Of a DNA stretch of 64,000 nt, positions 1 through 64,000 are shown one piece after another. The notes under the pieces were generated by a model that did not search any database, was not told the DNA's origin, and saw only the letters and a list, made by a program, of their open reading frames with translations. Positions within the stretch are counted from its first letter, which is position 1, and the number at the start of each line of letters is the position of its first letter. The stretch is taken from contig NZ_CP017770.1 of NCBI RefSeq assembly GCF_001857945.1, forward strand, positions 496,001 to 560,000. The letters run 5' to 3'. Source of the DNA: Paenibacillus crassostreae. GTDB lineage: Bacteria > Bacillota > Bacilli > Paenibacillales > Paenibacillaceae. The position numbers and the translations under genes are program-made.

Positions 1-561
1 TTATAAAACTCTCAATAAATTTGGTAATACCTGCGAAACAATCTTCAGTGGTTCACTTGTTTGTTGAGTTAAACAAAGCATAATACTACCTTCAATAGCT
101 GCCGTCATCATTAAAGCAATTGAACGAGCTGTCTCTTCCGAAAAACCATCCGTTACTAATTTGTTCGAAAAAATACCTTCAATTTTTGTGAAAGATAGAG
201 CGCAGGCATATCTAACGGGTTCACTTAATGATCCTATTTCACTAACGATGCTACTAAATGTATAACCAGTAATCATCCCATCTCGTTCAAATTGTTCGAT
301 CAATTTCTTAATCATTGCTTGTGTAGCTGTAACAGTAGATGGATAATGTTGAAAAATCTCTTCCATATCTGTTGTAATTGCTTCATTTAATGAATGAAGA
401 CAAGCGATAAGCAATTCTTCTTTCCCATTTGGAAAGTGGTGATAAAGCGAACCTTTTGACAAGTTACATGCTTTCAAAATTTCGTTTAATCCTACACCCA
501 AATATCCTTTTTTCTGAAAAAGAGCTGTCGAGATGTTGATGATCAGCGATTTTGAATCCAT
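1..561 (-). CDS. TetR-family repressor, LmrA/QdoR-like
   Basis: A 186-residue TetR/AcrR-type DNA-binding repressor. The helix-turn-helix occupies about residues 1-50, with the recognition region LSKGSLYHHF; the remainder is the all-helical ligand domain. Overall it resembles the LmrA/YxaF (QdoR) group, which in Bacillus controls drug or flavonoid-response genes; that group assignment is inference. The ATG at 561 follows a GGAGG site at 571-577, and a dyad lies just upstream at 581-598, so autoregulation is likely. The TAA is at the window edge, so any co-transcribed target lies outside. The inducer cannot be told from the sequence. Confidence 0.88.
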   Translation of the reverse strand: MDSKSLIINISTALFQKKGYLGVGLNEILKACNLSKGSLYHHFPNGKEELLIACLHSLNEAITTDMEEIFQHYPSTVTATQAMIKKLIEQFERDGMITGYTFSSIVSEIGSLSEPVRYACALSFTKIEGIFSNKLVTDGFSEETARSIALMMTAAIEGSIMLCLTQQTSEPLKIVSQVLPNLLRVL

Positions 562-580
562 TTCCTAGTACCTCCTCCAT

Positions 581-598
581 ACAAACCGGTAGGTCTGT
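581..598. promoter_or_regulatory. Candidate TetR operator
   Basis: The sequence ACAAACCGGTAGGTCTGT is a 7+7 inverted repeat with one mismatch around a 4-bp centre, 20 bp upstream of the TetR start and next to its ribosome binding site. Size and position fit an autoregulatory TetR operator. Binding is inferred. Confidence 0.55.
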
Positions 599-735
599 TA
601 ATATAACATAATTTTTTAATAATGGCAATTCTCACAAAGTGGAACGCCAATAAATAACCTCAATATTTCTATATCCTTCACACCAAAATCTTACCTATTA
701 CATATTGATAAATGATATCTATTTAATAAAGGAGA

Positions 736-855
736 ATGCGAATTTTAGTTTATGAAATATTCATTGTGACAACCAACAACAGGTTGTTTGAAGTAGAGTT
801 AGCAGCAAAAACTGGAAGAATCTTAAAAATCGAAGAAGAAAATGAGGATGATTAA
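736..855 (+). pseudogene. PepSY-domain C-terminal remnant
   Basis: A 39-codon frame from ATG 736 to TAA 855. Its core FEVELAAKTGRILKIE matches the end of a PepSY domain, where the pattern (Y/F)EVE-DAKTGKVLKVE is typical. PepSY proteins normally carry a signal peptide and one or more full domains of about 60-65 residues; here only the last half-domain is left, with no signal peptide. GGAG (731-734) is only one base from the ATG, too close for good initiation. It is best read as a relic of a deleted gene. Confidence 0.6.
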
Positions 856-926
856 TGAGAAATACCGTTCCTAAAGTAATCACTTTTTAATACTATATCT
901 TATCTAGTAAAGGAAGGTGATAAGTT

Positions 927-1367
927 ATGAGTGTTAGTCCACAGTGTAGACAGTTTGCAGAAATATTTGGTGGTGAAGCACAAGTCATTAATGGGGTATG
1001 TGTAGCAACAAAGTTAAGAACAAATATTAGGGTGAATATATTGAATAGACGTTCAAAAGGTCTTTTCACAATCCCCTTCGGCATTTCGTACGAAAGCGTA
1101 AGTGCTGATGGTAGAGCATTATGTTTAGGAGAAACAGTTATACTCACTAGTGAAATAAACCCATTTATATCTAGGCTCCGTAGAGCTGGTATAAAAGTAA
1201 CATCTCTTCATAACCATTGGTTATTTACAAATCCAAACATATGGTATATCCATTGGGAGGCTATTCAACGTCCATTAGTATTTGCTAGGAATGTGCGGAA
1301 TGCCTCTAGTGTTTTGACGACCCAACCCGTTGGTCCAATTGCTTGTAGAACTACTAGAAAAAAGTAA
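927..1367 (+). CDS. DUF1259 (LppY/LpqO-type) protein
   Basis: A 146-residue soluble protein with the DUF1259 signature: RTNIRVNILNRRS near residues 31-43, GRALCLGETVIL near 62-73, then NPFISRLRRAGI and an HNHW motif at 95-98. No biochemical role is established for this domain. Some relatives are lipoproteins with two copies; this is the single-domain form without signal peptide seen in bacilli. The ATG follows AAGGAAGGTGAT with good spacing. It stands alone on the plus strand and ends in a strong bidirectional terminator. Confidence 0.85.
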   Translation: MSVSPQCRQFAEIFGGEAQVINGVCVATKLRTNIRVNILNRRSKGLFTIPFGISYESVSADGRALCLGETVILTSEINPFISRLRRAGIKVTSLHNHWLFTNPNIWYIHWEAIQRPLVFARNVRNASSVLTTQPVGPIACRTTRKK

Positions 1368-1400
1368 GAAGTTAATGTTAACTTAACATCGTATATGAGA

Positions 1401-1436
1401 ATAAGGCTGCCGAGAAATCGACAGCCTTATTTCTTT
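1401..1436. terminator. Bidirectional rho-independent terminator
   Basis: ATAAGGCTG (1401-1409) pairs with CAGCCTTAT (1422-1430), extended by CGA/TCG around a GAAA loop and followed by TTTCTTT. It separates the convergent DUF1259 gene and the small minus-strand gene. Confidence 0.85.
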
Positions 1437-1626
1437 ATACTTCTCGTTCATTGTATTCAACAATCTCGTCTAACGAGGTATGTGCATCCCGTTGGTCCTC
1501 TTTTTCAATTTCACGGTCCACTTCACTTCCGCCTTGAATAGCATTTGTCGCATTTACTTGTTGCTGCAATTGTTCTTCAATTTGACCGATCCCATGTGCC
1601 TCTTGATGATTTCTGCTTGTTGGCAT
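1435..1626 (-). CDS. Small hydrophilic protein, unknown
   Basis: A 63-residue Gln/Glu-rich protein without signal peptide or membrane segment, beginning MPTSRNHQEAH and ending in the acidic tail DEIVEYNEREV. An upstream TTG at 1641 keeps the frame open, but ATG 1626 is preferred because GGGGGTGAT lies 4 bases before it. Composition and size recall small hydrophilic spore-associated proteins of bacilli; this is only a resemblance. The stop overlaps the terminator tail. Confidence 0.55.
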   Translation of the reverse strand: MPTSRNHQEAHGIGQIEEQLQQQVNATNAIQGGSEVDREIEKEDQRDAHTSLDEIVEYNEREV

Positions 1627-1686
1627 AGTTATCACCCCCAATATTGTTCACAACCGAATGTCCATCATACAAAGTATGTCCCAATA

Positions 1687-2274
1687 TTAACTTTTATAAT
1701 TATTGATTTTCAAATGTGCCTGGAACAATTCACTAACCACTGGCAATTCATCTTTTGGCGACCATTTATCAATGTTCCATATCCCTGCTTGATTAAAGGC
1801 TCTTGGGCAATGAATAAAACACTCTTCCACTTCAATAATTACAGCTATCCCAGTAGTTTTCTTTTCCCATTGCATATCATTGATAAATTCTTTATTACGA
1901 GTAAGTATAGCACGTCCATTGATACGAAGAACCTCCTCCAAAGGTGGAATAAGAAAAATCATCCCTACCTGTGGATTCTCGAGCATATTCAACATTGAAT
2001 CGATACGCCGATTACCTGGTCGATCCGCGAAAACAATTCTATTGTTATCTAAAACTTTAACGAACCCTGCACGATCTCCTCGCGGTGAGACATCTGTCCT
2101 ACCGTCCGTACCCGAAGTTGCTAGAAAAAAAAGTGGGGATTTGGCAATAAAATTCTCAATATGTGAATCAATTTGTGTGACGACTTTCTTAATTACAGCT
2201 TCATGAGGTGCTCCTATCATCTCCCTTAATTCTTCAGCAGATCTGATGATATCGTCATTCCATGGATTGTTCAT
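1687..2274 (-). CDS. Pyridoxamine-phosphate-oxidase-family flavoprotein
   Basis: A 195-residue FMN-binding split-barrel protein of the PPOX class (MSMEG_1061-like). The core reads SPLFFLATSGTDGRTDVSPRGD near residues 44-65, then FADRPGNRR and a second barrel strand RINGRAIL. In this family the first stretch builds the flavin pocket. Substrates of such stand-alone members are mostly unknown (redox of small molecules or F420/FMN-dependent reductions). GAGAGGAT precedes the ATG. It lies 33 bp downstream of the ABC exporter genes on the same strand and may share their transcript. Confidence 0.85.
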   Translation of the reverse strand: MNNPWNDDIIRSAEELREMIGAPHEAVIKKVVTQIDSHIENFIAKSPLFFLATSGTDGRTDVSPRGDRAGFVKVLDNNRIVFADRPGNRRIDSMLNMLENPQVGMIFLIPPLEEVLRINGRAILTRNKEFINDMQWEKKTTGIAVIIEVEECFIHCPRAFNQAGIWNIDKWSPKDELPVVSELFQAHLKINNYKS

Positions 2275-2307
2275 TAGTATATCCTCTCGTAGGTCGAAAT
2301 TAGTTGA

Positions 2308-3162
2308 TCATTTGTTTTTGCGTGACATATTCAATACGGCCAGTCCGAAGCAGATAACTGTTGTTATGATTAGAATAAGTATACTAATCCAAACACTTAC
2401 CTCAGTATCACCAAAGTAATAGGTTACACCCATCAATTTCTCGAATTCGATCAAAGTCTCAGCAGGTGCTCCAGCAAAAGCTTTCGAAAGAGGTACATCC
2501 ATAATAACCTGTCTAAAAATAGAGACTGCATGTGATACAGGGAATACTTTGATCACCAACTGGACCGCATCCGGTAAAGCACCGATGGGAACGTATATCC
2601 CAGTCAAAAATCCAATCAATGTACCGATTACCGTACTCGCTGTAGCAAATGCATTATTACTTTTAAAGAAAGAAACTACAAAAAACATGATAGTTGTGTT
2701 CACAAAAGTACAACCTAAAATAAGTGCAACAACCTTAGCGAACGCCACTACAGACAGTAATTTCCCTCCGCTTGACACGATATATAGTTCTACTAATATA
2801 AGTGCTACAAAACTCATGATGCAGCCGATCACAAACGCACTAATCATATATCCACCAGCAATGCTACTTCTACTTATCGGAGCGGAATTGAAATCCTTAT
2901 AAATTTTCTTTTCCCGATCACTGACCAATGCACCAAATGCACCCATTGTTGTTGTAACCGATGTCACAGCTAGTAGCCCTGCCATTATCCATCTGTCCAT
3001 AAGAAAGCGAATATTATCGATATCCGGATAGTTACTCGCCCACACATCACCCAGAAACAAAGCGTAAAGACCAATAATTATGAACACAGCAAGAAGCGAG
3101 AAGAAGACAGCATTTTTATCCCTGAAAAAGAGGAGTAGATTTCGTCTAGCAAATCCAATCAT
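2308..3162 (-). CDS. ABC-2 type exporter permease (DrrB-like)
   Basis: A 284-residue integral membrane protein with six predicted hydrophobic segments, beginning near residues 14-35 and ending near 257-276, and a long extracytoplasmic loop before the last span. This is the ABC-2/DrrB topology used for export of drugs, antibiotics or lipids. Its ATG overlaps the TGA of the ATPase gene (ATGA), a sign of translational coupling. It has AAAGGAG as ribosome binding site. Substrate unknown. Confidence 0.87.
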   Translation of the reverse strand: MIGFARRNLLLFFRDKNAVFFSLLAVFIIIGLYALFLGDVWASNYPDIDNIRFLMDRWIMAGLLAVTSVTTTMGAFGALVSDREKKIYKDFNSAPISRSSIAGGYMISAFVIGCIMSFVALILVELYIVSSGGKLLSVVAFAKVVALILGCTFVNTTIMFFVVSFFKSNNAFATASTVIGTLIGFLTGIYVPIGALPDAVQLVIKVFPVSHAVSIFRQVIMDVPLSKAFAGAPAETLIEFEKLMGVTYYFGDTEVSVWISILILIITTVICFGLAVLNMSRKNK

Positions 3163-4073
3163 TGTCTAATCTCCTTTCCTGTTATACCAATAAACGCATC
3201 ATCCATCGTCCCATTTAAGACTTCAAAGCCTTTGATATACGGTTTACATTGTTCCAGGATCGGTAGAGCATCCAATGTTGATGAAATTTTAATAGATATT
3301 TTATCGACATTTCGGGTGAAATCAATTTGTGCTTCCATCAGGAACTCATCTAACTTTTCGATATCCTCCGGGAATAGATTTAATTGATCGCTAGCATAGG
3401 TGTTTTTTAATTCGGTTGGCGTTCCTCTTGCCGCAATATTACCATTGTCGATCACGACAACATAATCTGCATCTGCTGCTTCCTCCATATAATGTGTAGT
3501 AAGAAATACAGTCATGTTATTTTCCTTTTGTAGCTTTTTAATGATCTCCCACACATTTTTTCTGGTTTGCGGATCAAGACCTGTTGTAGGTTCATCTAAA
3601 ATTAGAATCTTAGGTGTATGAACTAGTGCCCGCGCTATATCAGCACGTCTACGTTGACCGCCCGATAACTTCCCATAAGGACGATTCATGAACTCAGTTA
3701 CACCTGCAGCCTCAGCTGCTTTTTGCACCGATTGCGCTAGTTCATTACCTTTTGCGCCATAAAATCCACCTCTAATTCTCATGTTTTCTTCCACGGTTAG
3801 CAACGCATCTAAAAGCCCGTCTTGAAACACCGCACCAATGATGGAGCGAATCTTATCATCTTCTTTACCTAATTGGTAGCCATCTATCGAAATCATACCT
3901 GAGTCCTGTTGTAAAAAGGTACAAATAATATCAATCGTCGTTGACTTCCCCGCCCCATTCGGCCCAAGAAAAGCGAACATCTTCCCCTTCTCCACGTAAA
4001 AACTGATATCCTTGACGGCCTGCACTTTACCATAGGATTTGCTTAGATTAGTAACTTCAATAATAGGATCCAT
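3159..4073 (-). CDS. ABC exporter ATPase (DrrA-like)
   Basis: A 304-residue ATP-binding subunit. Walker A GPNGAGKST is at residues 37-45, the signature LSGGQRRRADIARAL near 133-147, and Walker B ILILDEPTTGLD near 153-164, followed by the switch histidine in LTTHYMEEAADAD. About 80 residues after the nucleotide-binding domain form the extension usual in DrrA/NatA-type drug exporters. It pairs with the overlapping permease. The TetR gene at the window start could be a regulator, but distance makes this speculative. Confidence 0.9.
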   Translation of the reverse strand: MDPIIEVTNLSKSYGKVQAVKDISFYVEKGKMFAFLGPNGAGKSTTIDIICTFLQQDSGMISIDGYQLGKEDDKIRSIIGAVFQDGLLDALLTVEENMRIRGGFYGAKGNELAQSVQKAAEAAGVTEFMNRPYGKLSGGQRRRADIARALVHTPKILILDEPTTGLDPQTRKNVWEIIKKLQKENNMTVFLTTHYMEEAADADYVVVIDNGNIAARGTPTELKNTYASDQLNLFPEDIEKLDEFLMEAQIDFTRNVDKISIKISSTLDALPILEQCKPYIKGFEVLNGTMDDAFIGITGKEIRQ

Positions 4074-4185
4074 CCCAATTTCTACCTCGCCTTCGAAATA
4101 ATATCTTTTCTAGACACATTGCAGATTCAAGTTCAACTTATCTTATTTAGTGTTCACTTCAAGAGTTTCATTAAAGTATATACTA

Positions 4186-4518
4186 TCAGATATTAAAATG
4201 TAATCTATTACCTAATAGATTAATAAAGAAGCTAGCAGGGCCATGGATCAGGTGATTAATCCATCGACATTCTGCTAACTTCATTTCATTACTTCTTATT
4301 ATTGATACACCTATAACCATCTTCTCTATTTGTTCAAAATCGTTGCGCTTAGGCTGTAGGTTAGGCTGTACTACAGCTAATTTTGCATCAATATTATATT
4401 TCTCTGCAGCTTCCGAAATGCTTGTAGGAATGATAGTAACTAGCCTGCCACCTTCTCTTAAAACCTTATAGCTCTTCTCTTGAACGTCACCACCTAAAGA
4501 ATCAAGAACAAGATCCAC
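4186..4518 (-). pseudogene. Zinc-type alcohol dehydrogenase C-terminal remnant
   Basis: The frame begins VDLVLDSLGGDVQEKSYKVL and continues with LREGGRLVTIIPT, matching the end of the Rossmann domain of NADP-dependent MDR oxidoreductases. The expected tail (roughly GKIKPVVE...LSEAAKAH...GKIVL) is replaced by unrelated residues ending in RLHFNI. The N-terminal 200 or more residues are missing: an intact MDR protein needs 310-340 residues and this frame has 110. It lies just downstream of an intact MDR gene but is not a piece of it, since that gene has its own complete C-terminus. Confidence 0.75.
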
Positions 4519-4592
4519 AATGTTTCAAATTTGTGCATCCGAAACCCTTTTCATGACTTATGGGATACCCATTGCAAGTTTCTAATATCATG

Positions 4593-5501
4593 TTACACCG
4601 TAATGACTACATTTCCTTTTTTGTGCCCTTTTTCAACATATCTGTGAGCTTCAGGAATTTGAGCTAGTGAATAGCGTTTATCGATGACCGATTTTATTTT
4701 GTTCGCCTCCATAAGCTCTTTCAGGAAAATCAAATCTTCCGTACGTACCTTTGCCATTCCTTGCCCATCCACTGTCACATAGGATCCGTTCGGAGTGAGT
4801 GCTTTCTGGCAATTTGACTTTGAGTTTTTCCCAACGGCATCAAAGATGATATCATAATGCTCACCGTTCTTCGTAAAATCCTCTTTCGTGTAATCCATGA
4901 CCTTATCGGCTCCCAGAGATTTCACCAATTCAAAATTTGCGGTGCTACATACCGCGGTAACCTCCGCCCCATAATACTTGGCAAGTTGTATAGCGGAAGT
5001 CCCCACTGCTCCCGAAGCTCCATAGATAAGTACCTTATGTCCTTTACGGATCTTTGCTTTTCTAAAAAAATATAAGGCTGAGGTTCCTCCAAAAAGAACT
5101 GTAGCTGCTTCCTCATAGCTCGCATTGGTTGGTTTTATGGCTACCAACCCATTTTCAGGCATACATGTGAACTCAGCATGAGCACCAAGTCTCATCCCTG
5201 TTAATGAAAAAACTTGGTCACCTTTCTTATATCGTGTTACATCCTTGCCAATCGCTTCGATTTCTCCAGCTAACTCCGTGCCGAGTATAGGCTTTCTTGG
5301 TTTTCTGAAGCCTAATACAATTCGCATAGGAATCCATAACATGAGAGGACTTTTGAATCCTCGAATTCTTAAGTCCCCTGATGATACTGATGTCGCGTGA
5401 ACTTTTATCAGTATTTCATTTTCCTTAGGGGTGGGCTTATCTACCTCTTGGAGCTCTAGAACATCGGGTGAACCGTATTTTGTGCATACCATTGCTTTCA
5501 T
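4593..5501 (-). CDS. NAD(P)-dependent MDR alcohol dehydrogenase/quinone reductase
   Basis: A 302-residue medium-chain dehydrogenase. The GroES-like domain covers about residues 1-120 ([23 protein letters not shown]), and the Rossmann domain has [29 protein letters not shown]. The fold ends with the usual [12 protein letters not shown]. Structural-zinc cysteines are absent, as in quinone-oxidoreductase and NAD(P)-dependent alcohol dehydrogenase-like members. ATG 5501 is chosen over an upstream TTG (5522) because TTGGAGGAAG sits at the right distance. No partner gene is evident; the substrate is unknown. Confidence 0.87.
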
Positions 5502-5576
5502 AGACTTCCTCCAATACCTCAAGTTTGCTAATAATATACCTGTATAAGATATAAAAATATAGATACTAAAGTATTG

Positions 5577-6179
5577 TTAATCACTACCTACCTTATAAAT
5601 ACTGTCACACAATCGATTCAACAGGCTAGTCTCATGGCTAACGATAATCACACCAATGTCTCTGCTCTTGCAGATGCGGATAAATGCATTCCAAATTTTC
5701 GCCTGTGTAATTGCATCTAGCATGGTCGTCATCTCGTCGGCGATTACATATTTCGTATCTGGATTCAGAGCGCGTACAATACAAAAACGCTGTTTCTCAC
5801 CACCGGACAGCTCAACAGGCCAACGGTCCATCCATTCCTTCTTTATTTCAAAAGCATCTAGAATATCTTGTGAAGGCGTATAGGATTCGGTCAGAACGTC
5901 GTGCATACGCCACTTTGGATTAATGGCTTTTTCCGGGTGCTGATAAATAAGTTGAACCGGGTTAAAAGTATGTCGCACCTGAGTATGGTGATCTAACGAT
6001 ACACGCCCTATGCGAGGGGAAATGTATCCGGCCAGAATTCGAGACAGTGTCGTTTTTCCGCAACCACTATAGCCCGATAACCCCAGCACCTCACCTGGAG
6101 CGATAGAAATGTTGATATCCTTAATAATCCAGTTATTTTGATGATAATAGTGGCTCAGGTTCTCTCCAATCAGGGACAT
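5577..6179 (-). CDS. Nickel/peptide-type ABC importer ATPase (DppF/NikE position)
   Basis: A short 200-residue ABC ATPase, last gene of the importer operon. Walker A GYSGCGKTT lies near residues 36-44, the Q-loop in LIYQHPEKAINPKWRM, signature LSGGEKQRFCIVRAL near 123-137, and the Walker B region YVIADEMTTMLD. The D-loop reads MTTMLD rather than the usual PTSALD. It lacks the roughly 70-residue C-terminal oligopeptide/nickel domain of DppF and NikE, like the compact second ATPases of some metal or metallophore importers. It overlaps the preceding ATPase gene by 47 bp. Confidence 0.87.
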   Translation of the reverse strand: MSLIGENLSHYYHQNNWIIKDINISIAPGEVLGLSGYSGCGKTTLSRILAGYISPRIGRVSLDHHTQVRHTFNPVQLIYQHPEKAINPKWRMHDVLTESYTPSQDILDAFEIKKEWMDRWPVELSGGEKQRFCIVRALNPDTKYVIADEMTTMLDAITQAKIWNAFIRICKSRDIGVIIVSHETSLLNRLCDSIYKVGSD

Positions 6180-6999
6180 GGGTTACAGTCTCCTCCTCTT
6201 TATATTCCATATCGAAATCATTCTGCGGTAAAGCACGCCACAACCTTTTTGTATAATCATTTGTCAGACGTTCACCATTTCCTTCAAAAGCCGTAGCCTC
6301 TGAAATTTCCAATGTAGCTCCATCCTTGATGACAGCCACTCGATCTGCGATTTGGAGTGCTGACATCATATCGTGAGTAATTAACATGACTCCAGCACCC
6401 TCTTGGGCAAATTGCTTAAGTTGCTTCAAAATCTCAGCTAACGCCTGTGGATGAATTCCGGGTGTCGGCTCATCAGCAATGACAAGCTTGACACCCTCTC
6501 GGACGCTTGTTGCAAACAACACCCTGCGAAGCATCCCCCCAGACAACTCATACGGAAACAACCTTCCATCACTCTTCTTTAGATCGTATTGTGCAAATAG
6601 ATTTTCCTGTTGTCTCCGCGCAGTCTTCTTATCCAACCCAATCTGTACCTGCCGGTCCACACGCATGAGGGGGTCAAGATAATTAACGGACTGTGGAATA
6701 AAGGAAATTTCTCGTCCTCGAAGCAGTTCTTTTCTCTTCGTTGTTAATTCTTCTCCTTGGTAAACAATACTTCCGCTGCAGATGGCATTGCTGGGTAGGA
6801 TTCCCAACACGGCGTGCGCCAATAAACTTTTACCCGAGCCACTAGCTCCTACTACAGCTACAATTTCCCCTTCATTAATATCCACATGCATATCAGCGAT
6901 CGGTCGGATTATACGTTGTTGTATTCCTTTAACATATTGCGAGAAGCCAATGGACAGGTTGTTCACTTGCAATAATGGCTTTGTCTGTTTCATATTCAT
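6133..6999 (-). CDS. Nickel/peptide-type ABC importer ATPase (DppD/NikD position)
   Basis: A 288-residue ATPase with Walker A GASGSGKSLL near residues 53-62, signature LSGGMLRRVLFAT, and Walker B LVIADEPTPGIHP followed by LITHDMMSAL. It carries a C-terminal extension of about 60 residues. With the smaller ATPase it would form the heterodimeric motor typical of Dpp/Opp/Nik/Cnt importers. The gene is 12 bp downstream of the second permease and overlaps the next ATPase, so the operon is tightly packed. Confidence 0.9.
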   Translation of the reverse strand: MNMKQTKPLLQVNNLSIGFSQYVKGIQQRIIRPIADMHVDINEGEIVAVVGASGSGKSLLAHAVLGILPSNAICSGSIVYQGEELTTKRKELLRGREISFIPQSVNYLDPLMRVDRQVQIGLDKKTARRQQENLFAQYDLKKSDGRLFPYELSGGMLRRVLFATSVREGVKLVIADEPTPGIHPQALAEILKQLKQFAQEGAGVMLITHDMMSALQIADRVAVIKDGATLEISEATAFEGNGERLTNDYTKRLWRALPQNDFDMEYKEEETVTHVPDWREPEPLLSSK

Positions 7000-7011
7000 T
7001 GTGTGTCCCCC

Positions 7012-7884
7012 TTAATCATTCGAGCTAGCAGGTTCCATCAAGATACGAAGCTGCTCACCAATACTGTCGAAACTTTTGATCGTTATGACTAACAGCAATC
7101 CCGGAAACACGACCAACCACCATTTCCCGGTAGAAATATGGTTCATCGCTTCGGATAATATAATACCGATAGCCGGAGTTTGTGGAGAAAGTCCAAATCC
7201 CAAAAAAGTCAATGCTGCTTCATGCAAGATCACATGGGGAAACATCAGTAGAAAACCAATCATAATTTGAGGAAATATGGACGGTAGGATATGTTTTCTT
7301 GCGATATACCACGCAGATTTCCCATAGCTTTTCGATAATTGGATATATTCAGCACTCTTGATTTGAAGCACCTCAGAGCGAACCACCCTCGCTAGCGCCG
7401 TCCAATGAGTTAGACAAACTCCAAGGATAATGCCATGCACCCCTCCACCTACGATGAAACAGATCAGAACCATAAAAACAAGATGGGGCATACCGATGAA
7501 CAAATCTATCATCCAGGAGATAACGGCATCAATGGCTTTGCCAAAGATAGCTGCACAAATTCCCATCACGGTTGCGATAAGAACACTAATCACAGAGGCG
7601 AACACTCCTACTGCTAGTGACAGACGTAATCCCTTGATTGTCCGTGTGAACATATCCCGTCCGAGCCAGTCCGTACCGAATATATGTTCAAGACTTGGAG
7701 GGAGGTTTCTGCTCGTTACACTCAGACGAAGATTGTCATTACTCAACCAGAAACTAAGAATTAGAATGGTCATGAGAAGTCCGGAAGAAAACGCTATGAA
7801 CAGTAGCATTTTAGTTCGAACATTAACATTACGCTTTCGTTCAAAAAACCTTCGTATATTCAGCCCTTCTTGTATCCTCTGCAT
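7012..7884 (-). CDS. Nickel/peptide-type ABC importer permease (DppC/NikC-like)
   Basis: A 290-residue inner-membrane permease. A first transmembrane segment (about residues 27-47) precedes the HIFGTDWLGRDMFTR motif found in DppC/NikC/CntC permeases, then the BPD_transp_1 core of five spans with a coupling region near SAEYIQLSKSYGKSAWYIARKH. It forms the channel with the adjacent permease, ending one base before that gene's stop boundary. Substrate class (peptide, nickel or opine-metal chelate) cannot be settled from this subunit. Confidence 0.9.
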   Translation of the reverse strand: MQRIQEGLNIRRFFERKRNVNVRTKMLLFIAFSSGLLMTILILSFWLSNDNLRLSVTSRNLPPSLEHIFGTDWLGRDMFTRTIKGLRLSLAVGVFASVISVLIATVMGICAAIFGKAIDAVISWMIDLFIGMPHLVFMVLICFIVGGGVHGIILGVCLTHWTALARVVRSEVLQIKSAEYIQLSKSYGKSAWYIARKHILPSIFPQIMIGFLLMFPHVILHEAALTFLGFGLSPQTPAIGIILSEAMNHISTGKWWLVVFPGLLLVITIKSFDSIGEQLRILMEPASSND

Positions 7885-7885
7885 A

Positions 7886-8854
7886 TTAGACTACCCTCCT
7901 CATACGTGGATCGACAACCTTATTCAACAGATCGGCTATTAAATTCCCTGCGAAAACAAATAAGGAACTAATCAGAATAATTCCTACCATTAAAGGAAGG
8001 TCACCCTTTAACCCGGCATGGGTCAAGGTACTTCCGAGTCCTGGATAGGCAAACACTTGCTCAGCTAGCATGGACCCTCCGAATAGCTCCCCGAAGTAGG
8101 CAAATTGTAGGGACATAGCAGGAATAATAGAGTTCCGAAAGCCATGATTGATGAAAATCTGCCACTTGCTTTCCCCTCTTGCCATCGCAAAAATAATATA
8201 CTCCGTATTCAGAATATCGATCATCTTCTCCCGGGTATGCATGGCTACATTAGCAACCCCAAGAATACTTAATGTCAGAGCCGGTAGCACAAAATGATGA
8301 ACCCGGTCAATGAACCGTACTTCACTCTCCAGCACTCCAATAGGTACCGCTAACCCAACAGGAAACCATTGGAGCCATACGGCAAAAATAATGAGTAGAA
8401 TGAGTCCCATCCAGAAGATTGGAGTAGATACCAATGTGTAGCTGTACCATTTAATGATCGTATCCGTTAACTTCCCCCGCTTCATAGCGGCGGTCACCCC
8501 AAGAATGTATCCGATAACCCCTGATACAATCCATGCGGTACCCATTAAAGCAACGGAAGTTAAGAACCGACTTTGGATAATATCCATAACAGGGCTACGG
8601 AAGAGCTTTGAAGTTCCGAAGTCGCCGTGTAGCAACGCCCCTGCCCATGAAATATATTGTTCTACGGGGCTCTTATCCACTCCCCAGTATTCTTTGAATT
8701 TCTCAATCTGCTCAGGTGATGCCGAGCTATCCCCTCCGATATAAGCGTTAATCGGATCCATCGGTGATAGATGGATCAATGTAAAGGTCAGTATGGATAA
8801 TCCGAACAGCAGAGTCAGAGCGCGAATCAAACGAATTATTATTCTTTTTGTCAT
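7886..8854 (-). CDS. Nickel/peptide-type ABC importer permease (DppB/NikB-like)
   Basis: A 322-residue permease starting MTKRIIIRLIRALTLLFG. The frame stays open upstream to 8968, but those codons run inside the end of the binding-protein gene; ATG 8854 with GGGGGG (8861-8867) is the real start. Features include LSPMDPINAY after the first span and the coupling motif TEYIIFAMARGESKWQIFINHG. It pairs with the NikC-like permease, one base apart. It lies 19 bp after the binding-protein stop. Confidence 0.9.
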   Translation of the reverse strand: MTKRIIIRLIRALTLLFGLSILTFTLIHLSPMDPINAYIGGDSSASPEQIEKFKEYWGVDKSPVEQYISWAGALLHGDFGTSKLFRSPVMDIIQSRFLTSVALMGTAWIVSGVIGYILGVTAAMKRGKLTDTIIKWYSYTLVSTPIFWMGLILLIIFAVWLQWFPVGLAVPIGVLESEVRFIDRVHHFVLPALTLSILGVANVAMHTREKMIDILNTEYIIFAMARGESKWQIFINHGFRNSIIPAMSLQFAYFGELFGGSMLAEQVFAYPGLGSTLTHAGLKGDLPLMVGIILISSLFVFAGNLIADLLNKVVDPRMRRVV

Positions 8855-8873
8855 AAAAAATCCCCCCGATGGA

Positions 8874-10523
8874 TCAGTTACTCCATGTCCATTCTGTGAT
8901 ATTTCCGAACAATGCCCACTCATGGCCGTGCGAGTGAATCGGTTGTTTGCCGAGATCCAGCTTGTCATTAGCCAAGTACAGATGATCTACACGCAGTAAC
9001 CACACAATCGGAGCATCTCCTATACCGCTAAAGCCGGTTTCTCCGTCCCACTGGGCAAGTTTCCAATATTTATTAGCTTCTTCCTGTGATGAGGCTGTGA
9101 GCGCTAGATCCAAATACTCGTTCACCTTATCGTTATGGTAGTTGGACATATTATTAATACCTTTGTTACTAGCTTTGGAAGAATTCATCGTGTACAACTG
9201 ATAAGGATGATGCCTCCCACCACCCCATGCCACTGCTGCAGTCTTACCTTTCAGATAAATATCATCCCAGGTCGTGCCGATCGTATTGATCTTCATGCCT
9301 AGATCACGCGCCTGATCTGCCACAGCAAGAGAAAGATCACTGCGAAGTTGATCATTTGAGCTGAAAAACATATCAAATTCTGCGTTACGTCCGTCTTTTT
9401 CCACAATGCCATCTTGGTTCGAATCTACCCAACCGCCATCAGCGAGAATTTGTCTGGCAGTTTCAATGTTACCGTCTTCTACAACCGTTTCCTCATTAAA
9501 CCATGGCAAATCATCACACAGACAATAGGCCTTTTGTCCATGTCCATTCAACACAATATCTAGAAGTTCTTGGCGATTCAGACCTATATTAAGCGCTTGA
9601 CGAATGGCGAGATCACTGGTTACATCGTTGCCAGATTCAACTTCTTCCCCGTTTGTCATACTTGAGCCTCCGCTTGGCTGCGTAGGAAACATGATTCCAC
9701 GGGAGTCGATGCTCTCATATGTACGTAGCGTCATTCCCTCTACTCTTTGCTCAGCGAAAGTAGGTGGGACATAGACAATATCCGCTTCCCCGGACTTGGC
9801 TGCTGCCAGAGCAGCATCTTCATCTAATAGTAGGAAGGTCAATTTTTTGAACTGTGGCTCTGTGCCATACCAATATGGATTGTATTCCATAATTATTTGT
9901 TGACCATCATCGTACTGAACAACCTTGTAAGGACCCGAGCTAATCGGATTTTGAGAATATTGATCATTGTAGTGATCCTTGGGGACAATTCCAATCTCTG
10001 TTAGTTGACTTACAAAAGTCGAACGCGGTTCGTTAAGCGTAATAACAATGGTGTTGCCTTCAGTGACTTCAATCGTCTTCACGAAAGTTAGATCGAATTT
10101 AATGCCATCCTCCTTGAGCATTTCATATGTAAACTTCACATCATCCGCAGTGACCGGCTCACCGTTCGAGAATTTAGCATCATCACGCAATGGGAAAGTC
10201 CAATTCAGGCCATCCTCGCTGACTGTATACGATGTGGCAAGATCTCCAATAAAGTTAAGGTCTGAGTCGATAGCTAGCAGTGAACTGTGGGTCAGACGAA
10301 TTTGTGTCATTCCCCAGCCTTTCTTAGGATCGAACTGCCCACCATCCAGTTTTCCTATGGCAAGCACCAAATCCTCTTTTACAGGTATTGAACTCTGTGA
10401 GTCAAGTACATTTTCAGATTTCTGAGAACCCGTTCCACAACCTGCCAATAATATGAGTGACAACCCGAGTGTTATGATAGAAAAAGTCCTATTTTTGATA
10501 AATTTTGTTCTTTTGGCTTTCAT
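8874..10523 (-). CDS. Extracellular solute-binding lipoprotein, SBP family 5 (nickel/peptide/metallophore)
   Basis: A 549-residue lipoprotein with lipobox LLAGC (Cys near residue 29) and an SBP_bac_5 fold: SEDGLNWTFPLRDDAKFSNG, VTADDVKFTYE, SSGPYKV. The C-terminal half contains GGGRHHPYQLYTMNSS and GHEWALFGNITEW. These and the companion short ATPase point to the nickel/opine-metallophore branch (NikA/CntA-like) rather than a plain dipeptide binder. That is inference: no opine-synthesis genes (CntKLM type) are present here. It is the first gene of a five-gene operon, with a spaced inverted repeat about 95 bp upstream as possible operator. Confidence 0.85.
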   Translation of the reverse strand: MKAKRTKFIKNRTFSIITLGLSLILLAGCGTGSQKSENVLDSQSSIPVKEDLVLAIGKLDGGQFDPKKGWGMTQIRLTHSSLLAIDSDLNFIGDLATSYTVSEDGLNWTFPLRDDAKFSNGEPVTADDVKFTYEMLKEDGIKFDLTFVKTIEVTEGNTIVITLNEPRSTFVSQLTEIGIVPKDHYNDQYSQNPISSGPYKVVQYDDGQQIIMEYNPYWYGTEPQFKKLTFLLLDEDAALAAAKSGEADIVYVPPTFAEQRVEGMTLRTYESIDSRGIMFPTQPSGGSSMTNGEEVESGNDVTSDLAIRQALNIGLNRQELLDIVLNGHGQKAYCLCDDLPWFNEETVVEDGNIETARQILADGGWVDSNQDGIVEKDGRNAEFDMFFSSNDQLRSDLSLAVADQARDLGMKINTIGTTWDDIYLKGKTAAVAWGGGRHHPYQLYTMNSSKASNKGINNMSNYHNDKVNEYLDLALTASSQEEANKYWKLAQWDGETGFSGIGDAPIVWLLRVDHLYLANDKLDLGKQPIHSHGHEWALFGNITEWTWSN

Positions 10524-10617
10524 GCGAAACCTCCTATGTTATTAAATATCGAACTACCTTCATTCCATTGGCCTCTCTATTTTTATTTGTAATTTTTATG
10601 ATTAATTCCTCTACATT

Positions 10618-10650
10618 GTAAATATTACTATTAGAATTGTCAATATTTAC
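10618..10650. promoter_or_regulatory. Spaced inverted repeat upstream of importer operon
   Basis: GTAAATATT (10618-10626) and AATATTTAC (10642-10650) form a perfect 9+9 dyad separated by 15 bp, 95-127 bp upstream of the binding-protein start. Widely spaced half-sites are characteristic of tetrameric regulators such as NikR; it does not match the B. subtilis Fur or Zur boxes. Function is inferred. The following 10651-10932 shows no gene I can support. Confidence 0.4.
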
Positions 10651-10932
10651 TTTTTTTACATTTAGCTCACAATAAAAAAGCCTAACTCTATATAAGTTAA
10701 ACATTCAATAACCACTCAACATTTGACCAAAAGTCCAGAATTATTTAAACATATAAAATAGGTTTGGCGTCAGATCTTTCATTGATTCACACGAATATCC
10801 CATCGAACCTGTTATTTCTCATCGTCTGATAAAAGGTTTCATAAATCATTTATACACTCTCTTTATATCTTTATTAAACCAATGAACATAACCACAACGG
10901 TACATCAAAGGCTTTTTTTATTAGAGTTTGAC

Positions 10933-11085
10933 TCACGTTTTTTGAGCCTCCTCTTTTTTGACAAGCGCTGATACCGTAGTATCTTCATTTTGATGAATTC
11001 CTCGCTCACAAATCTTTCTTAGAACTGTATATGTAATGGATTTTTCCCAACCAAGCTTTTCAAGGATAGGTCTTACAATAATATA
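10933..11085 (-). pseudogene. BlaI/MecI/CopY-family repressor remnant
   Basis: A 50-codon open frame ends with TGA at 10935-10933. It reads LEKLGWEKSITYTVLRKIC then ERGIHQNEDTTVSALVKKEE. This is the winged-helix core of a penicillinase-repressor (BlaI) type protein: W-(S/K)..TVYTVLRKLCERG is the classical DNA-recognition stretch. The N-terminal helix and the C-terminal dimerisation helices are gone and there is no start codon. No blaR1 or beta-lactamase target is adjacent. Confidence 0.65.
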
Positions 11086-11144
11086 CTAAAATCATCCAAT
11101 GGATATGGTAGATATTCATGTGACTCCTTTAGCTGGATACCCTT

Positions 11145-11178
11145 GGAAAGAAAAAACACTAACGAGGGGTTAGTGTTT
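11145..11178 (-). terminator. Rho-independent terminator
   Basis: AAACACTAAC (11154-11163) pairs with GTTAGTGTTT (11169-11178) around a 5-base loop. On the minus strand it is followed by TTTTTTCTTT. It would end transcripts coming from the DUF4871-like lipoprotein gene. Confidence 0.8.
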
Positions 11179-11221
11179 CTGGTGGTATTAACCAGTAGTA
11201 TATTAGGGATAGTATGTTGCT

Positions 11222-11252
11222 TTATTGAACTAACGGGTCCCGTTAGCACAAC
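11222..11252. repeat. CCCGTTAGC repeat, copy A
   Basis: Single box starting TTATTGAACTAACGGG and followed by TCCCGTTAGCACAACG. Its centre CTAACGGG-T-CCCGTTAG is a perfect 8+8 palindrome. It ends 2 bp from the stop codon of the lipoprotein gene to its right. Confidence 0.8.
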
Positions 11253-11254
11253 GC

Positions 11255-11650
11255 TCATTTCACCTCAACAGTAATGCTCTCGAACATGTTGGCTTCTAAA
11301 TAAGCATCCAGTTGCCAAACCCCAGGCTGGGGCAGTTCCATGGAAGATGGTACATGACCATCCGCGCCATTATTAGGACCTCCAATAGGAGTAGGATTAT
11401 CCAGCGGTAAAGGGTTAATTTTTTTGCCAGTTTTCGTGTTGACAGCTTCAACTCTAAAGTTCCCGCTCAATTCTTCTTTTGTTCCCCAAAAATGCCACAT
11501 GTGCTTGTTTGGCTTCCCTGCAACGAATTCGGGTCCTAAAATTCCGATCCTCCCTTCGATTCCCTGCATCTCGAGTCCCTCGCTTGTGAAAGTCGGACTG
11601 ATTTCCACGGAGGTATTCGCAGCTTTAGTACAACCGCTGAAAATCAACAA
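11255..11650 (-). CDS. DUF4871-like lipoprotein, 5' end truncated by repeat
   Basis: The readable frame gives about 131 residues with KKHMWHFWG-type region (NKHMWHFWGTKEELSG), KTGKKINPLP and GGPNNGADGHVPSSM, the pattern of YhfM/DUF4871 lipoproteins. The hydrophobic signal stretch ILIAVLLIFSGC is present, but no ATG or GTG precedes it. The frame is closed by a TAA in the sequence of repeat copy B, 20-30 bp upstream, and only TTG codons at 11650/11647 could start it inside the signal peptide. The 5' end has therefore been lost or replaced. Outer-surface anchoring is expected only if some start is used. Function of the family is unknown. Confidence 0.65.
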   Translation of the reverse strand: MLIFSGCTKAANTSVEISPTFTSEGLEMQGIEGRIGILGPEFVAGKPNKHMWHFWGTKEELSGNFRVEAVNTKTGKKINPLPLDNPTPIGGPNNGADGHVPSSMELPQPGVWQLDAYLEANMFESITVEVK

Positions 11651-11669
11651 AACAGCTATTAATATACAA

Positions 11670-11690
11670 GTGTCCCGTTAGCGTAACGAA
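11670..11690. repeat. CCCGTTAGC repeat, copy B
   Basis: Box GTGTCCCGTTAGCGTAACGA lies immediately 5' of the truncated lipoprotein signal peptide. Its left half is degenerate. It supplies the in-frame TAA that closes the lipoprotein frame. Confidence 0.75.
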
Positions 11691-11764
11691 CAAGCATGTC
11701 ATTCTGGTTAAGCTCATCCTCTGAATAAGATAATGAACGTATCTAATAATGCTTTTGAATACAC

Positions 11765-12223
11765 TTATATCCACGTTTGAAACGATTTATTGACCATCTT
11801 TACATTGTTCATTTTTGCCCAACTCTTTAAATCCGAGATACCTCTATCCTCATCCTTTGAATATCTAAATGCCATACCCAATGGGACGATCTTCCTCCTG
11901 TAAGGTAATATCCCAATAACAGGCCTAAAGTACCCCTTAGTCATTATCACTTTAATATCCCTTGAATTAATTATATTTCCATTTAATATGATTTGCTCAT
12001 TGGATAGGCATAACTCCGTTGGTTTCTTAAAAAATGTTCTGAACAATGCGAGTAACAGTACAACTAAACCCATAAGAACCGCTGTTATCGAAGCGTAGAA
12101 CACACCCCTCTGATCCCATAATCTCAATACAAGAATAGATTGACTCGATATAATAGCTATCATGCCTATAATGGTTCCAATCCTTGGTGGACTCTTAACT
12201 GGATGCTTTATTTCCCTCAACAT
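11765..12223 (-). CDS. Small membrane protein with PH-like C-terminus
   Basis: A 152-residue protein with two N-terminal membrane spans (about residues 16-35 and 42-62), then a soluble part. The stretch ELCLSNEQIILNGNIINSRDI followed by an alternating beta pattern resembles bacterial PH (bPH) domains found after two spans in YdbS-like proteins; the match is tentative. The ATG at 12223 is preceded by a run of 14 G residues two bases upstream, which would serve as an unusual ribosome binding site. Repeat copies lie on both sides (B and C). Function unknown. Confidence 0.65.
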   Translation of the reverse strand: MLREIKHPVKSPPRIGTIIGMIAIISSQSILVLRLWDQRGVFYASITAVLMGLVVLLLALFRTFFKKPTELCLSNEQIILNGNIINSRDIKVIMTKGYFRPVIGILPYRRKIVPLGMAFRYSKDEDRGISDLKSWAKMNNVKMVNKSFQTWI

Positions 12224-12225
12224 TG

Positions 12226-12239
12226 CCCCCCCCCCCCCC
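12226..12239 (-). promoter_or_regulatory. G14 homopolymer as ribosome binding site
   Basis: Fourteen consecutive G residues (C on the plus strand) end two bases before the ATG of the PH-like membrane protein and replace a normal GGAGG. Slippage in such a tract could vary expression. A sequencing or assembly length error is also possible. Confidence 0.5.
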
Positions 12240-12272
12240 GTTCAAATCCCTTTCCTTAGAATACCACATATT

Positions 12273-12371
12273 GGAACTATTCTGCTCGTTAGCGTAATGA
12301 AAAAGCAGCCGATCGTCTGACCGGCTGCCATCGTGTCTTGATTGAACTATCGTACCCCGTTAGCACAATAA
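12273..12371. repeat. CCCGTTAGC repeat, copy C (box-hairpin-box)
   Basis: Left box GGAACTATTCTGCTCGTTAG (then CGTAATGA), hairpin GCAGCCG/CGGCTGC (12305-12311, 12322-12328), right box ATTGAACTATCGTACCCCGT (then TAGCACAAT). The right box ends 1-2 bp from the stop codon of the next gene. Confidence 0.8.
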
Positions 12372-12372
12372 T

Positions 12373-12822
12373 TTAGGGGTTTATATTATTCTCACTTACA
12401 TGTGTAACAACGAATCCTGAATCGTAATTGTGACGGAATGTGATTTGATAATTTTCTGTTTTCTTATCTACCACGTTATTAATAACTTCATGTACACTCG
12501 CTAAAACATCTAATTCGTAAAATCCCCCCTTAACCTCTCTCATATCGGTTACTTGAAATGGGTCAAAGTAATAAACATATTCTTTCCCTGTCTTTAAGTA
12601 TTTCTTTTCTTGGAGTACCCATAGTGTCCTCCGTTGCAATTCAGTTGTTAACATTCGTTCCAATCGTTCTTCCCTTGTTTGTGGGGATCCCCATAAAGCA
12701 ATCCATTTAATTGCATCTTTTCCTTTAGTCATTTCATCATGTGGTTGAGCAACACTTGCTGACTGAATGGATAGTATTGCCCCAATGGAAAGGACTATAG
12801 TAGATATCAATTTATGATTCAC
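12373..12822 (-). CDS. Secreted protein of unknown function
   Basis: A 149-residue protein with a clear signal peptide (NHKLISTIVLSIGAILSIQS, then ASVAQ), cleaved probably after ASVA. The mature part is about 125 residues, charged, ending in TFRHNYDSGFVVTHVSENN. GTG 12822 is preferred over GTG 12834, since GGGTGGGTGAT lies just upstream of the former. I do not recognise the family with confidence; the last third slightly recalls DUF3888 proteins. It lies exactly between repeat copies C and D. Confidence 0.65.
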   Translation of the reverse strand: MNHKLISTIVLSIGAILSIQSASVAQPHDEMTKGKDAIKWIALWGSPQTREERLERMLTTELQRRTLWVLQEKKYLKTGKEYVYYFDPFQVTDMREVKGGFYELDVLASVHEVINNVVDKKTENYQITFRHNYDSGFVVTHVSENNINP

Positions 12823-12884
12823 ATTATCACCCACCCATAGATTCCCTCATTTGGCTAGGTTTTATGTGCCAAGAAAATGTTCTG

Positions 12885-12966
12885 TTAAACTGCCCGTTAG
12901 CTGAACAAAGGGCTACCTCACGGCAGCCCTTTCATTATTGAACTATAGTGTCCCGTTAGCTGAACA
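12885..12966. repeat. CCCGTTAGC repeat, copy D (box-hairpin-box)
   Basis: The best-preserved copy. Left box TTAAACTGCCCGTTAGCTGA; hairpin AAAGGGCTACC/GGCAGCCCTTT (12907-12917, 12922-12932) with one A-C mismatch; right box ATTATTGAACTATAGTGTCC (then CGTTAGCTGAACA). The right box ends one base from the stop codon of the next lipoprotein gene. Confidence 0.85.
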
Positions 12967-12967
12967 A

Positions 12968-13432
12968 TTACATCTTCTTTGGCTCTTCCTTCGTGTTTTC
13001 CAGTTCAACAGACAGAAACCCTGACATCATCCCACCGTTTTTAGTGCTGAGGGCAACCCAGTGAGTGCCCGTTGCCCAAGGTTGCGTTCCATTTACAGCC
13101 TTTTGAGCACCAGGAGCCACCTCGAAGAACATTTTTTCCGTTCCCGTAATTGTGTCTTGAGTAACTCGGACCCTCAGGGTTTCAGATGATGTATTGTGAA
13201 CCCGAACTTTTACCCATCCGAAATGGGCTGGAATATTTAAATCTTTATTAAAACTAGGCCCAGAAATTGGAAAATGAACAATCTCGTTATCATCCACGAT
13301 AAATGCAGCGGACTCACCTGAAGGAAGTAACTCAGGAGCATCTTGAATAACATTTTTTTGGGTAACTGTACTCGCGCAACCTGTGACAACAGTAATAAAT
13401 GCTAGGAGTAAAACAACCATTCGAAATTTCAT
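12968..13432 (-). CDS. Lipoprotein of unknown function
   Basis: A 154-residue lipoprotein with signal sequence MKFRMVVLLLAFITVVTGC; the lipobox is VTGC with Cys at 19. The mature part has beta-rich stretches (FGWVKVRVHNTSSETLRVRV) and a Gly-rich FEVAPGAQKAVNG region, resembling a small adhesive or Ig-like fold, but no family is recognised. It is anchored on the outer face of the membrane. Repeat D abuts its stop codon, and a degenerate copy (E) lies about 110 bp upstream. Confidence 0.75.
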   Translation of the reverse strand: MKFRMVVLLLAFITVVTGCASTVTQKNVIQDAPELLPSGESAAFIVDDNEIVHFPISGPSFNKDLNIPAHFGWVKVRVHNTSSETLRVRVTQDTITGTEKMFFEVAPGAQKAVNGTQPWATGTHWVALSTKNGGMMSGFLSVELENTKEEPKKM

Positions 13433-13544
13433 TTCATATTCCCCTTTTCTTAGATGCTACATTGGGGTTAGACGTTCTGTTTGTTCTATTGTTACGGTTT
13501 ACCTGTTTGGGAAATAGAGGGAACTCTCCTAGCTGTTAAGCAAT

Positions 13545-13584
13545 CCTGCCCCGTAGCCATACATGCAGCCCAAGAGCGGGCTGC
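13545..13584. repeat. CCCGTTAGC repeat, degenerate copy E
   Basis: CTGCCCCGTAGCCATACATG resembles the left box, followed directly by hairpin GCAGCCC/GGGCTGC (13565-13571, 13578-13584). No right box is recognisable. Confidence 0.45.
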
Positions 13585-13830
13585 ACCACAGAGGATGAAA
13601 ATGGATACCTCAGTCTATACTGTTTGTACGGCTGGCGAAGAAGGTCGATAAGCTATGGTGCCATAGAGCCCAACCGTTAGTCTGACTCCGACCACCACGG
13701 TGCATCACAGATTGTCGCACCCTATATGGGTAGCACTCATGGGAGATTAATCCTTTTTTGGTTGTTGCACCAGCCTTGCCTTTTTGTTTGTTATCTATGA
13801 TGTTTTTTGTGCTTAAAAGATCTAACAATC
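13585..13830. other. Non-coding GC-richer stretch, possible IS110-type end remnant
   Basis: No credible protein is encoded here. The text GGATACCTCAGTCTATACTG and, on the other strand, GACAATCTGTGATGCACCG with GGTTGGGCTCTATGGCACC resembles the structured non-coding ends of IS110-family elements, but no transposase frame is left. The identification is from memory of such ends and is weak. The rest of 13831-14066 shows only a short open frame (YAHSERLPMHGYPVLKK) that I cannot place. Confidence 0.25.
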
Positions 13831-14066
13831 TTTATATGATTACTCAAGAGGCTCAGCCTTTTTTTAAAAAGTGTTATTCTGGGTTTGCTTTATTATGCTC
13901 TTTTTCAGGTTTAGAGCTAATTTAATTTTCATGGGAGCTTAATGACGAATCTAATACCTTATTTCATCTGAGAGCTGAATTCTCTTACTTCTTCAACACC
14001 GGATAACCGTGCATTGGTAGCCTTTCCGAGTGGGCATAGATGTTGATGGCCTATTCCTCCATCTGC

Positions 14067-14969
14067 TTATTCCCCAAAAGCGAACACCAACTTAAACTCC
14101 CCATTCACAAGAACGGCTTCAATGCTCCCCTTCTGTTTCTCTACCAATTGCTTCACGATGGATAGACCGAGTCCAAGCTGGCCGTTTGCTCTGGAGGGAT
14201 CACTGGTATACGTTCGTTCGAATAGCTTGGGAAGATCCTGTGCATGAATTTGATCGGTATCATTTGCGAAGATAATCATCACTTTGTGATCCTGTTCGAA
14301 TAGAGAGATCGTAAGCTGGCTTTTGGCATAACGGAGAACGTTCTGCAATACATTTGAAAATATTCGAATCATTGCTTTTTCATCCAACCAAAGGGTTCGC
14401 ACCGTTTCATCCAAGTTCAACTCAACTGCAATGTTCTTCCGCTCCAAATCGTTGTGAAATGCAAGAATCACTTCACTTAGTAAGCTGTAGAGATAGATGG
14501 ATTGTAACTCTAAGGGGTAGTCTCCGGATTCCAAACTTGATAATTCATAGAACGATTCTACCATGTTGTTCATTACAGCCATTTTATGTAGGATAGTATC
14601 CAGAATCTCATGACGCTCCGCTTCCGGGACTGATGGGTCTTTAAGTAAATTCGCATAACCCTGCATGGAAGTCAGAGGTGTCCGTAAATCATGAGAGATG
14701 TTGGCGATTTCTTGTTTGATTATACGTTCTCTGGATAAGTGGCTTACCTGTTCCTTTTTGCGCTGTTCGAGTTGCTGGTTGATCGCAACTACTAGTTGTT
14801 CCATTTCACGTCCTGGAAGTGGCATCTTAACGTCGATGTTATGAGTGGGGTGATTGTCAATATCCATAAGTTGCTTTCGTACTTTGGTAATGCTTTGACG
14901 CTGCAGTAGGTAGGGAATAAGAAACACAGCAGCGAACAATGTAGCAGAAATAACGAGAGTTTGTTGCAT
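14067..14969 (-). CDS. Sensor histidine kinase
   Basis: A 300-residue membrane kinase with a single N-terminal hydrophobic segment (about residues 2-23) and no extracellular sensor domain. The H-box NISHDLRTPLTSMQGYANLL has the phospho-acceptor His near residue 94; the N-box and G-boxes follow (NVLQNVLRYAKSQL, LGLGLSIVKQLVEKQKG). This minimal architecture is typical of kinases that sense through a partner ABC transporter in antibiotic-peptide responses. It is the last gene of a four-gene operon: regulator, ATPase, permease, kinase. AAGGAGG precedes the ATG. Confidence 0.9.
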   Translation of the reverse strand: MQQTLVISATLFAAVFLIPYLLQRQSITKVRKQLMDIDNHPTHNIDVKMPLPGREMEQLVVAINQQLEQRKKEQVSHLSRERIIKQEIANISHDLRTPLTSMQGYANLLKDPSVPEAERHEILDTILHKMAVMNNMVESFYELSSLESGDYPLELQSIYLYSLLSEVILAFHNDLERKNIAVELNLDETVRTLWLDEKAMIRIFSNVLQNVLRYAKSQLTISLFEQDHKVMIIFANDTDQIHAQDLPKLFERTYTSDPSRANGQLGLGLSIVKQLVEKQKGSIEAVLVNGEFKLVFAFGE

Positions 14970-14999
14970 GTTTCTTATTCCTCCTTAGCTTGATAATGA

Positions 15000-15737
15000 T
15001 CAGAACTCTTGTTTTTTGAACAGGTGTAATCCCAGCACATAAAAGACCAGCGTGTAGATTCCCCCAACCGCCCATGGCTCCCAAGCGGCATAAGATACCT
15101 CACCATGAGCATTGAATAGATAATACATAGGTTGATGTTTAAATACCCACGGTGCCCATGTCAATCGACCTTGCAGGTTTCCTAGCACATAATAGGGAAG
15201 AAAGTAGATAAGCAGGCATGCGATAACAAGATGTGAGCTCTTTCTCATCATGGATGCCAAGCAGAAATATGTGGTTACACCAGCGATCATGATGGGCAAC
15301 AGATTAATTAATATCGCCATATAATCTAATAATGCATTCTCATCATTCCTATTTAATAGGGTAGATCCTAGCAGAATGGAAATACCAACTAACACCAGAG
15401 AGAACACCATAAATCCAGCTAACGTTACGAGCAGTTTTCCGGTATAGATGGTTTGCCTGCTGTAGCCGTAAGCTAGTGTATTCTTAAGCACATTACGGTC
15501 TTCTCCCATTAGAATAACAGGAAAAATGAAGAGTAAGACGAATACAAGCCCCATCATGCCGAGGACGTTACTGTAAAGGAATCTTTCATTTGCATATGGG
15601 AAACTAGGGTCAATCTGATCGAATATCCCCAATATGATTGTGGCAGCAAACATGAGCAGGATGTATATCAATCCCGTGAAATAATAACTTCTGGTACGTA
15701 TCCAACGATACTGCTCACCTTTCAAGACATTAAGCAT
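15000..15737 (-). CDS. ABC exporter permease of two-component operon
   Basis: A 245-residue permease with about six membrane spans, resembling BcrB/LanE-type self-immunity or ABC-2 permeases. ATG 15737 follows GGAGGTGAACGA; an in-frame TTG (15752) lies upstream of that site and is rejected. The start overlaps the ATPase stop by 8 bp. With the ATPase it probably exports or displaces a membrane-active peptide or drug, with the paired kinase and regulator setting its level; substrate unknown. Confidence 0.85.
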   Translation of the reverse strand: MLNVLKGEQYRWIRTRSYYFTGLIYILLMFAATIILGIFDQIDPSFPYANERFLYSNVLGMMGLVFVLLFIFPVILMGEDRNVLKNTLAYGYSRQTIYTGKLLVTLAGFMVFSLVLVGISILLGSTLLNRNDENALLDYMAILINLLPIMIAGVTTYFCLASMMRKSSHLVIACLLIYFLPYYVLGNLQGRLTWAPWVFKHQPMYYLFNAHGEVSYAAWEPWAVGGIYTLVFYVLGLHLFKKQEF

Positions 15738-16650
15738 TTCGTTCACCTCCAAGTAGACTTAGATAGTACTCTTCCAAGTCCTCCCCCTTAATATTGATAG
15801 AGATCACTGCAATATTGTGGTTATGGAGTACACGATTAATCTGATCTGTCATATCCATACCACCGAACAACTGAATGTGGTGATTGGGCAGAATTTGATA
15901 TGGAATATCCGGAAAGTTCTTTTCCAGAATCGGTGCAGCTTGCCTACTGTCCTTCACAACCAGTTCGATGCTCTTCCGAGTCTTATTAAGCAGTTCCTCT
16001 GCCGTCAATTCTTGGATTATTCGTCCCTGATCAATAAAGATATACCGAGTCGCAATACTCTGTAGTTCAGACAGTACATGGCTTGAAATGAGCATCGTCA
16101 CATTTTTTTCACGATTTAAACGTTGAAGGAGTTGGCGGATTTCAGCCTTTCCTTCCGGGTCTAAACCGTTCGTTGGTTCATCCAGAATCAAGAATGTGGG
16201 ATGTGTCATCAAGGCCAGCGCCAACCCCAGCCGCTGCTTCATCCCCATGGAAAATGCCTTGAATTTCTTCTTACCCGTATCCATAAGGTTCACTTCGCGC
16301 AGTGCCTGATCGATCGAGGATTTACCCGCGATACCCCGTTGTTGACGATAATACTCCAAGTTCTGCCGTGCCGTGAAGTCTTGGAAGAAAGCAGGTTCTT
16401 CAATGATTGCTCCCATCTTGTGGCGTTCTTGTCTCACCTCGACTCTGTCACTTTTTCCGTAAAAAGAGATCGTACCCTTAGTCTGAAAAACCTGTTCGGT
16501 GATACATTTGAATAAGGTTGTTTTACCTGCTCCATTCTTGCCAATCACGGCACAAATGTCTCCTGCTACAATGTTCAGATGAATATCTTGAATCGCATAA
16601 AAATCCCCGTATGTTTTGCTTAGCGACTCAATTTCCAGCATACAATTCAT
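15730..16650 (-). CDS. ABC exporter ATPase (BcrA-like)
   Basis: A 306-residue ATPase. Walker A GKNGAGKTT is near residues 36-44, signature FSMGMKQRLGLALAL, Walker B FLILDEPTNGLDPEG, switch His in LISSHVLSELQS. The FSMGMKQRL form and a C-terminal extension of about 85 residues are standard in the BcrA/LanF bacitracin and lantibiotic-resistance group. ATG 16650 has GGGGGA at a 10-base distance; M at 16641 is an alternative. It is separated from the upstream response regulator by 100 bp. Confidence 0.9.
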   Translation of the reverse strand: MNCMLEIESLSKTYGDFYAIQDIHLNIVAGDICAVIGKNGAGKTTLFKCITEQVFQTKGTISFYGKSDRVEVRQERHKMGAIIEEPAFFQDFTARQNLEYYRQQRGIAGKSSIDQALREVNLMDTGKKKFKAFSMGMKQRLGLALALMTHPTFLILDEPTNGLDPEGKAEIRQLLQRLNREKNVTMLISSHVLSELQSIATRYIFIDQGRIIQELTAEELLNKTRKSIELVVKDSRQAAPILEKNFPDIPYQILPNHHIQLFGGMDMTDQINRVLHNHNIAVISINIKGEDLEEYYLSLLGGERNA

Positions 16651-16750
16651 TATCGTTAAATCCCCCTTGCTCTTGTGATAAATTAATTGTATCGGGGTTC
16701 GCTTTAATAAGCTTTAAGCAAAACCTAAAGAAAATCTAAAGAAGCTTATA

Positions 16751-17443
16751 CTAACCAATTTTAAAGCCGATCCCCCATATGGTCCGGATGTATTCCTCTT
16801 CGGTAAGACTGGCGATCTTGGCACGTAGATTGCTGATGTGAACATTAATGGTGTTGTCATCACCTAGATAAGTACCCTGCCAGATGTTCGAATAAATCTC
16901 GCTTTTCGAAAAAATCTTATCTGACCTCGACAAGAGCAACGCCAGAATATCAAATTCAAAATTGGTTAAAGTCAACAGTTGACCGGCTAAGGTAACTTCA
17001 TGCCTATCCTTATTCATGATCAATTCACGGACTTGCATGATCTCTTCGCTGTTGTTCGATGTATGTACATAGTGAAGACGTCTGAGCTGAGCTTCAACCC
17101 GGGCCAAGACCTCCTCTTTTTCAAAAGGTTTGGTAATATAGTCATCCGCACCTAACCGTAGTAGCATAACTTTATCTTCGAGCGCACTTTTCGCAGAAAT
17201 GACAATGATCGGTATCGTGAATTGTTCCCGAATCTTTGCAATCAACGTCTCTCCAGGGATTCCAGGCAGCATCAAATCTATCAGCACCAACTGGTACTCT
17301 TCCAGAGACAGCCTGAGTGAAGCTTCACTTCCAGAGAACGCAGAGACGGTGGTAATCCCTTCATCCGTGAGAATGCGACACAACAGACGATTGATATCTT
17401 CATCATCTTCTACCACTAATACTTTTATATTTGAGTAATCCAC
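16751..17443 (-). CDS. OmpR-family response regulator
   Basis: A 230-residue regulator. The receiver has acidic residues ED13D14, phospho-acceptor D56 in VLIDLMLPG, and the switch lysine in ITKPFEKEE. The C-terminal winged helix (about 135-230) includes NTINVHISNLRAKI and ends TIWGIGFKIG. It starts with GTG behind GGAGG. It leads the operon with the ABC exporter and kinase, the reverse of the usual regulator-kinase-transporter order, and very likely controls these genes. Confidence 0.92.
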   Translation of the reverse strand: MDYSNIKVLVVEDDEDINRLLCRILTDEGITTVSAFSGSEASLRLSLEEYQLVLIDLMLPGIPGETLIAKIREQFTIPIIVISAKSALEDKVMLLRLGADDYITKPFEKEEVLARVEAQLRRLHYVHTSNNSEEIMQVRELIMNKDRHEVTLAGQLLTLTNFEFDILALLLSRSDKIFSKSEIYSNIWQGTYLGDDNTINVHISNLRAKIASLTEEEYIRTIWGIGFKIG

Positions 17444-17507
17444 TATTGTCTGCCTCCATCTATAATCATTGGAATCGTATCCATCTTGGATTTAACACCA
17501 TTTATAT

Positions 17508-18065
17508 CTATTTCTTATCCTTAACCCATTCTTTATATTCTGGTAAAGTGTATTCGTCAGTTTTTACGACCGTCCAATGATTTTCCTTATGTTCTAAGAA
17601 GAGTTTAATTAAATACTCTCCTCCTGACTCTTCGAAATCATCTCTCAAATAAATAATACTACCATGAACAAGAACTACCGTTTCGTTATCTTTGATATTT
17701 TTTATTTTGATACGTTCATAACTTTCAATGTTGTAATTGGCATCTAACAAATTAAAACTTTGATTTAAGGATTCAACCTCATCTTTCTCAATATTAATTC
17801 CTTGCTTACGGTCAATATTATCTTTTAGCTTTGGATACTTATCCCACAGAATATTTATATCCTTGTTAACTACGGCTTGTGTTCTATAGTACATATACTC
17901 TCTTGCAGGCTTCGAATATTCCACCCAATCTGATGGTTCTGGCTCTACAAAACCTTCCATATCTGCTTTTGTACTAATGTTTTCTGTTAGAGTTGTATTT
18001 TGTTGACACCCTATTAAAGTTAATATAATAGCAACCATTATACCTCTTAGAAGAAAATTCTTCAT
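17508..18065 (-). CDS. Lipoprotein of unknown function
   Basis: A 185-residue lipoprotein: signal segment GIMVAIILTLIGC, lipobox LIGC with Cys near residue 20. The mature part is acidic and ends in an NTF2-like or DUF4829-like pattern (GGEYLIKLFLEHKENHWTVV, then KTDEY); the family is uncertain. GGGGGT precedes the ATG. It is 64 bp upstream of the response regulator on the same strand, so it may belong to the same transcript and act as its surface component. Confidence 0.7.
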   Translation of the reverse strand: MKNFLLRGIMVAIILTLIGCQQNTTLTENISTKADMEGFVEPEPSDWVEYSKPAREYMYYRTQAVVNKDINILWDKYPKLKDNIDRKQGINIEKDEVESLNQSFNLLDANYNIESYERIKIKNIKDNETVVLVHGSIIYLRDDFEESGGEYLIKLFLEHKENHWTVVKTDEYTLPEYKEWVKDKK

Positions 18066-18331
18066 ATCATATTCTACCCCCTATATTAAAAGACGAGCAA
18101 GGTTTCATCTGGAAAAGATTTTATTAAAGTATAACTATCAAAACGCTTCAGGCTATGGTTTCGTTATATGCGTTTCCACTCATTTGCTGCACTACGCCGA
18201 CCTGCACTGTCATATATCGCTCCGCCACATGGGAACCTCCAAGAATGGGGGTTCATTTGATTTGAGCAAGACACAGGAAAACCACGCTCAGCATACGATG
18301 TATGACTTTATTAAGGAAGGTAGTGCTAACG

Positions 18332-18649
18332 ATGGGTTTCCAAATGGGAATGCAACAAAAAGTGATTTACCAAGCAGACAATAACTTTATGGAGAACCTG
18401 AAGTCCATTCGGCATCGCATCCACAATATCTGTAGACAACACGCCAATCAAATTGTACGAATCGAAACGTTAGACGGTCAAGTCATTGTAGGAAGGATTG
18501 TTAGTTGCGACAGGGGTTTACTATATCTGGCAGTACCTAGTCACGGCGTACAACGCGCCTTTTACGGAGGTCCTTCCTACACGAGTGACGAAGCTATTTT
18601 AACCCTTGTCCTTTATGAATTACTAGTAATCACATTACTATACACGTAA
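18332..18649 (+). CDS. Small conserved-type protein, unknown
   Basis: A 105-residue protein; ATG 18332 follows AAGGAAGG (spacing about 10). It has a basic helical part (LKSIRHRIHNICRQHANQ), then an SH3-like beta stretch IVRIETLDGQVIVGRIVSCD with RGLLYLAV, and a hydrophobic C-terminus ILTLVLYELLVITLLY that could be a membrane anchor. The middle resembles small Paenibacillus/Bacillus proteins in which a DG..(V/Y).G.V....RG.LYL motif recurs; role unknown. A strong terminator follows. An upstream frame (18184-18384) is not supported. Confidence 0.6.
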   Translation: MGFQMGMQQKVIYQADNNFMENLKSIRHRIHNICRQHANQIVRIETLDGQVIVGRIVSCDRGLLYLAVPSHGVQRAFYGGPSYTSDEAILTLVLYELLVITLLYT

Positions 18650-18665
18650 AAAATCAAATGAAAAA

Positions 18666-18713
18666 GATCGGGTACTTCGCTCGTAGATGAGTGAAGTAAA
18701 CCCGATTTTTTTT
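18666..18713 (+). terminator. Rho-independent terminator
   Basis: GATCGGGTACTTCGCTC pairs with GAGTGAAGTAAACCCGAT across a 6-base loop, followed by eight T. It ends the small plus-strand gene. Confidence 0.88.
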
Positions 18714-19336
18714 CGGTTAGACTTACGGTTACTTAGTAAAAAGTTTTCTGCACCGAGTCACAAAATATAACGAAAGTGATTATGAAGCATGTCTGGCACC
18801 GCGAGGTGCCAGAATATAAAGAAACCCATGTCGTGGTCAAACTGAAAGTCCAGCACGAACAGCTTGTGCAGCGCAAGACCGAGGGTATCGGGATCGAGCT
18901 TGATCCGATCGTCCAGAAGCATTTTTTTGAACTGGCCATTCCCACCAAAACAGCGAACCTTTGCTTCCGTACGCAAAAGTCCCCCTCCAGGTACCGCATC
19001 GTTCTGTGACCCCAGAAAGCTCACAGAAGCAGGTTTGTGCCGACTTTTCCGTTTTGCGCTGCCCTTTTATTGATTCAGAATCATCAATATTAAGCACTCC
19101 TGTGGGTTTGAAATAAAGTTTGATCATTTGTAATAAAGTTCGATGATTTAAAAAAGTTTGATACAATTACATTAACAGGACGGGTTGTGACAATGCCAAA
19201 AACGGGCCAGATTGCGGAAGACTTTCTTCAAAGGCAATTGGAAACTATATTAAAAGGATATAATAGATATTGTGTTGGGTCGTACTTTAACTATGTAGCT
19301 GGTTAGGAAAGTAACTCATAAAAAAGGGGTGTAAAA
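18714..19336. other. No intact gene; decayed sequence
   Basis: The stretch 18760-19080 is GC-richer than its surroundings and has several overlapping frames of 77-109 codons on both strands, none with a recognisable family, ribosome binding site or start. It looks like a decayed mobile or transferred gene. At 19193-19306 there is a plus-strand frame of 37 codons (MPKTGQIAEDFLQRQLE...) that may be the start of a lost gene. Confidence 0.4.
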
Positions 19337-19567
19337 ATGGATTTGTTACTTTGGATAACTGTTGGTTTCATCGTAATCGGATTTGTTGTTCTTGTTTCTA
19401 TGAAAAAAAGTATGGAAAGTAGAGTTACTTTAATAATAGAAAATGAGAAAAATATAGAGAATGAACAGGTTTCAAATAAACCCGTTATCTGGTGGATAAA
19501 GGGAACCACAGTTTGGGGACTAGTAAGCATGTTTTTAATCGTATGGTCTTTTTCTGTTTATATGTAA
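19337..19567 (+). CDS. Small two-span membrane protein
   Basis: A 76-residue protein with two hydrophobic segments (about residues 4-21 and 54-74) joined by a charged loop rich in Glu and Asn (IIENEKNIENEQVS). GGGGTG lies 7-8 bases before the ATG. No family recognised; single-gene unit without clear partner. Confidence 0.55.
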   Translation: MDLLLWITVGFIVIGFVVLVSMKKSMESRVTLIIENEKNIENEQVSNKPVIWWIKGTTVWGLVSMFLIVWSFSVYM

Positions 19568-19972
19568 AATGGTGAGTGTCGGATAATGGATTTTGGGGAC
19601 GAAGTAATTCATTTTTATGAAAGACAGTATTTAAACAATCGGGCGCGTTTGTGGAACAATTATAAACAGAAAATGATCAAACTTTTTTATAAAAATTGTT
19701 GATACTTTCACAAGGTAATAATCCATTTTGATCAATCTTTCCCAAAATAGATTCTCCTTGTTTATGGTAAAATGCGGATTTGTTAGATGTTTTTGATCAA
19801 TCTTTATTTTAATGCTACAACTCCACATGAGTCGAGTGCATATGACCTACATACCTACTGTTATTTACGAAGAGGCGATCTCTGATTATACCAGTTATAG
19901 ACCTATTAAATGCTATTCGAGGGTTGCAGACTAAACTTTATAACACAATTAACTACTTGTAATTTACAAGAA
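19568..19972. other. Intergenic, no supported gene
   Basis: Only a 38-codon plus-strand frame (19586-19702, starting MDFGDEVIHFYERQY) and minus-strand noise are visible. No terminator or promoter is convincing. The end of the serine hydrolase gene lies at the right edge. Confidence 0.4.
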
Positions 19973-21301
19973 TCAATTTCCTTGGAGTTCCTGTGACCTG
20001 CTAGAAATTGAGCTGTTATTAGGAAATATTGTTGAAGCACAGGTCAGAATACGAACAGCATCTTCCTTGTCGCCACTCCAAGTTAATGCTTCGGTGATTC
20101 GCATAAATTCATATTCCATTAAATAATACTTATCTTGTTCCATCCTCATGATCCGGTGATACTCTGCCATCGCTTGATCGACTCCATCAGATACAGCTAT
20201 AGCTGCAACTTTATGAGCAATAGATCGCTTGATCTGGTGAATATTCGAACCAAGCAATAGATCTAGTATTGGAAAAGAGACGCTCTCTAGCCAGACATAA
20301 TCACAATTGGTCATAACAGAAATAGAGATTTTCTCATCAGGGAGCACGTACAGATTGCTCAGAAATCCGGTATCCCACCCTGTATGTGAGATGACACGTG
20401 AACCCTTATATTCTCCCAGAAACCAACCTAGTCCAATCTGTGCATTTTCTTGCCCGTATCCAGTTTTTGCATGTGGCTTCCACATTTCATTATAGCTAGT
20501 TGATTGCAGGATTTCATGGCCATTCCCTGCAATTCCACAGTTTTGATGCATCAGCAGAAATTGGCACATATCCTCAACATTGGTATATAAAGTGGAGCTA
20601 GGTCCATGCGCCCTATTATATGGAAAAATATCACTGATGCAACCTCCGTATCCACTGGAAGTTCCGAGCACATGAGGTGTGGCTAGATGAGCATCAACCT
20701 CCTGTTTCAGAAAAGAACTGGACCGCATTCCTGTCGGTTCAAGAATATTTTTTTTCATATACTGCTCGAATCTCATTCCGCTGACCTTCGCTATCACGTC
20801 TCCCAAAATCTCGTATCCTATATTACTATAGGCAAATACTTCTCCAGGATCACTCAGTAACTTGTGATGAGATATACCTTTTACGTATCTTTCAAGACTT
20901 TGCTCGTCGTATTCAGGCCGGTCCCACGCATAATCTTCTTCATCTGGCATACCGGATGTATGGTTCATAAGCTGTCTTATTGTAATATTTCGATACCGCT
21001 CGTCTGCCATCTCAAAATAAGATAGATATTGGGTGATTGGTGAATCCAATTCTACTTCACTACGTTCAACTAATTGCATAATGGCAGTAGAAACGAAGGT
21101 TTTTGAGACAGAGGCTTGATGAAACAAAGTGCCACGAACAACGGGCTCACTTGTCAATATATTTGCTGTTCCATATTCACCAGTAAACAAAACTTGGTTG
21201 TCCTTCACTATTCCGACAGCTAATCCGGGAAATTGTTCATGTTCTAAAAACTCGATTAGCATTTCGTGCAACAGACCCTGTATATTCTGATATTTATACA
21301 T
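19973..21301 (-). CDS. Beta-lactamase-class-C-type serine hydrolase
   Basis: A 442-residue serine hydrolase of the penicillin-binding-protein-like fold. Catalytic SXXK is SVSK within HQASVSKTFVSTAIMQL, the second motif is YSN in VFAYSNIGYEILG, and the third is HTG in VISHTGWDTGFL. There is no signal peptide, so it is probably cytoplasmic, as in many esterase or D-aminopeptidase-like members. The C-terminal 90 residues are helical. ATG 21301 follows TTGGGAGGTC; the 12 upstream codons are outside the gene. Substrate unknown; beta-lactam resistance should not be assumed. Confidence 0.88.
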   Translation of the reverse strand: MYKYQNIQGLLHEMLIEFLEHEQFPGLAVGIVKDNQVLFTGEYGTANILTSEPVVRGTLFHQASVSKTFVSTAIMQLVERSEVELDSPITQYLSYFEMADERYRNITIRQLMNHTSGMPDEEDYAWDRPEYDEQSLERYVKGISHHKLLSDPGEVFAYSNIGYEILGDVIAKVSGMRFEQYMKKNILEPTGMRSSSFLKQEVDAHLATPHVLGTSSGYGGCISDIFPYNRAHGPSSTLYTNVEDMCQFLLMHQNCGIAGNGHEILQSTSYNEMWKPHAKTGYGQENAQIGLGWFLGEYKGSRVISHTGWDTGFLSNLYVLPDEKISISVMTNCDYVWLESVSFPILDLLLGSNIHQIKRSIAHKVAAIAVSDGVDQAMAEYHRIMRMEQDKYYLMEYEFMRITEALTWSGDKEDAVRILTCASTIFPNNSSISSRSQELQGN

Positions 21302-21461
21302 AATGACCTCCCAACTCTCACTTCGCTCAAACCACAATAACTACCATTTTTTATAAATTAACCCACAAATATATTACTATGATATGGATACTATGTCTGG
21401 TAATAAATAATTATAATTATTTAGAGTTTATGATAACCGTAAATAGCGTCACTTTATAGAA

Positions 21462-21492
21462 AAGGGCGCCTTCCTGTGAAGAAAGCGCCCTT
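21462..21492 (-). terminator. Terminator hairpin after MFS gene
   Basis: AAGGGCGC (21462-21469) pairs with GCGCCCTT (21485-21492), with an inner CTTC/GAAG stem. Minus-strand tail TTTTC. It follows the MFS gene stop by 9 bp. Confidence 0.7.
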
Positions 21493-21500
21493 AACTACTC

Positions 21501-22763
21501 TTAATTGTTTGATTCTTTTAATGCAGGCTTTCCAACCTCAATCAATACTTTGCTTCGGCCCAGAAATAAGGAAACGATACATAAGAGAATTCCTGTTCCT
21601 ATAAGCAGCCATTCTATTTTTACGATATCCGCGATAGGTCCAAATATCAACATGCCAATCGGCATCATGGATGTCGATATCATCCCAAACACGCCGAAAA
21701 TTCTGCCCAAATAATCCTCGTCCACATTCTCCTGGACTAATACCATGGTTGGAGTATTAAAAACAGGCATCGCTAGGCCAAAGACTGCCATAAAAAATAA
21801 ATAGATCCAGAAGACGGGAATGACGCCGAGAGCAAACGTACAAACCCCCATGAGCAAACTTGCAACCATCATCGTATGAATTTTATTTTGAAAACCACCC
21901 CATGAGGCGATAAGAGCTCCACCCGCCATCATGCCAACGGAGAAAGCAATCTCGATCGCGGTTAAGCGCCAGATTTCATCCCCAAAGCTACGGGTAACCT
22001 GAAGTGGCGTCATAAAAGCAGCTGGTGCCATTAAAATAAAAAACAAGGAGAAGAACAGAAAAAATTTCTTTAAAAAATCATGTTCCCGGATATAGATGAG
22101 CCCTTGCTTAAAGTCATCGAAATAACTGGTACTTTGTTGTTCAGTTGCTTTCTTGTGAAGCGGAATTCTGAAAAACAGCAATAATGTCAGGATCGCAATC
22201 GCGGCGGTAATGACATCAATAAAGAAAATGGTCTCCAGTGTGGTCATAGTCATCAATGCCGCACTCACCATTGGTGCTACAAACATCATAATGGCTTGTA
22301 ACGATCCATTCGTACCATTTACTTTTGTCAGATGTTCAGCGGGAACGATTTGCGGTAATATGGCGCCAACAGCTGGTGTTTGAATTCCTGCACCTACTGC
22401 ACGTATAGCCGCCATCACAAAGAGTAGCCCGATCGATTCATGTCCCATTAAAAAAATGACGGCGAGAATCAATGTTGCTACTGCGATCAATGCATCTGCC
22501 AGAATAATTAGTATTTTCCGATTGTATCGGTCCGCCCAAACTCCAGCAAAAGGAGATAAAATAAACGTGGGAACGAATCCGCAAAGGATATACAAAGTCA
22601 TCATCATACCTGACTGTGTAGTTAACGTAATATGCCACATAATGGCATATTGTACTAAAGATGAACCAAATAGCGATATCGTCTGACTGCTTAAAAAGAG
22701 AATGATATTTTTTTTCCAATGGTCCATAGTAACTTGTTCATTATTTGAATTCAACTCATTCAC
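21501..22763 (-). CDS. MFS efflux transporter (MefA/macrolide-type)
   Basis: A 420-residue 12-span major facilitator. The first inter-span loop has the motif-A form FAGVWADRYNRKILI. Helices repeat in two halves around a cytoplasmic loop near residues 195-215 (RIPLHKKATEQQSTSYFDDF). It belongs to the MefA-like branch that exports macrolides or other drugs; substrate is inferred at best. AAAGG precedes the ATG. It is co-oriented with the MalT-like regulator 138 bp upstream. Confidence 0.87.
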   Translation of the reverse strand: MNELNSNNEQVTMDHWKKNIILFLSSQTISLFGSSLVQYAIMWHITLTTQSGMMMTLYILCGFVPTFILSPFAGVWADRYNRKILIILADALIAVATLILAVIFLMGHESIGLLFVMAAIRAVGAGIQTPAVGAILPQIVPAEHLTKVNGTNGSLQAIMMFVAPMVSAALMTMTTLETIFFIDVITAAIAILTLLLFFRIPLHKKATEQQSTSYFDDFKQGLIYIREHDFLKKFFLFFSLFFILMAPAAFMTPLQVTRSFGDEIWRLTAIEIAFSVGMMAGGALIASWGGFQNKIHTMMVASLLMGVCTFALGVIPVFWIYLFFMAVFGLAMPVFNTPTMVLVQENVDEDYLGRIFGVFGMISTSMMPIGMLIFGPIADIVKIEWLLIGTGILLCIVSLFLGRSKVLIEVGKPALKESNN

Positions 22764-22901
22764 AACCTTTTCTGTTCAAAAAAATATTTTAAAGCGGAGA
22801 CTCATGGATATGATGATTGCATTTTAACATATTCGTATTTATGAGGCTATACTAAAGCAATGATGGTTCAGATATGGTTATGCTCTTAAGAGGGAAGAGG
22901 T

Positions 22902-25571
22902 TTACAGCAGGCCTAACTTTCTGGCATGTGCTACAGCTTCAGTTCGTCGACCAACCTGCAGTTTATCAAAGATCATTCGGTTGTGCCCTTTAACTGTACT
23001 GAGCGCTAGGAAAAGTCGCTCACTAATTTCACGATTCGATAGTCCTTGGGCAATGAGATGTAATACTTCTAACTCCCGCTCGCTTAATGGCTCTATAAGG
23101 GGAATAGCTAAGCGTTGATCCGATTTGGATTCACTTTTCCGCACCTCTGCTTCAAAATCAGCTAGCAGTTTACTAAGATAATCCTGCCTACTTCCATGTT
23201 TAACGGCTTCGATAAATAACCTATACATCGGAATCCCCTCATCGACTAAGATCCGTATGAAGCCTCCGGCTTCAATCATCGTCAGTGCTTCAAGTAGGAT
23301 TTGAACAGCCTTGTACTTTTCACCATGCACTTGCATAGCAACTGCTTGTAGAACTATGACTTTGAGCCGTTCATCCGCCCAACCCTTCGCCTCTACATGT
23401 TGTCTCCATTTCTCTAACACTTCAAGTGCTTCAATTGTGTTACCCTGTGCTAAATGAACACGAGACTGGCTCATGGGAGACTCATACTTCTGTAACAGAT
23501 GAGTGGCGGCTGTCAGATTACCTTGTTGAAGCAACACAAGCACTTGTACATCTGAAATATGTGCCATTTGATTCTCGAAATGATGCTGACGAGCGATCTG
23601 GTCAGCTTTTGCTAAAGTAGCTACTGCCCCACCCATTTCCCCGTGCGCGAGATCTAGTCGAGCGAGAAATACTTCACCTGCTACAACTCTATCCGATTGT
23701 TCTAACTGCATAGCCAGTTGGACCGACTGATATCCGTGCGTCTTTGCAGCATCCAGGTCATTCCATTCATACAGAATTCGAGCTAGACCCAAGTGAGCTT
23801 CACAAGCAACTGACAAAGGCGGATTACCTGCTAATTTCAGAACAGTTCGATAGGTCTCAGCCGCCGTATAAAGTTGGTTTTCTGCTTCTTGTATAGTTCC
23901 TAGACCGAGAGTAGCCATAATCGTGATCATGACATGCCCGATCTTCTGACTGATCGATAATGCTTCAGAATAGGCATTGCTCGCCTCTTTCCGATTCCCT
24001 TGGAGCTGGTAAGCATATCCCAATGCCCAAGTAGTGGCTGTGCGGACAGGTAGGTTGTCCGGGTGCAGAAATTCCAGTGCACGGCGAGACTCCGTCATGA
24101 TCGTTTCTGATTGATGCTTACTGACCGCCATTGTCGCACGTATGGAGGCAATATGTCCAATAAGATCCAGTGTCTTAACATCTTGCTCGGCATATTGAAG
24201 AGCTTTGTCAGCGGCATGCAGTTTCTGCTCAACGCCGGTCATTTGACCCACCAGCAGTAATGCAGAGGAATACATTACCCATAACGAGGGTTTGGCATCT
24301 AATATATCCTTGGGTAATGAGTCTAGCCATTTCAGTACAGGAGCGACTGCTCCTCGAAATAACAAGGGCATTCCCTCTCCTTCCATCAGGCGAGCGGCGC
24401 GATCAACATCATTGGCAACCGTAGCATGGTGAAAAGCTTCAATCTCAAGACCATTGTCTTCATACCATTCACTGGCACGTATATGTAATTCAGCCACTAA
24501 CTCCTCATCGCATTTAGAAGACGAGGTGATACTCTGATGTAGTCGTTGCCTCAACAAATCAGCAAAGAGATGGTGATAACGGTACCAACGCCTCTCGTTG
24601 TCCAGAGGGACAATGAACAGATTGGCACGTTCAAGATATTCCAAGGTTTCTTGCCCATATGATGAGGGAACCCTATGTTGTTCCCCGACTATCTTATGAA
24701 GAACAGCATCACAAAGAGAACCGCAGAATCGATCAAGAATGGATGTACGTAACAAGAACGTCTGAATGCTAGCCGATTGGTGTTGCAGAACTTCTTCTAT
24801 CAGATAATCTAGAACGAAACGGTGACTACCCGTGAAAGAATTGATGAAGCTGGTATTGTCTTCATGTCCCTGCAAGGAAAGAGCGGCTAATTGCAGACCG
24901 GCAATCCATCCTTCCGTGTGGGATTCAAGTAGAATGATGTCTTCTGATGAAAGATTTAGACCTTTGACCTTATTGAGATATTCAGCTACTTCAGAGGAAG
25001 TAAATCTTAAATCTATGGATCGTACCTCAATCAATTCGTCCTGAACACGCAACCTTGCCATAGGAAGATGTGGATCCTCACGCGTGACGATGAACAGATG
25101 CATCAGTGGCGGCATATGCTCGAGTAGAAAGGCGATGGCCTCGTTAATCGGTTGGGCATCTATTACGTGGTAATCGTCAAGGACGAGTACGAAATGATCC
25201 TTGATTGTGGTGATTTCATTAATAAACGCGTTTAGTATCATTTCAGTTGGCGGCGGTTGTTGAGATTGGAGTAAACCAAACAGACCTTCTCCTGTATTAT
25301 GTGAGAACGTCTGTATAGCAGCTATGAGGTATGTCAGAAAACTTGTAAGGTTGTTATCCCCTTCGTCCAACGACAACCAACCAACAGGTTGTTTACAACC
25401 CCTGAGCCATTCGCTGACCAGTGTTGTTTTACCAAAGCCGGCAGAAGCAGAGATGACCGTCAGTCTGCGATGCAGACCCTCATTCAGGAGCTCATTCAGG
25501 CGAGGGCGAAGAACAACATTCGACCGAGCTGGAGGAATAAATAGTTTCGTAGATATAATTGGAATATTCAT
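22902..25571 (-). CDS. MalT-like ATP-dependent LuxR regulator (LAL)
   Basis: An 889-residue regulator. The N-terminal STAND ATPase has Walker A SASAGFGKTT at 41-50 and Walker B FVLVLDDYH near 127; a long helical TPR array covers about 370-800; the C-terminal LuxR helix-turn-helix (about 824-889) reads LSERELEVLHLIAQGLSNRE then STVKGHNRMIFDKLQVGRRT. Such proteins bind an inducer and activate nearby operons. Its ATG overlaps the stop of the ribosomal-protection gene (ATGA), so both are made from one transcript. Downstream lies the MFS exporter, a plausible target. Confidence 0.92.
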   Translation of the reverse strand: MNIPIISTKLFIPPARSNVVLRPRLNELLNEGLHRRLTVISASAGFGKTTLVSEWLRGCKQPVGWLSLDEGDNNLTSFLTYLIAAIQTFSHNTGEGLFGLLQSQQPPPTEMILNAFINEITTIKDHFVLVLDDYHVIDAQPINEAIAFLLEHMPPLMHLFIVTREDPHLPMARLRVQDELIEVRSIDLRFTSSEVAEYLNKVKGLNLSSEDIILLESHTEGWIAGLQLAALSLQGHEDNTSFINSFTGSHRFVLDYLIEEVLQHQSASIQTFLLRTSILDRFCGSLCDAVLHKIVGEQHRVPSSYGQETLEYLERANLFIVPLDNERRWYRYHHLFADLLRQRLHQSITSSSKCDEELVAELHIRASEWYEDNGLEIEAFHHATVANDVDRAARLMEGEGMPLLFRGAVAPVLKWLDSLPKDILDAKPSLWVMYSSALLLVGQMTGVEQKLHAADKALQYAEQDVKTLDLIGHIASIRATMAVSKHQSETIMTESRRALEFLHPDNLPVRTATTWALGYAYQLQGNRKEASNAYSEALSISQKIGHVMITIMATLGLGTIQEAENQLYTAAETYRTVLKLAGNPPLSVACEAHLGLARILYEWNDLDAAKTHGYQSVQLAMQLEQSDRVVAGEVFLARLDLAHGEMGGAVATLAKADQIARQHHFENQMAHISDVQVLVLLQQGNLTAATHLLQKYESPMSQSRVHLAQGNTIEALEVLEKWRQHVEAKGWADERLKVIVLQAVAMQVHGEKYKAVQILLEALTMIEAGGFIRILVDEGIPMYRLFIEAVKHGSRQDYLSKLLADFEAEVRKSESKSDQRLAIPLIEPLSERELEVLHLIAQGLSNREISERLFLALSTVKGHNRMIFDKLQVGRRTEAVAHARKLGLL

Positions 25572-27523
25572 TTCCCATGCATCATCCCTTCCGCCTCTTC
25601 CCAGCTTACCGTATATCCTTGACCCTTAGAACAAAAGATAGACGATGAAATATATTCAGCATCTGCACCCTTATTGTATCCGATCCGATTGATAACCTCT
25701 TGTTCGTTATGACAGACATCATATCCGGCAAAAGTTAAGCTCAAAGAGCCTTTTCCTTGAGTAAATGAGGACAACTTACTATTGTAATCCATAAATGTAG
25801 CCACAGGTACCGTTCCAGTAAGTATAGTTTTATTACCATCCGTTTGTGGAGGATCGAAACTTCCATGAGCCTGCTGAATATCTGATAGGACACGACCCAT
25901 TTGGTCCAATTCAACTTTAATTTTAAAATAATAATAAGGCTCCAGAAGACGATTGTCTGCTTGTTCCAAACCCTGTCTCAAGGCTCTATATGTTGCTTCC
26001 CTGAAATCCCCACCCGATGTGTGCTTATTATGAGCCCTTCCCGTCAACAGAGTCACAATAACGTCAGTTAGCGGTGAGCCTGTTAGTAAACCATGATGTT
26101 CCCGTTCAAAAAGATGATGACGAATCAAATTCTGGTTACCGACAGACAAATCATCAGCATGGCAAGCATTTTTAAACCGAATTCCACTGTTTCTCTCACC
26201 CGGTCGTAATTGGATATGCACCTCAGCATAATGCCCTAAGGGTTCAAAATGACCGTAACCGACCACCTCTGTACCAATCGTTTCTTTATATAGAATTTCC
26301 GGTTGCTCAAATTTAACATTTAAGCTAAACCGTTCCTTGACGATTTGCTCCAAAACTTCAAGTTGAATTTTTCCCATCACATGAAGTTGAATTTCCTGCA
26401 AACTTTCTTCCCAGATCACATTGAGAGAAGGATCTTCAGCATTCAACATTTTAAAATATGTTAAAGCTTCTTTTACATGGACAGTAGGTTCAAAAATGAT
26501 CTTAGATTTTAAAGTCGGTACCATTTCGTAGACCATTCTTTCTTTCAAAATTCCTACATCATCACCGACAGTGGTCATTGATAAGCCAATAACTGCAAAT
26601 AGCTCTCCTGCTTCAACCTGATTCACCGCCTTATACTCACGTCCATTATAAACACGGATTTGTGTGATTTTCTCGGTCACTACATTCTCTTCATCACCGT
26701 AATTTATCGAATCTCTTACTTTTAGCGTTCCACTTAATGCTTTGATATAAGTAATTCTTGCTCCATGATCATCATGACGAATACGATAGACACGACCAGC
26801 AAATGCCCCCTCACTTGAATAATCGGTTACCGTGAGTAGATCCAGCTTCTGCAGAAATTCATCTACACCTATTCCTTGAAGAGCAGAACCACATGCATAA
26901 GGGAATATGATTTGTTCTTGAATCAAGCGCTTCATCGTATTTAACCATAGATCCTTACTGTAACCATTCTCCATATAATGTTCCAGTAGAACTTCATCGC
27001 GTTCTGCGATAAAATCAACTAGCTCCTCGCTCATCCCGCCATCTTCAAATAGTGAATCAGTCATATTACATACATCTTTTGTGAAATTCGTCTGAATATC
27101 TTGCAAGACTTGATGAACATCAGCACCTACCCGATCTGTTTTATTAATGAAAAAGAAGCAAGGGACCTGATATTTACGCAGAAGCTCCCACACGATCTCG
27201 GTCTGGCCTTCGATTCCTTCCACCGCACTAATAATAATGATCGCAACATCCATCGCCTGAATTGCCCGCTCCATCTCAGGTGAGAAATCAATATGTCCTG
27301 GTGTATCGATCAGATAATAATTAGAAGCACCGTAGGTGAACATTCCCTGATCCGAGAACACCGTAATCCCCCGTTGCTGTTCGATTTGATGGCTATCCAA
27401 AAATGAACTCTTATGATCTACTCGGCCACGCTGTTTAATACTCTTTGTATTATATAATAGTTGTTCCGAGAAGGTTGTCTTCCCGGCATCAACATGCGCT
27501 AGTATTCCAATGGTTTTGTTCAT
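25568..27523 (-). CDS. Tet(M)/EF-G-like ribosomal protection-type GTPase
   Basis: A 651-residue translational GTPase with Tet(M)-like size (Tet(M) has 639). GTP motifs: AHVDAGKTT at 9-17, RGIT in QQRGITVF, DTPGH, NKTD, SALQG. Domains III-V follow (EPTVHVKEALTYFKML; LLEPYYYFKI). The region equivalent to the Tet(M) domain IV loop (SPVST) reads NKHTSGGDF, so tetracycline resistance is not assured. It may act on another ribosome-targeting drug. It is translationally coupled to the MalT-like regulator and precedes an efflux pump, suggesting an antibiotic-response operon. Confidence 0.87.
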   Translation of the reverse strand: MNKTIGILAHVDAGKTTFSEQLLYNTKSIKQRGRVDHKSSFLDSHQIEQQRGITVFSDQGMFTYGASNYYLIDTPGHIDFSPEMERAIQAMDVAIIIISAVEGIEGQTEIVWELLRKYQVPCFFFINKTDRVGADVHQVLQDIQTNFTKDVCNMTDSLFEDGGMSEELVDFIAERDEVLLEHYMENGYSKDLWLNTMKRLIQEQIIFPYACGSALQGIGVDEFLQKLDLLTVTDYSSEGAFAGRVYRIRHDDHGARITYIKALSGTLKVRDSINYGDEENVVTEKITQIRVYNGREYKAVNQVEAGELFAVIGLSMTTVGDDVGILKERMVYEMVPTLKSKIIFEPTVHVKEALTYFKMLNAEDPSLNVIWEESLQEIQLHVMGKIQLEVLEQIVKERFSLNVKFEQPEILYKETIGTEVVGYGHFEPLGHYAEVHIQLRPGERNSGIRFKNACHADDLSVGNQNLIRHHLFEREHHGLLTGSPLTDVIVTLLTGRAHNKHTSGGDFREATYRALRQGLEQADNRLLEPYYYFKIKVELDQMGRVLSDIQQAHGSFDPPQTDGNKTILTGTVPVATFMDYNSKLSSFTQGKGSLSLTFAGYDVCHNEQEVINRIGYNKGADAEYISSSIFCSKGQGYTVSWEEAEGMMHGK

Positions 27524-27574
27524 CGTTTACCCTCTCATCTATCATATTTATATAGATTATAGAGTTTAGAAGTA

Positions 27575-28873
27575 TTAATCAACCGGTATCTCAATTATCT
27601 GATTATATGTTTTCATGTAATGCATACCTTCAACTAGCAGATATTCAGGTTCGATCATGGTATCAAATAACAAGGTACGTTCCTTCAATTGACGTCCATC
27701 TTCTTGCTTTGTATAGATTTGATTTCTTGTCGTATTTAAAACCGTGTTCTTGTTTTCCGTTTGTATTGATACACCATCAAGCATCACATCTTCATCTGTA
27801 ACGATGGTTATCTCAACCCCTTGCGATGTCGTGTACACATCTTTCACCCATAATTTTCGAGTATCATCAATAGAAAACGGCTTATCGCCTACAGAAGCAA
27901 GGCTAAGCTTTTCTTCTAGTTTTTTATATCCAACAAACTCCTTCATGACTAGTTCTAGCGTATCCAGTTGTTCTGGTAATGTATCGTAACGAATATCAAA
28001 CTTTTTACCACTAAGTGAAGAGCTAGCACTACTCCCTAAGATTTCTATAGGTGTTCCATTCGCAATTAATTCTATTCCGTATAACTCGCCGCCATTCACT
28101 CTATCAAAATTCTCGACATTCAATGATCCCTTGACTACTGTCATAGTAGGAGTTGCTGTTATCGAATGGAATCTAATACTACCTCTGTCAACTTTAAAAG
28201 TATCCTTTATTGTCTTTTTAATCCCAGTTTGCATGGCTTCGTCTGGATGATAATCAAAAGTAATAACATCTTCTTTCATCTGGTTGTTCTCTATTTCTTG
28301 CCAAAAGTGTAATGTTAAATTTTTGGCAAAGGGACTCACAGGTTCAAAGAACATCGTTCCCTTGATCTCAGTATGATCCTCATTCACAATTGACGTACCG
28401 GATTCCATAAATGAATTCGTTAAAAACCCGGATATGTTTGACGGTCTAAAATGCTCTATATCACTGTCCTCCTCTACCCCATCAGGATTGGATAATGTGT
28501 AATACATAATCAATTGATTGACATCCGACATAAGCCCATTAATCGTTAGCATAGTGCCATTCGCTAGTGTTGTTGTCTCGTCCACAATTTGCCCCATACC
28601 TGCTTCATTCAGTTCTTTGAGCGTTCCATTAATAATTTCATCAAAGCCTAATAACTTCTTGCCATAATAAGCAAAAGCATTATAATTATTTCCTACGATA
28701 ACCATGAAAATGATGGCGATCGCTACGACCTTCCACATTGGAGTGATTCGTTTCGTTCTTTTTGGAGTAGCTGTATTCAATGCATTTCTTAATCTCATTT
28801 CTAATTCTTCAGGTGCTTTTAAGGAGTCCATGCGCTGCTTCTCATCCACTAATTGTTGCTCAATGCTATTCAT
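27575..28873 (-). CDS. DUF4179 anti-sigma-type membrane protein
   Basis: A 432-residue protein. The first 45 residues are cytoplasmic (PEELEMRLRNAL), one membrane span follows (about 46-62), and the extracytoplasmic part starts with the DUF4179 pattern NAFAYYGKKLLGFDEII. A C-terminal DUF5643-like domain is likely. Such proteins sit downstream of ECF sigma genes and act as their anti-sigma factors. ATG 28873 is chosen because GGGGTG lies 8 bases upstream; it overlaps the sigma gene stop. Since the sigma gene carries an internal TGA, the pair may be inactive. Confidence 0.85.
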   Translation of the reverse strand: MNSIEQQLVDEKQRMDSLKAPEELEMRLRNALNTATPKRTKRITPMWKVVAIAIIFMVIVGNNYNAFAYYGKKLLGFDEIINGTLKELNEAGMGQIVDETTTLANGTMLTINGLMSDVNQLIMYYTLSNPDGVEEDSDIEHFRPSNISGFLTNSFMESGTSIVNEDHTEIKGTMFFEPVSPFAKNLTLHFWQEIENNQMKEDVITFDYHPDEAMQTGIKKTIKDTFKVDRGSIRFHSITATPTMTVVKGSLNVENFDRVNGGELYGIELIANGTPIEILGSSASSSLSGKKFDIRYDTLPEQLDTLELVMKEFVGYKKLEEKLSLASVGDKPFSIDDTRKLWVKDVYTTSQGVEITIVTDEDVMLDGVSIQTENKNTVLNTTRNQIYTKQEDGRQLKERTLLFDTMIEPEYLLVEGMHYMKTYNQIIEIPVD

Positions 28874-29411
28874 CAACATCACCCCTCTCAAGATCTCTTA
28901 GCTTCTTCAATCCTTGAAATATTCTTGATTTAACAGTCCCAATCGAAACATCGGTCGTGTCAGCTATGGTCTGATTATCGAGATCATGTAAGTACTTTAA
29001 TTGGATCGCTTCTCTTTGATCTTGATTGATGTTCAATAACAATGTCTGAATATCCATTTGTTGATCACGACTACGATAAGGATCACTGGACTCAGATTGG
29101 CTTATTCCGTTCTCACCAGCCACATTTCAATTCTCTATCAACACCAACTTTTTTTGCTTACGAAGTAAGCTTTTACAACAATTCACTAGAATAGTTTTAC
29201 TCCAGCTGTAGAAAGATTCTTCTTTCTTAAGTTGCTCGATCTTGTCATATAGTCTAACGATCATATCTTCCATTGCATCCATAGCATCATGCTCATTCCC
29301 CATATAGGTGAAAGCAAGTTTATAATAAGCTTCTTTCTCAGCCATTATTAATTGAAGTAAGGCTTCTTTATCTCCCTTTTTCGCCCTTTTCACCGATCGA
29401 ACGACATTCAT
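28866..29411 (-). pseudogene. ECF sigma factor split by an in-frame TGA
   Basis: Codon 95 of 181 is TGA (29127-29129). Both halves are in the same frame. The first (94 codons from ATG 29411) holds sigma region 2 (LAFTYMGNEHDAMDAMEDMI, then YSWSKTILVNCCKSLLRK). The second (from a GTG at 29123) carries region 4 (QREAIQLKYLHDLDNQTIAD then VSIGTVKSRIFQGLKKLRD). The TGA falls in the region 2-4 linker, where a point change of CGA or a similar codon would create it. A split two-peptide sigma factor is possible but less likely than a nonsense pseudogene. Confidence 0.8.
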
Positions 29412-29491
29412 TCCTTCACCTCTCTCCACTATAAGAGTCATGAGCATAGTAAAAAGTTCATTTTCCTAAGCATTATTATATTTTAAAATAG

Positions 29492-29521
29492 AAAAAAGGC
29501 GTAATTCTAATGAATTACACC
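29492..29521 (-). terminator. Terminator after SDR gene
   Basis: GGCGTAATTC (29498-29507) pairs with GAATTACACC (29512-29521) with one mismatch and a TAAT loop; six T follow on the minus strand. Confidence 0.75.
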
Positions 29522-29564
29522 CATCAACCCGATCCGTCCATGAACCGCTTAGAAAAATAAGTTC

Positions 29565-30404
29565 CTACATAAAATCTGTTGATGTACCAAGAACTTCCCA
29601 TTCAGTCAAAGATTTTTGGAGACTCGTGATTTTATTGTTAGCTACATCATAGGCATCCTGTCCAAGGAAAAGATGTACGGGTGGGTTCTCTGACTCTGTT
29701 ACTTTGATTAATATATCCATCGCTTTTTCTGGATCACCTGGTTGATTCTTATCAAAATCTCTTAGAAAGGCTTCCTGCTCATCCCGCATGGCTTTATAAT
29801 CATCAATTAGGTTTGTAGTAGTTCCACTAATAGAGCCCTCGGATAAGAAATTCGTACGAAAGTACCCTGGCTTAATGGCAGTTACATGAATTCCGAATGG
29901 CTGAACCTCTTGAGACAGAGCTTCACTCATTCCATCTACAGCAAATTTAGTTGCTCCATAAATACCGCCTCCTGCAAAACCATAAAAACCACCTACGGAA
30001 GAGAAGTTAATAATGTGCCCAGATCTTTGCTTTCGCAATTGAGGGAGTGCTTGCCTCACAACGTTAAGTGTACCAAATACATTAGTCTCAAAGTTTTTAC
30101 GGACTAATTCATCCGACACTTCCTCAATAAACCCTATTTGACCATAACCGGCGTTATTGACGACGACATCAAGTCCGCCAAAATATTCAATTGTTGCAGA
30201 AATGGCTTGTTGGACATCTTTCTCATCTGTTAAGTCCAGGTTTATAGCAAGAAAGCGATCATGGCTTCCGACTGCTTTTACCAAGTCGGCTTTGGATCTT
30301 GAGGTTGCAGCTACTTTATATCCTTGCTCTAATAGTTTTCTGACCAGTATCAATCCCATTCCCTTGGAAGCACCGGTTACAAACCAAATTTTATGACTGC
30401 TCAT
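29565..30404 (-). CDS. SDR-family oxidoreductase
   Basis: A 279-residue classical short-chain dehydrogenase. Cofactor motif TGASKGMG near residues 9-16, NNAG in VVNNAGYGQIGFI, catalytic Ser in INFSSVGGFYG and YGATK as YxxxK. The C-terminal 35 residues (KITSLQKSLTEWEVLGTSTD) fit SDRs of the type often paired with MerR or TetR regulators. It is divergent from a MerR-family gene, and its promoter has the 19-bp spacer typical of MerR activation. Substrate unknown. Confidence 0.88.
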   Translation of the reverse strand: MSSHKIWFVTGASKGMGLILVRKLLEQGYKVAATSRSKADLVKAVGSHDRFLAINLDLTDEKDVQQAISATIEYFGGLDVVVNNAGYGQIGFIEEVSDELVRKNFETNVFGTLNVVRQALPQLRKQRSGHIINFSSVGGFYGFAGGGIYGATKFAVDGMSEALSQEVQPFGIHVTAIKPGYFRTNFLSEGSISGTTTNLIDDYKAMRDEQEAFLRDFDKNQPGDPEKAMDILIKVTESENPPVHLFLGQDAYDVANNKITSLQKSLTEWEVLGTSTDFM

Positions 30405-30449
30405 TGTTCTTCACATTCCTTTCCTGATCCTTGTATTGGATTCTTAAGT

Positions 30450-30480
30450 ATCATACTCGTTAAAGTATTGTCTAAGTCAA
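30450..30480 (-). promoter_or_regulatory. SDR promoter with 19-bp spacer
   Basis: On the minus strand TTGACT (30480-30475) and TATGAT (30455-30450) are separated by 19 bp. Over-long spacers of 19-20 bp are the hallmark of MerR-activated promoters, and the gene for a MerR protein diverges from here. Confidence 0.6.
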
Positions 30481-30522
30481 ATAGGTCGACACCATTGAGT
30501 AAACAGTTAAAAAGATGTACTT

Positions 30523-30540
30523 TATACTAGAGTAACTCTA
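30523..30540 (+). promoter_or_regulatory. MerR-gene -10 and overlapping dyad
   Basis: TATACT (30523-30528) overlaps the start of the perfect dyad TAGAGTAACTCTA (30528-30540). The dyad is 24 bp upstream of the ATG and suits autorepression by the MerR protein. Confidence 0.5.
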
Positions 30541-30564
30541 ACTATTATGGAGGGGGATAAATAA

Positions 30565-30951
30565 ATGTCCTATACGGTTAAGGATATTTCAACAAAAACA
30601 GGGGTAACAGCTCATACACTTCGCTTCTATGAAAAACAGGGAGTCCTGCCTTATGCAGAACGAACTAAAAATGGAATCCGAATGTATGACGAATCGAGTA
30701 TTGAGTGGATAGAAACCATATTAGCACTGCGTTCGACTGGAATACCTTTAGCTGATTTAAAACACTATGTAGATTTGTATAAAGAAGGGGACAGTACTCT
30801 ACAACAGCGAAAAGAGATAATGAACAACCACAAAGTAAAAGTCGAGGAACAAATACTTCAGTTAATTAAAACCTTAGGAAGAATCAATTACAAAATGGCA
30901 TTGTATGACGTACAATTAGAAGAATTGGAAAGGTCGAATTGCACTTTGTGA
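30565..30951 (+). CDS. MerR-family regulator
   Basis: A 128-residue regulator. Helix-turn-helix: YTVKDISTKTGVTAHTLRFY; wing: MYDESSIEWIETILALRSTG; then a coiled dimer helix (DSTLQQRKEIMNNHKVKVEEQ). No cysteine pattern of metal sensors is present (a single Cys near the C-terminus), so it fits the AdhR-like group that responds to aldehydes or redox signals. GGAGGGGG lies before the ATG. It is divergent from the SDR, its likely target. Confidence 0.9.
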   Translation: MSYTVKDISTKTGVTAHTLRFYEKQGVLPYAERTKNGIRMYDESSIEWIETILALRSTGIPLADLKHYVDLYKEGDSTLQQRKEIMNNHKVKVEEQILQLIKTLGRINYKMALYDVQLEELERSNCTL

Positions 30952-31008
30952 TGTTATTCCAAAAATAGCATCTATGTAGCGATTATTATTGAGTCATCTT
31001 CCAACAAA

Positions 31009-31051
31009 AAAGCGAATTCTTAAAGGTTAAGAACCATTAAGAATTCGCTTT
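31009..31051 (+). terminator. Terminator after MerR gene
   Basis: AAAGCGAATTCTTAA (31009-31023) pairs perfectly with TTAAGAATTCGCTTT (31037-31051). A weak T-rich tail follows. Confidence 0.75.
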
Positions 31052-31255
31052 GCCAGCTTTATTTTTCAGGCAGTGGTAACTTAATCAAACTCAAAATAGT
31101 GTTGAATGAGAAATACCTTCACCCGATAAGGAGGTAAAATTCAAATTGATAAACAGCACTGTAAATACCAGGTGAACCTGAATTGAGTGTAGGTAATAAT
31201 CTACCAATCAAGAATCTTCTCATAGCCTGGAAGCTGACTATGAGAAGTTAATTAA

Positions 31256-32131
31256 TCAGAGTGCCGCAACCCGCTGCTGGATGCGCGGAAACAGACCAAA
31301 GGCATTCTCGTAAAACACCTTCTCGTGATGTTGCTCAGGTACGAGTCGGCGGACGAATTCTGCATACAGGTCAATTGGTGCGAGTGGCCAATCGGTTCCG
31401 AACAACATTTTCTCGTAATGATCGGAGTACACCAGCGCCCGGCGAAAATGGTCCATGTACAAGGGCTCATCCATGAACCGTTCGAAATGGGGCCGATCGC
31501 CTACGACGAGCCCGGACAAATCGGCATAGACGTTAGGATTCTTAGCCACCACTTCGGCAGCGTCCATCACCCAGGGATCGCCCAAATGACAGATCATAAA
31601 GTTCACACCGCGCTGCTGGTATGCTAATTCATCCACTGTAAGAGGATGCGAATACTTGAGCAATCCATTCATCGAGTACGTATCACCGGTATGAATGACC
31701 ACCGGCATGCCATATTTGGCCGCCAGTTCATAAATTGGTGTATAGATTTTGTCATAGACGTAATGATGATAGTACCCAGCATATAGCTTAATTCCCGCTA
31801 CCTCAGGAGCTTGCAGCCGCGTTTCGATTCGGTCTAGTTCCTCTTGGGTGTGTTTCCCTGTGAGCATGTTCGGATTAATGCCCACGCATTCCATTAAGAA
31901 CGGTGGAACACTGTCTTCTAAATCAAGGTGCATTGGATTAGGTGAAGTGGAGTCTGGAAAGGCTCCCTTACTCTGCTCCGTGACCCCCATTCCAATACCG
32001 AGAACAACGTCGTTCTTGTCAAACTCCGCCTTGAGGCCCGCGGCAGTGTAATCAACTTTGGAGAGATCCCTCGCTGTTTGATGAAAGCTGTCGATGTCCG
32101 ACAGATGAATGTGAATATCAATAATCGGCAT
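31256..32131 (-). CDS. Amidohydrolase-2 family metal-dependent hydrolase
   Basis: A 291-residue TIM-barrel hydrolase (PF04909 type). Metal ligands are the DIHIH motif (His7, His9), a mid-protein histidine in MPVVIHTGDTYS, another in FMICHLGDPWVMD, and the late aspartate in FGTDWPLAPIDLY. Members act on aromatic acids (decarboxylation), lactones or other cyclic amides; the substrate is open. It is translated after the GNAT fusion gene, overlapping it by 14 bp, so the two gene products probably work on one pathway. Confidence 0.87.
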   Translation of the reverse strand: MPIIDIHIHLSDIDSFHQTARDLSKVDYTAAGLKAEFDKNDVVLGIGMGVTEQSKGAFPDSTSPNPMHLDLEDSVPPFLMECVGINPNMLTGKHTQEELDRIETRLQAPEVAGIKLYAGYYHHYVYDKIYTPIYELAAKYGMPVVIHTGDTYSMNGLLKYSHPLTVDELAYQQRGVNFMICHLGDPWVMDAAEVVAKNPNVYADLSGLVVGDRPHFERFMDEPLYMDHFRRALVYSDHYEKMLFGTDWPLAPIDLYAEFVRRLVPEQHHEKVFYENAFGLFPRIQQRVAAL

Positions 32132-35100
32132 TTATGTTCCCCTTTTCGTCAGTAGGAATGGCAAAGGTCAGCTTCAGAAGGCCACGAACTTCCTCTGGAT
32201 TCAGATCCATCTCACCCAGGATTAGGAAGGTCGGCTGGGTCCAAGACGTTTCTCCATTCAGAAGTGGAAGTTGTTGATTCACACCGAAAGTGAATACTTT
32301 ATTGTTCACATACGCCGAAGCCCTCTGATTGGGATAACTATTCACAATATGCAACATATCCTTCCGTGAGGTCGCACCGATTCGCATGATCCCCTTAGAC
32401 TCAAGACCAGCTTCCACCTTCCCAAGAAGAAACTTTCTTTCCCCGGGGAGTTCCATCCACCCTTCAGAAAAGATTGGCGAAGGCTTGAAGTAACTATCCT
32501 GAGATAGCGAATAATGTGGCAGAGCCAATCCACTTTCGTTGCTCACCGAATGCAGCACACAAAGTACAGGAACTCCGGGCAGCATAAGATAATGCTGGTT
32601 GATGGTAATCCCGCGGTTTGCTTCCTGTTTTTCTATGGAGGTAGTTATTCGAAGCCCTTGCCAAACGTTGCCATGAGCATCAATCCGCTCCACCCAACCC
32701 GCAGTTCTCGGTTCCTGCTGTCTACTGAATCCATTGATGCCGGGAATTCCCACGTCGAGTCCACCGTACCAGGGATTCCACCAGGAACGCGGGGCCGCTT
32801 CCGGATAAGAACTGTCCAGCCATTCTTCCCCATGATACTTCAGGGAATGCACGCAGCTGCTGAACTCAGGAGTAGCCGCAATTGAGAGAACTCCGTTGCT
32901 CACTGTATAAATAGGACCAGCCGTGCCTTCTTCTACTCTGCAAACAACAGATGTTTCCGTTTGAGGCAACCAGAGACTCGATCGTTCCTGAACGCGATCT
33001 TCTCCACGATAGACAGTCCGGACCTTCCAACTGGAATCTCCGTGTCCTGACATTTCCGTTTTTTCAGGAGAGAACTCAAAGCCCGCGGAGTGTAAATCCT
33101 GCTCTCTTAGCAGCTCAATGTCAGCTGCCTTCCGTTCCTTTCCACCATCGTTTTGCACATACAATTCGAGGCTTCCTGCGAGTGGAGTCATCTTACGTTC
33201 GATTAGTTCTGCATTAAGCACACCTCCCGCAAACGGATTTCCGCCACAGAGTGTCAATTCAAGATGATCATCCAGCACAGGGACAACCATATTCCGCTGC
33301 TTCTGAGCGAAGGAACGGAAATCCGACCATTTGGCGAAAGTGTTCAGAGCAAACACAGTCACCTTTGTTCGCACGACATCCCCAGCGGAAATTTGACCAA
33401 GATTATGCTCAAGCCCTAGCGTATATTCGGGGCGAAGCAGCTTCAGTGAAGGGTCCCAGCAGATCCCGCATGTGACGTTCTCTTCCTTGCAGAACAGCCA
33501 GTTCTCCGTAATTTGTGCGCTATCCCAATGACTCGGGTCACCGGAGTAAGAGTCGCCCATGTCCACATAATAGCCCTGGTATGGCAAGATGAGCCGCTTT
33601 CCGAAGAACCCAAAATTCGTCAGCATATACATGTTCTCTGTAAGCGTTGTGCTGTTGGTATTACAGATCTCGTTATGAAACTCAGCGATTCCATTTGCCA
33701 ACAGCTTGACCACTACTTTTATCTCCAAACCCGGAAAGTCCTCCGACTCGTAGAGAGCTTCGAGAACTTGGCGCTCCCCTTCCGAATAAATCTTTACTTC
33801 TGTGGCCCGCTTCTTAGAGAATTCTTCTGCGAAGGGCTTGCCTAGCTTCGGAAAGGTCCACCAGAAGTTGTGGCTTGAGCCGGGATATTCGATCCATATT
33901 CCATTATCGATCTTGTTCAAATGGAGGGAAAATGCGCCGTTTACGGCGACCCACTGATCCCCGTCTTCCCCACCAAAACGACCATCCTTTCCCTTCATTA
34001 GGACAGAGAGTTTACTTGTGAAGTTAACCGCATTCTCCCCCGTTGGAATAGCCGTCACCTCTATATCTTGTGAGTAAAGTCCATAAGATCGTAGTGTGAA
34101 GGGTACAGGGATAGAGGTTTTGCTCTTAGCTGGAACAGTAAAGCGTACCGCACGATCAGCCCATTCCAAGAATTCATCCTCCGGCAAATCGAAGACGAAC
34201 TCCGCCTCCGAGGTGAAATTATTCTCCACATTCAGATACAGTTCAGTCGGAACGCCCGGATACAGTTCACGGGTTGGGAGTACCATTTTCATCTTGAGAG
34301 GAAATTTGGGAGCGACGCCTATACGGAATTCAGCCCGCTTACCACCAATGATCCATGTGCTCATAACAACGGGATGGGTCTTCTTATCGTTCTGTTCCTC
34401 CCGTACAGGATCAAGCTCAAACTCACCTTCCACGATGATCGATTCTCCCGGAGCGAGCGTTGGTGCAGCGGTCAGTGCAAAACGGATATTCTTGTCGTTC
34501 TGACCTTTGATCTCAATCGCCAGCTCAGACGCAGAGCGATTCTTGATATGGTAGCGAATCTTGTAGACCGAGCCGAACACAAGATCATGGTCGTCGATCT
34601 CAGTGAAGATTTTATAGTCGGGTGTTTCAAGTGCGGTCAACCCGCGACCAGTCTTCTCGAATTCTGCCCGCAAGAAGAGCTCCCCCTTTTGCCAAGTATA
34701 ATCAAAGAAATCAAAGCCACGCTCCCGACGGCCATCCGGTTGGATGACGAGTTCGCGTGTGCTGTCTGCATACCAGTCCAGCTCCTCGAAATATGGAGCA
34801 AGCGCTTCCGTTTGCACAACGGTTGGAATAAAGTTCATCAGATGAACGTAATCTTCATTTTTTTCCCAGAAGAACCCGCATTTCTTATACATCGGTACAG
34901 CCTTGGTGTTGCCTGCCCAGGTAAACAGATCAAGACGCGGCCAGCCTGCTTCGACTGTTGTGCGGACGGCGTTCAGAATCAAATTACGACCGACCTTGTA
35001 ACCGTGATAATCCGGGCGCACATTCAATAAAGGTACATACAACGCTCCTTCGTCTTGACGGTAGTGGGAGAAACTGCAGAACCCGACTACCTCTTTGCCA

Positions 35101-35288
35101 TCTATTGCGAGAAATACATGAAGATTGGACGAAATCTCCATCTCTCGGCGCACACTGTCCTCTGTTCTCTGATTGGTTCCACCGCCCCAGCTTTCGTTGC
35201 TACGGTTCCACATCTCAGCGACCGCTCCAGCATAAGAAGGATCGTATTCAATAATTCGGATTTGTTCCATGGTGGTATTTACTGTCAT
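32118..35288 (-). CDS. GNAT acetyltransferase fused to a large beta-rich domain
   Basis: A 1056-residue protein. Residues 1-160 form a GNAT domain (VFLAIDGKEVVGFCSFSHYR; acetyl-CoA region VRPDYHGYKVGRNLI; VPMYKKCGFFWEKNEDYVHL). The remaining roughly 890 residues are beta-rich: Ig-like blocks near 215-440 (YKIRYHIKNRSASELAIEIK) and then a region with mutarotase-like character (ISIAATPEFSSCVHSLKYHG, RSWWNPWYGGLDVGIPG). There is no signal peptide or membrane span. The long part is not recognised as a named catalytic family; sugar-binding is inferred. AAGGAGATGAG precedes the ATG. It forms a two-gene operon with the amidohydrolase. Confidence 0.82.
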   Translation of the reverse strand: MTVNTTMEQIRIIEYDPSYAGAVAEMWNRSNESWGGGTNQRTEDSVRREMEISSNLHVFLAIDGKEVVGFCSFSHYRQDEGALYVPLLNVRPDYHGYKVGRNLILNAVRTTVEAGWPRLDLFTWAGNTKAVPMYKKCGFFWEKNEDYVHLMNFIPTVVQTEALAPYFEELDWYADSTRELVIQPDGRRERGFDFFDYTWQKGELFLRAEFEKTGRGLTALETPDYKIFTEIDDHDLVFGSVYKIRYHIKNRSASELAIEIKGQNDKNIRFALTAAPTLAPGESIIVEGEFELDPVREEQNDKKTHPVVMSTWIIGGKRAEFRIGVAPKFPLKMKMVLPTRELYPGVPTELYLNVENNFTSEAEFVFDLPEDEFLEWADRAVRFTVPAKSKTSIPVPFTLRSYGLYSQDIEVTAIPTGENAVNFTSKLSVLMKGKDGRFGGEDGDQWVAVNGAFSLHLNKIDNGIWIEYPGSSHNFWWTFPKLGKPFAEEFSKKRATEVKIYSEGERQVLEALYESEDFPGLEIKVVVKLLANGIAEFHNEICNTNSTTLTENMYMLTNFGFFGKRLILPYQGYYVDMGDSYSGDPSHWDSAQITENWLFCKEENVTCGICWDPSLKLLRPEYTLGLEHNLGQISAGDVVRTKVTVFALNTFAKWSDFRSFAQKQRNMVVPVLDDHLELTLCGGNPFAGGVLNAELIERKMTPLAGSLELYVQNDGGKERKAADIELLREQDLHSAGFEFSPEKTEMSGHGDSSWKVRTVYRGEDRVQERSSLWLPQTETSVVCRVEEGTAGPIYTVSNGVLSIAATPEFSSCVHSLKYHGEEWLDSSYPEAAPRSWWNPWYGGLDVGIPGINGFSRQQEPRTAGWVERIDAHGNVWQGLRITTSIEKQEANRGITINQHYLMLPGVPVLCVLHSVSNESGLALPHYSLSQDSYFKPSPIFSEGWMELPGERKFLLGKVEAGLESKGIMRIGATSRKDMLHIVNSYPNQRASAYVNNKVFTFGVNQQLPLLNGETSWTQPTFLILGEMDLNPEEVRGLLKLTFAIPTDEKGNINADY

Positions 35289-35420
35289 AAACTCATCTCC
35301 TTATTTTTCAAAAAAAATGAATATGTATTTATCATAAAGTTATTCTAGAATGTGTTCATATTATACTATCAATTGGAAGAATATGACGAGAACTAAGTCT
35401 CTTTCACAACAACAAAAAAA

Positions 35421-35446
35421 CTCCGACGGGTACTAAACCGTTGGAG
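35421..35446 (-). terminator. Terminator left behind a degraded gene
   Basis: CTCCGACGG pairs with CCGTTGGAG (one G-T pair); on the minus strand seven T follow. It lies 60 bp after the stop of the 35.5-kb fragment. Upstream 35289-35420 holds the start region of the GNAT gene only. Confidence 0.75.
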
Positions 35447-35506
35447 CTTCAAATAAATTAATTTACGCTAACTTCTCATCAGTGGCAGGTACGTGTGTGG
35501 AAATAA

Positions 35507-35647
35507 TTAACTATAGCCAATAGAATAAGAAGTCAGGTTTGTTGTCGCGTCTGGCGATTTCAAACGCTTCACCCATCCGACCAAGGGAATCAGTTCACCG
35601 GATTGTGAGTGTGTTGCATTAAATAAGGCGACTTTTCCTTGGCTAAT
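35507..35647 (-). pseudogene. Unidentified C-terminal gene fragment
   Basis: A 46-codon frame, open only from a TAG at its left, without start codon: GKVALFNATHSQSGELIPLV continues WVKRLKSPDATTNLTSYSIG and ends YS-stop. Its codon use and the following terminator indicate the tail of a lost gene. I do not recognise the family. Confidence 0.45.
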
Positions 35648-35693
35648 CTATTGGGTGCTTTTTAGGTTGTCATGGGTCATAAGCTACATCCAA

Positions 35694-36560
35694 CTAAATA
35701 AAAATCTTCATCAACTTATTATAGATCGGATTAATAATATAACCCGTTGGATTAATCGAATATCTTTTACCTGTATTAAGCTGATTGATCTTTTCTATAT
35801 CATCGCTAGTTAGCTCAAAATCAAATATCTGGCTATTCTCTTTCATTCTTTTTAGGTTTGATGATTTAGGAATGATGATGATTCCTCGTTCGATGTGCCA
35901 GCGTAAAATGACTTGAGCGACCGTGATCTGATGGGCTAAGGCAATTTTTTGTAATACCGGATGCTCTAATAAGGCTTTATTCCCTTGTCCTAGGGGACCC
36001 CAGGCCTCGTGTAAAATCTGGTGTTCTTTAAGATATTCATGCAATTCATTTTGCGGAAACTCTGGATGAGTCTCAATCTGATTGATCATCGGCAGGATTT
36101 TAGAATGTTTTCTTAATTCTTCAAGATGTTGGATTTCAAAATTAGCAACGCCAATCACTTTGACTTTGCCACGCGAGTACAACTCTTCCATCGCTCGCCA
36201 AGTTTCCAGATAATTCGGTGAGGCGAAATGAATTAAATACATATCCAGATAATCTACTTTCAGCTTATTCATCGTTTGTTCAAAGGCTTTCAATGTAGCT
36301 TTATAACCATGATCCGTATTCCAGACTTTCGATGTAATAAAAAATTCTTCACGAGGGATCTTACTTTTCTGAATCTCTCTTCCTAAAACATCCTCATTTC
36401 CGTAAATTTTAGCGGTATCAAAATGTCGGTACCCAATCCGAATCGCCTCACTGATTACAGTTTCAAACTCTCCCTCCTTAGTTATTTTGTAAACCCCAAA
36501 ACCTAATTGAGGAATTGTGACACCATTTATCGCTTTAACGGTTTTATTTTTTAAAATCAT
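35694..36560 (-). CDS. Aldo/keto reductase
   Basis: A 288-residue AKR TIM-barrel oxidoreductase. Asp-Tyr-Lys-His tetrad elements: FDTAKIYGNED (Asp, Tyr), ITSKVW (Lys), YLIHFASP (His). NADPH-binding end: IIIIPKSSNLKRMKENSQIF. It belongs to the bacterial 2,5-diketo-gluconate-reductase-like group used for detoxifying aldehydes and ketones. ATG 36560 follows GAGGAG; the 36 upstream codons are not part of the gene. It is 142 bp downstream of an Rrf2-type regulator on the same strand, which probably controls it. Confidence 0.9.
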   Translation of the reverse strand: MILKNKTVKAINGVTIPQLGFGVYKITKEGEFETVISEAIRIGYRHFDTAKIYGNEDVLGREIQKSKIPREEFFITSKVWNTDHGYKATLKAFEQTMNKLKVDYLDMYLIHFASPNYLETWRAMEELYSRGKVKVIGVANFEIQHLEELRKHSKILPMINQIETHPEFPQNELHEYLKEHQILHEAWGPLGQGNKALLEHPVLQKIALAHQITVAQVILRWHIERGIIIIPKSSNLKRMKENSQIFDFELTSDDIEKINQLNTGKRYSINPTGYIINPIYNKLMKIFI

Positions 36561-36702
36561 TTGACAGCTCCTCATTTTCACTTCATTATCCGAGAATGCA
36601 ATATTCTGAATATTAATTATATTTAGATCTATCAAAAAAAAGAGAAGATCCCCGTCATTATAGAACATGAACTTGAGAATACCACTACATTCTCAAATCA
36701 TT

Positions 36703-37122
36703 TTATTCGTTCAATAAATCGGTTAACCTTACTTCTTTTAAAGAATTCTGCATGGCTATCTCCGCTGCTTGTATACTATTAGCAATCTTTTGTTTCACTT
36801 CGTCTACTTCTTTTCCTTGCAGGGTTACATCGGTATGGAGTTTGAACAAAGTTTTTCCAGGCTCAACAGCCAGAAAGACATCCAGCAAAGTAATTTCCGA
36901 TATTGGCCTTGCCAGCAAAATCCCCCCTTTAGCTCCTTCTTTAGCAACGGTTAGTCTAGCATTGTTCAAGTTACGAATGACTTTTACCATCGTTGGGGCA
37001 GGAATATTTAATTGTTCTGATATCACTTTGGTGGATAAAAAGTTGTAACATCCCTCCTCTGTAATACTGTGAATATACAGTAATATTGAAATTCCTTGTG
37101 ATAAAGCTGTAGAGTATGCCAT
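36703..37122 (-). CDS. Rrf2-family regulator (YwnA-like)
   Basis: A 139-residue winged-helix regulator: YNFLSTKVISEQLNIPAPTM, VKVIRNLNNARLTVAKEGAK and GGILLARPISEITLLDVFLA are standard Rrf2 elements. The cysteines that hold the Fe-S cluster in IscR or NsrR are missing, so it fits the YwnA/cluster-free group that responds to thiols or electrophiles. Downstream lies an aldo/keto reductase, a sensible electrophile-defence target. An AT-rich region at 37150-37175 probably contains the promoter and operator. Confidence 0.88.
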   Translation of the reverse strand: MAYSTALSQGISILLYIHSITEEGCYNFLSTKVISEQLNIPAPTMVKVIRNLNNARLTVAKEGAKGGILLARPISEITLLDVFLAVEPGKTLFKLHTDVTLQGKEVDEVKQKIANSIQAAEIAMQNSLKEVRLTDLLNE

Positions 37123-37189
37123 TATTAATTCTTCCTATCTTTTTCATCTTTTCTAAGTATACTATATATCTTATATATTTAGATTTCAA

Positions 37190-37221
37190 CAAAAAGAAAA
37201 ACCCGTGTCTGCTAACACGAG
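37190..37221 (-). terminator. Terminator after SUMF1 gene
   Basis: On the minus strand CTCGTGT pairs with ACACGGG around a 6-base loop and TTTTTCTTTTTG follows. It lies 12 bp beyond the SUMF1-protein stop. Confidence 0.75.
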
Positions 37222-37232
37222 CTTTGGTATCA

Positions 37233-37955
37233 TCAGCTTAGAGACTTGGCAAGACGAAAGCCGAGATCCTCGATTCGAAGCGTAGGGTGACTGCGACGAC
37301 GACATGTCGCCCCGCATCCCCTTTCTTCTTCAGCCCAACTTCCGCCGCGAAAAATCCTGTAGGAGCCATATACATTCGCGTCATACACATCCCAACACCA
37401 CTCCCACACATTTCCTAACATATCATAGAGTCCCCATGCATTCGGCAGCTTCTTCCCTACCACATGTGGCTTATCCCCGGAGTTCTCCAGATACCAAGCG
37501 ATATCATCGAGCTCTCCGTAACGATAACCAACCGTTCCAGCTTTACACGCATACTGCCATTCCGCTTCTGTAGGAAGACGATACCCATCTGCCTCCCAGT
37601 TGCAAATAACATTTTCTCCATCATCGCTTATCAAGTAACATTCCTTTAGACCCATATGCTGAGAAAATAAATTACAAAACGAGACTGTATCTTTCCAAGA
37701 GACATCTGTAACTGGCACCTGCAATTCCTCATTCAGTTCACCGGTCTTTTGTATGATCGAGAAATATAACTCCTTCGTAACAGGTATCGGTGCAAGTAAA
37801 AAAGAATTCACTTTAACCGTCCATGTCGCTTGGATCCTGTCATCCCTTAATTCGATTTTTCCATCTAAGATACATACCATTGGATAATCTTCTTTAGACA
37901 ATGATCTCTCTCCTTTGGTATCATCTACTACGACATCTGTAATCCCTTTGACCAC
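37233..37955 (-). CDS. SUMF1/EgtB-fold (formylglycine-generating-enzyme-like) protein
   Basis: A 240-residue protein of the FGE-sulfatase fold. Typical blocks: NLFSQHMGLKECYLI, YRLPTEAEWQYACKAG, NAWGLYDMLGNVWEWCWDVY, FRGGSWAEEERGCGATCRRR and LGFRLAKS at the end. In FGE two cysteines act; the position of the first (Cys336 in human FGE, GGSYMC) is Glu here, and only the later Cys is kept. So formylglycine formation is doubtful; a structural or other role is possible. GTG 37955 follows GGAGG at a 10-base distance. It is 2 bp from the upstream lipoprotein gene. Confidence 0.85.
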   Translation of the reverse strand: MVKGITDVVVDDTKGERSLSKEDYPMVCILDGKIELRDDRIQATWTVKVNSFLLAPIPVTKELYFSIIQKTGELNEELQVPVTDVSWKDTVSFCNLFSQHMGLKECYLISDDGENVICNWEADGYRLPTEAEWQYACKAGTVGYRYGELDDIAWYLENSGDKPHVVGKKLPNAWGLYDMLGNVWEWCWDVYDANVYGSYRIFRGGSWAEEERGCGATCRRRSHPTLRIEDLGFRLAKSLS

Positions 37956-37957
37956 AT

Positions 37958-39088
37958 TTACTGATCCTCCACAATATAATCAACTACCACAAGCGTTTCG
38001 TTCTCTTTACCAAAGGTAATCGTCTCCATCGTGTTGTAGTAAGCAGGCTCAGTAGTCTTTGTTACATAAGTTATGTTCGCACTCGTGCCGTCTAATTCAA
38101 CTTTGAAATCGACGACCCAGGGACTGGAAACTCCGATATTGAAATTCCAATCCTCACCGCTTCTAACGATCTGCTCTTGTTTAAATTTTTCTTTCATTTC
38201 CTCTGACATCATTTCATAACGTTGTTGTCCATCCCGTGTTTGAAGTCCCTCTGCCCAAGCCGTAGCAAGCACTAGCTCATGAATGAGGTCATATTCGGAT
38301 TCCGGAATTTTATAATAACGGAATTCGCCTCCACGCTTGACCATTGCAAGGGAAGGATCAGAATTGTAGAACCTGATTTCTTCGTTTACCTTAGAAGTAA
38401 TGTTGATAGTAATGGATGCGGATTGTTCTTCAGGTGAAGGAACATTTTGTCTGTTCCATGCTTCATAATCGAAAAGTTTAATCAGTTGATTCCCATCCAA
38501 TTGAAATTCACCGTAAATAGAAATAATTGAGAGCGTAAGATTATGTTCTGATTCTGTATCGAAAAAAGATGCATGCTTTATTTTATCAATTACTTCTGGA
38601 GTTCCATCTTTTTTTACTATCTTTACCTCTACATCTTTAATATTACTGATGGCATACCAAAACATTTTGTCGCCATCAACCTCAATGATGTTTGCTGGTT
38701 CTTCACCTGCAAACACTTCAGAAATAGAGTCATCGTTAATAGTTCCCGAATAAATGTATGGAACTTCATGCATTGAGGACCACTGTTCAGAGGTATTCCA
38801 CTCCGCTCCTCTTGTTTGTCTCCATTTCCAATTTTCGTTTTCTCTCTCAAAATATGCAATGAATATTTGTTCACCTTGAAGATTGTTTTCTGTGAAAATA
38901 GCAATCGCATCGTTTTCATGAACAACATTATGTTCTTGGTGAACAAGAGAATATGAATACTTATCTTCTTCATATTCATGCATATCTTCCATCACTGTAT
39001 GAAAATATTCGTCAAAAGTTTGTTCATTTGAACAAGCAACAAAAAATACGGCAAAAATAAAACATAAAAAAAGTATCTTTTTTTTCAA
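37958..39088 (-). CDS. Lipoprotein, unknown, operon partner of SUMF1 protein
   Basis: A 376-residue lipoprotein read from TTG 39088 (AAGGGGAG lies 6 bases upstream): signal KKKILFLCFIFAVFFVAC, lipobox FVAC with Cys at 19. The mature part starts acidic (NEQTFDEYFHTVMED) and contains repeats of short beta elements. An upstream open stretch to 39148 has no ribosome binding site. No family recognised. It is followed after 2 bp by the SUMF1-like gene and probably works with it at the cell surface. Confidence 0.75.
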   Translation of the reverse strand: MKKKILFLCFIFAVFFVACSNEQTFDEYFHTVMEDMHEYEEDKYSYSLVHQEHNVVHENDAIAIFTENNLQGEQIFIAYFERENENWKWRQTRGAEWNTSEQWSSMHEVPYIYSGTINDDSISEVFAGEEPANIIEVDGDKMFWYAISNIKDVEVKIVKKDGTPEVIDKIKHASFFDTESEHNLTLSIISIYGEFQLDGNQLIKLFDYEAWNRQNVPSPEEQSASITINITSKVNEEIRFYNSDPSLAMVKRGGEFRYYKIPESEYDLIHELVLATAWAEGLQTRDGQQRYEMMSEEMKEKFKQEQIVRSGEDWNFNIGVSSPWVVDFKVELDGTSANITYVTKTTEPAYYNTMETITFGKENETLVVVDYIVEDQ

Positions 39089-39252
39089 TCTTCTCTCCCC
39101 TTTTAAATGAACTGCTAGTTGCAGTAAAGAAATACAGTGTCCATACACCTTCTTGGAGTATAGACGCTTATGGAATAATTTAGTTACGGATTAGTGAAGA
39201 TAAACTCATACCGTATTTCCCTACTGAGACGAAACTAATTGAACAAGCATAA

Positions 39253-39343
39253 ACGCCTTCGGCGTCCTTATAAGGACGGTAAGTGTTTAAGCGAGAAATA
39301 TAAGACATAAAGTATAGCGTAAAACTTATACTTTCTTATATTT
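39253..39343. repeat. Compound hairpin element
   Basis: Three dyads follow one another: ACGCC-TTC-GGCGT (39253-39265), the perfect palindrome GTCCTTATAAGGAC (39264-39277), then a long stem AAATATAAG...AAAGTATA against TATACTTT-CTTATATTT (39296-39343). It looks like a non-coding intergenic repeat typical of this genus, but no second copy is in the window. Between it and the next gene (39344-39705) only an open frame of 33 codons (KRKVTAADRDCKALQAHRRK) was seen, unassigned. Confidence 0.5.
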
Positions 39344-39705
39344 TAAAAAAATCTGCCCTCCATGGGCCACTTAATTCTATTTTTATTCTTTGGCTTTTTT
39401 AGTAACTCTGTTGGTATTTGATTAAACCGAATGAATATTCGTTTTTAGTCTGATTAGAAAACTGAATATACAGTGTTATCTACATGAAGTATAATGGTCT
39501 ATTTGACACTAGATATCCCGTTCGCATGTTTAGCGTTTGCAGCTTTTCTTCTGTGTGCTTGTAATGCTTTACAATCGCGATCTGCTGCTGTAACCTTTCG
39601 CTTAGTAAATTAACTGTTATCGGATTGTTGGAATCTCCATTCAACCGCTAGGATGATTATCGGTGATAAACTTCTATACTACAGGTTAATAGTTATCAAT
39701 CTAAA

Positions 39706-39749
39706 TAAAATCAAAAAAACCTTGATTTCTCAAGGTTTTTTTGATTTTA
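39706..39749. terminator. Bidirectional terminator with 20-bp stem
   Basis: TAAAATCAAAAAAACCTTGA pairs perfectly with TCAAGGTTTTTTTGATTTTA across a TTTC loop. It ends the gene at 39808-40431 and could act in both directions. Confidence 0.85.
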
Positions 39750-39807
39750 TATTTTGGTGGAACCTATGGAGAACGCTTCACAGCTAAGCTCACATATTTA
39801 GCATATC

Positions 39808-40431
39808 TTAGTCCATACCATGTTCTTTACGAATCTTATACAAGCCTTGAAGTAGTAGCTCTGACGGGTCCCGATTCAATTGCAAATGTGTGAACAATAG
39901 ATGTAGTGGGAAGGCGCACACGTTATTTCCTTCTTTTATCGCTGGGAATCCAGCTTCGAAGATCGGACCGAGCTCTTGGTTCCAGCCTAGCCCTGCATGT
40001 ACTTCTTCCGGAGCAAATTCCTGACGTACTTCTTCTATACATTTGGGAACTAACACCTTATCTATAATTGCCTTCGCTTCATCTTCGCTTGAAGCTGGTT
40101 TCGGAAGACTTTTGCCTCCCTTATTCTTCATCAGTTCAATGAAAAATGAAGCCATCCAAATTGCCGGATCCTTGCCCGACTGGAATCTAGCGACTAACTC
40201 TCGCAGAAAAAAAACACAGGAATATACATCATTGGAATCATCCTTCACATGATACACAAAAACCGGACCGTAAGCATCCAGATTCAACACCTGTCCTTGG
40301 ACTTCGCTAAAGTGCCTTTTCAAAGATACGATGCCGTTATGGTGAACAGCTTTTAGAAGCTCAACCCTGTTTTCTTCGGAATTGGTTTCTTGATTATTGT
40401 TTACTTCCTCGTTTGATGTCTTATTATTCAT
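39808..40431 (-). CDS. Hypothetical cytoplasmic protein
   Basis: About 207 residues from ATG 40431 (GGGGTGAAT gives good spacing; ATG 40437 is an alternative). The N-terminal 25 residues are Asn/Glu-rich and disordered (NNKTSNEEVNNNQETNSEEN). The rest is folded with stretches GQVLNLDAYGPVFVYHVKDD, SGKDPAIWMASFFIELM and LQLNRDPSELLLQGLYKI. No family recognised. No clear operon partner. Confidence 0.6.
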   Translation of the reverse strand: MNNKTSNEEVNNNQETNSEENRVELLKAVHHNGIVSLKRHFSEVQGQVLNLDAYGPVFVYHVKDDSNDVYSCVFFLRELVARFQSGKDPAIWMASFFIELMKNKGGKSLPKPASSEDEAKAIIDKVLVPKCIEEVRQEFAPEEVHAGLGWNQELGPIFEAGFPAIKEGNNVCAFPLHLLFTHLQLNRDPSELLLQGLYKIRKEHGMD

Positions 40432-40484
40432 ATTCATATTCACCCCACTTTCTATCATACCATTCAGTATCTTGAACTTAAATA

Positions 40485-40727
40485 TTAGTATAACGAATCT
40501 TCATGATACCCTTGGGTGTCTTCGTCAATTTTGTATTCTAAAATATCGCCGGGCTGACATTCTAAAGCTTTACAAATCGCCTCTAAAGTTGTTATTCGAA
40601 TCGCTTTTGCCTTTCCATTTTTCAATATAGAAATATTAGCCATCGTTATTCCAACCCGCTCAGAAAGTTCTGTAACACTCATTTTCCTTTTAGCTAGCAT
40701 GACATCAATATTGATTATAATGGACAT
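40485..40727 (-). CDS. YozG-like XRE-family regulator
   Basis: An 80-residue one-domain helix-turn-helix protein: IINIDVMLAKRKMSVTELSE then VGITMANISILKNGKAKAIR and LEAICKALECQPGDILEY. This is the compact HTH_26 type that regularly accompanies DUF2975 membrane proteins (YoaS/YozG in B. subtilis). ATG 40727 is used since GAGGTGA lies just before it. It starts 11 bp after the DUF2975 stop, same operon. Confidence 0.87.
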   Translation of the reverse strand: MSIIINIDVMLAKRKMSVTELSERVGITMANISILKNGKAKAIRITTLEAICKALECQPGDILEYKIDEDTQGYHEDSLY

Positions 40728-40737
40728 ATAATTCACC

Positions 40738-41229
40738 TCAGACTATTAAGTCATTTTCTGATTTTATATCGATGGCTTCTTTTAAAAGCCGTTGAAGAAC
40801 AGCCGCGAAGACTGCAATCACCAAGGGAGCAAAAATCATGACCATTCCGATTAGTATGAGACCCGGTGCGTCGTCTATCTCCGCCATGATATAGACGAGT
40901 GGTAGGGCTACCACATACAAGCCAGTGATAGTGAGGGCACAGTTTTTGATTTTCTTTAGAGCCTTTACAGATAATTCGGAGAAAGCTTGGTTCTTGTCAA
41001 TATAGCTTAAAAGCTTAAAAGATTGATACAAAGCGAAGTAAAATGGGATCGCCGAAACATACATAACCAGTAAAATGCCATATACCACAAAAGCTAAATC
41101 AAAACCTCTTTCTGCTGCTTCATGTGCTTCATTCGCTATCATAGGCAACAAAAATAGACACAAAGCAAGAACTGGAATGCCAATAAAAATTACAGCTATC
41201 TTTAAAAAGAGTGTTGAACTTCGTTTCAC
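40738..41229 (-). CDS. DUF2975 membrane protein (YoaS-like)
   Basis: A 163-residue membrane protein with four spans (about residues 8-30, 48-72, 99-120, 127-152). GTG 41229 is preferred, 6 bases after GAGGTG; a second GTG at 41238 lies inside that site. Always next to a small XRE regulator in related genomes; the pair's role is unknown, possibly membrane-stress related. Confidence 0.82.
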   Translation of the reverse strand: MKRSSTLFLKIAVIFIGIPVLALCLFLLPMIANEAHEAAERGFDLAFVVYGILLVMYVSAIPFYFALYQSFKLLSYIDKNQAFSELSVKALKKIKNCALTITGLYVVALPLVYIMAEIDDAPGLILIGMVMIFAPLVIAVFAAVLQRLLKEAIDIKSENDLIV

Positions 41230-41353
41230 AAAAAGCACCTCATTTATTTATTGTTAATTTGAATTTAACATATTATTTATCGTTTTACAATATATTTTGA
41301 TTGATATGGAATGCATTATGATTGTTTTGTAGATTCCCTTTCATTTTATACAA

Positions 41354-41388
41354 AGAAAAAAAGCATTCTTCTTTACAAAGAAATGCTC
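41354..41388 (-). terminator. Terminator after SF0329 gene
   Basis: AGCATTCTTCTTT pairs with AAAGAAATGCT with one bulge; the minus strand continues TTTTTTTCTTTG. It lies 64 bp after the SF0329-family stop. Confidence 0.7.
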
Positions 41389-41451
41389 TATTACTAAAAC
41401 TATTCAATTTGTGACTTGATCAAATAACCTGCCTGTTATCGTTATTTATTT

Positions 41452-42021
41452 TCATAACTTGCTTAGACGTAGTTCATAAAAATACTGTACAATTGGATGC
41501 TTTAACTTCATCTTCTCCGTCATGTTTAAAATTCGCTTTTTTCCAACTCGTCTGTCCACCAATGCTAGAATATTCAACAAGATATCATTGCTCTCTAAAC
41601 TTTCATCTATAGGAGTAGATAAATACTTATTAGCCACAACGTTAAAGTTTGATTTACTTAATGATGACTGTGCTGACAAAAGCTCCTTTGCATATGATGA
41701 TATTTTTCTACTTCTTGCCATTATTTTTAGACGATCCTCCGGAACGATCCCCTTCGTATCTTTTCTAACCGCTTCAATTTCTTCATTGTTGATAGGAATT
41801 TGGATATCTGAATCATTCTTAATTTCCAGCTCTGTCTGATACCATCTGATTAAGGTAGTTATATCACTCATATTAAGTACGTTCTTTTTATCTACCGCAA
41901 TATAACAAATCCCTGCTTTATCAGGTAAATAACGATAACTAGTTGCACGGTATTCAACCCTTCCATGTAACGCAGGACAGAGAAAACTCTCTAGTTGTTG
42001 CTTCAATTTGCTCCAGGACAT
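41452..42021 (-). CDS. SF0329-family protein, unknown
   Basis: A 189-residue protein beginning MSWSKLKQQLESFLCPALHG then RVEYRATSYRYLPDKAGICY. The WSK-KK-LESFLC...L-GRV-Y--T-YR start and a following ICYIAVDKK strand are the pattern of the SF0329 family, whose role is unknown. The C-terminal 80 residues are helical (KRILNMTEKMKLKHPIVQYF). GGAGG precedes the ATG. It lies 33 bp downstream of the DUF4317 gene. Confidence 0.7.
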   Translation of the reverse strand: MSWSKLKQQLESFLCPALHGRVEYRATSYRYLPDKAGICYIAVDKKNVLNMSDITTLIRWYQTELEIKNDSDIQIPINNEEIEAVRKDTKGIVPEDRLKIMARSRKISSYAKELLSAQSSLSKSNFNVVANKYLSTPIDESLESNDILLNILALVDRRVGKKRILNMTEKMKLKHPIVQYFYELRLSKL

Positions 42022-42054
42022 GTTTCCTCCTATGTTTTATATTATAAATAAAGT

Positions 42055-43221
42055 CTATAATATCTCTGTACTGAGCGTAAATCCTTCGATTACGGCATCT
42101 TCGTCAATCTCAATCAGGATGCATCGTCTCCCTTGATAATTCACCTGTTTCACATACTTTAAATCCTGTGGGCTAACCGAAATCGTGGCAACCTTTGTGT
42201 CGATCTTAATCGATTTTGACGTAAATTTCGGCATAACGCTGCTTGCCTTCATTTCATAGTTCCTATCATCGATGATCGTTTGAAACGCTCGTTCTACTTT
42301 TTCCGTCGTCACGTTCTCTACGCCGCTTATTGTCAACACGCGTTCCACATCTTTATAATCCAACTTCGGAGGTTCTTCCTCATCTTTATTAATTTCGATT
42401 ACCTGGTGGATTTCCTCGTATACCTGTGCGAGAGTGGCTACATCGAGTTGTTCGCCCGCCACTTCCTTCACGATGTCTTCGAAGATAGCTCTCTCTTCCA
42501 TTGCTGTCATGGATCTTTCGGCATTTAAAACCTGTTCGATGAAGTGTGGATCTGGATAATTTGATTTTGCCGTACAATACAAAATGCGGTTCACATCGGA
42601 ATAGTTATCCGTCACGCTAGGGTAAAAGAACCCTTGCTCCGGCGAGCTTAACTTGATAATCGGATCTACAATGACATTGTACTTAAATTCCCGCTCCACA
42701 TAATCGAACAAAAGCGTTTTCTTTTGCTTCTCCGTGGAATTCACACTGCATAGAATGAACGGATTTGCGAACATTTCGTCCTTCCCGCTCTCTTCGGCTT
42801 CTTCATTTCTGCCCTTGGTCGGCCGGAAATACTGTCCACGAACGAACGTGACTACTGTATCCTGTTCATACTTAACATCCACCAGCATTTTATCCACCAA
42901 CAACAGCATCAGGTCCTTCCATTCTTCAGGATCCCCTGTCGCCAAACCTTGGTGCAGCAGTACTCGTGTTGGCTCCACTGCTTCCTCCAGAAACTTCAAC
43001 TCGAACAACTTCTGATCCAATTCGCCAGTCAAGAGTTTTTTGAAATTTCCCATATACAGCTCCTGCTTCTCTCTGTCGACCAGAGCAAACGCCTGGCGCT
43101 CCCAATGATAGACCTCGTTGCTCTCCTTCATAATATACACATTGAGAATATCGTTAATATTCATCATATCGTGATCCAGCTTAAATTGCTTACGTATATG
43201 TGCGACTTCTTTCTTTATCAT
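42055..43221 (-). CDS. DUF4317 protein
   Basis: A 388-residue soluble protein of the DUF4317 family: MIKKEVAHIRKQFKLDHDMM start, YHWERQAFALVDREKQELYM, then LLVDKMLVDVKYEQDTVVTF and FANPFILCSVNSTEKQKKTL. Typical for Firmicutes; no known function. It has no signal peptide or membrane segment. It is on the same transcript as SF0329. Confidence 0.85.
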   Translation of the reverse strand: MIKKEVAHIRKQFKLDHDMMNINDILNVYIMKESNEVYHWERQAFALVDREKQELYMGNFKKLLTGELDQKLFELKFLEEAVEPTRVLLHQGLATGDPEEWKDLMLLLVDKMLVDVKYEQDTVVTFVRGQYFRPTKGRNEEAEESGKDEMFANPFILCSVNSTEKQKKTLLFDYVEREFKYNVIVDPIIKLSSPEQGFFYPSVTDNYSDVNRILYCTAKSNYPDPHFIEQVLNAERSMTAMEERAIFEDIVKEVAGEQLDVATLAQVYEEIHQVIEINKDEEEPPKLDYKDVERVLTISGVENVTTEKVERAFQTIIDDRNYEMKASSVMPKFTSKSIKIDTKVATISVSPQDLKYVKQVNYQGRRCILIEIDEDAVIEGFTLSTEIL

Positions 43222-43276
43222 GATTCGTTAGACATCTCCTAAGAAGTAAATTGGTCTCATCAGTATAAATGATATA

Positions 43277-43300
43277 AAAACCCTTCGCTAGAAGGGTTTT
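43277..43300. terminator. Short terminator hairpin
   Basis: AAAACCCTTC (43277-43286) and GAAGGGTTTT (43291-43300) around GCTA. On the minus strand it is followed by TATATC, so it is weak as a terminator; it would end the IS-interrupted lipoprotein transcript. Confidence 0.6.
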
Positions 43301-43663
43301 AAAAATACTTCTCTTTAACTCTGATCCTCACCAATAACATCAGCCCTCCACATGTGGTAATTCCTCTTTGAAGTTAGCTTCAACTAACCTCCACCAGTAT
43401 TTAGATTCTTAGTTTCTTACTACATGAGCCATTTCCGCATCTTATAGTTGTATTTCTAGATCTTTGATTATGTTATCTTGTCGGTACCTTACAGTTATCA
43501 ATTTACTGTTCATGTCAAAAAAATCTATAGGTAATATAATCGTTAGTTTTTCTGTATCATTTTTCTTTAATAGCATTGAGTCAACTGATGGACATACTCC
43601 CGTACTAGATGCAAATTCACTATTTGAAATTAGAAGACCACAATCAAAAAGCAGATCTAAAGA

Positions 43664-43688
43664 TGAACTGCACCCCAATTGTTAGACA
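43664..43688 (+). repeat. IS left inverted repeat
   Basis: Left end, about 25 bp, starting TG and ending TTAGACA; it matches the right end with several mismatches. Confidence 0.85.
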
Positions 43689-43718
43689 CAATCTAACAAT
43701 TGGAGGTGCAGTTTTTTC

Positions 43719-44237
43719 ATGAGTAAATTTACTGTTGAACATAAAATCGATGCAGTGGATAGATACCAGAAGCAATTAGAGAGCGTGGATAAAATTGCTC
43801 GTTCAATAGGAGCGAATAAGGAAGTTGTACGTATGTGGATCAAACAATATGAATATCACGGATTAGTAGCTTTCGAAAAGTCCTATACTTCTTACACAAC
43901 ACAGTTTAAAATGGATGTACTTCATTATATGAACGAAAATGGGGCGTCCCCAAACGAAGCTGCAGTAATCTTTAATATTTCATCTCCTGCATTGATTCGA
44001 AAATGGAGAATACAGCTGAGTACTATCGGAATAGACGCTCTCTTTTCGAAGAAAAAGGGGCGTCCATCAATGATAAAAAAGCCAACGAAACAAGTAATAC
44101 AAGCATCCGTTGAAGGATCTGTTGAAGTACTTGAAGCGCGAATTAAACAACTTGAAATGGAGAACGAATATTTAAAAAAGTTGAATGCCTTAGTTCAGAA
44201 CAAAGAAAAATCACCAACCAAGACAAAGCGCAAGTAG
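43719..44237 (+). CDS. IS3-family OrfA (helix-turn-helix)
   Basis: A 172-residue DNA-binding transposase subunit with two helix-turn-helix units (ARSIGANKEVVRMWIKQYEY and EAAVIFNISSPALIRKWRIQ) and a C-terminal leucine-zipper-like helix (VEVLEARIKQLEMENEYLKK). The duplicated HTH is standard for the IS150 group. GGAGGTGCAG precedes the ATG. Frameshifting at A6G (44174-44180) fuses it to OrfB: the -1 frame from there runs open into OrfB with no stop. Confidence 0.9.
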   Translation: MSKFTVEHKIDAVDRYQKQLESVDKIARSIGANKEVVRMWIKQYEYHGLVAFEKSYTSYTTQFKMDVLHYMNENGASPNEAAVIFNISSPALIRKWRIQLSTIGIDALFSKKKGRPSMIKKPTKQVIQASVEGSVEVLEARIKQLEMENEYLKKLNALVQNKEKSPTKTKRK

Positions 44238-44263
44238 TCTATGAGTTAAGGCATAAATATCCG

Positions 44264-45073
44264 GTGAAGGCGCTCGTGAAGCTTGCTGGCATTCCACGTA
44301 GCACGTATTATGATTTTATAAAGAAAATGAACCGACCCGATCTTGATGCCGATTTAAAGGCTGAAATCGAATCAATTTACGATGAACATGAGGGCCGCTA
44401 TGGTTATCGTCGTATTCGTGATGAACTAGTGATTCGTGGGAAGAAAGTTAATCATAAGAAGGTTCAACGCATTATGAAAGAGCTTGGTTTAAAATGTCTT
44501 ATACGTATGAAAAAGTATAAATCGTATAAAGGTACAGTTGGTAAAATTGCGCCCAATCATTTAGATCGTCAGTTCAATACGGAAGCACCGAATGAAAAAT
44601 GGGTTACGGATATTACGGAGTTTAAATTATTCGGAGTAAAGCTGTATTTATCACCTGTATTAGATTTGTTTAACGGAGAAATTATAACATACACTATTGG
44701 CTCACGACCGACCTATTCACTTGTTTCAGAGATGTTAGCGAAGGCGTTAGTACGCCTACCAAAAGACCGCCAACTGCTCATGCACTCCGATCAGGGTTGG
44801 CATTATCAAATGAAGCAATATCGCCATGCGCTTCAAAAAAGAGGCGTCCTACAAAGTATGTCTCGTAAAGGAAACTGTTATGATAATTCCGTGATGGAGA
44901 ATTTCTTTGGCATTATGAAATCAGAGTTTCTCTACTTCAAAGAATTCGAAAGTGTAGAACACTTTAAACTAGAATTAGAAAAATATATAGAATACTATAA
45001 TACGAAACGGATTAAGGCAAAATTAAAAATGAGTCCGATACAATATCGAACTCATTTTGAGCAAGCAGCCTGA
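44264..45073 (+). CDS. IS3-family OrfB (DDE integrase)
   Basis: At least 269 residues from GTG 44264; as the frameshift product it extends upstream through ITNQDKAQVVYELRHKYPVK. It has the HTH_21 region (DEHEGRYGYRRIRDELVIRG) and rve catalytic core with DDE residues: Asp in WVTDITEF, Asp in MHSDQGWHYQ, Glu in NFFGIMKSEFLY. The transposase is the OrfAB fusion. Confidence 0.92.
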   Translation: MKALVKLAGIPRSTYYDFIKKMNRPDLDADLKAEIESIYDEHEGRYGYRRIRDELVIRGKKVNHKKVQRIMKELGLKCLIRMKKYKSYKGTVGKIAPNHLDRQFNTEAPNEKWVTDITEFKLFGVKLYLSPVLDLFNGEIITYTIGSRPTYSLVSEMLAKALVRLPKDRQLLMHSDQGWHYQMKQYRHALQKRGVLQSMSRKGNCYDNSVMENFFGIMKSEFLYFKEFESVEHFKLELEKYIEYYNTKRIKAKLKMSPIQYRTHFEQAA

Positions 45074-45084
45074 TGAAATAACCG

Positions 45085-45109
45085 TGTCTAACTTTTAGGG
45101 GTCACTTCA
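45085..45109 (-). repeat. IS right inverted repeat
   Basis: Right end of the element, TGTCTAACTTTTAGGGGTCA followed by CTTCA. The last CA borders the AGA duplication. Confidence 0.85.
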
Positions 45110-45494
45110 AGATATGCCTGTTTTATTACTAAATACAATATTGGTCTTATAATTTAATTTATCTGTGTCAAGTTCCGCAAGTATACTTGCTCTTAATGCA
45201 TCATCTTCAATAGAACCTTTTAATTGCCTCGGAACTTCCTTTACTATTACTTCATCCGAATGTTCCTTTTCTATAGGTGGGGTTTCGATGAAATCTTCGT
45301 TAGTTAACTTAGTACTTGTGGGTAAAAATTTAGTAGTGTTCAACTCTGATCCATTGTTGTTATCCTGAAGCGAAGTACAACCTGTTAAGGAAACAATTAC
45401 TATGATTACTCCCAATAAAAAAAGTCTTCTCATCCAAATCACCTCAATATTCAGACGAAGGAGATAGGTAAAATGTTCCAATATATTCAATCTA

Positions 45495-45600
45495 TTATTG
45501 AGTTATCGTGTTCTGTTAGCTTAATCGGCAATAAAATTAGAGGAACTCTATTGATGAGAGTTCCTCTGCTATCATTCTTTGTTAGCATAAAGACGGCAAC
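45495..45600. repeat. CCCGTTAGC repeat, copy F (box-hairpin-box)
   Basis: Left box TTATTGAGTTATCGTGTTCT (then GTTAGCTTAAT), hairpin AGAGGAACTCT/AGAGTTCCTCT (45539-45549, 45557-45567, perfect), then a degenerate right box CTTTGTTAGCATAAAG. The order relative to hairpin is as in copies C and D, but the hairpin sequence is unrelated. Confidence 0.7.
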
Positions 45601-45706
45601 CGTCTCGCTTTGCCAACAGCAATTCATATGCCTGATGGAACCCCGTGGCACCATGGCCGATTGTCGAGACTTCGGGGTTATGATTGCCGAGTTTGCGTTT
45701 TTGCAT
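45572..45706 (-). pseudogene. Aldo/keto reductase N-terminal fragment joined to repeat F
   Basis: The frame from ATG 45706 reads MQKRKLGNHNPEVSTIGHGA, close to the start of many AKRs (M-KRKLG-SNLEVSAIGLGC). After about 20-25 residues homology ends and translation runs through the GTTAGCATAAAG box to a stop at 45572. The rest of the roughly 330-residue enzyme is missing. It sits beside the GC-rich TetR island and may have been part of it. Confidence 0.65.
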
Positions 45707-45730
45707 AACAATATTCTTCTGCTCTAAGGT

Positions 45731-46342
45731 TTAGGATGACTTTCCAGAAAGTGTGGAACTGCCGGTAGGCCAGGTGGAGAGCGCTTGCTCAGCAACAGAC
45801 TCTAGCATGTCGCGACTGAAGCCGGCTTTGGCTTGAACAGCCATACCGTGGAGCACCGCCAGCACGAATGCAGTTAGCACAGCACAGTTAGTAGTCTCCG
45901 GCAGATCTCCCTCTTGCTTTGCCCGTTCGAAGCGATTGCGCAGCGACGCCTCTCCGTCTGCACGCGCATTGATCAGGGCAAGTCGAATAGGTTCGGCATC
46001 ATCCGAGCCAGCCAAGGCACCGTGGACACCTAAACAACCCTTGCGATCCGGGTAACGAGTATTTAATTCGGCCGTTCTAAGGAGGATGTGTGCGGCCACC
46101 TCCCGCGAGGTCGGCAGCTCCAGCGCCACCGGGATGAAATCCAGGTAGTCCTCATAATAGCGCGCCAGAACTTGGCGGAACAACGCTTCCTTGTTGCCAA
46201 ATGCCGAGTAGAGCGCGGGTCGTTCGACACCCGTGGCCTGCGTCAGGTCAGTGTACGACGTACCCTCGTAGCCTTTACGCCAAAACACGCAAAGCGCCGC
46301 GTCCAGTGCTTGATCCACATCGAATTCGCGGTTACGTCCCAT
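45731..46342 (-). CDS. TetR-family regulator of GC-rich island
   Basis: A 203-residue TetR/AcrR regulator: GRNREFDVDQALDAALCVFW then GYEGTSYTDLTQATGVERPA and LYSAFGNKEALFRQVL. The codon use (GCC, CTG, CGC-rich) is unlike its low-GC neighbours, and the sequence style is proteobacterial or actinobacterial. It diverges from two SDR genes across a promoter with two palindromic operators, so it most likely represses them. AGAGGTGATC precedes the ATG. A signature of horizontal transfer. Confidence 0.9.
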   Translation of the reverse strand: MGRNREFDVDQALDAALCVFWRKGYEGTSYTDLTQATGVERPALYSAFGNKEALFRQVLARYYEDYLDFIPVALELPTSREVAAHILLRTAELNTRYPDRKGCLGVHGALAGSDDAEPIRLALINARADGEASLRNRFERAKQEGDLPETTNCAVLTAFVLAVLHGMAVQAKAGFSRDMLESVAEQALSTWPTGSSTLSGKSS

Positions 46343-46624
46343 CAGTCAGATCACCTCTCTTTTTTTATAACCGTCAGATTAAAAAGATTTTCGTCCAATT
46401 TCATACTTTACGTTATCATAACATACGTTACATATCGCTACCAGTCCATCAGGCAATTGCACGATCGGTGAAAAGTGTGGATCTTGTGTCACACATCAGG
46501 CGCCAGACTCGGCTCGAGCTAATGGCCCTTCCCAGAGTTCGACGCATCATCCTAACTTGACGGCACTTGGCACCCCAGCAATTGACAATTCACAGTGGGC
46601 GCCATAATATAAAATACAATTTAA

Positions 46625-46695
46625 CATAATGATCGTTATGATATTGACAATACACAAAAAAATGTATAACATAATTTTACGTAATGATCGTTATG
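46625..46695 (+). promoter_or_regulatory. SDR-operon promoter flanked by twin TetR operators
   Basis: Two near-identical palindromes, CATAATGATCGTTATG (46625-46640) and CGTAATGATCGTTATG (46680-46695), bracket a consensus-type promoter: TTGACA (46644-46649), 17 bp, TAACAT (46667-46672). The operators lie next to -35 and downstream of -10, an ideal repressor layout. The rest of the intergenic stretch 46343-46782 is otherwise empty. Confidence 0.8.
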
Positions 46696-46782
46696 ATAAT
46701 CCGCCGATTACCGGTGCTAGAGTGTCCAGCGACGTACAAAGAAGATCTTCACATGCAGAAATCATTTAAGGAGGTTTTTTTC

Positions 46783-47545
46783 ATGCAGCAATCATTGAAG
46801 GGTAAGGTCGTCCTCATTACGGGTGGCTCACGTGGCCTTGGCGCCGCTATGGCGGAAGCGTTTGCCGATCACGGCGCGGATGTTGCGATCAGCTACGCCG
46901 CTTCGGCCGAAAAGGCGGCTGCTGTTGTAGAGAAGCTGAAGGCCACGGGGGTACGTGCATTGGCAATCAAAAGTGACCAAGCGGATCTTTCTTCCGCCAA
47001 GCCCCTAATTAACTCGGTGATTGCTGAATTCGGCAAGCTCGACATCCTCGTAAACAACGCCGGTATCGCGATCCAAGGCCAAATGGTAGATGATCCCGAC
47101 TTAGACGAAGAAAAATACAATCGTCAGTGGCAAGTTAATGTCATGGGGTCGATCGCCAATACCCGCGCGGCGGCACCCAAACTAGCGGACGGAGGTCGCA
47201 TTATTTTTATCGGCTCTCGGCTCGGCGATTACGTACCCTTCAGAGGAGTCGCCGACTACGCCGGAACAAAGGCGGCGCTCGCCGGATATGCGAGGGGCAT
47301 CGCGCGTGACCTCGGCCCCCGTAATATCACTGTAAATATCGTGCAGCCGGGCGTCATGCCTACGGACATGAACAAGGATGTGGCTGATCATCTTCCCCCC
47401 CCTAGAAACCTTCCTGGATATGCATCCGATCCGTCGCTTTGCAACCCTTGAAGAGGTGGCAGAAGCCGTCTGCTTCCTCGCCGGACCACATGGGGGTTAC
47501 ATCACCGGTGAGACCCTCAATATAGCTGGCGGCATCGGAAACTAA
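46783..47545 (+). pseudogene. SDR-family oxidoreductase, frameshifted in a C8 tract
   Basis: A classical SDR of about 250 codons: LITGGSRGLGAAMAEAF, NNAGIAIQGQ, catalytic YAGTK, then NIVQPGVMPTDMN. At the run of eight C (47395-47402) the frame is lost; removing one C continues LETFLDMHPIRRFATLEEVA and GETLNIAGGIGN to TAA 47545, a perfect SDR tail. As written the product ends at 47451 with a wrong C-terminus. ATG 46783 follows AAGGAGG; an earlier ATG at 46684 lies inside an operator. GC-rich codon use, foreign-looking. A hairpin AGGTGCC/GGCACCT follows at 47559-47580. Confidence 0.85.
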
Positions 47546-47663
47546 GCCTGTCCGGAGCAGGTGCCAATGCATGGGCACCTGACAAGCAATCGGTATGTCA
47601 AAGATCGGACCGATAAAGAGAAAAGCTTCTAAATTAAAAATATGTATTTAAAGGAGAAAATAT

Positions 47664-48632
47664 ATGACTAGAAAATTCAGTGCAAAGTCAACTGCCGATC
47701 AGGTGCTTTCCGGCGTTGATCTTAAGGGAAAGCGACTTCTCATAACGGGTGCATCATCGGGTATTGGCCTCGAAACCGCCCGCTCACTGGTCTCTCACGG
47801 CGCCAGCGTCGTCGGCACGGTCAGGGACCTCACCAAAGCCGAGGCGTCCACTGCATCGGTCCTTGACGCCGCGGCGCAAGGAGGCGGTAGCCTAGCGTTG
47901 ATCGAACTCGATCTCGCATCTTTGCAAAGCGTTCGCGCATGCGCGGATAAACTGTTAGCTACCGGCCAGCGGTTCGATGCCATCATCGCCAACGCTGGCG
48001 TCATGGCAACCCCGTTCGGTCGGACGACCGACGGCTTCGAAGTCCAGTTCGGGACGAACTATCTTGGTCATTTCGCTTTGATCAATTGGATCGAGCCACT
48101 GCTCGTCGATAATGGGCGCTTGGTGATGTTGTCGTCCCAAGCTCATCGCGCGGCCGATGTTGACCTGGACGATCCGAATTTCGAGCAACAGGCATACGAT
48201 CCATTTGTCGCCTATGGTCGATCAAAAACGGCCACTATTCTCTTCGCAGCGGAATTCGATAAGCGGCATCGCAATCGAGGCATCCGAGCTGCTTCGGTGA
48301 TGCCAGGGAATAGTCTTACCAATCTCCCGCGCCATTTCTCGCAGGAAGACTTGCAGGGTCTTTTCGAGAACGCTGGCAAAGCTCGCGCCGAAGCAGGTCT
48401 TCCGCCAGCGGAGCTCAAAGAAATCGCGCAGGCAGCCGCAACGTCGGTCTGGGCCGCAGTCGTGGCTGACAAAGACGAAATCGGTGGACGCTATCTCGAA
48501 GATTGTGCGATTGCGCCGATCGATGACTCGCCCAACCCGTTTGCCGACGGTGTAAGGTCGTATGCGCTCGACGCTAACAAAGCCGAGCGGCTTTGGGCGA
48601 AAAGCGAGGAATTGATAATCGCTGCGTTGTGA
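47664..48632 (+). CDS. SDR-family oxidoreductase (retinol dehydrogenase-like)
   Basis: A 322-residue SDR: LLITGASSGIGLETARSLVS near residues 29-48, NAGVM in AIIANAGVMATPFGRT, FGTNYLGHF, catalytic Ser in VMLSSQAHRAA and YGRSK as YxxxK. The long C-terminus (PFADGVRSYALDANKAERLW) is typical of WWOX/retinol dehydrogenase-like SDRs. AAAGGAG precedes the ATG although the gene itself is GC-rich. It is the second gene of the TetR-controlled SDR operon and ends in a strong terminator. Confidence 0.9.
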   Translation: MTRKFSAKSTADQVLSGVDLKGKRLLITGASSGIGLETARSLVSHGASVVGTVRDLTKAEASTASVLDAAAQGGGSLALIELDLASLQSVRACADKLLATGQRFDAIIANAGVMATPFGRTTDGFEVQFGTNYLGHFALINWIEPLLVDNGRLVMLSSQAHRAADVDLDDPNFEQQAYDPFVAYGRSKTATILFAAEFDKRHRNRGIRAASVMPGNSLTNLPRHFSQEDLQGLFENAGKARAEAGLPPAELKEIAQAAATSVWAAVVADKDEIGGRYLEDCAIAPIDDSPNPFADGVRSYALDANKAERLWAKSEELIIAAL

Positions 48633-48689
48633 GGGTTGTTTCGCACACGGTAGTAGGCGAAGACTCATTTACAATATGGGGTACGCAGA

Positions 48690-48730
48690 ACGACGGTAGC
48701 CGATCATCTAGGCCGGCTACCGTCGTTTTA
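48690..48730 (+). terminator. Terminator after SDR operon
   Basis: ACGACGGTAGCCG (48690-48702) pairs perfectly with CGGCTACCGTCGT (48714-48726), tail TTTTAT. Confidence 0.88.
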
Positions 48731-48994
48731 TGGTTGAGCAATTGTTCCCAGTTAGTTGAGCGCCGGGAGCACATAGTATGGTCTTCAATAATTACATCTT
48801 CTGTCTGAATACCGATAAGATCCAGGAAGCACGGCATCACCGCATCTTCTTCACTTTATTTCATTATAATTAGCCGCTTACCGCTGGTTCACTGCAAGGC
48901 TGATCCCTTTTGATAACATATAACATTGTGTTGCAGTACATTATGCCTTTGCGGTCTTTTTGGTGTTGAATGATTTTAATTCTTGTAAGAAAAA
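48731..48994. other. Intergenic; possible transposase start remnant
   Basis: On the minus strand the frame PCFLDLIGIQTEDVIIEDHT (about 48770-48840) could be the first residues of an ISL3-type transposase, but it then runs into unrelated codons. No intact gene. Confidence 0.25.
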
Positions 48995-49026
48995 TTATTG
49001 AACTATCGTGTCCCGTTAGCGTAATG
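48995..49026. repeat. CCCGTTAGC repeat, copy G
   Basis: Single well-conserved box TTATTGAACTATCGTGTCCC followed by GTTAGCGTAATG. It lies 36 bp from the stop of the Rrf2 gene. Confidence 0.82.
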
Positions 49027-49061
49027 TTCGGATTGCTATGATACAGAACGGACAGCCAAAA

Positions 49062-49553
49062 TCAGTCTCTTTCTTTTTGCAAATGATTATTACAGTCTTT
49101 ATTAGCCTTATCTAAAATAGATTGTATGGAGTGATTTTTAAAAAATAGGTGTAAGGCACTTTCAGCATTATCCATGACCTCTTTAATTCTACAAACACCT
49201 AGATTCTCTTCTTTACCCATTATTTGGACATTGCTTTCATCTGTCAATAACGTATGTTGTCTAGAATCTGAATTAGAACAATTAAACATTTGTTGTCTAC
49301 CTTCAGTAGACAAAATAACATCTAAAAATGTGATATGACTAGCTGAACGTGATAGTTCATATCCGCCTTTTACACCAGGGACAGCTCTAACAATCCCATC
49401 TTTCCGTAACTTAGTCATAATTTTTGACAAATAACTCTCCGATACGTCTAGCATATTGGATAATTCTTTAATACCTATTTTATATTCGCACTCTGAATTA
49501 GCCAAATGAACTAAGGCATGTAGTGCATAATCAGTATTTTTCGCAAATTGCAT
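49062..49553 (-). CDS. Rrf2-family regulator
   Basis: A 163-residue Rrf2 protein: MQFAKNTDYALHALVHLANS, GIKELSNMLDVSESYLSKIM then VPGVKGGYELSRSASHITFL. Only two or three cysteines are placed near the cluster region (FNCSNS and GVCRIKE), so Fe-S binding is uncertain. It is 50 bp downstream of a methyltransferase gene on the same strand and could regulate it. Both genes lie between repeat copies G and H. Confidence 0.87.
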   Translation of the reverse strand: MQFAKNTDYALHALVHLANSECEYKIGIKELSNMLDVSESYLSKIMTKLRKDGIVRAVPGVKGGYELSRSASHITFLDVILSTEGRQQMFNCSNSDSRQHTLLTDESNVQIMGKEENLGVCRIKEVMDNAESALHLFFKNHSIQSILDKANKDCNNHLQKERD

Positions 49554-49603
49554 CCTTTTAACCCCATTTATTATATTATCAGCATTGCTGGTACAATACC
49601 TTT

Positions 49604-50164
49604 TTATTCATTTTTTTGTGCAACAATTATATAAACAGGTTGATTAGCCACTTTAGTTTGAGGATAAAAAATATCGACTATATCAAAGCCAGCATTAAGA
49701 ACTTCTTCTTGCATATTTTTTGATGAAACTCTCGGACCAGTTGATAATTCTGACTTCTCTAATTCAATACAAAGAAACACTCCTTTATTTTTTAAGACCC
49801 TATATATTTCGCCTAATGCAAGCGAAAGTGGTTTAACTTCGTGAAGTGATATTGAAGCAACAGCCTTATCAACTTTTTCGTTACCTAGTTGTATATCTTT
49901 GAAATCTGATACAAGAGTTTTAATATTGGTAATTCCATTTTCCCCAGCTTTTGTTTCCAAGTACTTTAAAATATCTTCATCATAATCAAGTGCAATTACT
50001 TCATCTACATACTTAGAAATTGGAAGACTTATATAGCCACCTCCTGCTCCAAGATCTAATAATTTATCCTCTTTATTAAGGGATACGAACCGAAATAGCT
50101 CATCGGCAGGGAATCTATTTATATTCTCCAAATTATTTACTTTTCTAATTAATTTTTGATTCAT
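49604..50164 (-). CDS. Class I SAM-dependent methyltransferase
   Basis: A 186-residue UbiE/Methyltransf_11-like enzyme. The SAM site is LLDLGAGGGYISLPIS (motif I near residues 35-50), the acidic end of strand 2 is in IALDYDEDIL, and LVSDFKDI supplies motif III. The N-terminal helix INRFPADELFRFVSL is common in small-molecule or metalloid-modifying members. Substrate unknown. The gene precedes an Rrf2 regulator. Confidence 0.87.
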   Translation of the reverse strand: MNQKLIRKVNNLENINRFPADELFRFVSLNKEDKLLDLGAGGGYISLPISKYVDEVIALDYDEDILKYLETKAGENGITNIKTLVSDFKDIQLGNEKVDKAVASISLHEVKPLSLALGEIYRVLKNKGVFLCIELEKSELSTGPRVSSKNMQEEVLNAGFDIVDIFYPQTKVANQPVYIIVAQKNE

Positions 50165-50294
50165 TTCAAATCACCTTCTTATTATAGATATTTTGACTCT
50201 ATTTTAACTATAATTGAATTATTATTATTTGTAAACATTTTGATCTAAAGGATATTAAGATTGCATCCTTTTTAAAAGCTTATTGGAAAATTTA

Positions 50295-50341
50295 ATTTAA
50301 ACTATCATGTTATTTCATTAACGGGGGCGTTAGGGAAACGA
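50295..50341. repeat. CCCGTTAGC repeat, degenerate copy H
   Basis: TTTAAACTATCATGTTATTT then CATTAACGGGGGCGTTAGGG and AAACGAG contain two shifted and decayed boxes. It lies 64 bp left of the 75-residue protein gene. Confidence 0.5.
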
Positions 50342-50404
50342 GTTAAATAAAAAACGGTTCCTATACGTAAATTTGCAGGAATGCAAAATAAACTTAAATA
50401 ATTC

Positions 50405-50632
50405 TCAGGGTTGTTCATCTGAAGGTCTTCTTTTATGTTTTTCATTAATGATTTTCTTGTTAAGTATCCTTACTTTACCAATCATTAGCAACCTCATATC
50501 TTCTACAATATATTTAGCCAACTCTTCGTCAGAAATGTCATCGCCATCAATATCAAGATGAAATTCCTGGCCTTGAATACCACCGCCGTTCGTAAACTCG
50601 ATATCAAAGTCGAATAGAACTCTTTTATCCAT
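50405..50632 (-). CDS. Small conserved-type protein, unknown
   Basis: A 75-residue acidic protein: RVLFDFDIEFTNGGGIQGQE, FHLDIDGDDISDEELAKYIV, then EDMRLLMIGKVRILNKKIIN and a basic tail KHKRRPSDEQP. The structured pattern and high conservation-like character suggest a real protein, perhaps a cyclase-operon partner, but I cannot name it. It follows repeat copy H. GGTGATTCGAA precedes the ATG. Confidence 0.65.
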   Translation of the reverse strand: MDKRVLFDFDIEFTNGGGIQGQEFHLDIDGDDISDEELAKYIVEDMRLLMIGKVRILNKKIINEKHKRRPSDEQP

Positions 50633-50783
50633 TTCGAATCACCTTAACCTTAGTTTTAAAATGATATATATTCTGGTTTTAAAAAACAATTACCTTCTTC
50701 CTCAAACCTGTTTCATTACTTTAATAAGGTAAAAGCGATCCTCCGTTATTGAAGCATCGCACCTGTTACTTAAAAAAATAAAT

Positions 50784-51011
50784 TTATATACCCGAATTAA
50801 CGAGATACAAAAATAATGCAACCAAGCCTACAACAATAGCAATGCTTAATAAAGCAATCGTATATTTCTTTCTTAACAGATTATATATCGAAGCGATAAC
50901 CCCAAGAGATAAAAGGACAACAGTTGAAACAATGTCTTTAGCTACATACATATAGTTTAGAATCCCTAAAATCACTAAGAGTAAAGGCAACATATTTATT
51001 AATAACTTCAT
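50784..51011 (-). CDS. Small membrane protein
   Basis: A 75-residue protein with three hydrophobic segments (about residues 3-22, 27-44, 50-72) and hardly any loops. GGGAGGG lies 5 bases before the ATG. No family recognised. Confidence 0.6.
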   Translation of the reverse strand: MKLLINMLPLLLVILGILNYMYVAKDIVSTVVLLSLGVIASIYNLLRKKYTIALLSIAIVVGLVALFLYLVNSGI

Positions 51012-51069
51012 TTTTCCCTCCCAATAACTCTCTTTATATTAACATAATTAACCAAATATCGATTCAATC

Positions 51070-51130
51070 TTATTGAAGTAAACTGCCAGTTAGTTCAATA
51101 AAAAGAACGCTCCCCGCCTTCGCTTGGGCT
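51070..51130. repeat. CCCGTTAGC repeat, copy I
   Basis: TTATTGAAGTAAACTGCCAG and TTAGTTCAATAA form a strikingly good dyad (TTATTGAA...AACTG/CAGTT...TTCAATAA), followed by a degenerate hairpin GCTCCCCGCC/GGGC. It shows the palindromic nature of the box. The rest of 51131-51308 is empty. Confidence 0.65.
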
Positions 51131-51308
51131 ACGTCCTCCTCATTATATTCCATTTCCAATCACCTATTAAAGAATGTACGTGGGTAGCATGTAGTGCTTA
51201 AACAGGGGACTTATCTTAACCTAAGCACTAAGAAAATACTTTACTTTCTTCTGACACCTTGATGTTTATGAAGGTAAGAAGTCTGTTTCAAAACCTAGCA
51301 ATGATACG

Positions 51309-51851
51309 TTACTTTACAACCCGGTACCGTAGATGGGTCTCACTCGCAAAGGCAGATGTTTCTATACGCTCCAACTTAATACGCTCTCCGAGCCCGCCAA
51401 ATAATGAAATGCCGTCACCCAGCAGCAGGGGTACTACATCTAATACGATATCATCCACTAAACCAAGTTTGAGGCATTGCCGGGAGATGCTGCCACCCAA
51501 AAGAGCGACACTTTTATCGCCAGCGCTTGCTTTGGCAGCCTCAACGGCTTGCTTAATATCGTTAACGACGAAACTATACGTAATACCATCTTTTTCAACC
51601 GGTTCATGGGCTTCGTGGGTCAAGAGGTATATTGGAATTTTCAACATACCACCGTACGGGATCTCCCCTTCTTCAATCGTGTTCGTTTTATTGGCGCCAC
51701 CAACTACGGCGCCTATTTCCTCCATGACTTTATTGACTACTGCGTAATCTTGGTCCGTAGCTTCAAAATCGAACATCCAATCGATACCACCGTCTTTGTC
51801 GGCCATGTATCCATCTAGTGTGGTTGTTGCGTGAATAATAACTTTTGCCAT
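51309..51851 (-). CDS. Dihydrofolate-reductase-like (RibD C-terminal) protein
   Basis: A 180-residue protein of the bifunctional RibD/DHFR fold: VIIHATTTLDGYMADKDGGI, VGGANKTNTIE, ALLGGSISRQCLKLGLVDDI and VVPLLLGDGISLFG are hallmarks of YyaP/YwjB-type proteins. These bind NADPH; their substrates are unknown and folate metabolism should not be assumed. GGAGATATAATA lies before the ATG. It lies between repeats I and J. Confidence 0.88.
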   Translation of the reverse strand: MAKVIIHATTTLDGYMADKDGGIDWMFDFEATDQDYAVVNKVMEEIGAVVGGANKTNTIEEGEIPYGGMLKIPIYLLTHEAHEPVEKDGITYSFVVNDIKQAVEAAKASAGDKSVALLGGSISRQCLKLGLVDDIVLDVVPLLLGDGISLFGGLGERIKLERIETSAFASETHLRYRVVK

Positions 51852-52112
51852 TATTATATCTCCTTTACTTCTTAGTTTCTAAATACGGGTTAATAAACTG
51901 TGTAAATTGTTAGCGCATCCAGTCTGAGAGTGTCCCTTCCTCGATATAATCGATAAATTCGTCACTATTGTTACGATGGAAAATCCCTTGTAAATGGATT
52001 TAGACATTGGCTAAATAGCACTTTAATTTCTTCTGATACTGAACCAACGGGAGCCAGTCTAACACTTTATTTTTCAGTCTAATACTTTATTTTCTTCTAA
52101 CATTAATCTGTT
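51852..52112. other. Intergenic, short gene-tail remnant
   Basis: A 26-codon minus-strand tail (IFHRNNSDEFIDYIEEGTLS, ending DWMR-stop, near 51915-51995) is probably the end of a deleted gene. A GTTAGCG core at 51910-51916 beside it may be an eroded repeat box. Nothing else was recognised. Confidence 0.4.
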
Positions 52113-52214
52113 TTACTGAACTAGCGTTCCCCGTTAACGCAACGAAGCTGCCACAGATCGATCTGCGGCAGCTTCGTAGTGTTGTTTATTGAGCTCTCAT
52201 CTCCTAAGTTGCTG
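52113..52214. repeat. CCCGTTAGC repeat, copy J (box-hairpin-box)
   Basis: Left box TTACTGAACTAGCGTTCCCC (then GTTAACGCAACGA); hairpin CGAAGCTGCC/GGCAGCTTCG (52143-52152, 52167-52176) with inner palindrome CAGATCGATCTG and one A-C mismatch; right box TTTATTGAGCTCTCATCTCC, decayed. It lies 26 bp from the RCC1 gene stop. Confidence 0.75.
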
Positions 52215-52239
52215 TGTATTTTATTATTAATATTGAAAA

Positions 52240-53136
52240 CTAATTTCCGGGCAGTTGGATGCCACGCCAGCCGCTTACATCGCATTGGCCATATTCATTA
52301 TCACCCACAGCAACCACCGTGCCGTCCGATTTAAGCCCTACGGTATGGGCACAACCGGCCGAAATCGCCACAATATCGCGCCAATCACTTACATTACATT
52401 GGCCATACTCATTCCAACCCACAGCTGCCATAGTACCGTCCGATTTAAGGCCGATGGTATGATTACTACCCACCGCTATCGCCACAATATCGCGCCAGCC
52501 GCTTACATCGCATTGGTCATGTTTATTCAAACCCACAGCCGTCACCGTACCGTCCGATTTAAGACCAATTGTATGAAGATAACCAGCCGCGACCTCCACA
52601 ATATCGCACCAGCCGCTTACATTGCATTGGCAATACCGATTATTACCCACAGCCGTCACCGTGCCGTCTAATTTAAGACCGATGGTATGCCAGTCACCCG
52701 CCACGACCTCCACAATATCATGCCAGCCGCTTACATTGCATTCACCTTCATTATTTCGTCCCACTGCTACCACCGTGCCATCCGATTTAAGCCCAATGGT
52801 ACGACGCCAACCCGCCGCAACCATTACAATATCGCGCCAGTCGTTTACATCGCATTGGTCATACTTATTCCAACCAACAGCCGCGACAGTTCTGTCAGAT
52901 TTAAGACCAATTGTATGTGCATTACCCGTGTTCGTCGCCATATGAACATTACCAGCCGCGACCGCCATAATATCACGCCAGCCGCTTACATTACATTGAC
53001 CATATTTATTATCACCCACAGCCGTCACCGTGCCGTCAGATTTAAGCCCCACGGTATGACGACGACCCGTCGCTATGGTATCTTTAGGCCACCGTTTCAC
53101 CTTTAACATCGCTTCTTTCGATGAAATGTAATCCAT
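52240..53136 (-). CDS. RCC1-repeat (beta-propeller-like) protein
   Basis: A 298-residue protein made almost wholly of seven RCC1-type repeats of 39 residues, each HTIGLKSDGTV-AVG-N-Y-QC then NVSGWRDIV-VAAG. Seven blades are the number of a closed RCC1 propeller. An extra 11-residue insert (NVHMATNTGNA) sits between repeats 1 and 2. The repeats are near-identical in DNA too, so recombination may vary their number. The function is unknown; such proteins bind other proteins or nucleosomes in eukaryotes. It sits between repeats J and K. Confidence 0.87.
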   Translation of the reverse strand: MDYISSKEAMLKVKRWPKDTIATGRRHTVGLKSDGTVTAVGDNKYGQCNVSGWRDIMAVAAGNVHMATNTGNAHTIGLKSDRTVAAVGWNKYDQCDVNDWRDIVMVAAGWRRTIGLKSDGTVVAVGRNNEGECNVSGWHDIVEVVAGDWHTIGLKLDGTVTAVGNNRYCQCNVSGWCDIVEVAAGYLHTIGLKSDGTVTAVGLNKHDQCDVSGWRDIVAIAVGSNHTIGLKSDGTMAAVGWNEYGQCNVSDWRDIVAISAGCAHTVGLKSDGTVVAVGDNEYGQCDVSGWRGIQLPGN

Positions 53137-53253
53137 GTTTTAGCTCCTTGTAAACAAGACCTTTTTTATATACGTTTCATCGTGGTCAACTACTTGCGAG
53201 AGTTGTACGTTCCATCAAGAAATATTACCACGAACTGTCGTTCTTGGGTTTTG

Positions 53254-53351
53254 TTAATCTGCCCGTTAGCGGAAAAGACCTGCCGATCCATTACTGTTGG
53301 CAAGTCTTCCCCTGATGTTTATTGAGCTATAGTATCCGTAAGCTTAACGAA
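53254..53351. repeat. CCCGTTAGC repeat, copy K (box-hairpin-box)
   Basis: Left box TTAATCTGCCCGTTAGCGGA; hairpin AAGACCTGCC/GGCAAGTCTT (53276-53285, 53300-53309) with one mismatch; right box TTTATTGAGCTATAGTATCC (then GTAAGCTTAACG). It lies between the RCC1 gene and the phosphotransferase fragment. Confidence 0.78.
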
Positions 53352-53399
53352 AAGCGGTTAATTATGAGTATTCTTTTCCTCTTCATTGTTTTGCGTTGT

Positions 53400-53738
53400 C
53401 TAAATATTTCCTAACAAAGCGGACATATTTTTTTGACTTTCAGCAAGCCAAATCATTTCCTTTGCGAAGCGAGCTGGCGGTACACTATGTTGATCCATGT
53501 TAGCATTAATCCACCATGTACTTTCCATATACCACAACAACTGTAATGAATATGTTAAATAACCCTCTACCACGTTGTGTTCCTCACTGTACCCTTCCAT
53601 AAACGCCGAAGCCAGGGAGACATCTAAATTATCATCTAAGGCACATGATATAACAGCACGAGCTACATCAAGTTGCGGATAGTCATACTTTAGTCGATCA
53701 AAATCTAAAATTGCAGTTAAAAAAATGCATTTATATAA
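53400..53738 (-). pseudogene. APH/choline-kinase-like phosphotransferase, C-terminal fragment
   Basis: A 112-codon frame without start, opening after a TGA at 53741-53739: LTAILDFDRLKYDYPQLDVA, then RAVISCALDDNLDV and the helical tail EGYLTYSLQLLWYMES. DFDRL...YDYPQLDVARA is the metal-binding and following helix of aminoglycoside-phosphotransferase-like enzymes. The N-terminal two thirds, including the nucleotide-binding lobe and the HGD-catalytic loop, are missing. An inner ATG (53600) would only make a useless 66-residue peptide. Confidence 0.75.
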
Positions 53739-53878
53739 TCATAGTTTTGTCCTTGACACGAACTATCTCAACTAAATATACAATACCTTCCTTTTCATCT
53801 ATATACTACTACAAAATACGTGATACCTCCAGTGTCAGGTTGATTAATAAGAAAATATGTTTAGCTTTCGCTTTTCAT

Positions 53879-53911
53879 GAAACTAGCCTGCCTGTTAGCG
53901 CAATCTTACTG
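53879..53911. repeat. CCCGTTAGC repeat, copy L
   Basis: GAAACTAGCCTGCCTGTTAG followed by CGCAATCTTACTG, then a hairpin TTCTCTTC/GAGAAGA at about 53930-53951. Only one box is present. Confidence 0.6.
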
Positions 53912-53980
53912 CAATAATTCTTTCTCTTCTGTATAGAGAAGATGACGAGTGAAGGTTTTCGGTCTTAGTACAGAGTCAAA

Positions 53981-54016
53981 TAAAAGAACCTTGAGAGTAA
54001 ATTCAAGGTTCTTTTA
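53981..54016 (-). terminator. Terminator after SDR gene
   Basis: TAAAAGAACCTTGA (53981-53994) pairs with TCAAGGTTCTTTTA (54003-54016), a perfect 14-bp stem. It lies 23 bp after the stop of the SDR gene. Confidence 0.85.
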
Positions 54017-54038
54017 TACAAGAATAAGTTAGATATAT

Positions 54039-54833
54039 TTAATAAATAGTCGGTACAATTCCCCCATCCATACGGATTGGAGAGCCTTTAAATGCTGATG
54101 CATAAGGACTACATACAAATGTAGTTAGTCTACCTATTTCAATAGGTTTGATAAAGCGCTGTATTTCAGATTGAGGTAGGTTTGTAGTCATGAATTTTTT
54201 CTCTTTTTCTGAAAAAGTTATATCTTCATTAGGGTACATACCATCAATTATTTGATACACATTTTCAGAGAGGGTTGGTCCTGGCATGATCGTATTGACT
54301 GTAACTTCTGTTCCTATGGTTAATTTAGATAAGGTTTTTGACAATGATAATAGCATGGATTTGGTCATACAATACTGAGGCATTTGTCCTGAAGGCATAA
54401 TTGCTTCTTCACTCGCGATAAAAATAATGCGACCATAATCATTTTTCAACATTTTAGGTAAATAAAATTTAGATAGTCCATTTGCAGCAAGAACATTAGT
54501 ACGGAAGTATTTTTCCCATATGTCATCGTCAACATCCTCATATTGCATAATTTCATAAATACCCATATTGTTGACTAAAATATCCACATTGGGGTACTTT
54601 TCAAATAGTGCCTCTCTTTGCCCAATATCCACAATATCGGCTGTAACGTTTTGAGGAGAGGTAGCCGGGAAATCTGACTTAATTTCATTTACAGTTCGTT
54701 CTACCTCATCATAATTCCGTCCATTAATGAGTACATTAACACCTTCTTTAGCAAGTTCAATGGCAATTGCTTTGCCTATACCTTTCGTTGATCCTGTCAC
54801 TAAAGCTGTTTTATTGTTTAATCCCATATCCAT
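54039..54833 (-). CDS. SDR-family oxidoreductase
   Basis: About 264 residues from ATG 54833; the start is uncertain (54857 and 54827 are alternatives; GAGGCG lies between the first two). TGSTKGIGKAIAIELAKEG is the cofactor motif, NNMGI replaces NNAG, and YCMTK is the YxxxK. The C-terminus KGSPIRMDGGIVPTIY is usual for FabG-like enzymes. AraC-family gene upstream on the same strand may control it. Confidence 0.85.
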   Translation of the reverse strand: MDMGLNNKTALVTGSTKGIGKAIAIELAKEGVNVLINGRNYDEVERTVNEIKSDFPATSPQNVTADIVDIGQREALFEKYPNVDILVNNMGIYEIMQYEDVDDDIWEKYFRTNVLAANGLSKFYLPKMLKNDYGRIIFIASEEAIMPSGQMPQYCMTKSMLLSLSKTLSKLTIGTEVTVNTIMPGPTLSENVYQIIDGMYPNEDITFSEKEKKFMTTNLPQSEIQRFIKPIEIGRLTTFVCSPYASAFKGSPIRMDGGIVPTIY

Positions 54834-55001
54834 AAGTTTAAAAATCGCCTCTTTCATTCGTTAGTCATTTACGGCAAGCTGATTCAAGTCGATTGTCAAA
54901 CAGTCTTGTGCTCCGGATAGTGATTATATTACCTTCTATGGATTGTTCAGTAACTAGCACATCGCGCCAATGTTCTTGTATAACACGCCAAAAGATAAAA
55001 C

Positions 55002-56021
55002 TCAGTAAATTGAGTTTGTACCTATATGTTCAGCACGCCAATTGGCAGGAGTATCACCCTCCCACTGGCGGAATGCGCGATAGAATGAGTTCTGGTCTTC
55101 ATATCCTATCAAGAAAGCCACTTCTTTAATATCGAGTGAGGGATCTGCCAAATACTCTCGTGCCTGCTCATGTCTTGCTTGTGCCAACAGTTGCTTAAAG
55201 TTCGTGTTCTCGTCAGTAAGTCGGCGCTGCAAGGTGCGATCGCTCATACCCATTTCCTTCGCGATAGCCTCAATATCAGGACGACCTCCTGTTAGGCTAC
55301 GTTTCATGATCCATTTGACCATCTCGGTATTTGAGCGACTGAGTTGCTGTTCATCCAACGATTGGTCTAAAACGGGAGTCAGGATCTCCAGTAACTCCTC
55401 GTTGTACGAGACAAAGGGACGGTCTAGATCTTTGCGATGTAATGTTAATCGGTTACACTCTGCACCAACCCGGATACGGCACCCGAAATACGATTCAAGG
55501 GCTTGTACATCGCCCATGGAGTGCGCAAATTCGACTAACCGGGCTGTCAAAGGTTGACCTGTGCCACGTCGTCCAAGCTCCAGAAGAATTGCTAGCGTAA
55601 TACCAACCAGCAACGGAGGACCGGATTGCTCGGTAACCAACCATTCCAGTTCGATTGTACAGTTCTCACCATCCTCGATGATACGTAAGCTTTCGGGCGG
55701 GCACAGTTGTTTGTACCGAGCCATTCGGTTTAGAGCATCTCGGTAGTCCCGTGCGTGGTAAGTTGCTAAGACGGTCGGTGGGTACTGCGCTGTTTCAAAG
55801 ACGGTCACAAGCTTGATGATTCCTTCAGCAGTGTCCCCTATAAGATCTGAATAAGCCTGCCAGATTGCTAAATATTGGGCGTTGGTGACTACTGGTCCAT
55901 TAATAATGGTGAGCGGCAGTTGTGCTTTGCGAGCTACGTCGTGGGCTTGAATCCCTAATTGACGTAATCCAGCCCAGAATCCTGGCGGGATTTTAATACG
56001 GTCAGAGGTATGAGATTTCAA
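55002..56021 (-). CDS. AraC-family regulator (OruR/arabinose-binding-like N-terminus)
   Basis: A 339-residue regulator. Residues 1-200 are an Arabinose_bd-type domain of the group with ALNRMARYKQLCPPESLRII; the C-terminal HTH_18 (about 240-335) has AIAKEMGMSDRTLQRRLTDE and VAFLIGYEDQNSFYRAFRQW. This type is commoner in Proteobacteria, yet the sequence composition is only mildly GC-rich. It lies upstream of the SDR gene (168 bp gap) and may activate it. Confidence 0.88.
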   Translation of the reverse strand: MKSHTSDRIKIPPGFWAGLRQLGIQAHDVARKAQLPLTIINGPVVTNAQYLAIWQAYSDLIGDTAEGIIKLVTVFETAQYPPTVLATYHARDYRDALNRMARYKQLCPPESLRIIEDGENCTIELEWLVTEQSGPPLLVGITLAILLELGRRGTGQPLTARLVEFAHSMGDVQALESYFGCRIRVGAECNRLTLHRKDLDRPFVSYNEELLEILTPVLDQSLDEQQLSRSNTEMVKWIMKRSLTGGRPDIEAIAKEMGMSDRTLQRRLTDENTNFKQLLAQARHEQAREYLADPSLDIKEVAFLIGYEDQNSFYRAFRQWEGDTPANWRAEHIGTNSIY

Positions 56022-56248
56022 ACATATGGACCTCCTTTAGCTATTCATATATTCCATTAGTTTTGGTTGTGATTAGGGTGCAGTACCTTATCTAAAATAC
56101 ATATAAGAATACTCTTAAGTCTATTAAAGTGTCTACATTAACGTAATAAACTACGAAACTTCATTAGAAAAGTCATAGCTAAAAAATGAGCAGGCTATCG
56201 CTACATCATTCTTAACGCAGGCCTTTTTAATCTCATTTGAAAACTTAA

Positions 56249-56425
56249 TCATAGATTTGTTACTGTGCTTAATCGTTTCCTTTGGATTCGATGTACAAGA
56301 TTTATTCCTAAATCAATAATAATCGGTTTATCACTTGGCATTTTCAACAAATCGATAACAAAGAATTCCATCATCTCTTCGACGATCTGAAGTAGCCATT
56401 GATAATGGTCTTGAATTCCCTTCAT
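56249..56425 (-). pseudogene. Short gene fragment, possibly nucleotide kinase-like
   Basis: A 58-codon frame from ATG 56425: KGIQDHYQWLLQIVEEMMEF then KMPSDKPIIIDLG, ending with unrelated codons. The alternation of a long helix and a buried strand (PIIIDLG) suggests a P-loop kinase fragment. GAAAAATG gives no ribosome binding site. The left neighbour 56022-56248 is empty apart from TTAACGTAAT and TTAACGCA motifs that may be eroded CCCGTTAGC boxes. Confidence 0.4.
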
Positions 56426-56451
56426 TTTTCAATAAATGTTTATCTCGCTTT

Positions 56452-56988
56452 CTAAACCAATCCTTGTTTTAAGCGATCCAGCTGTAGAAGATGATGACGG
56501 TAATGCATTTCAACAAGCAGAAACCATTCCTCCGCACACAGTCCACCGAATGACGGATGAGGCATCGTATTTTCTTTGGACGCTTGCACAAGGATCGGTT
56601 CAATCTCTTTCATTCTCTGGATGACAGTGTGTAATCCTTGAATTAGCTGTTCTTTGTTTTCCGGTTGCTCCGGGGTATATTGTGCGGAAGGCGGAACCTG
56701 AATCCGAATGGGTGGGAAACTTCCTTGCCCAAATACAGTTGCACCAACCTCGCTTTTTAGTGCTTGAGGTACCTTGAGTTCTTCATTTGGCACCAAGCAT
56801 TGATCAAGATTACGAAGCTGCATATAAAGCGCCGAGCTAATGAGATGTTGAACCATCTGCCCGATGGACCACTCGTTGTCACTTGGCTTTTGCTTCAGCT
56901 GATCCAGATTGAATTGATCCAGTTCATGAATATAATATATCGCAGTCTCCTCAAAACGTTGTAATGCTTCCTTTGTTGTAATCATCAA
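56452..56988 (-). CDS. DinB-family (DinB_2) protein
   Basis: A 178-residue four-helix-bundle protein of the DinB/YfiT superfamily: FEETAIYYIHELDQFNLDQL, then SIGQMVQHLISSALYM and FLLVEMHYRHHLLQLDRLKQ. The three histidines that bind metal in this fold are at QHLIS, EMHYRHH. Members are metal-dependent transferases or hydrolases of thiols such as bacillithiol; the exact task is unknown. ATG 56988; a second Met follows directly. A WYL-type regulator lies upstream on the same strand. Confidence 0.87.
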   Translation of the reverse strand: MMITTKEALQRFEETAIYYIHELDQFNLDQLKQKPSDNEWSIGQMVQHLISSALYMQLRNLDQCLVPNEELKVPQALKSEVGATVFGQGSFPPIRIQVPPSAQYTPEQPENKEQLIQGLHTVIQRMKEIEPILVQASKENTMPHPSFGGLCAEEWFLLVEMHYRHHLLQLDRLKQGLV

Positions 56989-57050
56989 TTATTAGCCCCT
57001 TTAGTCATCTTTTTATCTTAGTATACAAAAACACTACTGACACCATTATG

Positions 57051-58007
57051 TCAGTAGCGTTTTAACGTTTTTTCCAGTTCGTCTCTAACCCGATGTCGGA
57101 AAGATTCCGGCTCTAGTACAACCACACTGCTTCCCCAGGCGAGCACGGAGTGCAGTAATTCTTCAGGCTCTCGAACGCGAAAGGTCACCAGCAATCCTTC
57201 TGTGTGATCCTCTACGGTTTCTATATAGAAGTTGTTCGATTCTCTAACCTTATCGGCAATATCAGGTTGGACCTGGATGCGCACACGAATATTGCGATCG
57301 TCTGGTGGCTGGTATACATCTAAATGAAAATCCGCCGGTAGCATAAATCTATCTTCTAGATCGATAAGCTCACTCATCCGGGACAACCGGAAATGACGGA
57401 TCTCTTGACGCAATTCACACCATGCGATGAGTACCCATGACCCTTGATGAAGCACAAGTCCATAAGGAGCAACTGTACGAACACTTTGGCGGTTTCCATC
57501 GACTTCAGCGATTCTTTTAGAATAGCGAAATCTTATTTTCCTTTCCTCCAGTATCGCTCGCCGAATCGCTTCCAAGAAAGCCTTCTCTTGTATTCGTACT
57601 ACATCCTTTGCCGTTGTAATCAAACGAAAACTCTTGCGAATCCGGGATGCCTCACTGCAGATCGGTTCCGGTAGGATGGCTTCAATCTTCCCTCTAGAAG
57701 TTCGAGACTTACTGCCATAGTAGGCATCAAACCAATGCTCGATAAAATCTGTTCCAATAAGTAAAGCCACTGCTTCTTCCACTGTGAAACTAACTGGCGG
57801 CAAGAAGTATCCCTCCATTAAGGAGTATCCCTGCCCTGGTGCTCCTATCACGGATACACCAGCTTCGCTCAAAGCCTGAATATCCCTGTAGATGGTCCTC
57901 ACACTTGTTTCAAATGTAGCAGCCAAATCCTCGGCTCGTAACACTTTATTTCGCTGTAGTTCAAGCACTATAGCTAACAAACGGTCTGTTTTGTTCATGC
58001 AATGCAC
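57051..58007 (-). CDS. YafY-type HTH/WYL regulator
   Basis: A 318-residue regulator: N-terminal HTH_11 (KTDRLLAIVLELQRNKVLRA, TFETSVRTIYRDIQALSEAG), then a WYL domain (QSVRTVAPYGLVLHQGSWVL, IAWCELRQEIRHFRLSRM) and a WCX C-terminal part. WYL domains bind ligands, often nucleotides, and such regulators control many stress systems. It probably regulates itself and the DinB gene 62 bp downstream. No consensus ribosome binding site was found; the ATG at 58007 is taken from homology of the first residues. Confidence 0.87.
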   Translation of the reverse strand: MHCMNKTDRLLAIVLELQRNKVLRAEDLAATFETSVRTIYRDIQALSEAGVSVIGAPGQGYSLMEGYFLPPVSFTVEEAVALLIGTDFIEHWFDAYYGSKSRTSRGKIEAILPEPICSEASRIRKSFRLITTAKDVVRIQEKAFLEAIRRAILEERKIRFRYSKRIAEVDGNRQSVRTVAPYGLVLHQGSWVLIAWCELRQEIRHFRLSRMSELIDLEDRFMLPADFHLDVYQPPDDRNIRVRIQVQPDIADKVRESNNFYIETVEDHTEGLLVTFRVREPEELLHSVLAWGSSVVVLEPESFRHRVRDELEKTLKRY

Positions 58008-58084
58008 CCTTCTCCGAGATTATTCTAATCTTGACTATGATTTAAAAGTGTATATAATACAAATTAATTGCATATGTTGAATGT

Positions 58085-58211
58085 TTTCTAGGGTTCCGCA
58101 ACAATAAATGTTGGTCTGGTCCGAGAGAAAACTCACAGCTATGCTGTGCCACGGAAGGATAAAAGCCTGGGAGATACTGTTTTACAGTTATCTCTTTGGC
58201 TTTTTTTGCTT
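58085..58211 (+). ncRNA. Guanidine-I (ykkC) riboswitch with terminator
   Basis: The conserved blocks are present in order: CTAGGGTTCCG, GGTCTGGTCCGAGAGAAAAC, a variable hairpin (CACAGCTATGCTGTG), CCACGG, and GGATAAAAGCCTGGGAGA. The last block overlaps a terminator, AAGCC...GGCTT with inner GAGATA/TATCTC stem and seven T at 58201-58207. Guanidine binding should block the terminator and turn on the SMR genes. The leader fits known biology of this class exactly. Confidence 0.93.
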
Positions 58212-58246
58212 TTTGGTAACAATAAAAAAACGGAGGTGTTGTTTAA

Positions 58247-58588
58247 ATGAATACAAACTGGATGAAAGTATTCATCGCTGCTTTTCTAGAAATATTTTGG
58301 GTGATTGGATTAGCCCACTCATATGATTTTTGGACTTGGACTGGAACGGTAGTTGCAATTATTGTGAGTAATTATTTAATGATTACAGCAGCACAAGTAC
58401 TTCCCGCTGGAACTGTTTATGCTGTTTTTGTGGGATTAGGTACAGCAGGTACTGTCATTTCTGAGATTCTCTTCTTTGGTGAGTCCTTTAAATGGGAAAA
58501 GATATTTTTAATTATACTATTATTATCCGGTGTTATTGGCTTGAAATTGATTACAGATAGCAAAGGTAAAGAAGGAGTTGAATCCTAG
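58247..58588 (+). CDS. ykkC: SMR-family guanidine exporter subunit (YkkC-like)
   Basis: A 113-residue four-span small multidrug resistance protein, first of a heterodimer pair. The essential membrane glutamate is E15 in AAFLEIFWVIGLAHS; the signature VLPAGTVYAVFVGLGTAGTV and GVIGLKLI follow. The guanidine riboswitch just upstream indicates guanidinium export. GGAGGTGTT lies before the ATG. YkkC of B. subtilis has 112 residues. Confidence 0.92.
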   Translation: MNTNWMKVFIAAFLEIFWVIGLAHSYDFWTWTGTVVAIIVSNYLMITAAQVLPAGTVYAVFVGLGTAGTVISEILFFGESFKWEKIFLIILLLSGVIGLKLITDSKGKEGVES

Positions 58589-58902
58589 TGGCTTGGTTTA
58601 CTTTAATTTTAGCGGGATTATTTGAAGCATTTGGTGTCGCAATGATTAATCAATTGAATAAAAGTCGTAATTGGCAGACTATTATTTTATTAATTTTGGG
58701 ATTTGGTATAAGTCTTTTATTACTAGGTTATTCATTACGAACTCTACCTATGGGAACAGCCTATGCCATTTGGACAGGCATTGGTGTCGTTGTTGGTACC
58801 TTAATAGGAATGTTATTATATAGTGAATCCAAGGATTGGAAAAGGCTTGTTTGTATAGCTATAGTATTAGGTGCAACGATTGGTTTGAAAGTTGTTTCTT
58901 AA
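58588..58902 (+). CDS. ykkD: SMR-family guanidine exporter subunit (YkkD-like)
   Basis: A 104-residue SMR protein, second subunit. E13 in LAGLFEAFGVAMI is the coupling glutamate; LPMGTAYAIWTGIGVVVGTL is the SMR signature. GTG start overlaps the TAG of the first gene by one base. With ykkC it forms the antiparallel heterodimer that exports guanidinium against protons. A terminator follows at 58957. Confidence 0.92.
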   Translation: MAWFTLILAGLFEAFGVAMINQLNKSRNWQTIILLILGFGISLLLLGYSLRTLPMGTAYAIWTGIGVVVGTLIGMLLYSESKDWKRLVCIAIVLGATIGLKVVS

Positions 58903-58956
58903 AAGAATAATTCAGGAGCGTCACCTGTACAGATTTAATTTTCACGGGAATTGAAT

Positions 58957-58998
58957 AAAGTCTACCGATCGTTTACATCGGTAGACTTTACTTTTTTT
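58957..58998 (+). terminator. Terminator after SMR pair
   Basis: AAAGTCTACCGAT (58957-58969) pairs perfectly with ATCGGTAGACTTT (58977-58989), followed by seven T after AC. On the minus strand it may also serve the aldo/keto reductase gene. Confidence 0.9.
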
Positions 58999-59009
58999 GT
59001 TATCACTGA

Positions 59010-59990
59010 TTATAGAGCACCAATTACTGGATGAGGAACATATGGCTCTTCCATCGATGCAATTTCTTCAGGTGTTAACGTAATTGAAAGAGCACCTACC
59101 GCATCTTCAAGATGAGAGTTTTTCGTTGCCCCGATAATAGGAGCTGATATCGGTTCTTTCTGCAACAGCCAGGCTAGGGCAATATGAACGCGGGATACGC
59201 CTCGTTGTTCTGCGATAGCTGCAACCCGCTCCACAATCAATCGATCAGTAATTGCAGTGGCATCATACTTAGATTTCTGAACTTCATCAGTTTCAGAACG
59301 ATGTGTTGTTTCCGACCAATCACGTGTCAATCTTCCCGATGCGAGTGGACTGTATGGAATCACACCGATTTTTTCTTCCTTACAAAGCGGCAACATTTCT
59401 CTCTCTTCTTCACGGTATAATAGGTTTAAATGGTTCTGCATCGATACAAAACGGGTCCATCCATTTTTCTCAGCTACATATAACGCCTTCTGGAACTGCC
59501 ATGCGTACATTGCAGAAGCACCAATGTATCTTGCCTTCCCAGCCTTCACAACATCATGCAGGGCTTCCATCGTCTCTTCAATAGGTGTATTGTAATCCCA
59601 GCGATGAATTTGGTATAAATCGACGTAATCTGTTCCCAATCTCTTCAGACTCTTATCAATTTCACTCATAATTGCCTTTCGTGAAAGTCCGGCACCATTT
59701 GGACCTTCATGCATACGGAAATTGACCTTGGTCGCGAGGACAATTTCATCCCGATTCGCATAATCCTTGAGGGCCCGTCCCACAATTTCCTCACTTGTTC
59801 CATCCGCATACACATTCGCAGTATCAAAAAAGTTGATCCCTAACTCAATGGCTTTTTTAATAATGGGACGACTGCGCTCTTCTTCCAGTACCCATGGATG
59901 AATCCACTTCTCTGCCACACCAAAGCCCATACAGCCAAGACAAAGTCGTGATACATCTAAGCCAGTATTTCCAAGTTTCACATATTCCAT
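59010..59990 (-). CDS. Aldo/keto reductase (YhdN/IolS-like)
   Basis: A 326-residue AKR. EYVKLGNTGLDVSRLCLGCM start, NFFDTANVYADGTSEEIVGR (Asp, Tyr), LATKVNFRM (Lys), LYQIHRWD (His), then APIIGATKNSHLEDAVGAL for NADP binding. General reduction of aldehydes or sugar-like carbonyls; substrate unknown. ATG 59990 follows AGCGAGG with 10-base spacing; the TTG at 60011 is rejected. Confidence 0.9.
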   Translation of the reverse strand: MEYVKLGNTGLDVSRLCLGCMGFGVAEKWIHPWVLEEERSRPIIKKAIELGINFFDTANVYADGTSEEIVGRALKDYANRDEIVLATKVNFRMHEGPNGAGLSRKAIMSEIDKSLKRLGTDYVDLYQIHRWDYNTPIEETMEALHDVVKAGKARYIGASAMYAWQFQKALYVAEKNGWTRFVSMQNHLNLLYREEEREMLPLCKEEKIGVIPYSPLASGRLTRDWSETTHRSETDEVQKSKYDATAITDRLIVERVAAIAEQRGVSRVHIALAWLLQKEPISAPIIGATKNSHLEDAVGALSITLTPEEIASMEEPYVPHPVIGAL

Positions 59991-60132
59991 TTGATAGTGC
60001 CTCGCTTTCAAATATTTTGTTCAGATACAGTTAATTCACTTCGATTTGGTCTATTCTGATTATATAACGATCCAAGATCTTTCTAACAGGGCAAATGTCA
60101 GCCGGGGGACGATCTATCTTCATTCTATATTA

Positions 60133-61488
60133 TTAATCCAAAATAGCACCATTCTGATACAGCAATGCTTGCAGTTCTTTAATACTTACATCCTGAGGTG
60201 AGATATTGTGTTTAATTGCAAGTGCCGCAGCCGTTCCGCTCGCCTGTCCCGTAGCCATACAGCTTGGAGACAATCTCGTTGTCCCTAAGGCTTCATGTGA
60301 AGTAGAGATACATCTTCCGCCCACAAGCAAGTTATCAATATTCTGCGGAAGCAAACAACGATAAGGAATATCATAAGCGCCATCCCCTTCAATCCATGAC
60401 ACATTAACATTATTCCCGGATGGTGCGTGCACATCAATGGGGTATCCACTCCGGGCAATTACATCCTCAAACCGTTTACCCTCAATAACATCATGCATTG
60501 AAAGAATATACTGCCCTTCAATTCTACGACTCTCACGAATCCCAATCTGGGTGCCTACCTGTGAGATGCTCGCTTCTTCAAAACCGGGTAAAGATCTCTT
60601 CATAAAATCAGCTACCATTAGTACCTGCTTGCGTCCCAATTCCTCTGCTAACGTAAGATCTTCAACATTGGTTCCATCCAAACCCTGGATGCGTGTCATA
60701 TTCACCAGTACCTCATCGGCCTCTGGCCCGCTGAAAAATAATACTTGGTCCCGTTTAATTGGTAGATCTGCTTCCTTCCAATGTTTATAAAACCCTTGAA
60801 CAGCAGACAAATATAGATCAGGCAGCTCATCAAACGGAGTTTTGTGATAAAATTCATCCGGGTGTTCGATAATATATGCTTTAACCTTAGATAAATTAAC
60901 ACCTCGCATACGAAACTTCATCGTCATGGGTTGCGTCAAGTGGTCTCCTTCGCGACCTTGAAGAACAGGCGCTCCGGACAAGTAAGCCAAATCCGCATCA
61001 CCGGAAGTATCAATGAAGATACGACCCTTCAGCTTAATCCGTCCAGATTTAGTAGTCACTGTTACCCCGTTAATGCTGTTATCCTTTACCGAGACGTCAT
61101 CAACAAAACTGTGAAACAGTAAGCGCACGCCGGCTTCTTTAAGCATGTCTACTGCAAGTACTTTATAGACTTCGGGATGGAAGGGAGTAATGGTATGCAC
61201 AAATCCACACGTATCGCGTACATGTCCAGGGGAGGCATTCAAAGCGGTTAATCGATCCACCATTTCTTGGCCCGTCCCTTTGATTACCTGCTTACCCTCC
61301 GTCGTATGGAAGGTCATCCACGGATATACCAAGGCTGCTGTAGACATCCCTCCGGCAAAACCATAACGTTCGATCAATACCGTCTTCGCGCCTCCCCGCC
61401 CTGCTGCTAAAGCTGCATGTATACCTGCTGGACCCGCTCCGACTACAACTACGTCGGCTTCTATAATGGATGCAATTTGATTTGTCAT
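60133..61488 (-). CDS. FAD-dependent oxidoreductase (FAD_oxidored type)
   Basis: A 451-residue flavoprotein: N-terminal dinucleotide fold DVVVVGAGPAGIHAALAAGR, then KTVLIERYGFAGGMSTAALV; the second flavin-contact motif is GRIFIDTSGDADLAYLSGA, and the C-terminal NLLVGGRCISTSHEALGTTR and CMATGQASGTAAALA finish the fold. PF12831-like enzymes are often in sugar or glycan catabolic clusters (oxidation of hydroxyl groups). It follows the sugar ABC transporter by 22 bp and is likely in its operon. Confidence 0.88.
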   Translation of the reverse strand: MTNQIASIIEADVVVVGAGPAGIHAALAAGRGGAKTVLIERYGFAGGMSTAALVYPWMTFHTTEGKQVIKGTGQEMVDRLTALNASPGHVRDTCGFVHTITPFHPEVYKVLAVDMLKEAGVRLLFHSFVDDVSVKDNSINGVTVTTKSGRIKLKGRIFIDTSGDADLAYLSGAPVLQGREGDHLTQPMTMKFRMRGVNLSKVKAYIIEHPDEFYHKTPFDELPDLYLSAVQGFYKHWKEADLPIKRDQVLFFSGPEADEVLVNMTRIQGLDGTNVEDLTLAEELGRKQVLMVADFMKRSLPGFEEASISQVGTQIGIRESRRIEGQYILSMHDVIEGKRFEDVIARSGYPIDVHAPSGNNVNVSWIEGDGAYDIPYRCLLPQNIDNLLVGGRCISTSHEALGTTRLSPSCMATGQASGTAAALAIKHNISPQDVSIKELQALLYQNGAILD

Positions 61489-61510
61489 GAGAGTTAACTT
61501 CCTTTCTGTC

Positions 61511-62356
61511 CTACTTCAGTCCGGTTAATGCAACACCTTCAATAAATTTTTTCTGGGCCAGGAAGAAAACGACTAGAAGGGGTACGGTTGCCATAACAGA
61601 AGCCGCCATAAGTAACTGCCATTCGGTCCCCGCTGTATCCGTGAATAACTTAAGACCCACGGGAAGTGTAAATAAATGATTGGAGCTAATAAAAATAAGC
61701 GGATCAAAGTAGTTATCCCAGCTATGCAGAAATGTAAAAATGGCTAGTGTAGCTAATGTTGGCCCTGCTAACGGAAGCATGATACGCCAGAACGTCGTCC
61801 ACGGCGAGCAGCCATCTATTTTGGCCGCTTCATCTAACTCACCAGGCACTGTGATAAAAAATTGGCGGAGCAGAAAAACACCAAACATTCCACCTGCGCC
61901 AAGCATCGGCGGCACAATCAACGGAAAATGTGTATCTGTCAAATGGAGTTTCGTAAACCAAATAAACATCGGAATCGCTGTAACCTCTGTTGGGATCATC
62001 ATTCCTGTCAGTAACACAAGAAATACGATATGTCTTAAAGCAAAGTGAAGTTTAGCAAATGCATATCCTGCCAGAGCGGCAAACACACAAGTTCCTACAG
62101 TAACAAGGACTCCGATATATACACTATTAAAGAAATAAAGTGGAAACTCCGGCTGAGCTTTGAACACATCCGAGAAGTTCGACCATACAAAGGGATCAGG
62201 CCACCATTGTGGCGGGAACATGAAAATTTTGGTCTGCTGCTTAAGTGCCGTAGTTACCATCCAGAAAAAAGGAAATATAACTAGGATGGAAACGAAGGAT
62301 AATAACAAATAGATCGGCAGATTTTTCACTACTATAGCCAGCTTTTTACTCTTCAT
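61511..62356 (-). CDS. Carbohydrate ABC importer permease (MalG-like)
   Basis: A 281-residue permease with six spans. The EAA motif is ELDEAAKIDGCSPWTTFWRI, directly preceding MLPLAGPTLATLA. N-terminal LLLSFVSILVIFPFFWMVTTALK is standard for MalG/AraQ-type CUT1 permeases. It overlaps the MalF-like gene by 11 bp. It brings an unknown oligosaccharide or polyol into the cell. Confidence 0.92.
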   Translation of the reverse strand: MKSKKLAIVVKNLPIYLLLSFVSILVIFPFFWMVTTALKQQTKIFMFPPQWWPDPFVWSNFSDVFKAQPEFPLYFFNSVYIGVLVTVGTCVFAALAGYAFAKLHFALRHIVFLVLLTGMMIPTEVTAIPMFIWFTKLHLTDTHFPLIVPPMLGAGGMFGVFLLRQFFITVPGELDEAAKIDGCSPWTTFWRIMLPLAGPTLATLAIFTFLHSWDNYFDPLIFISSNHLFTLPVGLKLFTDTAGTEWQLLMAASVMATVPLLVVFFLAQKKFIEGVALTGLK

Positions 62357-63302
62357 GATGTACCCACCTTTTTCTCATATTCCATTGTAAGATGGTCAAT
62401 ACCAGTACAAGGAAAAACAATATAAAAGCTATTGCAGATGCATACCCAAAATCAAATATTTTAAAAGCTTGCTGGTAAATATAGTACACAAGTACGTAAG
62501 TACTCGTACCCGGACCTCCATCCGTCATCACTTGGATTTGCGAGAATACCTTTAACGAACCTATCAGGGTTAGGATCAGAGCCAGAAAGATTGAAGGCGA
62601 AATCATCGGCAACGTTACATGAGTAAACATTTTTGATTTAGAGGCACCGTCTATCCTCGCGGCTTCATAATATAATTTGGGCACATCCTGCAGCGCAGCA
62701 AGAAAAATAACCATATTCAATCCTACATTTTTTAATACACTTACGATGATCACCACAGGCATTGCCAATTGAAAATTATATAACCACGCGGGTCCCTGAA
62801 TGTGAAACAGCTGTAATATTTCATTTATAAGACCTGATTCCGTTGCGAAAATATATTTCCAGGCGATCGCCCACACCACAATCGAGGTAACGACAGGTGT
62901 GAAAATAGCTGTACGAAACAATCCGATTCCCGGTATTTTTCGATTAAGCAATACTGCCAATCCTAAAGCTAAGCAAAGATTTAAAGGAATCAACCCTGCA
63001 GAGAAATAAAGCGTTTGTCCTACAGACTTCCAGAAAAGCGGATCCTCGCTAAACGCCTTTTTATAATTGTCCAGACCAATAAAAGACGATGTATGAAGTA
63101 AGGAATAATCGGTAAAACTCATAAAAAAAGCACCAACAATCGGGACAAATAAAAACAAAATATAACCCAAAACCATCGGTGAAATAAAGAGCCAAGCAAA
63201 CCAGCCTTCACTGCGATGCAGACGACTTTTTTTGCGTTTCCCTAGTCCTGCCTGAACCCTGTATTCTTCAGCTTGAGCATTTTTTACGCCCGTAATATTC
63301 AC
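62346..63302 (-). CDS. Carbohydrate ABC importer permease (MalF/UgpA-like)
   Basis: A 318-residue permease. The first span is in LFISPMVLGYILFLFVPIVG (about residues 35-55), and the EAA motif is LYYEAARIDGASKSKMFTHV, then TLPMISPSIFLALI. About 33 basic N-terminal residues (GKRKKSRLHRSEG) face the cytoplasm. It overlaps the MalG-like gene and follows the binding protein by 22 bp. The usual ATPase (MsmX type) is not encoded here. Confidence 0.92.
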   Translation of the reverse strand: MNITGVKNAQAEEYRVQAGLGKRKKSRLHRSEGWFAWLFISPMVLGYILFLFVPIVGAFFMSFTDYSLLHTSSFIGLDNYKKAFSEDPLFWKSVGQTLYFSAGLIPLNLCLALGLAVLLNRKIPGIGLFRTAIFTPVVTSIVVWAIAWKYIFATESGLINEILQLFHIQGPAWLYNFQLAMPVVIIVSVLKNVGLNMVIFLAALQDVPKLYYEAARIDGASKSKMFTHVTLPMISPSIFLALILTLIGSLKVFSQIQVMTDGGPGTSTYVLVYYIYQQAFKIFDFGYASAIAFILFFLVLVLTILQWNMRKRWVHHEE

Positions 63303-63324
63303 GGCACTCTTTCCTTTCTTGGAC

Positions 63325-64000
63325 TTACTTTAACAAAGGTGTAATCGCTTCATCTGCATTCTTCAATACTTCTTGGACTGTTCCAGATTGCGAATATAAA
63401 TAATCAAGCACTGATTTCATATTCGAATCAATTTTTGCCCAATCCTTAAAGCTTGGTAAAGTTTGCGCTGCAGCCATTTGATCAATTACAGCCAGTTTCA
63501 TACTTTCAGCAGACGGACCTTGGTTTAAGAAAGCATCTGATTCAAGTACACTTTTACGACTAGGCACAAAATATTGAGATGTGATGGTCATGTTATCTGG
63601 ATTTGTAATATATTTCAGGAATTCAATGGCCTCCTCAGGATGTTGTGAATCTTTGAAAAGGGTAACTGCAGCGTACCCGAGTGTTGTTCCAAGTCCATTG
63701 GGTCCAGCTGGCAAAGGTGCAATATCCCATTCAAAATCCGTAACCGCCTTGGCTTTACCCATATAACTGAACAATTCTTTTTGCATCGCTATTTTTCCTG
63801 AATCAAATGTCGTTTGATCACCCGGCTTCGGATGAACACCATCTTTAAAAATCATATCCGAAAACAATTGCAAGGCTTGCTCCCCTTGGCTCGAATCCAA
63901 TGTGAATTCTGTACCTTCTTTGTTAATTAATTCTGCTCCATAAGCGTTAAAAAGCGTTTGCAACGCATCAGGCCAATTCTCCCACCCATTCCGAATAAGA
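63325..64000 (-). CDS. Sugar-binding extracellular protein, partial (5' end outside window)
   Basis: The frame runs past the window end: the codons before 63963 read IRNGWENWPDAL, then QTLFNAYGAELINKEGTEFT. The visible 225 residues are the C-terminal half of an SBP_bac_1 protein (MPSGP-like IAPLPAGPNGLGTTLGYAAV, HPEEAIEFLKYITNPDNMT, FVPSRKSVLESDAFLN). It supplies substrate to the MalF/MalG-like permeases. The TTG at 63963 is not the start. Sugar specificity cannot be told. Confidence 0.9.
   Translation of the reverse strand, partial: LIRNGWENWPDALQTLFNAYGAELINKEGTEFTLDSSQGEQALQLFSDMIFKDGVHPKPGDQTTFDSGKIAMQKELFSYMGKAKAVTDFEWDIAPLPAGPNGLGTTLGYAAVTLFKDSQHPEEAIEFLKYITNPDNMTITSQYFVPSRKSVLESDAFLNQGPSAESMKLAVIDQMAAAQTLPSFKDWAKIDSNMKSVLDYLYSQSGTVQEVLKNADEAITPLLK

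What the first reader, a model, noticed from the sequence alone, without database searches (positions are those of the whole stretch)
11222..13584. Cassette-like array of small secreted or membrane proteins separated by one palindromic repeat
Copies A to E of a repeat with core CCCGTTAGC alternate with four one-gene units, all on the minus strand: lipoprotein (11255-11650), membrane protein (11765-12223), secreted protein (12373-12822), lipoprotein (12968-13432). The right box is 1-2 bp from the stop codons at 12373 and 12968, and copy A is 2 bp from the one at 11255. Each box is an imperfect palindrome of about 32 bp (ATTATTGAACTA...TTAGCTGAACAAT in copy D), and paired boxes flank a hairpin whose sequence differs each time. 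Units of 450-640 bp with same orientation and a structured site at the 3' end are the layout of an integron cassette array, which is not normal for this phylum. The box deviates from the attC core GTTRRRY by one base (GTTAGCT), and no integrase is in the window. The alternative is a REP/BIME or MITE that prefers 3' ends.
Basis: partly seen in the sequence, partly recalled or inferred. Interest (0 to 1): 0.85.

Follow-up and report, generated by a model that had tools for sequence, protein, structure and literature searches.

The report
Integron-like gene cassette arrays in Paenibacillus
Paenibacillus and relatives carry long rows of swappable single genes, cut and rejoined at one short repeated site and accompanied by their own recombination enzyme: apparently a separate version of the integron, the system that collects genes such as antibiotic-resistance genes in Gram-negative bacteria.

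Summary
The array is real. The window holds 14 boxes scoring over 10, all on the + strand. They are of two kinds, M1 (8-nt spacer) and M2 (7-nt spacer), and alternate as M2-hairpin-M1-gene, with genes antiparallel to the boxes. A relative has 135 boxes in about 500 kb.

Whole gene units, including two of this window, recur singly in other species (76-96% identity) with different neighbours. Identity often switches inside the box core (CCC|GTTAG), at both M1 and M2. A 3.75-kb block between two M2 copies is absent from a near-identical region that keeps one M2.

A ~280-aa Xer-type tyrosine recombinase sits between an M2 and an M1. Around 80 such genes, 575 boxes are antiparallel to it and 2 parallel. 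It lacks integron-integrase hallmarks, the sites show no attC-like fold, and no attI was seen. Diverged versions occur on Bacillales plasmids.

Best reading: an integron-like cassette-shuffling system of Bacillota, distinct from true integrons and dif modules. The window's genome lacks the recombinase, so this array is probably an orphan. I found no earlier description in the open papers searched. That the recombinase does the cutting is inferred, not shown.

The parts
   Evidence: profile score 26.6
11255..11650 (-). lipoprotein gene of the DUF4871 family, 5'-truncated at the box
   Evidence: Pfam 2.6e-06; frame upstream of the lipobox closed at the box
11669..11691 (+). half box: right arm of M1 joined to the truncated gene; core G at 11676
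   Evidence: score 18.7; edge of the membrane-protein unit in other species
11765..12223 (-). cassette gene, membrane protein without Pfam match
   Evidence: unit 11675-12299 found in 14 other genomes at 76-93%
12263..12302 (+). box, M2 class
   Evidence: score 30.8
12304..12329 (-). terminator-like hairpin GGCAGCCGGTC-AGAC-GATCGGCTGCT followed by TTTT
12332..12373 (+). box, M1 class
   Evidence: score 33.2
12373..12834 (-). cassette gene, predicted secreted protein
   Evidence: unit 12335-12908 at 96% in G081, 92% in G008, 78% in G007
12873..12910 (+). box, M2 class
   Evidence: score 25.9
12907..12932 (-). hairpin AAAGGGCTGCC-GTGA-GGTAGCCCTTT between M2 and M1
12929..12968 (+). box, M1 class, abutting the stop codon at 12968
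   Evidence: score 35.5
12968..13432 (-). cassette gene, lipoprotein
   Evidence: score 7.6
41419..41438 (+). weak M2; edge of a unit (40494-41438) shared with G010 at about 80%
   Evidence: score 8.8; alignments
45493..45530 (+). box, M1 class, next to lipoprotein ORF 45107-45490
   Evidence: score 22.7
48995..49027 (+). box, M1 class, downstream of ORF 49062-49553
   Evidence: score 36.0
51067..51103 (+). box, M2 class
   Evidence: score 23.1
52109..52146 (+). box, M1 class, followed by a long hairpin
   Evidence: score 29.3; inverted repeat
52240..53136 (-). cassette gene, protein of repeated 38-residue units (RCC1-like by eye)
   Evidence: 52833-53269 is 94% identical to G010, ending in M2
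53253..53278 (+). box, M2 class
   Evidence: score 19.1
53314..53350 (+). box, M1 class
   Evidence: score 13.1
53872..53904 (+). box, M2 class
   Evidence: score 20.5

Best explanation
It is part of an integron-like cassette system of Bacillota. Each box is a recombination core site: two imperfect inverted arms of about 11 bp around a 7-nt (M2) or 8-nt (M1) spacer. Read along the box strand the layout is M2, terminator-like hairpin, M1, then a gene in reverse. SHOWN by sequence comparison: gene units and hairpin units have been exchanged as blocks, with crossovers confined to the core of M2 (11 nt, CTGCCCGTTAG) and of M1 (about C|GTTAG). INFERRED: a dedicated ~280-aa Xer-type tyrosine recombinase, encoded between an M2 and an M1 of the arrays, joins two boxes of the same kind. 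In direct orientation M2xM2 or M1xM1 would excise a circle of one or more gene-plus-hairpin cassettes, and the reverse would insert it elsewhere, building rows of genes of one polarity. Its translation is probably held low by a leader that hides the ribosome-binding site. The hairpin would end transcription after each gene, so cassettes would need their own promoters. The array in this window is probably an orphan, because its genome lacks the recombinase.
For: Regular grammar M2-hairpin-M1-gene in hundreds of kb of two relatives. 175 of 436 ends of repeated segments lie at boxes at equal offset, against 2.4% of the sequence being that near a box. Crossover interval of 11 nt in M2 from two directions; sharp M1 junctions; linkage lost across both cores. 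Block present or absent between two M2 copies with one M2 left. Units of the window found singly in other species with other neighbours and edges in the cores. Recombinase family between M2 and M1, 575 boxes antiparallel and 2 parallel to it in 80 loci, shuffled control 2 hits, catalytic residues invariant. Diverged boxes together with diverged recombinases on Bacillales plasmids. SD-hiding leader in 59 of 60.
Against: No activity observed. Many genomes with boxes, the window's own included, lack the recombinase, so host XerCD or past activity must be invoked there. M1 junctions are few. Some copies of a cassette are joined to DNA without a box, and one junction is an M2/M1 hybrid. Comparisons are between species or paralogous arrays, not strains of one species.
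Confidence: 0.8

Rival explanations
1. The host XerC/XerD pair, not the array-borne recombinase, acts on the boxes, much as in dif modules; the array-borne recombinase is a passenger or a helper.
For: Boxes persist in many genomes without the recombinase family, e.g. 37 in G007 and 26 in G000. Arms are Xer-like in size.
Against: In the genus, genomes with the recombinase have about three times more boxes (mean 33 against 10, counted). The gene is always tied to boxes in one orientation, and diverged recombinases go with diverged boxes.
Confidence: 0.1
2. A selfish integrative element, M2-recombinase-M1, and its short non-autonomous copies, M2-hairpin-M1, insert at box-like targets. Genes between two copies are carried along by accident, as in composite transposons.
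For: Recombinase and other M2-to-M1 pieces do move as units; the hairpin unit is dispersed alone; M2 left arm and M1 right arm are unlinked to the element.
Against: Gene units M1R-gene-M2L also move on their own between species. Genes abut the box at the stop codon and point one way (94 of 104), and rows reach about 500 kb, which looks like a use and not an accident. The two views overlap: this may be the system's origin.
Confidence: 0.08
3. A REP/BIME- or MITE-type repeat that prefers 3' ends, with homologous recombination between copies giving the shuffled look.
For: Boxes are short, palindromic and intergenic.
Against: Shared sequence is about 30 bp and degenerate, yet breakpoints concentrate in the core. 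Polarity is nearly absolute, genes travel with the boxes, and a site-specific recombinase is tied to them. RAYT genes were not searched for.
Confidence: 0.01
4. A true integron whose integrase and sites have diverged beyond recognition.
For: Two simple sites with 7- and 8-nt spacers per cassette, GTT core and cassette layout recall attC.
Against: Recombinase is nearer XerC/XerD/XerA than IntI and lacks the IntI-specific region; no attC-like fold; both boxes used; no attI seen.
Confidence: 0.01

Closest known systems
Integrons with attC gene cassettes (chromosomal superintegrons)
   Same: Long rows of small one-gene cassettes of one polarity; a site with two simple sites around a variable hairpin at the 3' end of each gene; tyrosine recombinase; crossover next to a GTT core.
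   Different: Xer-type recombinase without the IntI-specific region, encoded inside a site of the array; no attI or platform seen; both simple sites have recombined; no attC-like pairing of the two halves; a terminator-like hairpin after each gene; Bacillota.
dif modules / pdif sites of Acinetobacter (XerC/XerD)
   Same: Modules between Xer-like core sites with short spacers; two alternating kinds of site; single modules exchanged (PMC13141974).
   Different: All sites here are in direct orientation, modules there lie between inverted sites; spacers 7 and 8 nt, not 6; own recombinase; large chromosomal arrays.
XerC/XerD and archaeal XerA recombinases
   Same: Nearest protein families (1.6e-56 to 3e-55) and solved structures (1a0p, 4a8e).
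   Different: Below all three equivalog cut-offs, about 30% identical to the other Xer-like proteins of these genomes, multi-copy, mobile, tied to the boxes.
REP/BIME and RAYT
   Same: Palindromic intergenic repeats around hairpins.
   Different: Genes move with the boxes, breakpoints lie in a core, boxes are direct and polar; RAYT not examined.

Membership tests
Integron | IntI-type integrase (TIGR02249 above cut-off, IntI-specific additional region) | tested here: not met
   0 of 100 genus genomes over the cut-off; the array recombinase scores 95 bits against 265, in two stretches, and has about 21 residues where IntI4 2a3v and the profile have some 60
Integron | attC site: two simple sites that fold together as single strand (R, unpaired spacer, L, terminal structure) | tested here: not met
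   Two simple sites are present, but 32 of 40 predicted folds have no M2-M1 pair and a swapped control is no worse; prediction only
Integron | Crossover only at the outer R' box | tested here: not met
   Crossovers in the core of M2 and of M1
Integron | attI platform next to the integrase with cassette promoter | tested here: inconclusive
   Recombinase flanked by M1 and M2 like any array member; no separate attI recognised, not searched systematically
Integron | Array of one-gene cassettes of one polarity that move as units | tested here: met
dif modules | 28-bp XerCD site with 6-bp spacer, similar to chromosomal dif | tested here: not met
   Spacers of 7 and 8 nt; pdif sites quoted differ
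dif modules | Modules bounded by inversely oriented sites | tested here: not met
   Direct orientation, 575 to 2
dif modules | Recombination by host XerC/XerD | not testable with these tools
   needs an experiment
Tyrosine recombinase superfamily | R, K, H-x-x-R, H and Y catalytic residues | tested here: met
   invariant in the five-member alignment: R138, K162, H229-x-x-R232, H255, Y264; assignment by motif. Pfam PF00589 matches
REP/BIME with RAYT | RAYT (TnpA_REP) transposase associated with the repeat | not tested
   no RAYT search was made

The most novel reading that the evidence does not exclude
A third natural cassette-capture system, independent in origin from integrons and dif modules: paired heterospecific core sites that are both active, with a self-mobile Xer-type recombinase nested inside a site, spread over Bacillota chromosomes and plasmids.
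Probability: 0.6. Interest if true: 0.95.

Novelty: new variant of a known kind. Interest (0 to 1): 0.9.

Why it matters
Integrons are extremely rare in Firmicutes: a survey of RefSeq genomes found one complete integron and a few orphan attC clusters in the phylum (PMC9024848). A home-grown counterpart would show how these bacteria collect accessory genes, would open a large pool of unexplored cassette genes, and would allow a comparison of two systems that reached a similar design. Its hallmarks (boxes, recombinase) can be scanned for at once, and its activity is directly testable.

Tried and rejected
IntI search in the genus: only Xer-like background, which the control genomes share. IS91-type-associated tyrosine recombinases near a G000 box cluster: rejected as the actor, since they sit beside IS91-like transposase ORFs and not between boxes. 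attC-like folding of the whole site: no support. A B. subtilis-like dif pattern to place the terminus: no match in seven genomes. RNAalifold on the recombinase leaders gave nothing because the alignment was out of register; single-sequence folds were used instead. Homologues from Pseudalkalibacillus (53%) and G052 (47%): no boxes found with these profiles. Rfam: only a guanidine-I riboswitch. Literature: ten searches gave no description of this system; that library holds no preprints and few subscription papers. REP/MITE reading rejected on the breakpoint and polarity evidence; RAYT genes were not searched.

Full report
OBSERVATION. The core pattern exceeds every one of 100 shuffles. Further copies lie in the right part of the window, and all 14 boxes scoring above 10 are on the + strand. 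In the window's genome other clusters lie in the first 260 kb of the main contig.

ANATOMY. Boxes fall in two classes. M1: TtATTgAaCTATCGTTtCCCGTTAGcttAAt. M2: T..aACTAtcCTGCCCGTTAGCTTAATgA. Read along the box strand, M2 and M1 bracket a hairpin at a nearly fixed distance (73 sites, core to core 46-78 nt, mode 70); then a gene follows in reverse, then the next M2. Of 104 M1-to-M2 units (median 807 bp), the longest ORF runs antiparallel to the box in 94, and 54 of those 94 stop codons lie within 60 nt of the M1 core. The hairpins have a median of 13 pairs and about -20 kcal/mol, often with T residues at the 3' end in the cassette direction.

EXTENT. A sequence-only model of the box finds matches in 45 of 61 related genomes, in 36 of 37 genomes of the genus, with 97 matches in G010 and at least 119 in G005. 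In G010 nearly all lie on one strand within 2.83-3.31 Mb. Fetching 580 kb of G010 and about 470 kb of G005 gave 135 and 191 boxes of both kinds. Equal contig lengths identify the genus as Paenibacillus (G013 is P. rhizophilus, G003 P. albidus).

UNITS MOVE AND BREAK AT THE BOX. Among repeated segments of at least 200 bp and 80% identity, 175 of 436 ends lie at boxes at the same offset in both copies, whereas 2.4% of the sequence is within that distance of a box. Many of these pairs belong to one large family, so families were also counted. For pairs alike on one side of M2, identity drops at position -7 from one direction and at +5 from the other, which leaves the 11 nt CTGCCCGTTAG (7 and 10 families). 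Two M1 junctions show the same sharp switch near C|GTTAG, with identical gene sides and unrelated hairpin sides. Linkage is seen from the right arm of M2 to the left arm of M1 but not across either core (z 2.4 against about 0), so both cores have been crossover points. In G005 a 3.75-kb block between two M2 copies is missing from a near-identical region that keeps one M2; G010 has a second such case at lower identity. These are paralogous regions, and which state is older is not known.

THE WINDOW'S OWN CASSETTES. The membrane-protein unit (window 11675-12299) matches 14 other genomes at 76-93%, and the secreted-protein unit (12335-12908) matches G081 at 96%, G008 at 92% and G007 at 78%. Neighbours differ, and many matches start or stop within a few bases of the cores. 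Some matches end inside the unit, and three (L299, L304, L306) join its edge to DNA without a box. One junction (L305) fuses an M2 left arm to an M1 right arm, so exchange between the two classes, or loss of a hairpin unit, may happen. In an isolated G010 stretch two neighbouring units, DinB-like and NUDIX-like by sequence, likewise have separate distributions.

RECOMBINASE. A list of tyrosine recombinases led to a ~280-aa family inside arrays. In 61 genomes it is present, intact or broken, in 16, at about 67% identity or more. A scan of one genome for each of 84,980 species gave 461 relatives by loose criteria; the best 80 are nearly all Paenibacillus, with Cohnella, Brevibacillus and Pseudalkalibacillus. 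Around these 80, boxes scoring above 10 run 575 antiparallel and 2 parallel to the gene; an M1 lies upstream in 57, mostly 60-80 bp before the start, and an M2 downstream in 39; shuffled sequence gives 2 hits. So the gene sits between an M2 and an M1, where the hairpin normally is. In 59 of 60 distinct leaders the predicted fold pairs the SD motif with upstream bases. NCBIfam places the protein nearest XerC, XerD and XerA, below their cut-offs.

PLASMID RELATIVES. Recombinases of about 50% identity lie on large plasmids recorded as Peribacillus, Sporosarcina and 'Arthrobacter citreus'. In L346 and L347 the gene again lies between an M2-like and an M1-like box, beside rows of small genes on one strand, with diverged boxes; there the recombinase points the other way relative to those genes.

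REPLICATION. In six complete genomes the box strand changes about once near mid-genome: 21 of 21, 37 of 37, 18 of 18, 30 of 34, 8 of 9 and 6 of 8 boxes fit one switch (counted, with the switch point chosen to fit). If the contigs start at the origin, cassette genes lie on the leading strand. The terminus itself was not located.

COMPARISON. Integron attC sites hold two simple sites, are 57-142 nt long and recombine only at R' of the folded bottom strand (PMC2727003). Here both boxes have been used, and the predicted fold does not pair M1 with M2 more than a control. dif modules use XerCD sites with 6-bp spacers in alternating orientation (PMC13141974); here all sites are direct. The system works like an integron but fails its defining tests.

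LIMITS. No activity was observed. The link from recombinase to boxes rests on position, orientation and parallel divergence. Host XerCD remains possible, above all in genomes without the gene, such as the window's own. RAYT genes were not searched, no recombinase tree was built, and no strains of one species were compared.

Noticed in passing
window 13543-13650: A further repeat starts here (TGCCCCGTAGCCATACATGCAGCCC...), right at the degenerate M2, and is dispersed in many Paenibacillus genomes at 74-99%; another copy of its start is at window 60229.
   Followed up: no
L346, L347 (plasmids NZ_CP146247.1, CP053689.1): The same layout with diverged boxes and recombinase on large Bacillales plasmids; the record named Arthrobacter citreus carries it too and may be misnamed.
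   Followed up: partly
L215-L293, 66 nt before the recombinase start: Conserved leader whose predicted hairpin hides the ribosome-binding site in 59 of 60 distinct sequences.
   Followed up: partly
G010 array, e.g. 372.3-374.2 kb of the fetched stretch: Units of about 600 nt without an evident gene recur between M2 and M1 or in tandem, and one M2-flanked family has about 20 copies in G005 and G010.
   Followed up: partly
G000 C1 ends (1-40 kb and 4.587-4.627 Mb): The two ends of the main contig repeat each other, probably an uncircularised assembly, so boxes there are counted twice.
   Followed up: partly
window 43719-45073: Two ORFs that look like an IS3-type transposase pair lie next to the lipoprotein at 45107-45490, where a box would be expected.
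   Followed up: no
window 58077-58175: Guanidine-I riboswitch.
   Followed up: no

Follow-up and report, generated by a model that had tools for sequence, protein, structure and literature searches.

Between positions 48995 and 53911 of a 64,000-nucleotide stretch of Paenibacillus crassostreae DNA (contig NZ_CP017770.1, positions 496,001 to 560,000; hereafter the window), minus-strand genes of unrelated content are separated by short repeats. We asked whether these repeats are the traces of a system that captures and exchanges genes, and what that system might be.

Probable recombination sites in the window

The repeat family is invisible to de novo repeat finding alone. With up to two mismatches allowed, the window contains 11 occurrences of CCCGTTAGCGYAA against 1.31 expected, and none of 100 shuffles contained 11 or more. 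Sites were scored both with a model of the site (R1) and with a weight matrix, taking the G of GTTAG as the site position. Two related core sites were distinguished, S (TTNAACTATCCTGCCCGTTAGCNNAA) and L (TTATTGAACTATCGTNNCCCGTTAGCNNAA), each in a single orientation. The original prediction had listed six repeat copies, G to L, as boundaries in this interval; G, I, J, K and L were confirmed by R1 and the matrix, all on the plus strand with the genes on the minus strand and with scores of 23-48, while copy H (about 50298-50335) reached 6.3 at best, on the minus strand, and no site was confirmed there.

Copy G is an L core (48993..49026, GTTAG at 49015; R1 28.4 bits, matrix 47.6), and copies I (51070..51108, GTTAG at 51089; R1 21.8 bits, matrix 33.5) and L (53875..53904, GTTAG at 53894; R1 14.2 bits, matrix 26.4) are S cores. 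Copy K (53252..53349; R1 40.1 bits) is a composite of an S core at 53265, a hairpin and a damaged L core at 53338. Copy J (52103-52144, GTTAG at 52133) includes an attI-type half-site at 52103..52136. Two further plus-strand copies lie to the left of the interval, a hairpin with an L core but no S core seen (48685..48760; R1 34.8 bits) and an L-type core (45476..45526; R1 21.6 bits, matrix 33.1). Elsewhere in the window, also on the plus strand, are a nearly palindromic L-type core belonging to a first run of repeats (11207..11252; R1 23.3 bits, matrix 38.4) and two intact composites of S core, hairpin and L core, at 12270..12371 (R1 70.3 bits, E 6.6e-21; hairpin fold) and 12880..12967 (R1 57.9 bits). 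At gathering score the repeats match no Rfam family, the sole match in the window being Guanidine-I at 58077-58175.

Gene units and their relatives

Pfam confirmed four of the gene contents first proposed, all on the minus strand: an Rrf2-family regulator (49062..49553; PF02082, E 1.4e-30), a methyltransferase (49604..50164; PF08241, E 3e-16), a DHFR-like protein with a RibD C-terminal domain (51309..51851; PF01872, E 1.6e-15) and an RCC1-repeat protein (52240..53136; PF13540, E 5.4e-56). The Rrf2 and methyltransferase genes share one L-to-S interval with two minus-strand ORFs of 75 amino acids (50405..50632 and 50784..51011). Neither the exact unit boundaries drawn originally nor an equation of six copies with six cassettes is supported. 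The gene in the 53.4-53.7 kb region had been called a broken phosphotransferase, and it is indeed broken: stops interrupt all three minus-strand frames of 53380-53880 around its remains (53389..53720, minus strand). Its relatives in three genomes (G094, G191 and G236) are 95-96% identical, and the one in G094 lies between sites of an array.

The central idea, that these are cassettes bounded by repeats, is supported. The RCC1 unit is a complete site-bounded cassette in another genome (G036, 93.2% identity) and again, with unrelated flanks, in Bacillus sp. FJAT-28004 (L154; 89.2% over 948 bp), where it directly adjoins a recombinase cassette. The segment 49058-50371, which holds the Rrf2 gene, is 93% identical in G223, where a detected site lies on either side of it. 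Around the DHFR-like unit in the window, the expected inner L and S are absent, and the 20 kb read around the relative of its gene in G213 (96% identical) contains no site. Nor were sites detected near most of the RCC1 relatives examined, so these genes are also moved or inherited in other ways. Gene order conserved throughout the genus would have counted against the original prediction, and it was not found: in a search of 245 family genomes that scored at most two candidates per genome, and could thus miss further separate units, the whole of 48900-53960 was found only in its own genome, the other matches being single units.

Site architecture in related genomes

In intact arrays, each gene has L at its 3' side and S at its 5' side, and neighboring genes are set apart by an S-hairpin-L element of about 70 bp. 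The earlier statement that the repeat lies on the 3' side of each unit is too simple, as S also lies at the 5' side. The two cores flank an inner stretch of about 42 nt whose sequence varies and whose hairpin fold is conserved (139 distinct hairpins; median fold z -4.9, z < -2 in 91%). Across 19 stretches of related genomes we detected 552 sites, compared with none in reversed sequence, and site direction is nearly uniform within each stretch. S-L pairs less than 100 bp apart (n=147) have a modal spacing of 70-71. Among mechanically called ORFs in site-bounded gaps, 90 of 446 run in the opposite direction. Repeats in one further genome (G434) were rejected as sites of this kind, being 21-bp tandem repeats instead.

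Such repeats could also be dispersed REP- or MITE-like hairpins, or terminators, lying beside genes and gathered into arrays by homologous recombination or at insertion hot spots with no dedicated recombinase. The stable hairpin in each composite fits this reading, as do the use of the same spot by IS110-like elements and the presence of sites in 67 of 127 recombinase-free genomes. We nevertheless regard it as improbable: L, gene, S and hairpin alternate in one direction and at fixed spacing over about 100 kb, and terminator T-tails are not directional (16 versus 19 of 139). Two further observations, described below, also speak against it, namely that the recombinase held in the arrays lies a fixed distance from a site and that homology stops inside the core. 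The repeats of the window are very probably worn copies of recombination sites from a large family.

A dedicated recombinase and its attI-like site

The arrays hold an Xer-like tyrosine recombinase of about 280 amino acids, whose clade is present in 21 of 148 family genomes. L sites (at most two mismatches) occur in 20 of these 21 genomes versus 67 of the 127 others (Fisher P 1.7e-4), with means of 15.6 and 2.0 L sites per genome, respectively; the exceptional recombinase-bearing genome (G021) has four matches to R1. R138, K162/K165, H229xxR232, H255 and Y264, which we take to be the catalytic-type residues of a tyrosine recombinase, are invariant in 18 aligned sequences. The structure model (pLDDT 83.6) best matches XerA (Z 22.3) and also matches IntI4 (Z 18.0).

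At 80 named recombinase loci, 518 of 523 sites are oriented opposite to the recombinase gene. An attI-like L site lies 79-118 bp upstream of the gene at 50 of 78 loci and was not seen at the other 28, and a site lies 3' of the gene at 41 of 80, mostly with CCCTTTAG. In the Paenibacillus group the recombinase is itself a site-bounded cassette. The hexamer CTAGCG occurs at four of six L sites adjoining a recombinase versus 3 of 264 others, including the window site at 52103..52136. A conserved hairpin pairs with the Shine-Dalgarno sequence of the recombinase, which suggests that it restrains recombinase translation. Arrays of a comparable kind, on a Sporosarcina plasmid and in two or more further Bacilli genomes, contain relatives of about 50% identity; the core is of the CGTTAG type in Paenibacillaceae and in G498, and of the ACAATCGGGGGC type in G294. 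The original prediction included neither the recombinase and its attI-like site nor the S/L composite and the breadth of the system.

The window genome itself has no member of the recombinase clade at E<=1e-50. Recombinases that it does encode near its sites (27.4 kb, 3566 kb) were rejected as the array enzyme, sharing less than 30% identity with the array recombinase P0001. Positions 52103-52136 match the attI region of one recombinase locus (L157) with 91% identity over 34 nt (E 5e-7), and this similarity marks them as probably what is left of the leader and attI belonging to a recombinase since lost. A search of the window for remains of the coding sequence gave nothing below E 0.08, and a pattern search of it for the leader found no copy.

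Inferred exchange of cassettes

Single cassettes, among them that of the recombinase, are found again at up to 100% identity between unrelated flanking sequences. Among 429 pairs of homologous units, most of them recombinase units, both flanks differ in 425. After removal of recombinase units and of units matching an insertion sequence motif (a crude filter), both flanks differ in 24 of the 27 remaining pairs, one is common in three and both are common in none. Homology ends inside the core: counted from the G of GTTAG, per-position identity drops to the level of unrelated sites to the left of about -1 and to the right of about +4. In G094, a 3,123-bp unit is present twice (98.2% identity); it ends between the CC and the GTTAG of the core, and one copy is preceded by an attI-like L, the other by an S.

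IS110-type elements insert between the CC and the GTTAG of the core, which accounts for part of the shared boundaries, and such elements might themselves carry the cassettes, the sites being mere targets. In G094, IS110-like ORFs and shared noncoding ends begin at this CC-GTTAG junction. IS1111 relatives are also described as targeting attC sites (PMC11187229, in the part available). Against this, site-bounded gaps in 18 stretches contain just 12 IS110-like ORFs, and the 27 filtered pairs still swap flanks at the cores, making carriage by these elements very unlikely. Recombination at the sites themselves, which we infer from sequence rather than from observed events, is the reading that we prefer.

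Relation to integrons and Xer modules

The system resembles integrons (IntI, attI, attC) in its tyrosine recombinase adjoining an attI-like site, in its one-direction arrays of unrelated single genes exchangeable as site-bounded cassettes, in the hairpin-forming element with a variable middle between cassettes, in the IS110-type elements found at the same sites and in orphan arrays without an integrase. These likenesses, and the structural match to IntI4, could indicate a genuine but divergent IntI/attC integron. The enzyme, however, is Xer-like and falls below the integron-integrase cut-offs, scoring 90.8 and 98.8 bits with TIGR02249 (cut-off 265) and 60.7 and 70.1 bits with PRK15417 (cut-off 435); XerC (193) and XerA (187) score higher. 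In the PRK15417 matches, profile positions 192-252 lie opposite residues 183-204, leaving about 39 positions without a counterpart. This gap is presumably where the IntI additional domain would be placed. That domain, given as a criterion for an integron integrase in the available part of PMC2426708, was not found.

The sites differ as well. attC ends read RYYYAAC and GTTRRRY. In the consensus CCCGTTAGcttAA the third R is mostly C, and the resulting GTTAGC end does not fit GTTRRRY; the element moreover consists of two core sites in direct orientation with a hairpin between them. Unlike in integrons, genes of the Paenibacillus group are directed towards attI, and sites bound the recombinase as a unit of its own. 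Of the explanations considered, we give a divergent IntI integron the least credence. With its sites and cassettes but no recombinase, the window resembles a CALIN, although by consensus its sites are not attC.

In the Xer/dif modules (pdif) of plasmids, genes are flanked by short recombination sites used by an Xer-type recombinase. The present system shares the Xer-type fold and genes between short sites but differs in its attI-like site, its S-hairpin-L elements and a dedicated recombinase that scores below the equivalog cut-offs of XerC (193 versus 335 bits) and XerD (189.8 versus 330 bits).

A model for gene capture

Taken together, these data make it very probable that the interval is part of an integron-like system for gene capture, decayed and without its recombinase. 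The recombinase would bind each core at its inverted arms, and strands would be exchanged in the CCG that is conserved beside TTAG. Units would thereby be excised, to be reinserted at attI or at another S or L site. Exchange seems possible between S and L, between two L sites and between two S sites, so that gene units and hairpin units could separate. Transcription of the genes runs towards attI and the recombinase, and cassettes therefore probably carry promoters of their own. The recombinase would later have been lost from the window genome, 52103-52136 being its probable footprint.

As far as the available part of the IntegronFinder 2.0 survey goes, Firmicutes are nearly without complete integrons, the one reported being in Limnochorda pilosa (PMC9024848); the accessible text of PMC8618304 names Firmicutes only in a list of phyla. 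We found no description of the present system in a search of open-access journal papers, so an earlier one may exist. A different recombinase-plus-site system doing the job of an integron would explain accessory-gene shuffling in these bacteria. It would also provide a second origin to compare with integrons, along with new recombinase/site pairs, and open to direct testing the question of whether gene capture of the attI/attC type arose repeatedly in evolution. We lean towards the broader view that Bacilli own an integron-like platform, independent of IntI, whose Xer-like recombinase travels as a cassette under the restraint of a Shine-Dalgarno hairpin, in several lineages with their own cores and on both chromosomes and plasmids. 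If true, a major route of gene shuffling would have been overlooked in a phylum regarded as almost devoid of integrons.

Repeat copies in the window

With up to two mismatches allowed, the window contains 11 occurrences of the repeat core CCCGTTAGCGYAA, where 1.31 would be expected, a count attained in 0 of 100 shuffles. The original prediction placed six copies, G to L, between minus-strand genes at 48995-53911 and read the units bounded by them as cassettes. Five of the six are backed by both our site model and a weight matrix, while copy H is not; the confirmed copies all lie on the plus strand and the genes on the minus strand. The site model adds two copies to the left of this interval, at 45476-45526 and 48685-48760, and across the window genome it found 15 S-hairpin-L composites or parts of them. 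An Rfam search of the window gave no match to the repeats, its sole match being a Guanidine-I riboswitch elsewhere, at 58077-58175, which precedes two genes for small multidrug-resistance-type transporters (type judged by eye); riboswitch and genes together occupy 58077-58902. Near the interval's left end, two neighbouring ORFs (43719-45073) resemble an IS3-type insertion sequence and form a candidate for one.

Two site types bound apparently exchangeable units

The weight matrix was trained on the window together with 18 stretches from five other genomes. In these 19 stretches it found 552 sites, versus 0 in reversed sequences; the count was made on its own training sequences and so is not independent, while the reversed control is fair. 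By this matrix the sites fall into two kinds, S and L. The distance from S to L is mostly 57-77 bp, with a mode of 70-71 and 147 pairs spaced by less than 100 bp, and that from L to the next S has a median of 795 bp, or one gene. The inner part of an S-L pair is a hairpin, with 139 distinct inner sequences in 144 pairs, a median folding z-score of -4.9 and 91% of folds below -2. Of 124 single-ORF units between L and S, 117 are oriented opposite to the sites, as are 356 of 446 mechanically called ORFs across all site-bounded gaps. A long-site pattern (at most 2 mismatches) is present in 87/148 family genomes and 156/246 order genomes, and its backward reading gave 0 in every genome printed. In G094, a genome of the same genus, sites of this kind extend over about 95 kb in a single orientation. 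The window genome contains a further small orphan array (L284, G000:C1:250000-255000), with two composites near GNAT-like and nucleotidyltransferase-like ORFs, named by eye.

Site-to-site units were compared as DNA, with homologous pairs defined by at least 75% identity over at least 80% of both. Different flanks on both sides were found for 425 of 429 pairs, mostly recombinase units. Once the 58 recombinase units among the 654 were set aside and the identity threshold was raised to 80%, 27 pairs remained, among which both flanks differed in 24, one was common in 3 and both were common in 0; identities reached 98% and above across different genomes. Judged per position against unrelated sites, unit homology stops within the core, falling to the unrelated-site level before about -1 at the left edge and after about +4 at the right (numbered from the G of GTTAG). 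G094 contains two copies of a 3123-bp unit, 98.2% identical to each other, one behind an attI-like L site and the other behind an S site. Because short gene units common to two arrays of genome G040 have differing hairpins on both sides, the hairpins evidently part from their genes.

IS110-like elements were also found at CC/GTTAG, resembling the IS1111 relatives that occupy integron attC sites according to an excerpt of PMC11187229. At 13535-13800 of the window, an S-like core at 13552 is followed by CATACATGCAGC, with which IS110-like elements begin at their junctions with sites in G094; this is probably an IS110 remnant. Separately, about 180 bp at 51072-51258 begin in an S core, have copies in many family genera that are up to 95-97% identical, and may be a separate repeat or MITE.

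A Xer-like recombinase accompanies the sites

The G094 array includes two copies of a tyrosine recombinase of about 280 amino acids (P0001). Its profile scores were 193 bits for XerC, 187-188 for XerA and 91-99 for integron integrase, every one under cut-off. A structural model (pLDDT 83.6, from an alignment of 18 sequences) had XerA as its best match (Z 22.3), with XerH, IntI4 (Z 18.0) and Cre matching as well. Close relatives (E<=1e-50) occur in 21/148 family genomes and 9/19 genera, and because many are 76-90% identical across genera, we suggest that the recombinase has spread horizontally. Of the 21 genomes with the recombinase, 20 have L sites (mean 15.6 sites), compared with 67 of the 127 that lack it (mean 2.0 sites; Fisher P 1.7e-4).

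Relatives are encoded on 238 genome-contig stretches. The best 80 of these 238 loci are mostly from Paenibacillus, with others from Cohnella lupini, Brevibacillus daliensis, B. migulae and Bacillus sp. strains, and in them 518 of 523 sites point the other way from the recombinase gene. Of the 78 with enough sequence, 50 have a site scored as L or S 79-118 bp upstream of the recombinase start, and 41 of 80 have an S-type site, mostly with the CCCTTTAG signature, no more than 130 bp from the 3' end. In the leaders, the Shine-Dalgarno GGGAGG pairs with an upstream CCTCCC (39/80 loci, hand-picked), and for three of six predicted pairs there are sequences in which both partners are changed (7, 4 and 2 sequences). 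This pairing and its two-sided changes suggest that the hairpin may restrain recombinase translation.

No recombinase of the P0001 clade was found in the window genome at E<=1e-50; those of its tyrosine recombinases that were compared are <31% identical to P0001. At 52103-52136, 34 nt match an attI region, that of locus L157, at 91% (E 5e-7). The hexamer CTAGCG occurs in 4 of 6 L sites adjoining a recombinase versus 3 of 264 others, among which 52103-52136 and one in G094 keep leader-like sequence (by eye). A search of the window found the recombinase coding sequence gone. From the attI-region match, rare hexamer and leader-like sequence, we read 52103-52136 as the probable footprint of a lost recombinase.

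Gene order favours the cassette reading: of 245 genomes searched, with no more than two candidates scored in each, the window's own was alone in having the entire interval. Elsewhere the RCC1 unit forms a complete cassette, in genome G036 and in Bacillus sp. FJAT-28004, where it adjoins the recombinase. Against this reading, the 20 kb read for the DHFR-like gene's relative in genome G213 contain no site, and most RCC1 relatives examined have none in their 1.5-kb flanks.

Distribution beyond the family

Among 348 Bacilli genomes, 27 encode the recombinase at E<=1e-50. A second group is about 47-55% identical, and 15 such loci, from 11 genomes, were inspected. At the G498 locus CCCGTTAG sites form an array that shares the orientation of the recombinase gene, whereas in the Paenibacillus group the two are opposed; the repeated core in G294 is ACAATCGGGGGC. 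The G434 locus has tandem repeats only, and several other loci have few or no weight-matrix matches. At L265 (G434:C1), a 21-bp tandem repeat array, GCGCTCATAGAAAG, is separated by about 2.1-2.7 kb from a recombinase of 55% identity. A Sporosarcina psychrophila plasmid (L288, NZ_CP146247.1) carries a recombinase, a site 84 bp upstream and five more matching motifs among cassette-type genes. This recombinase is annotated merely as tyrosine-type, and the array is near mercury-resistance, NUDIX and GNAT genes. Phage records gave distant recombinase relatives only (<60% identity).

Comparison with integrons

An excerpt of PMC9024848 reports complete integrons to be nearly absent from Firmicutes, and the literature searched contained no description of this recombinase-site system. 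Recombination by it is inferred from comparative evidence. In its workings the system resembles an integron, having a recombinase and an attI-like site, cassettes that are exchangeable, and orphan arrays, but it fails the integron family tests made here.
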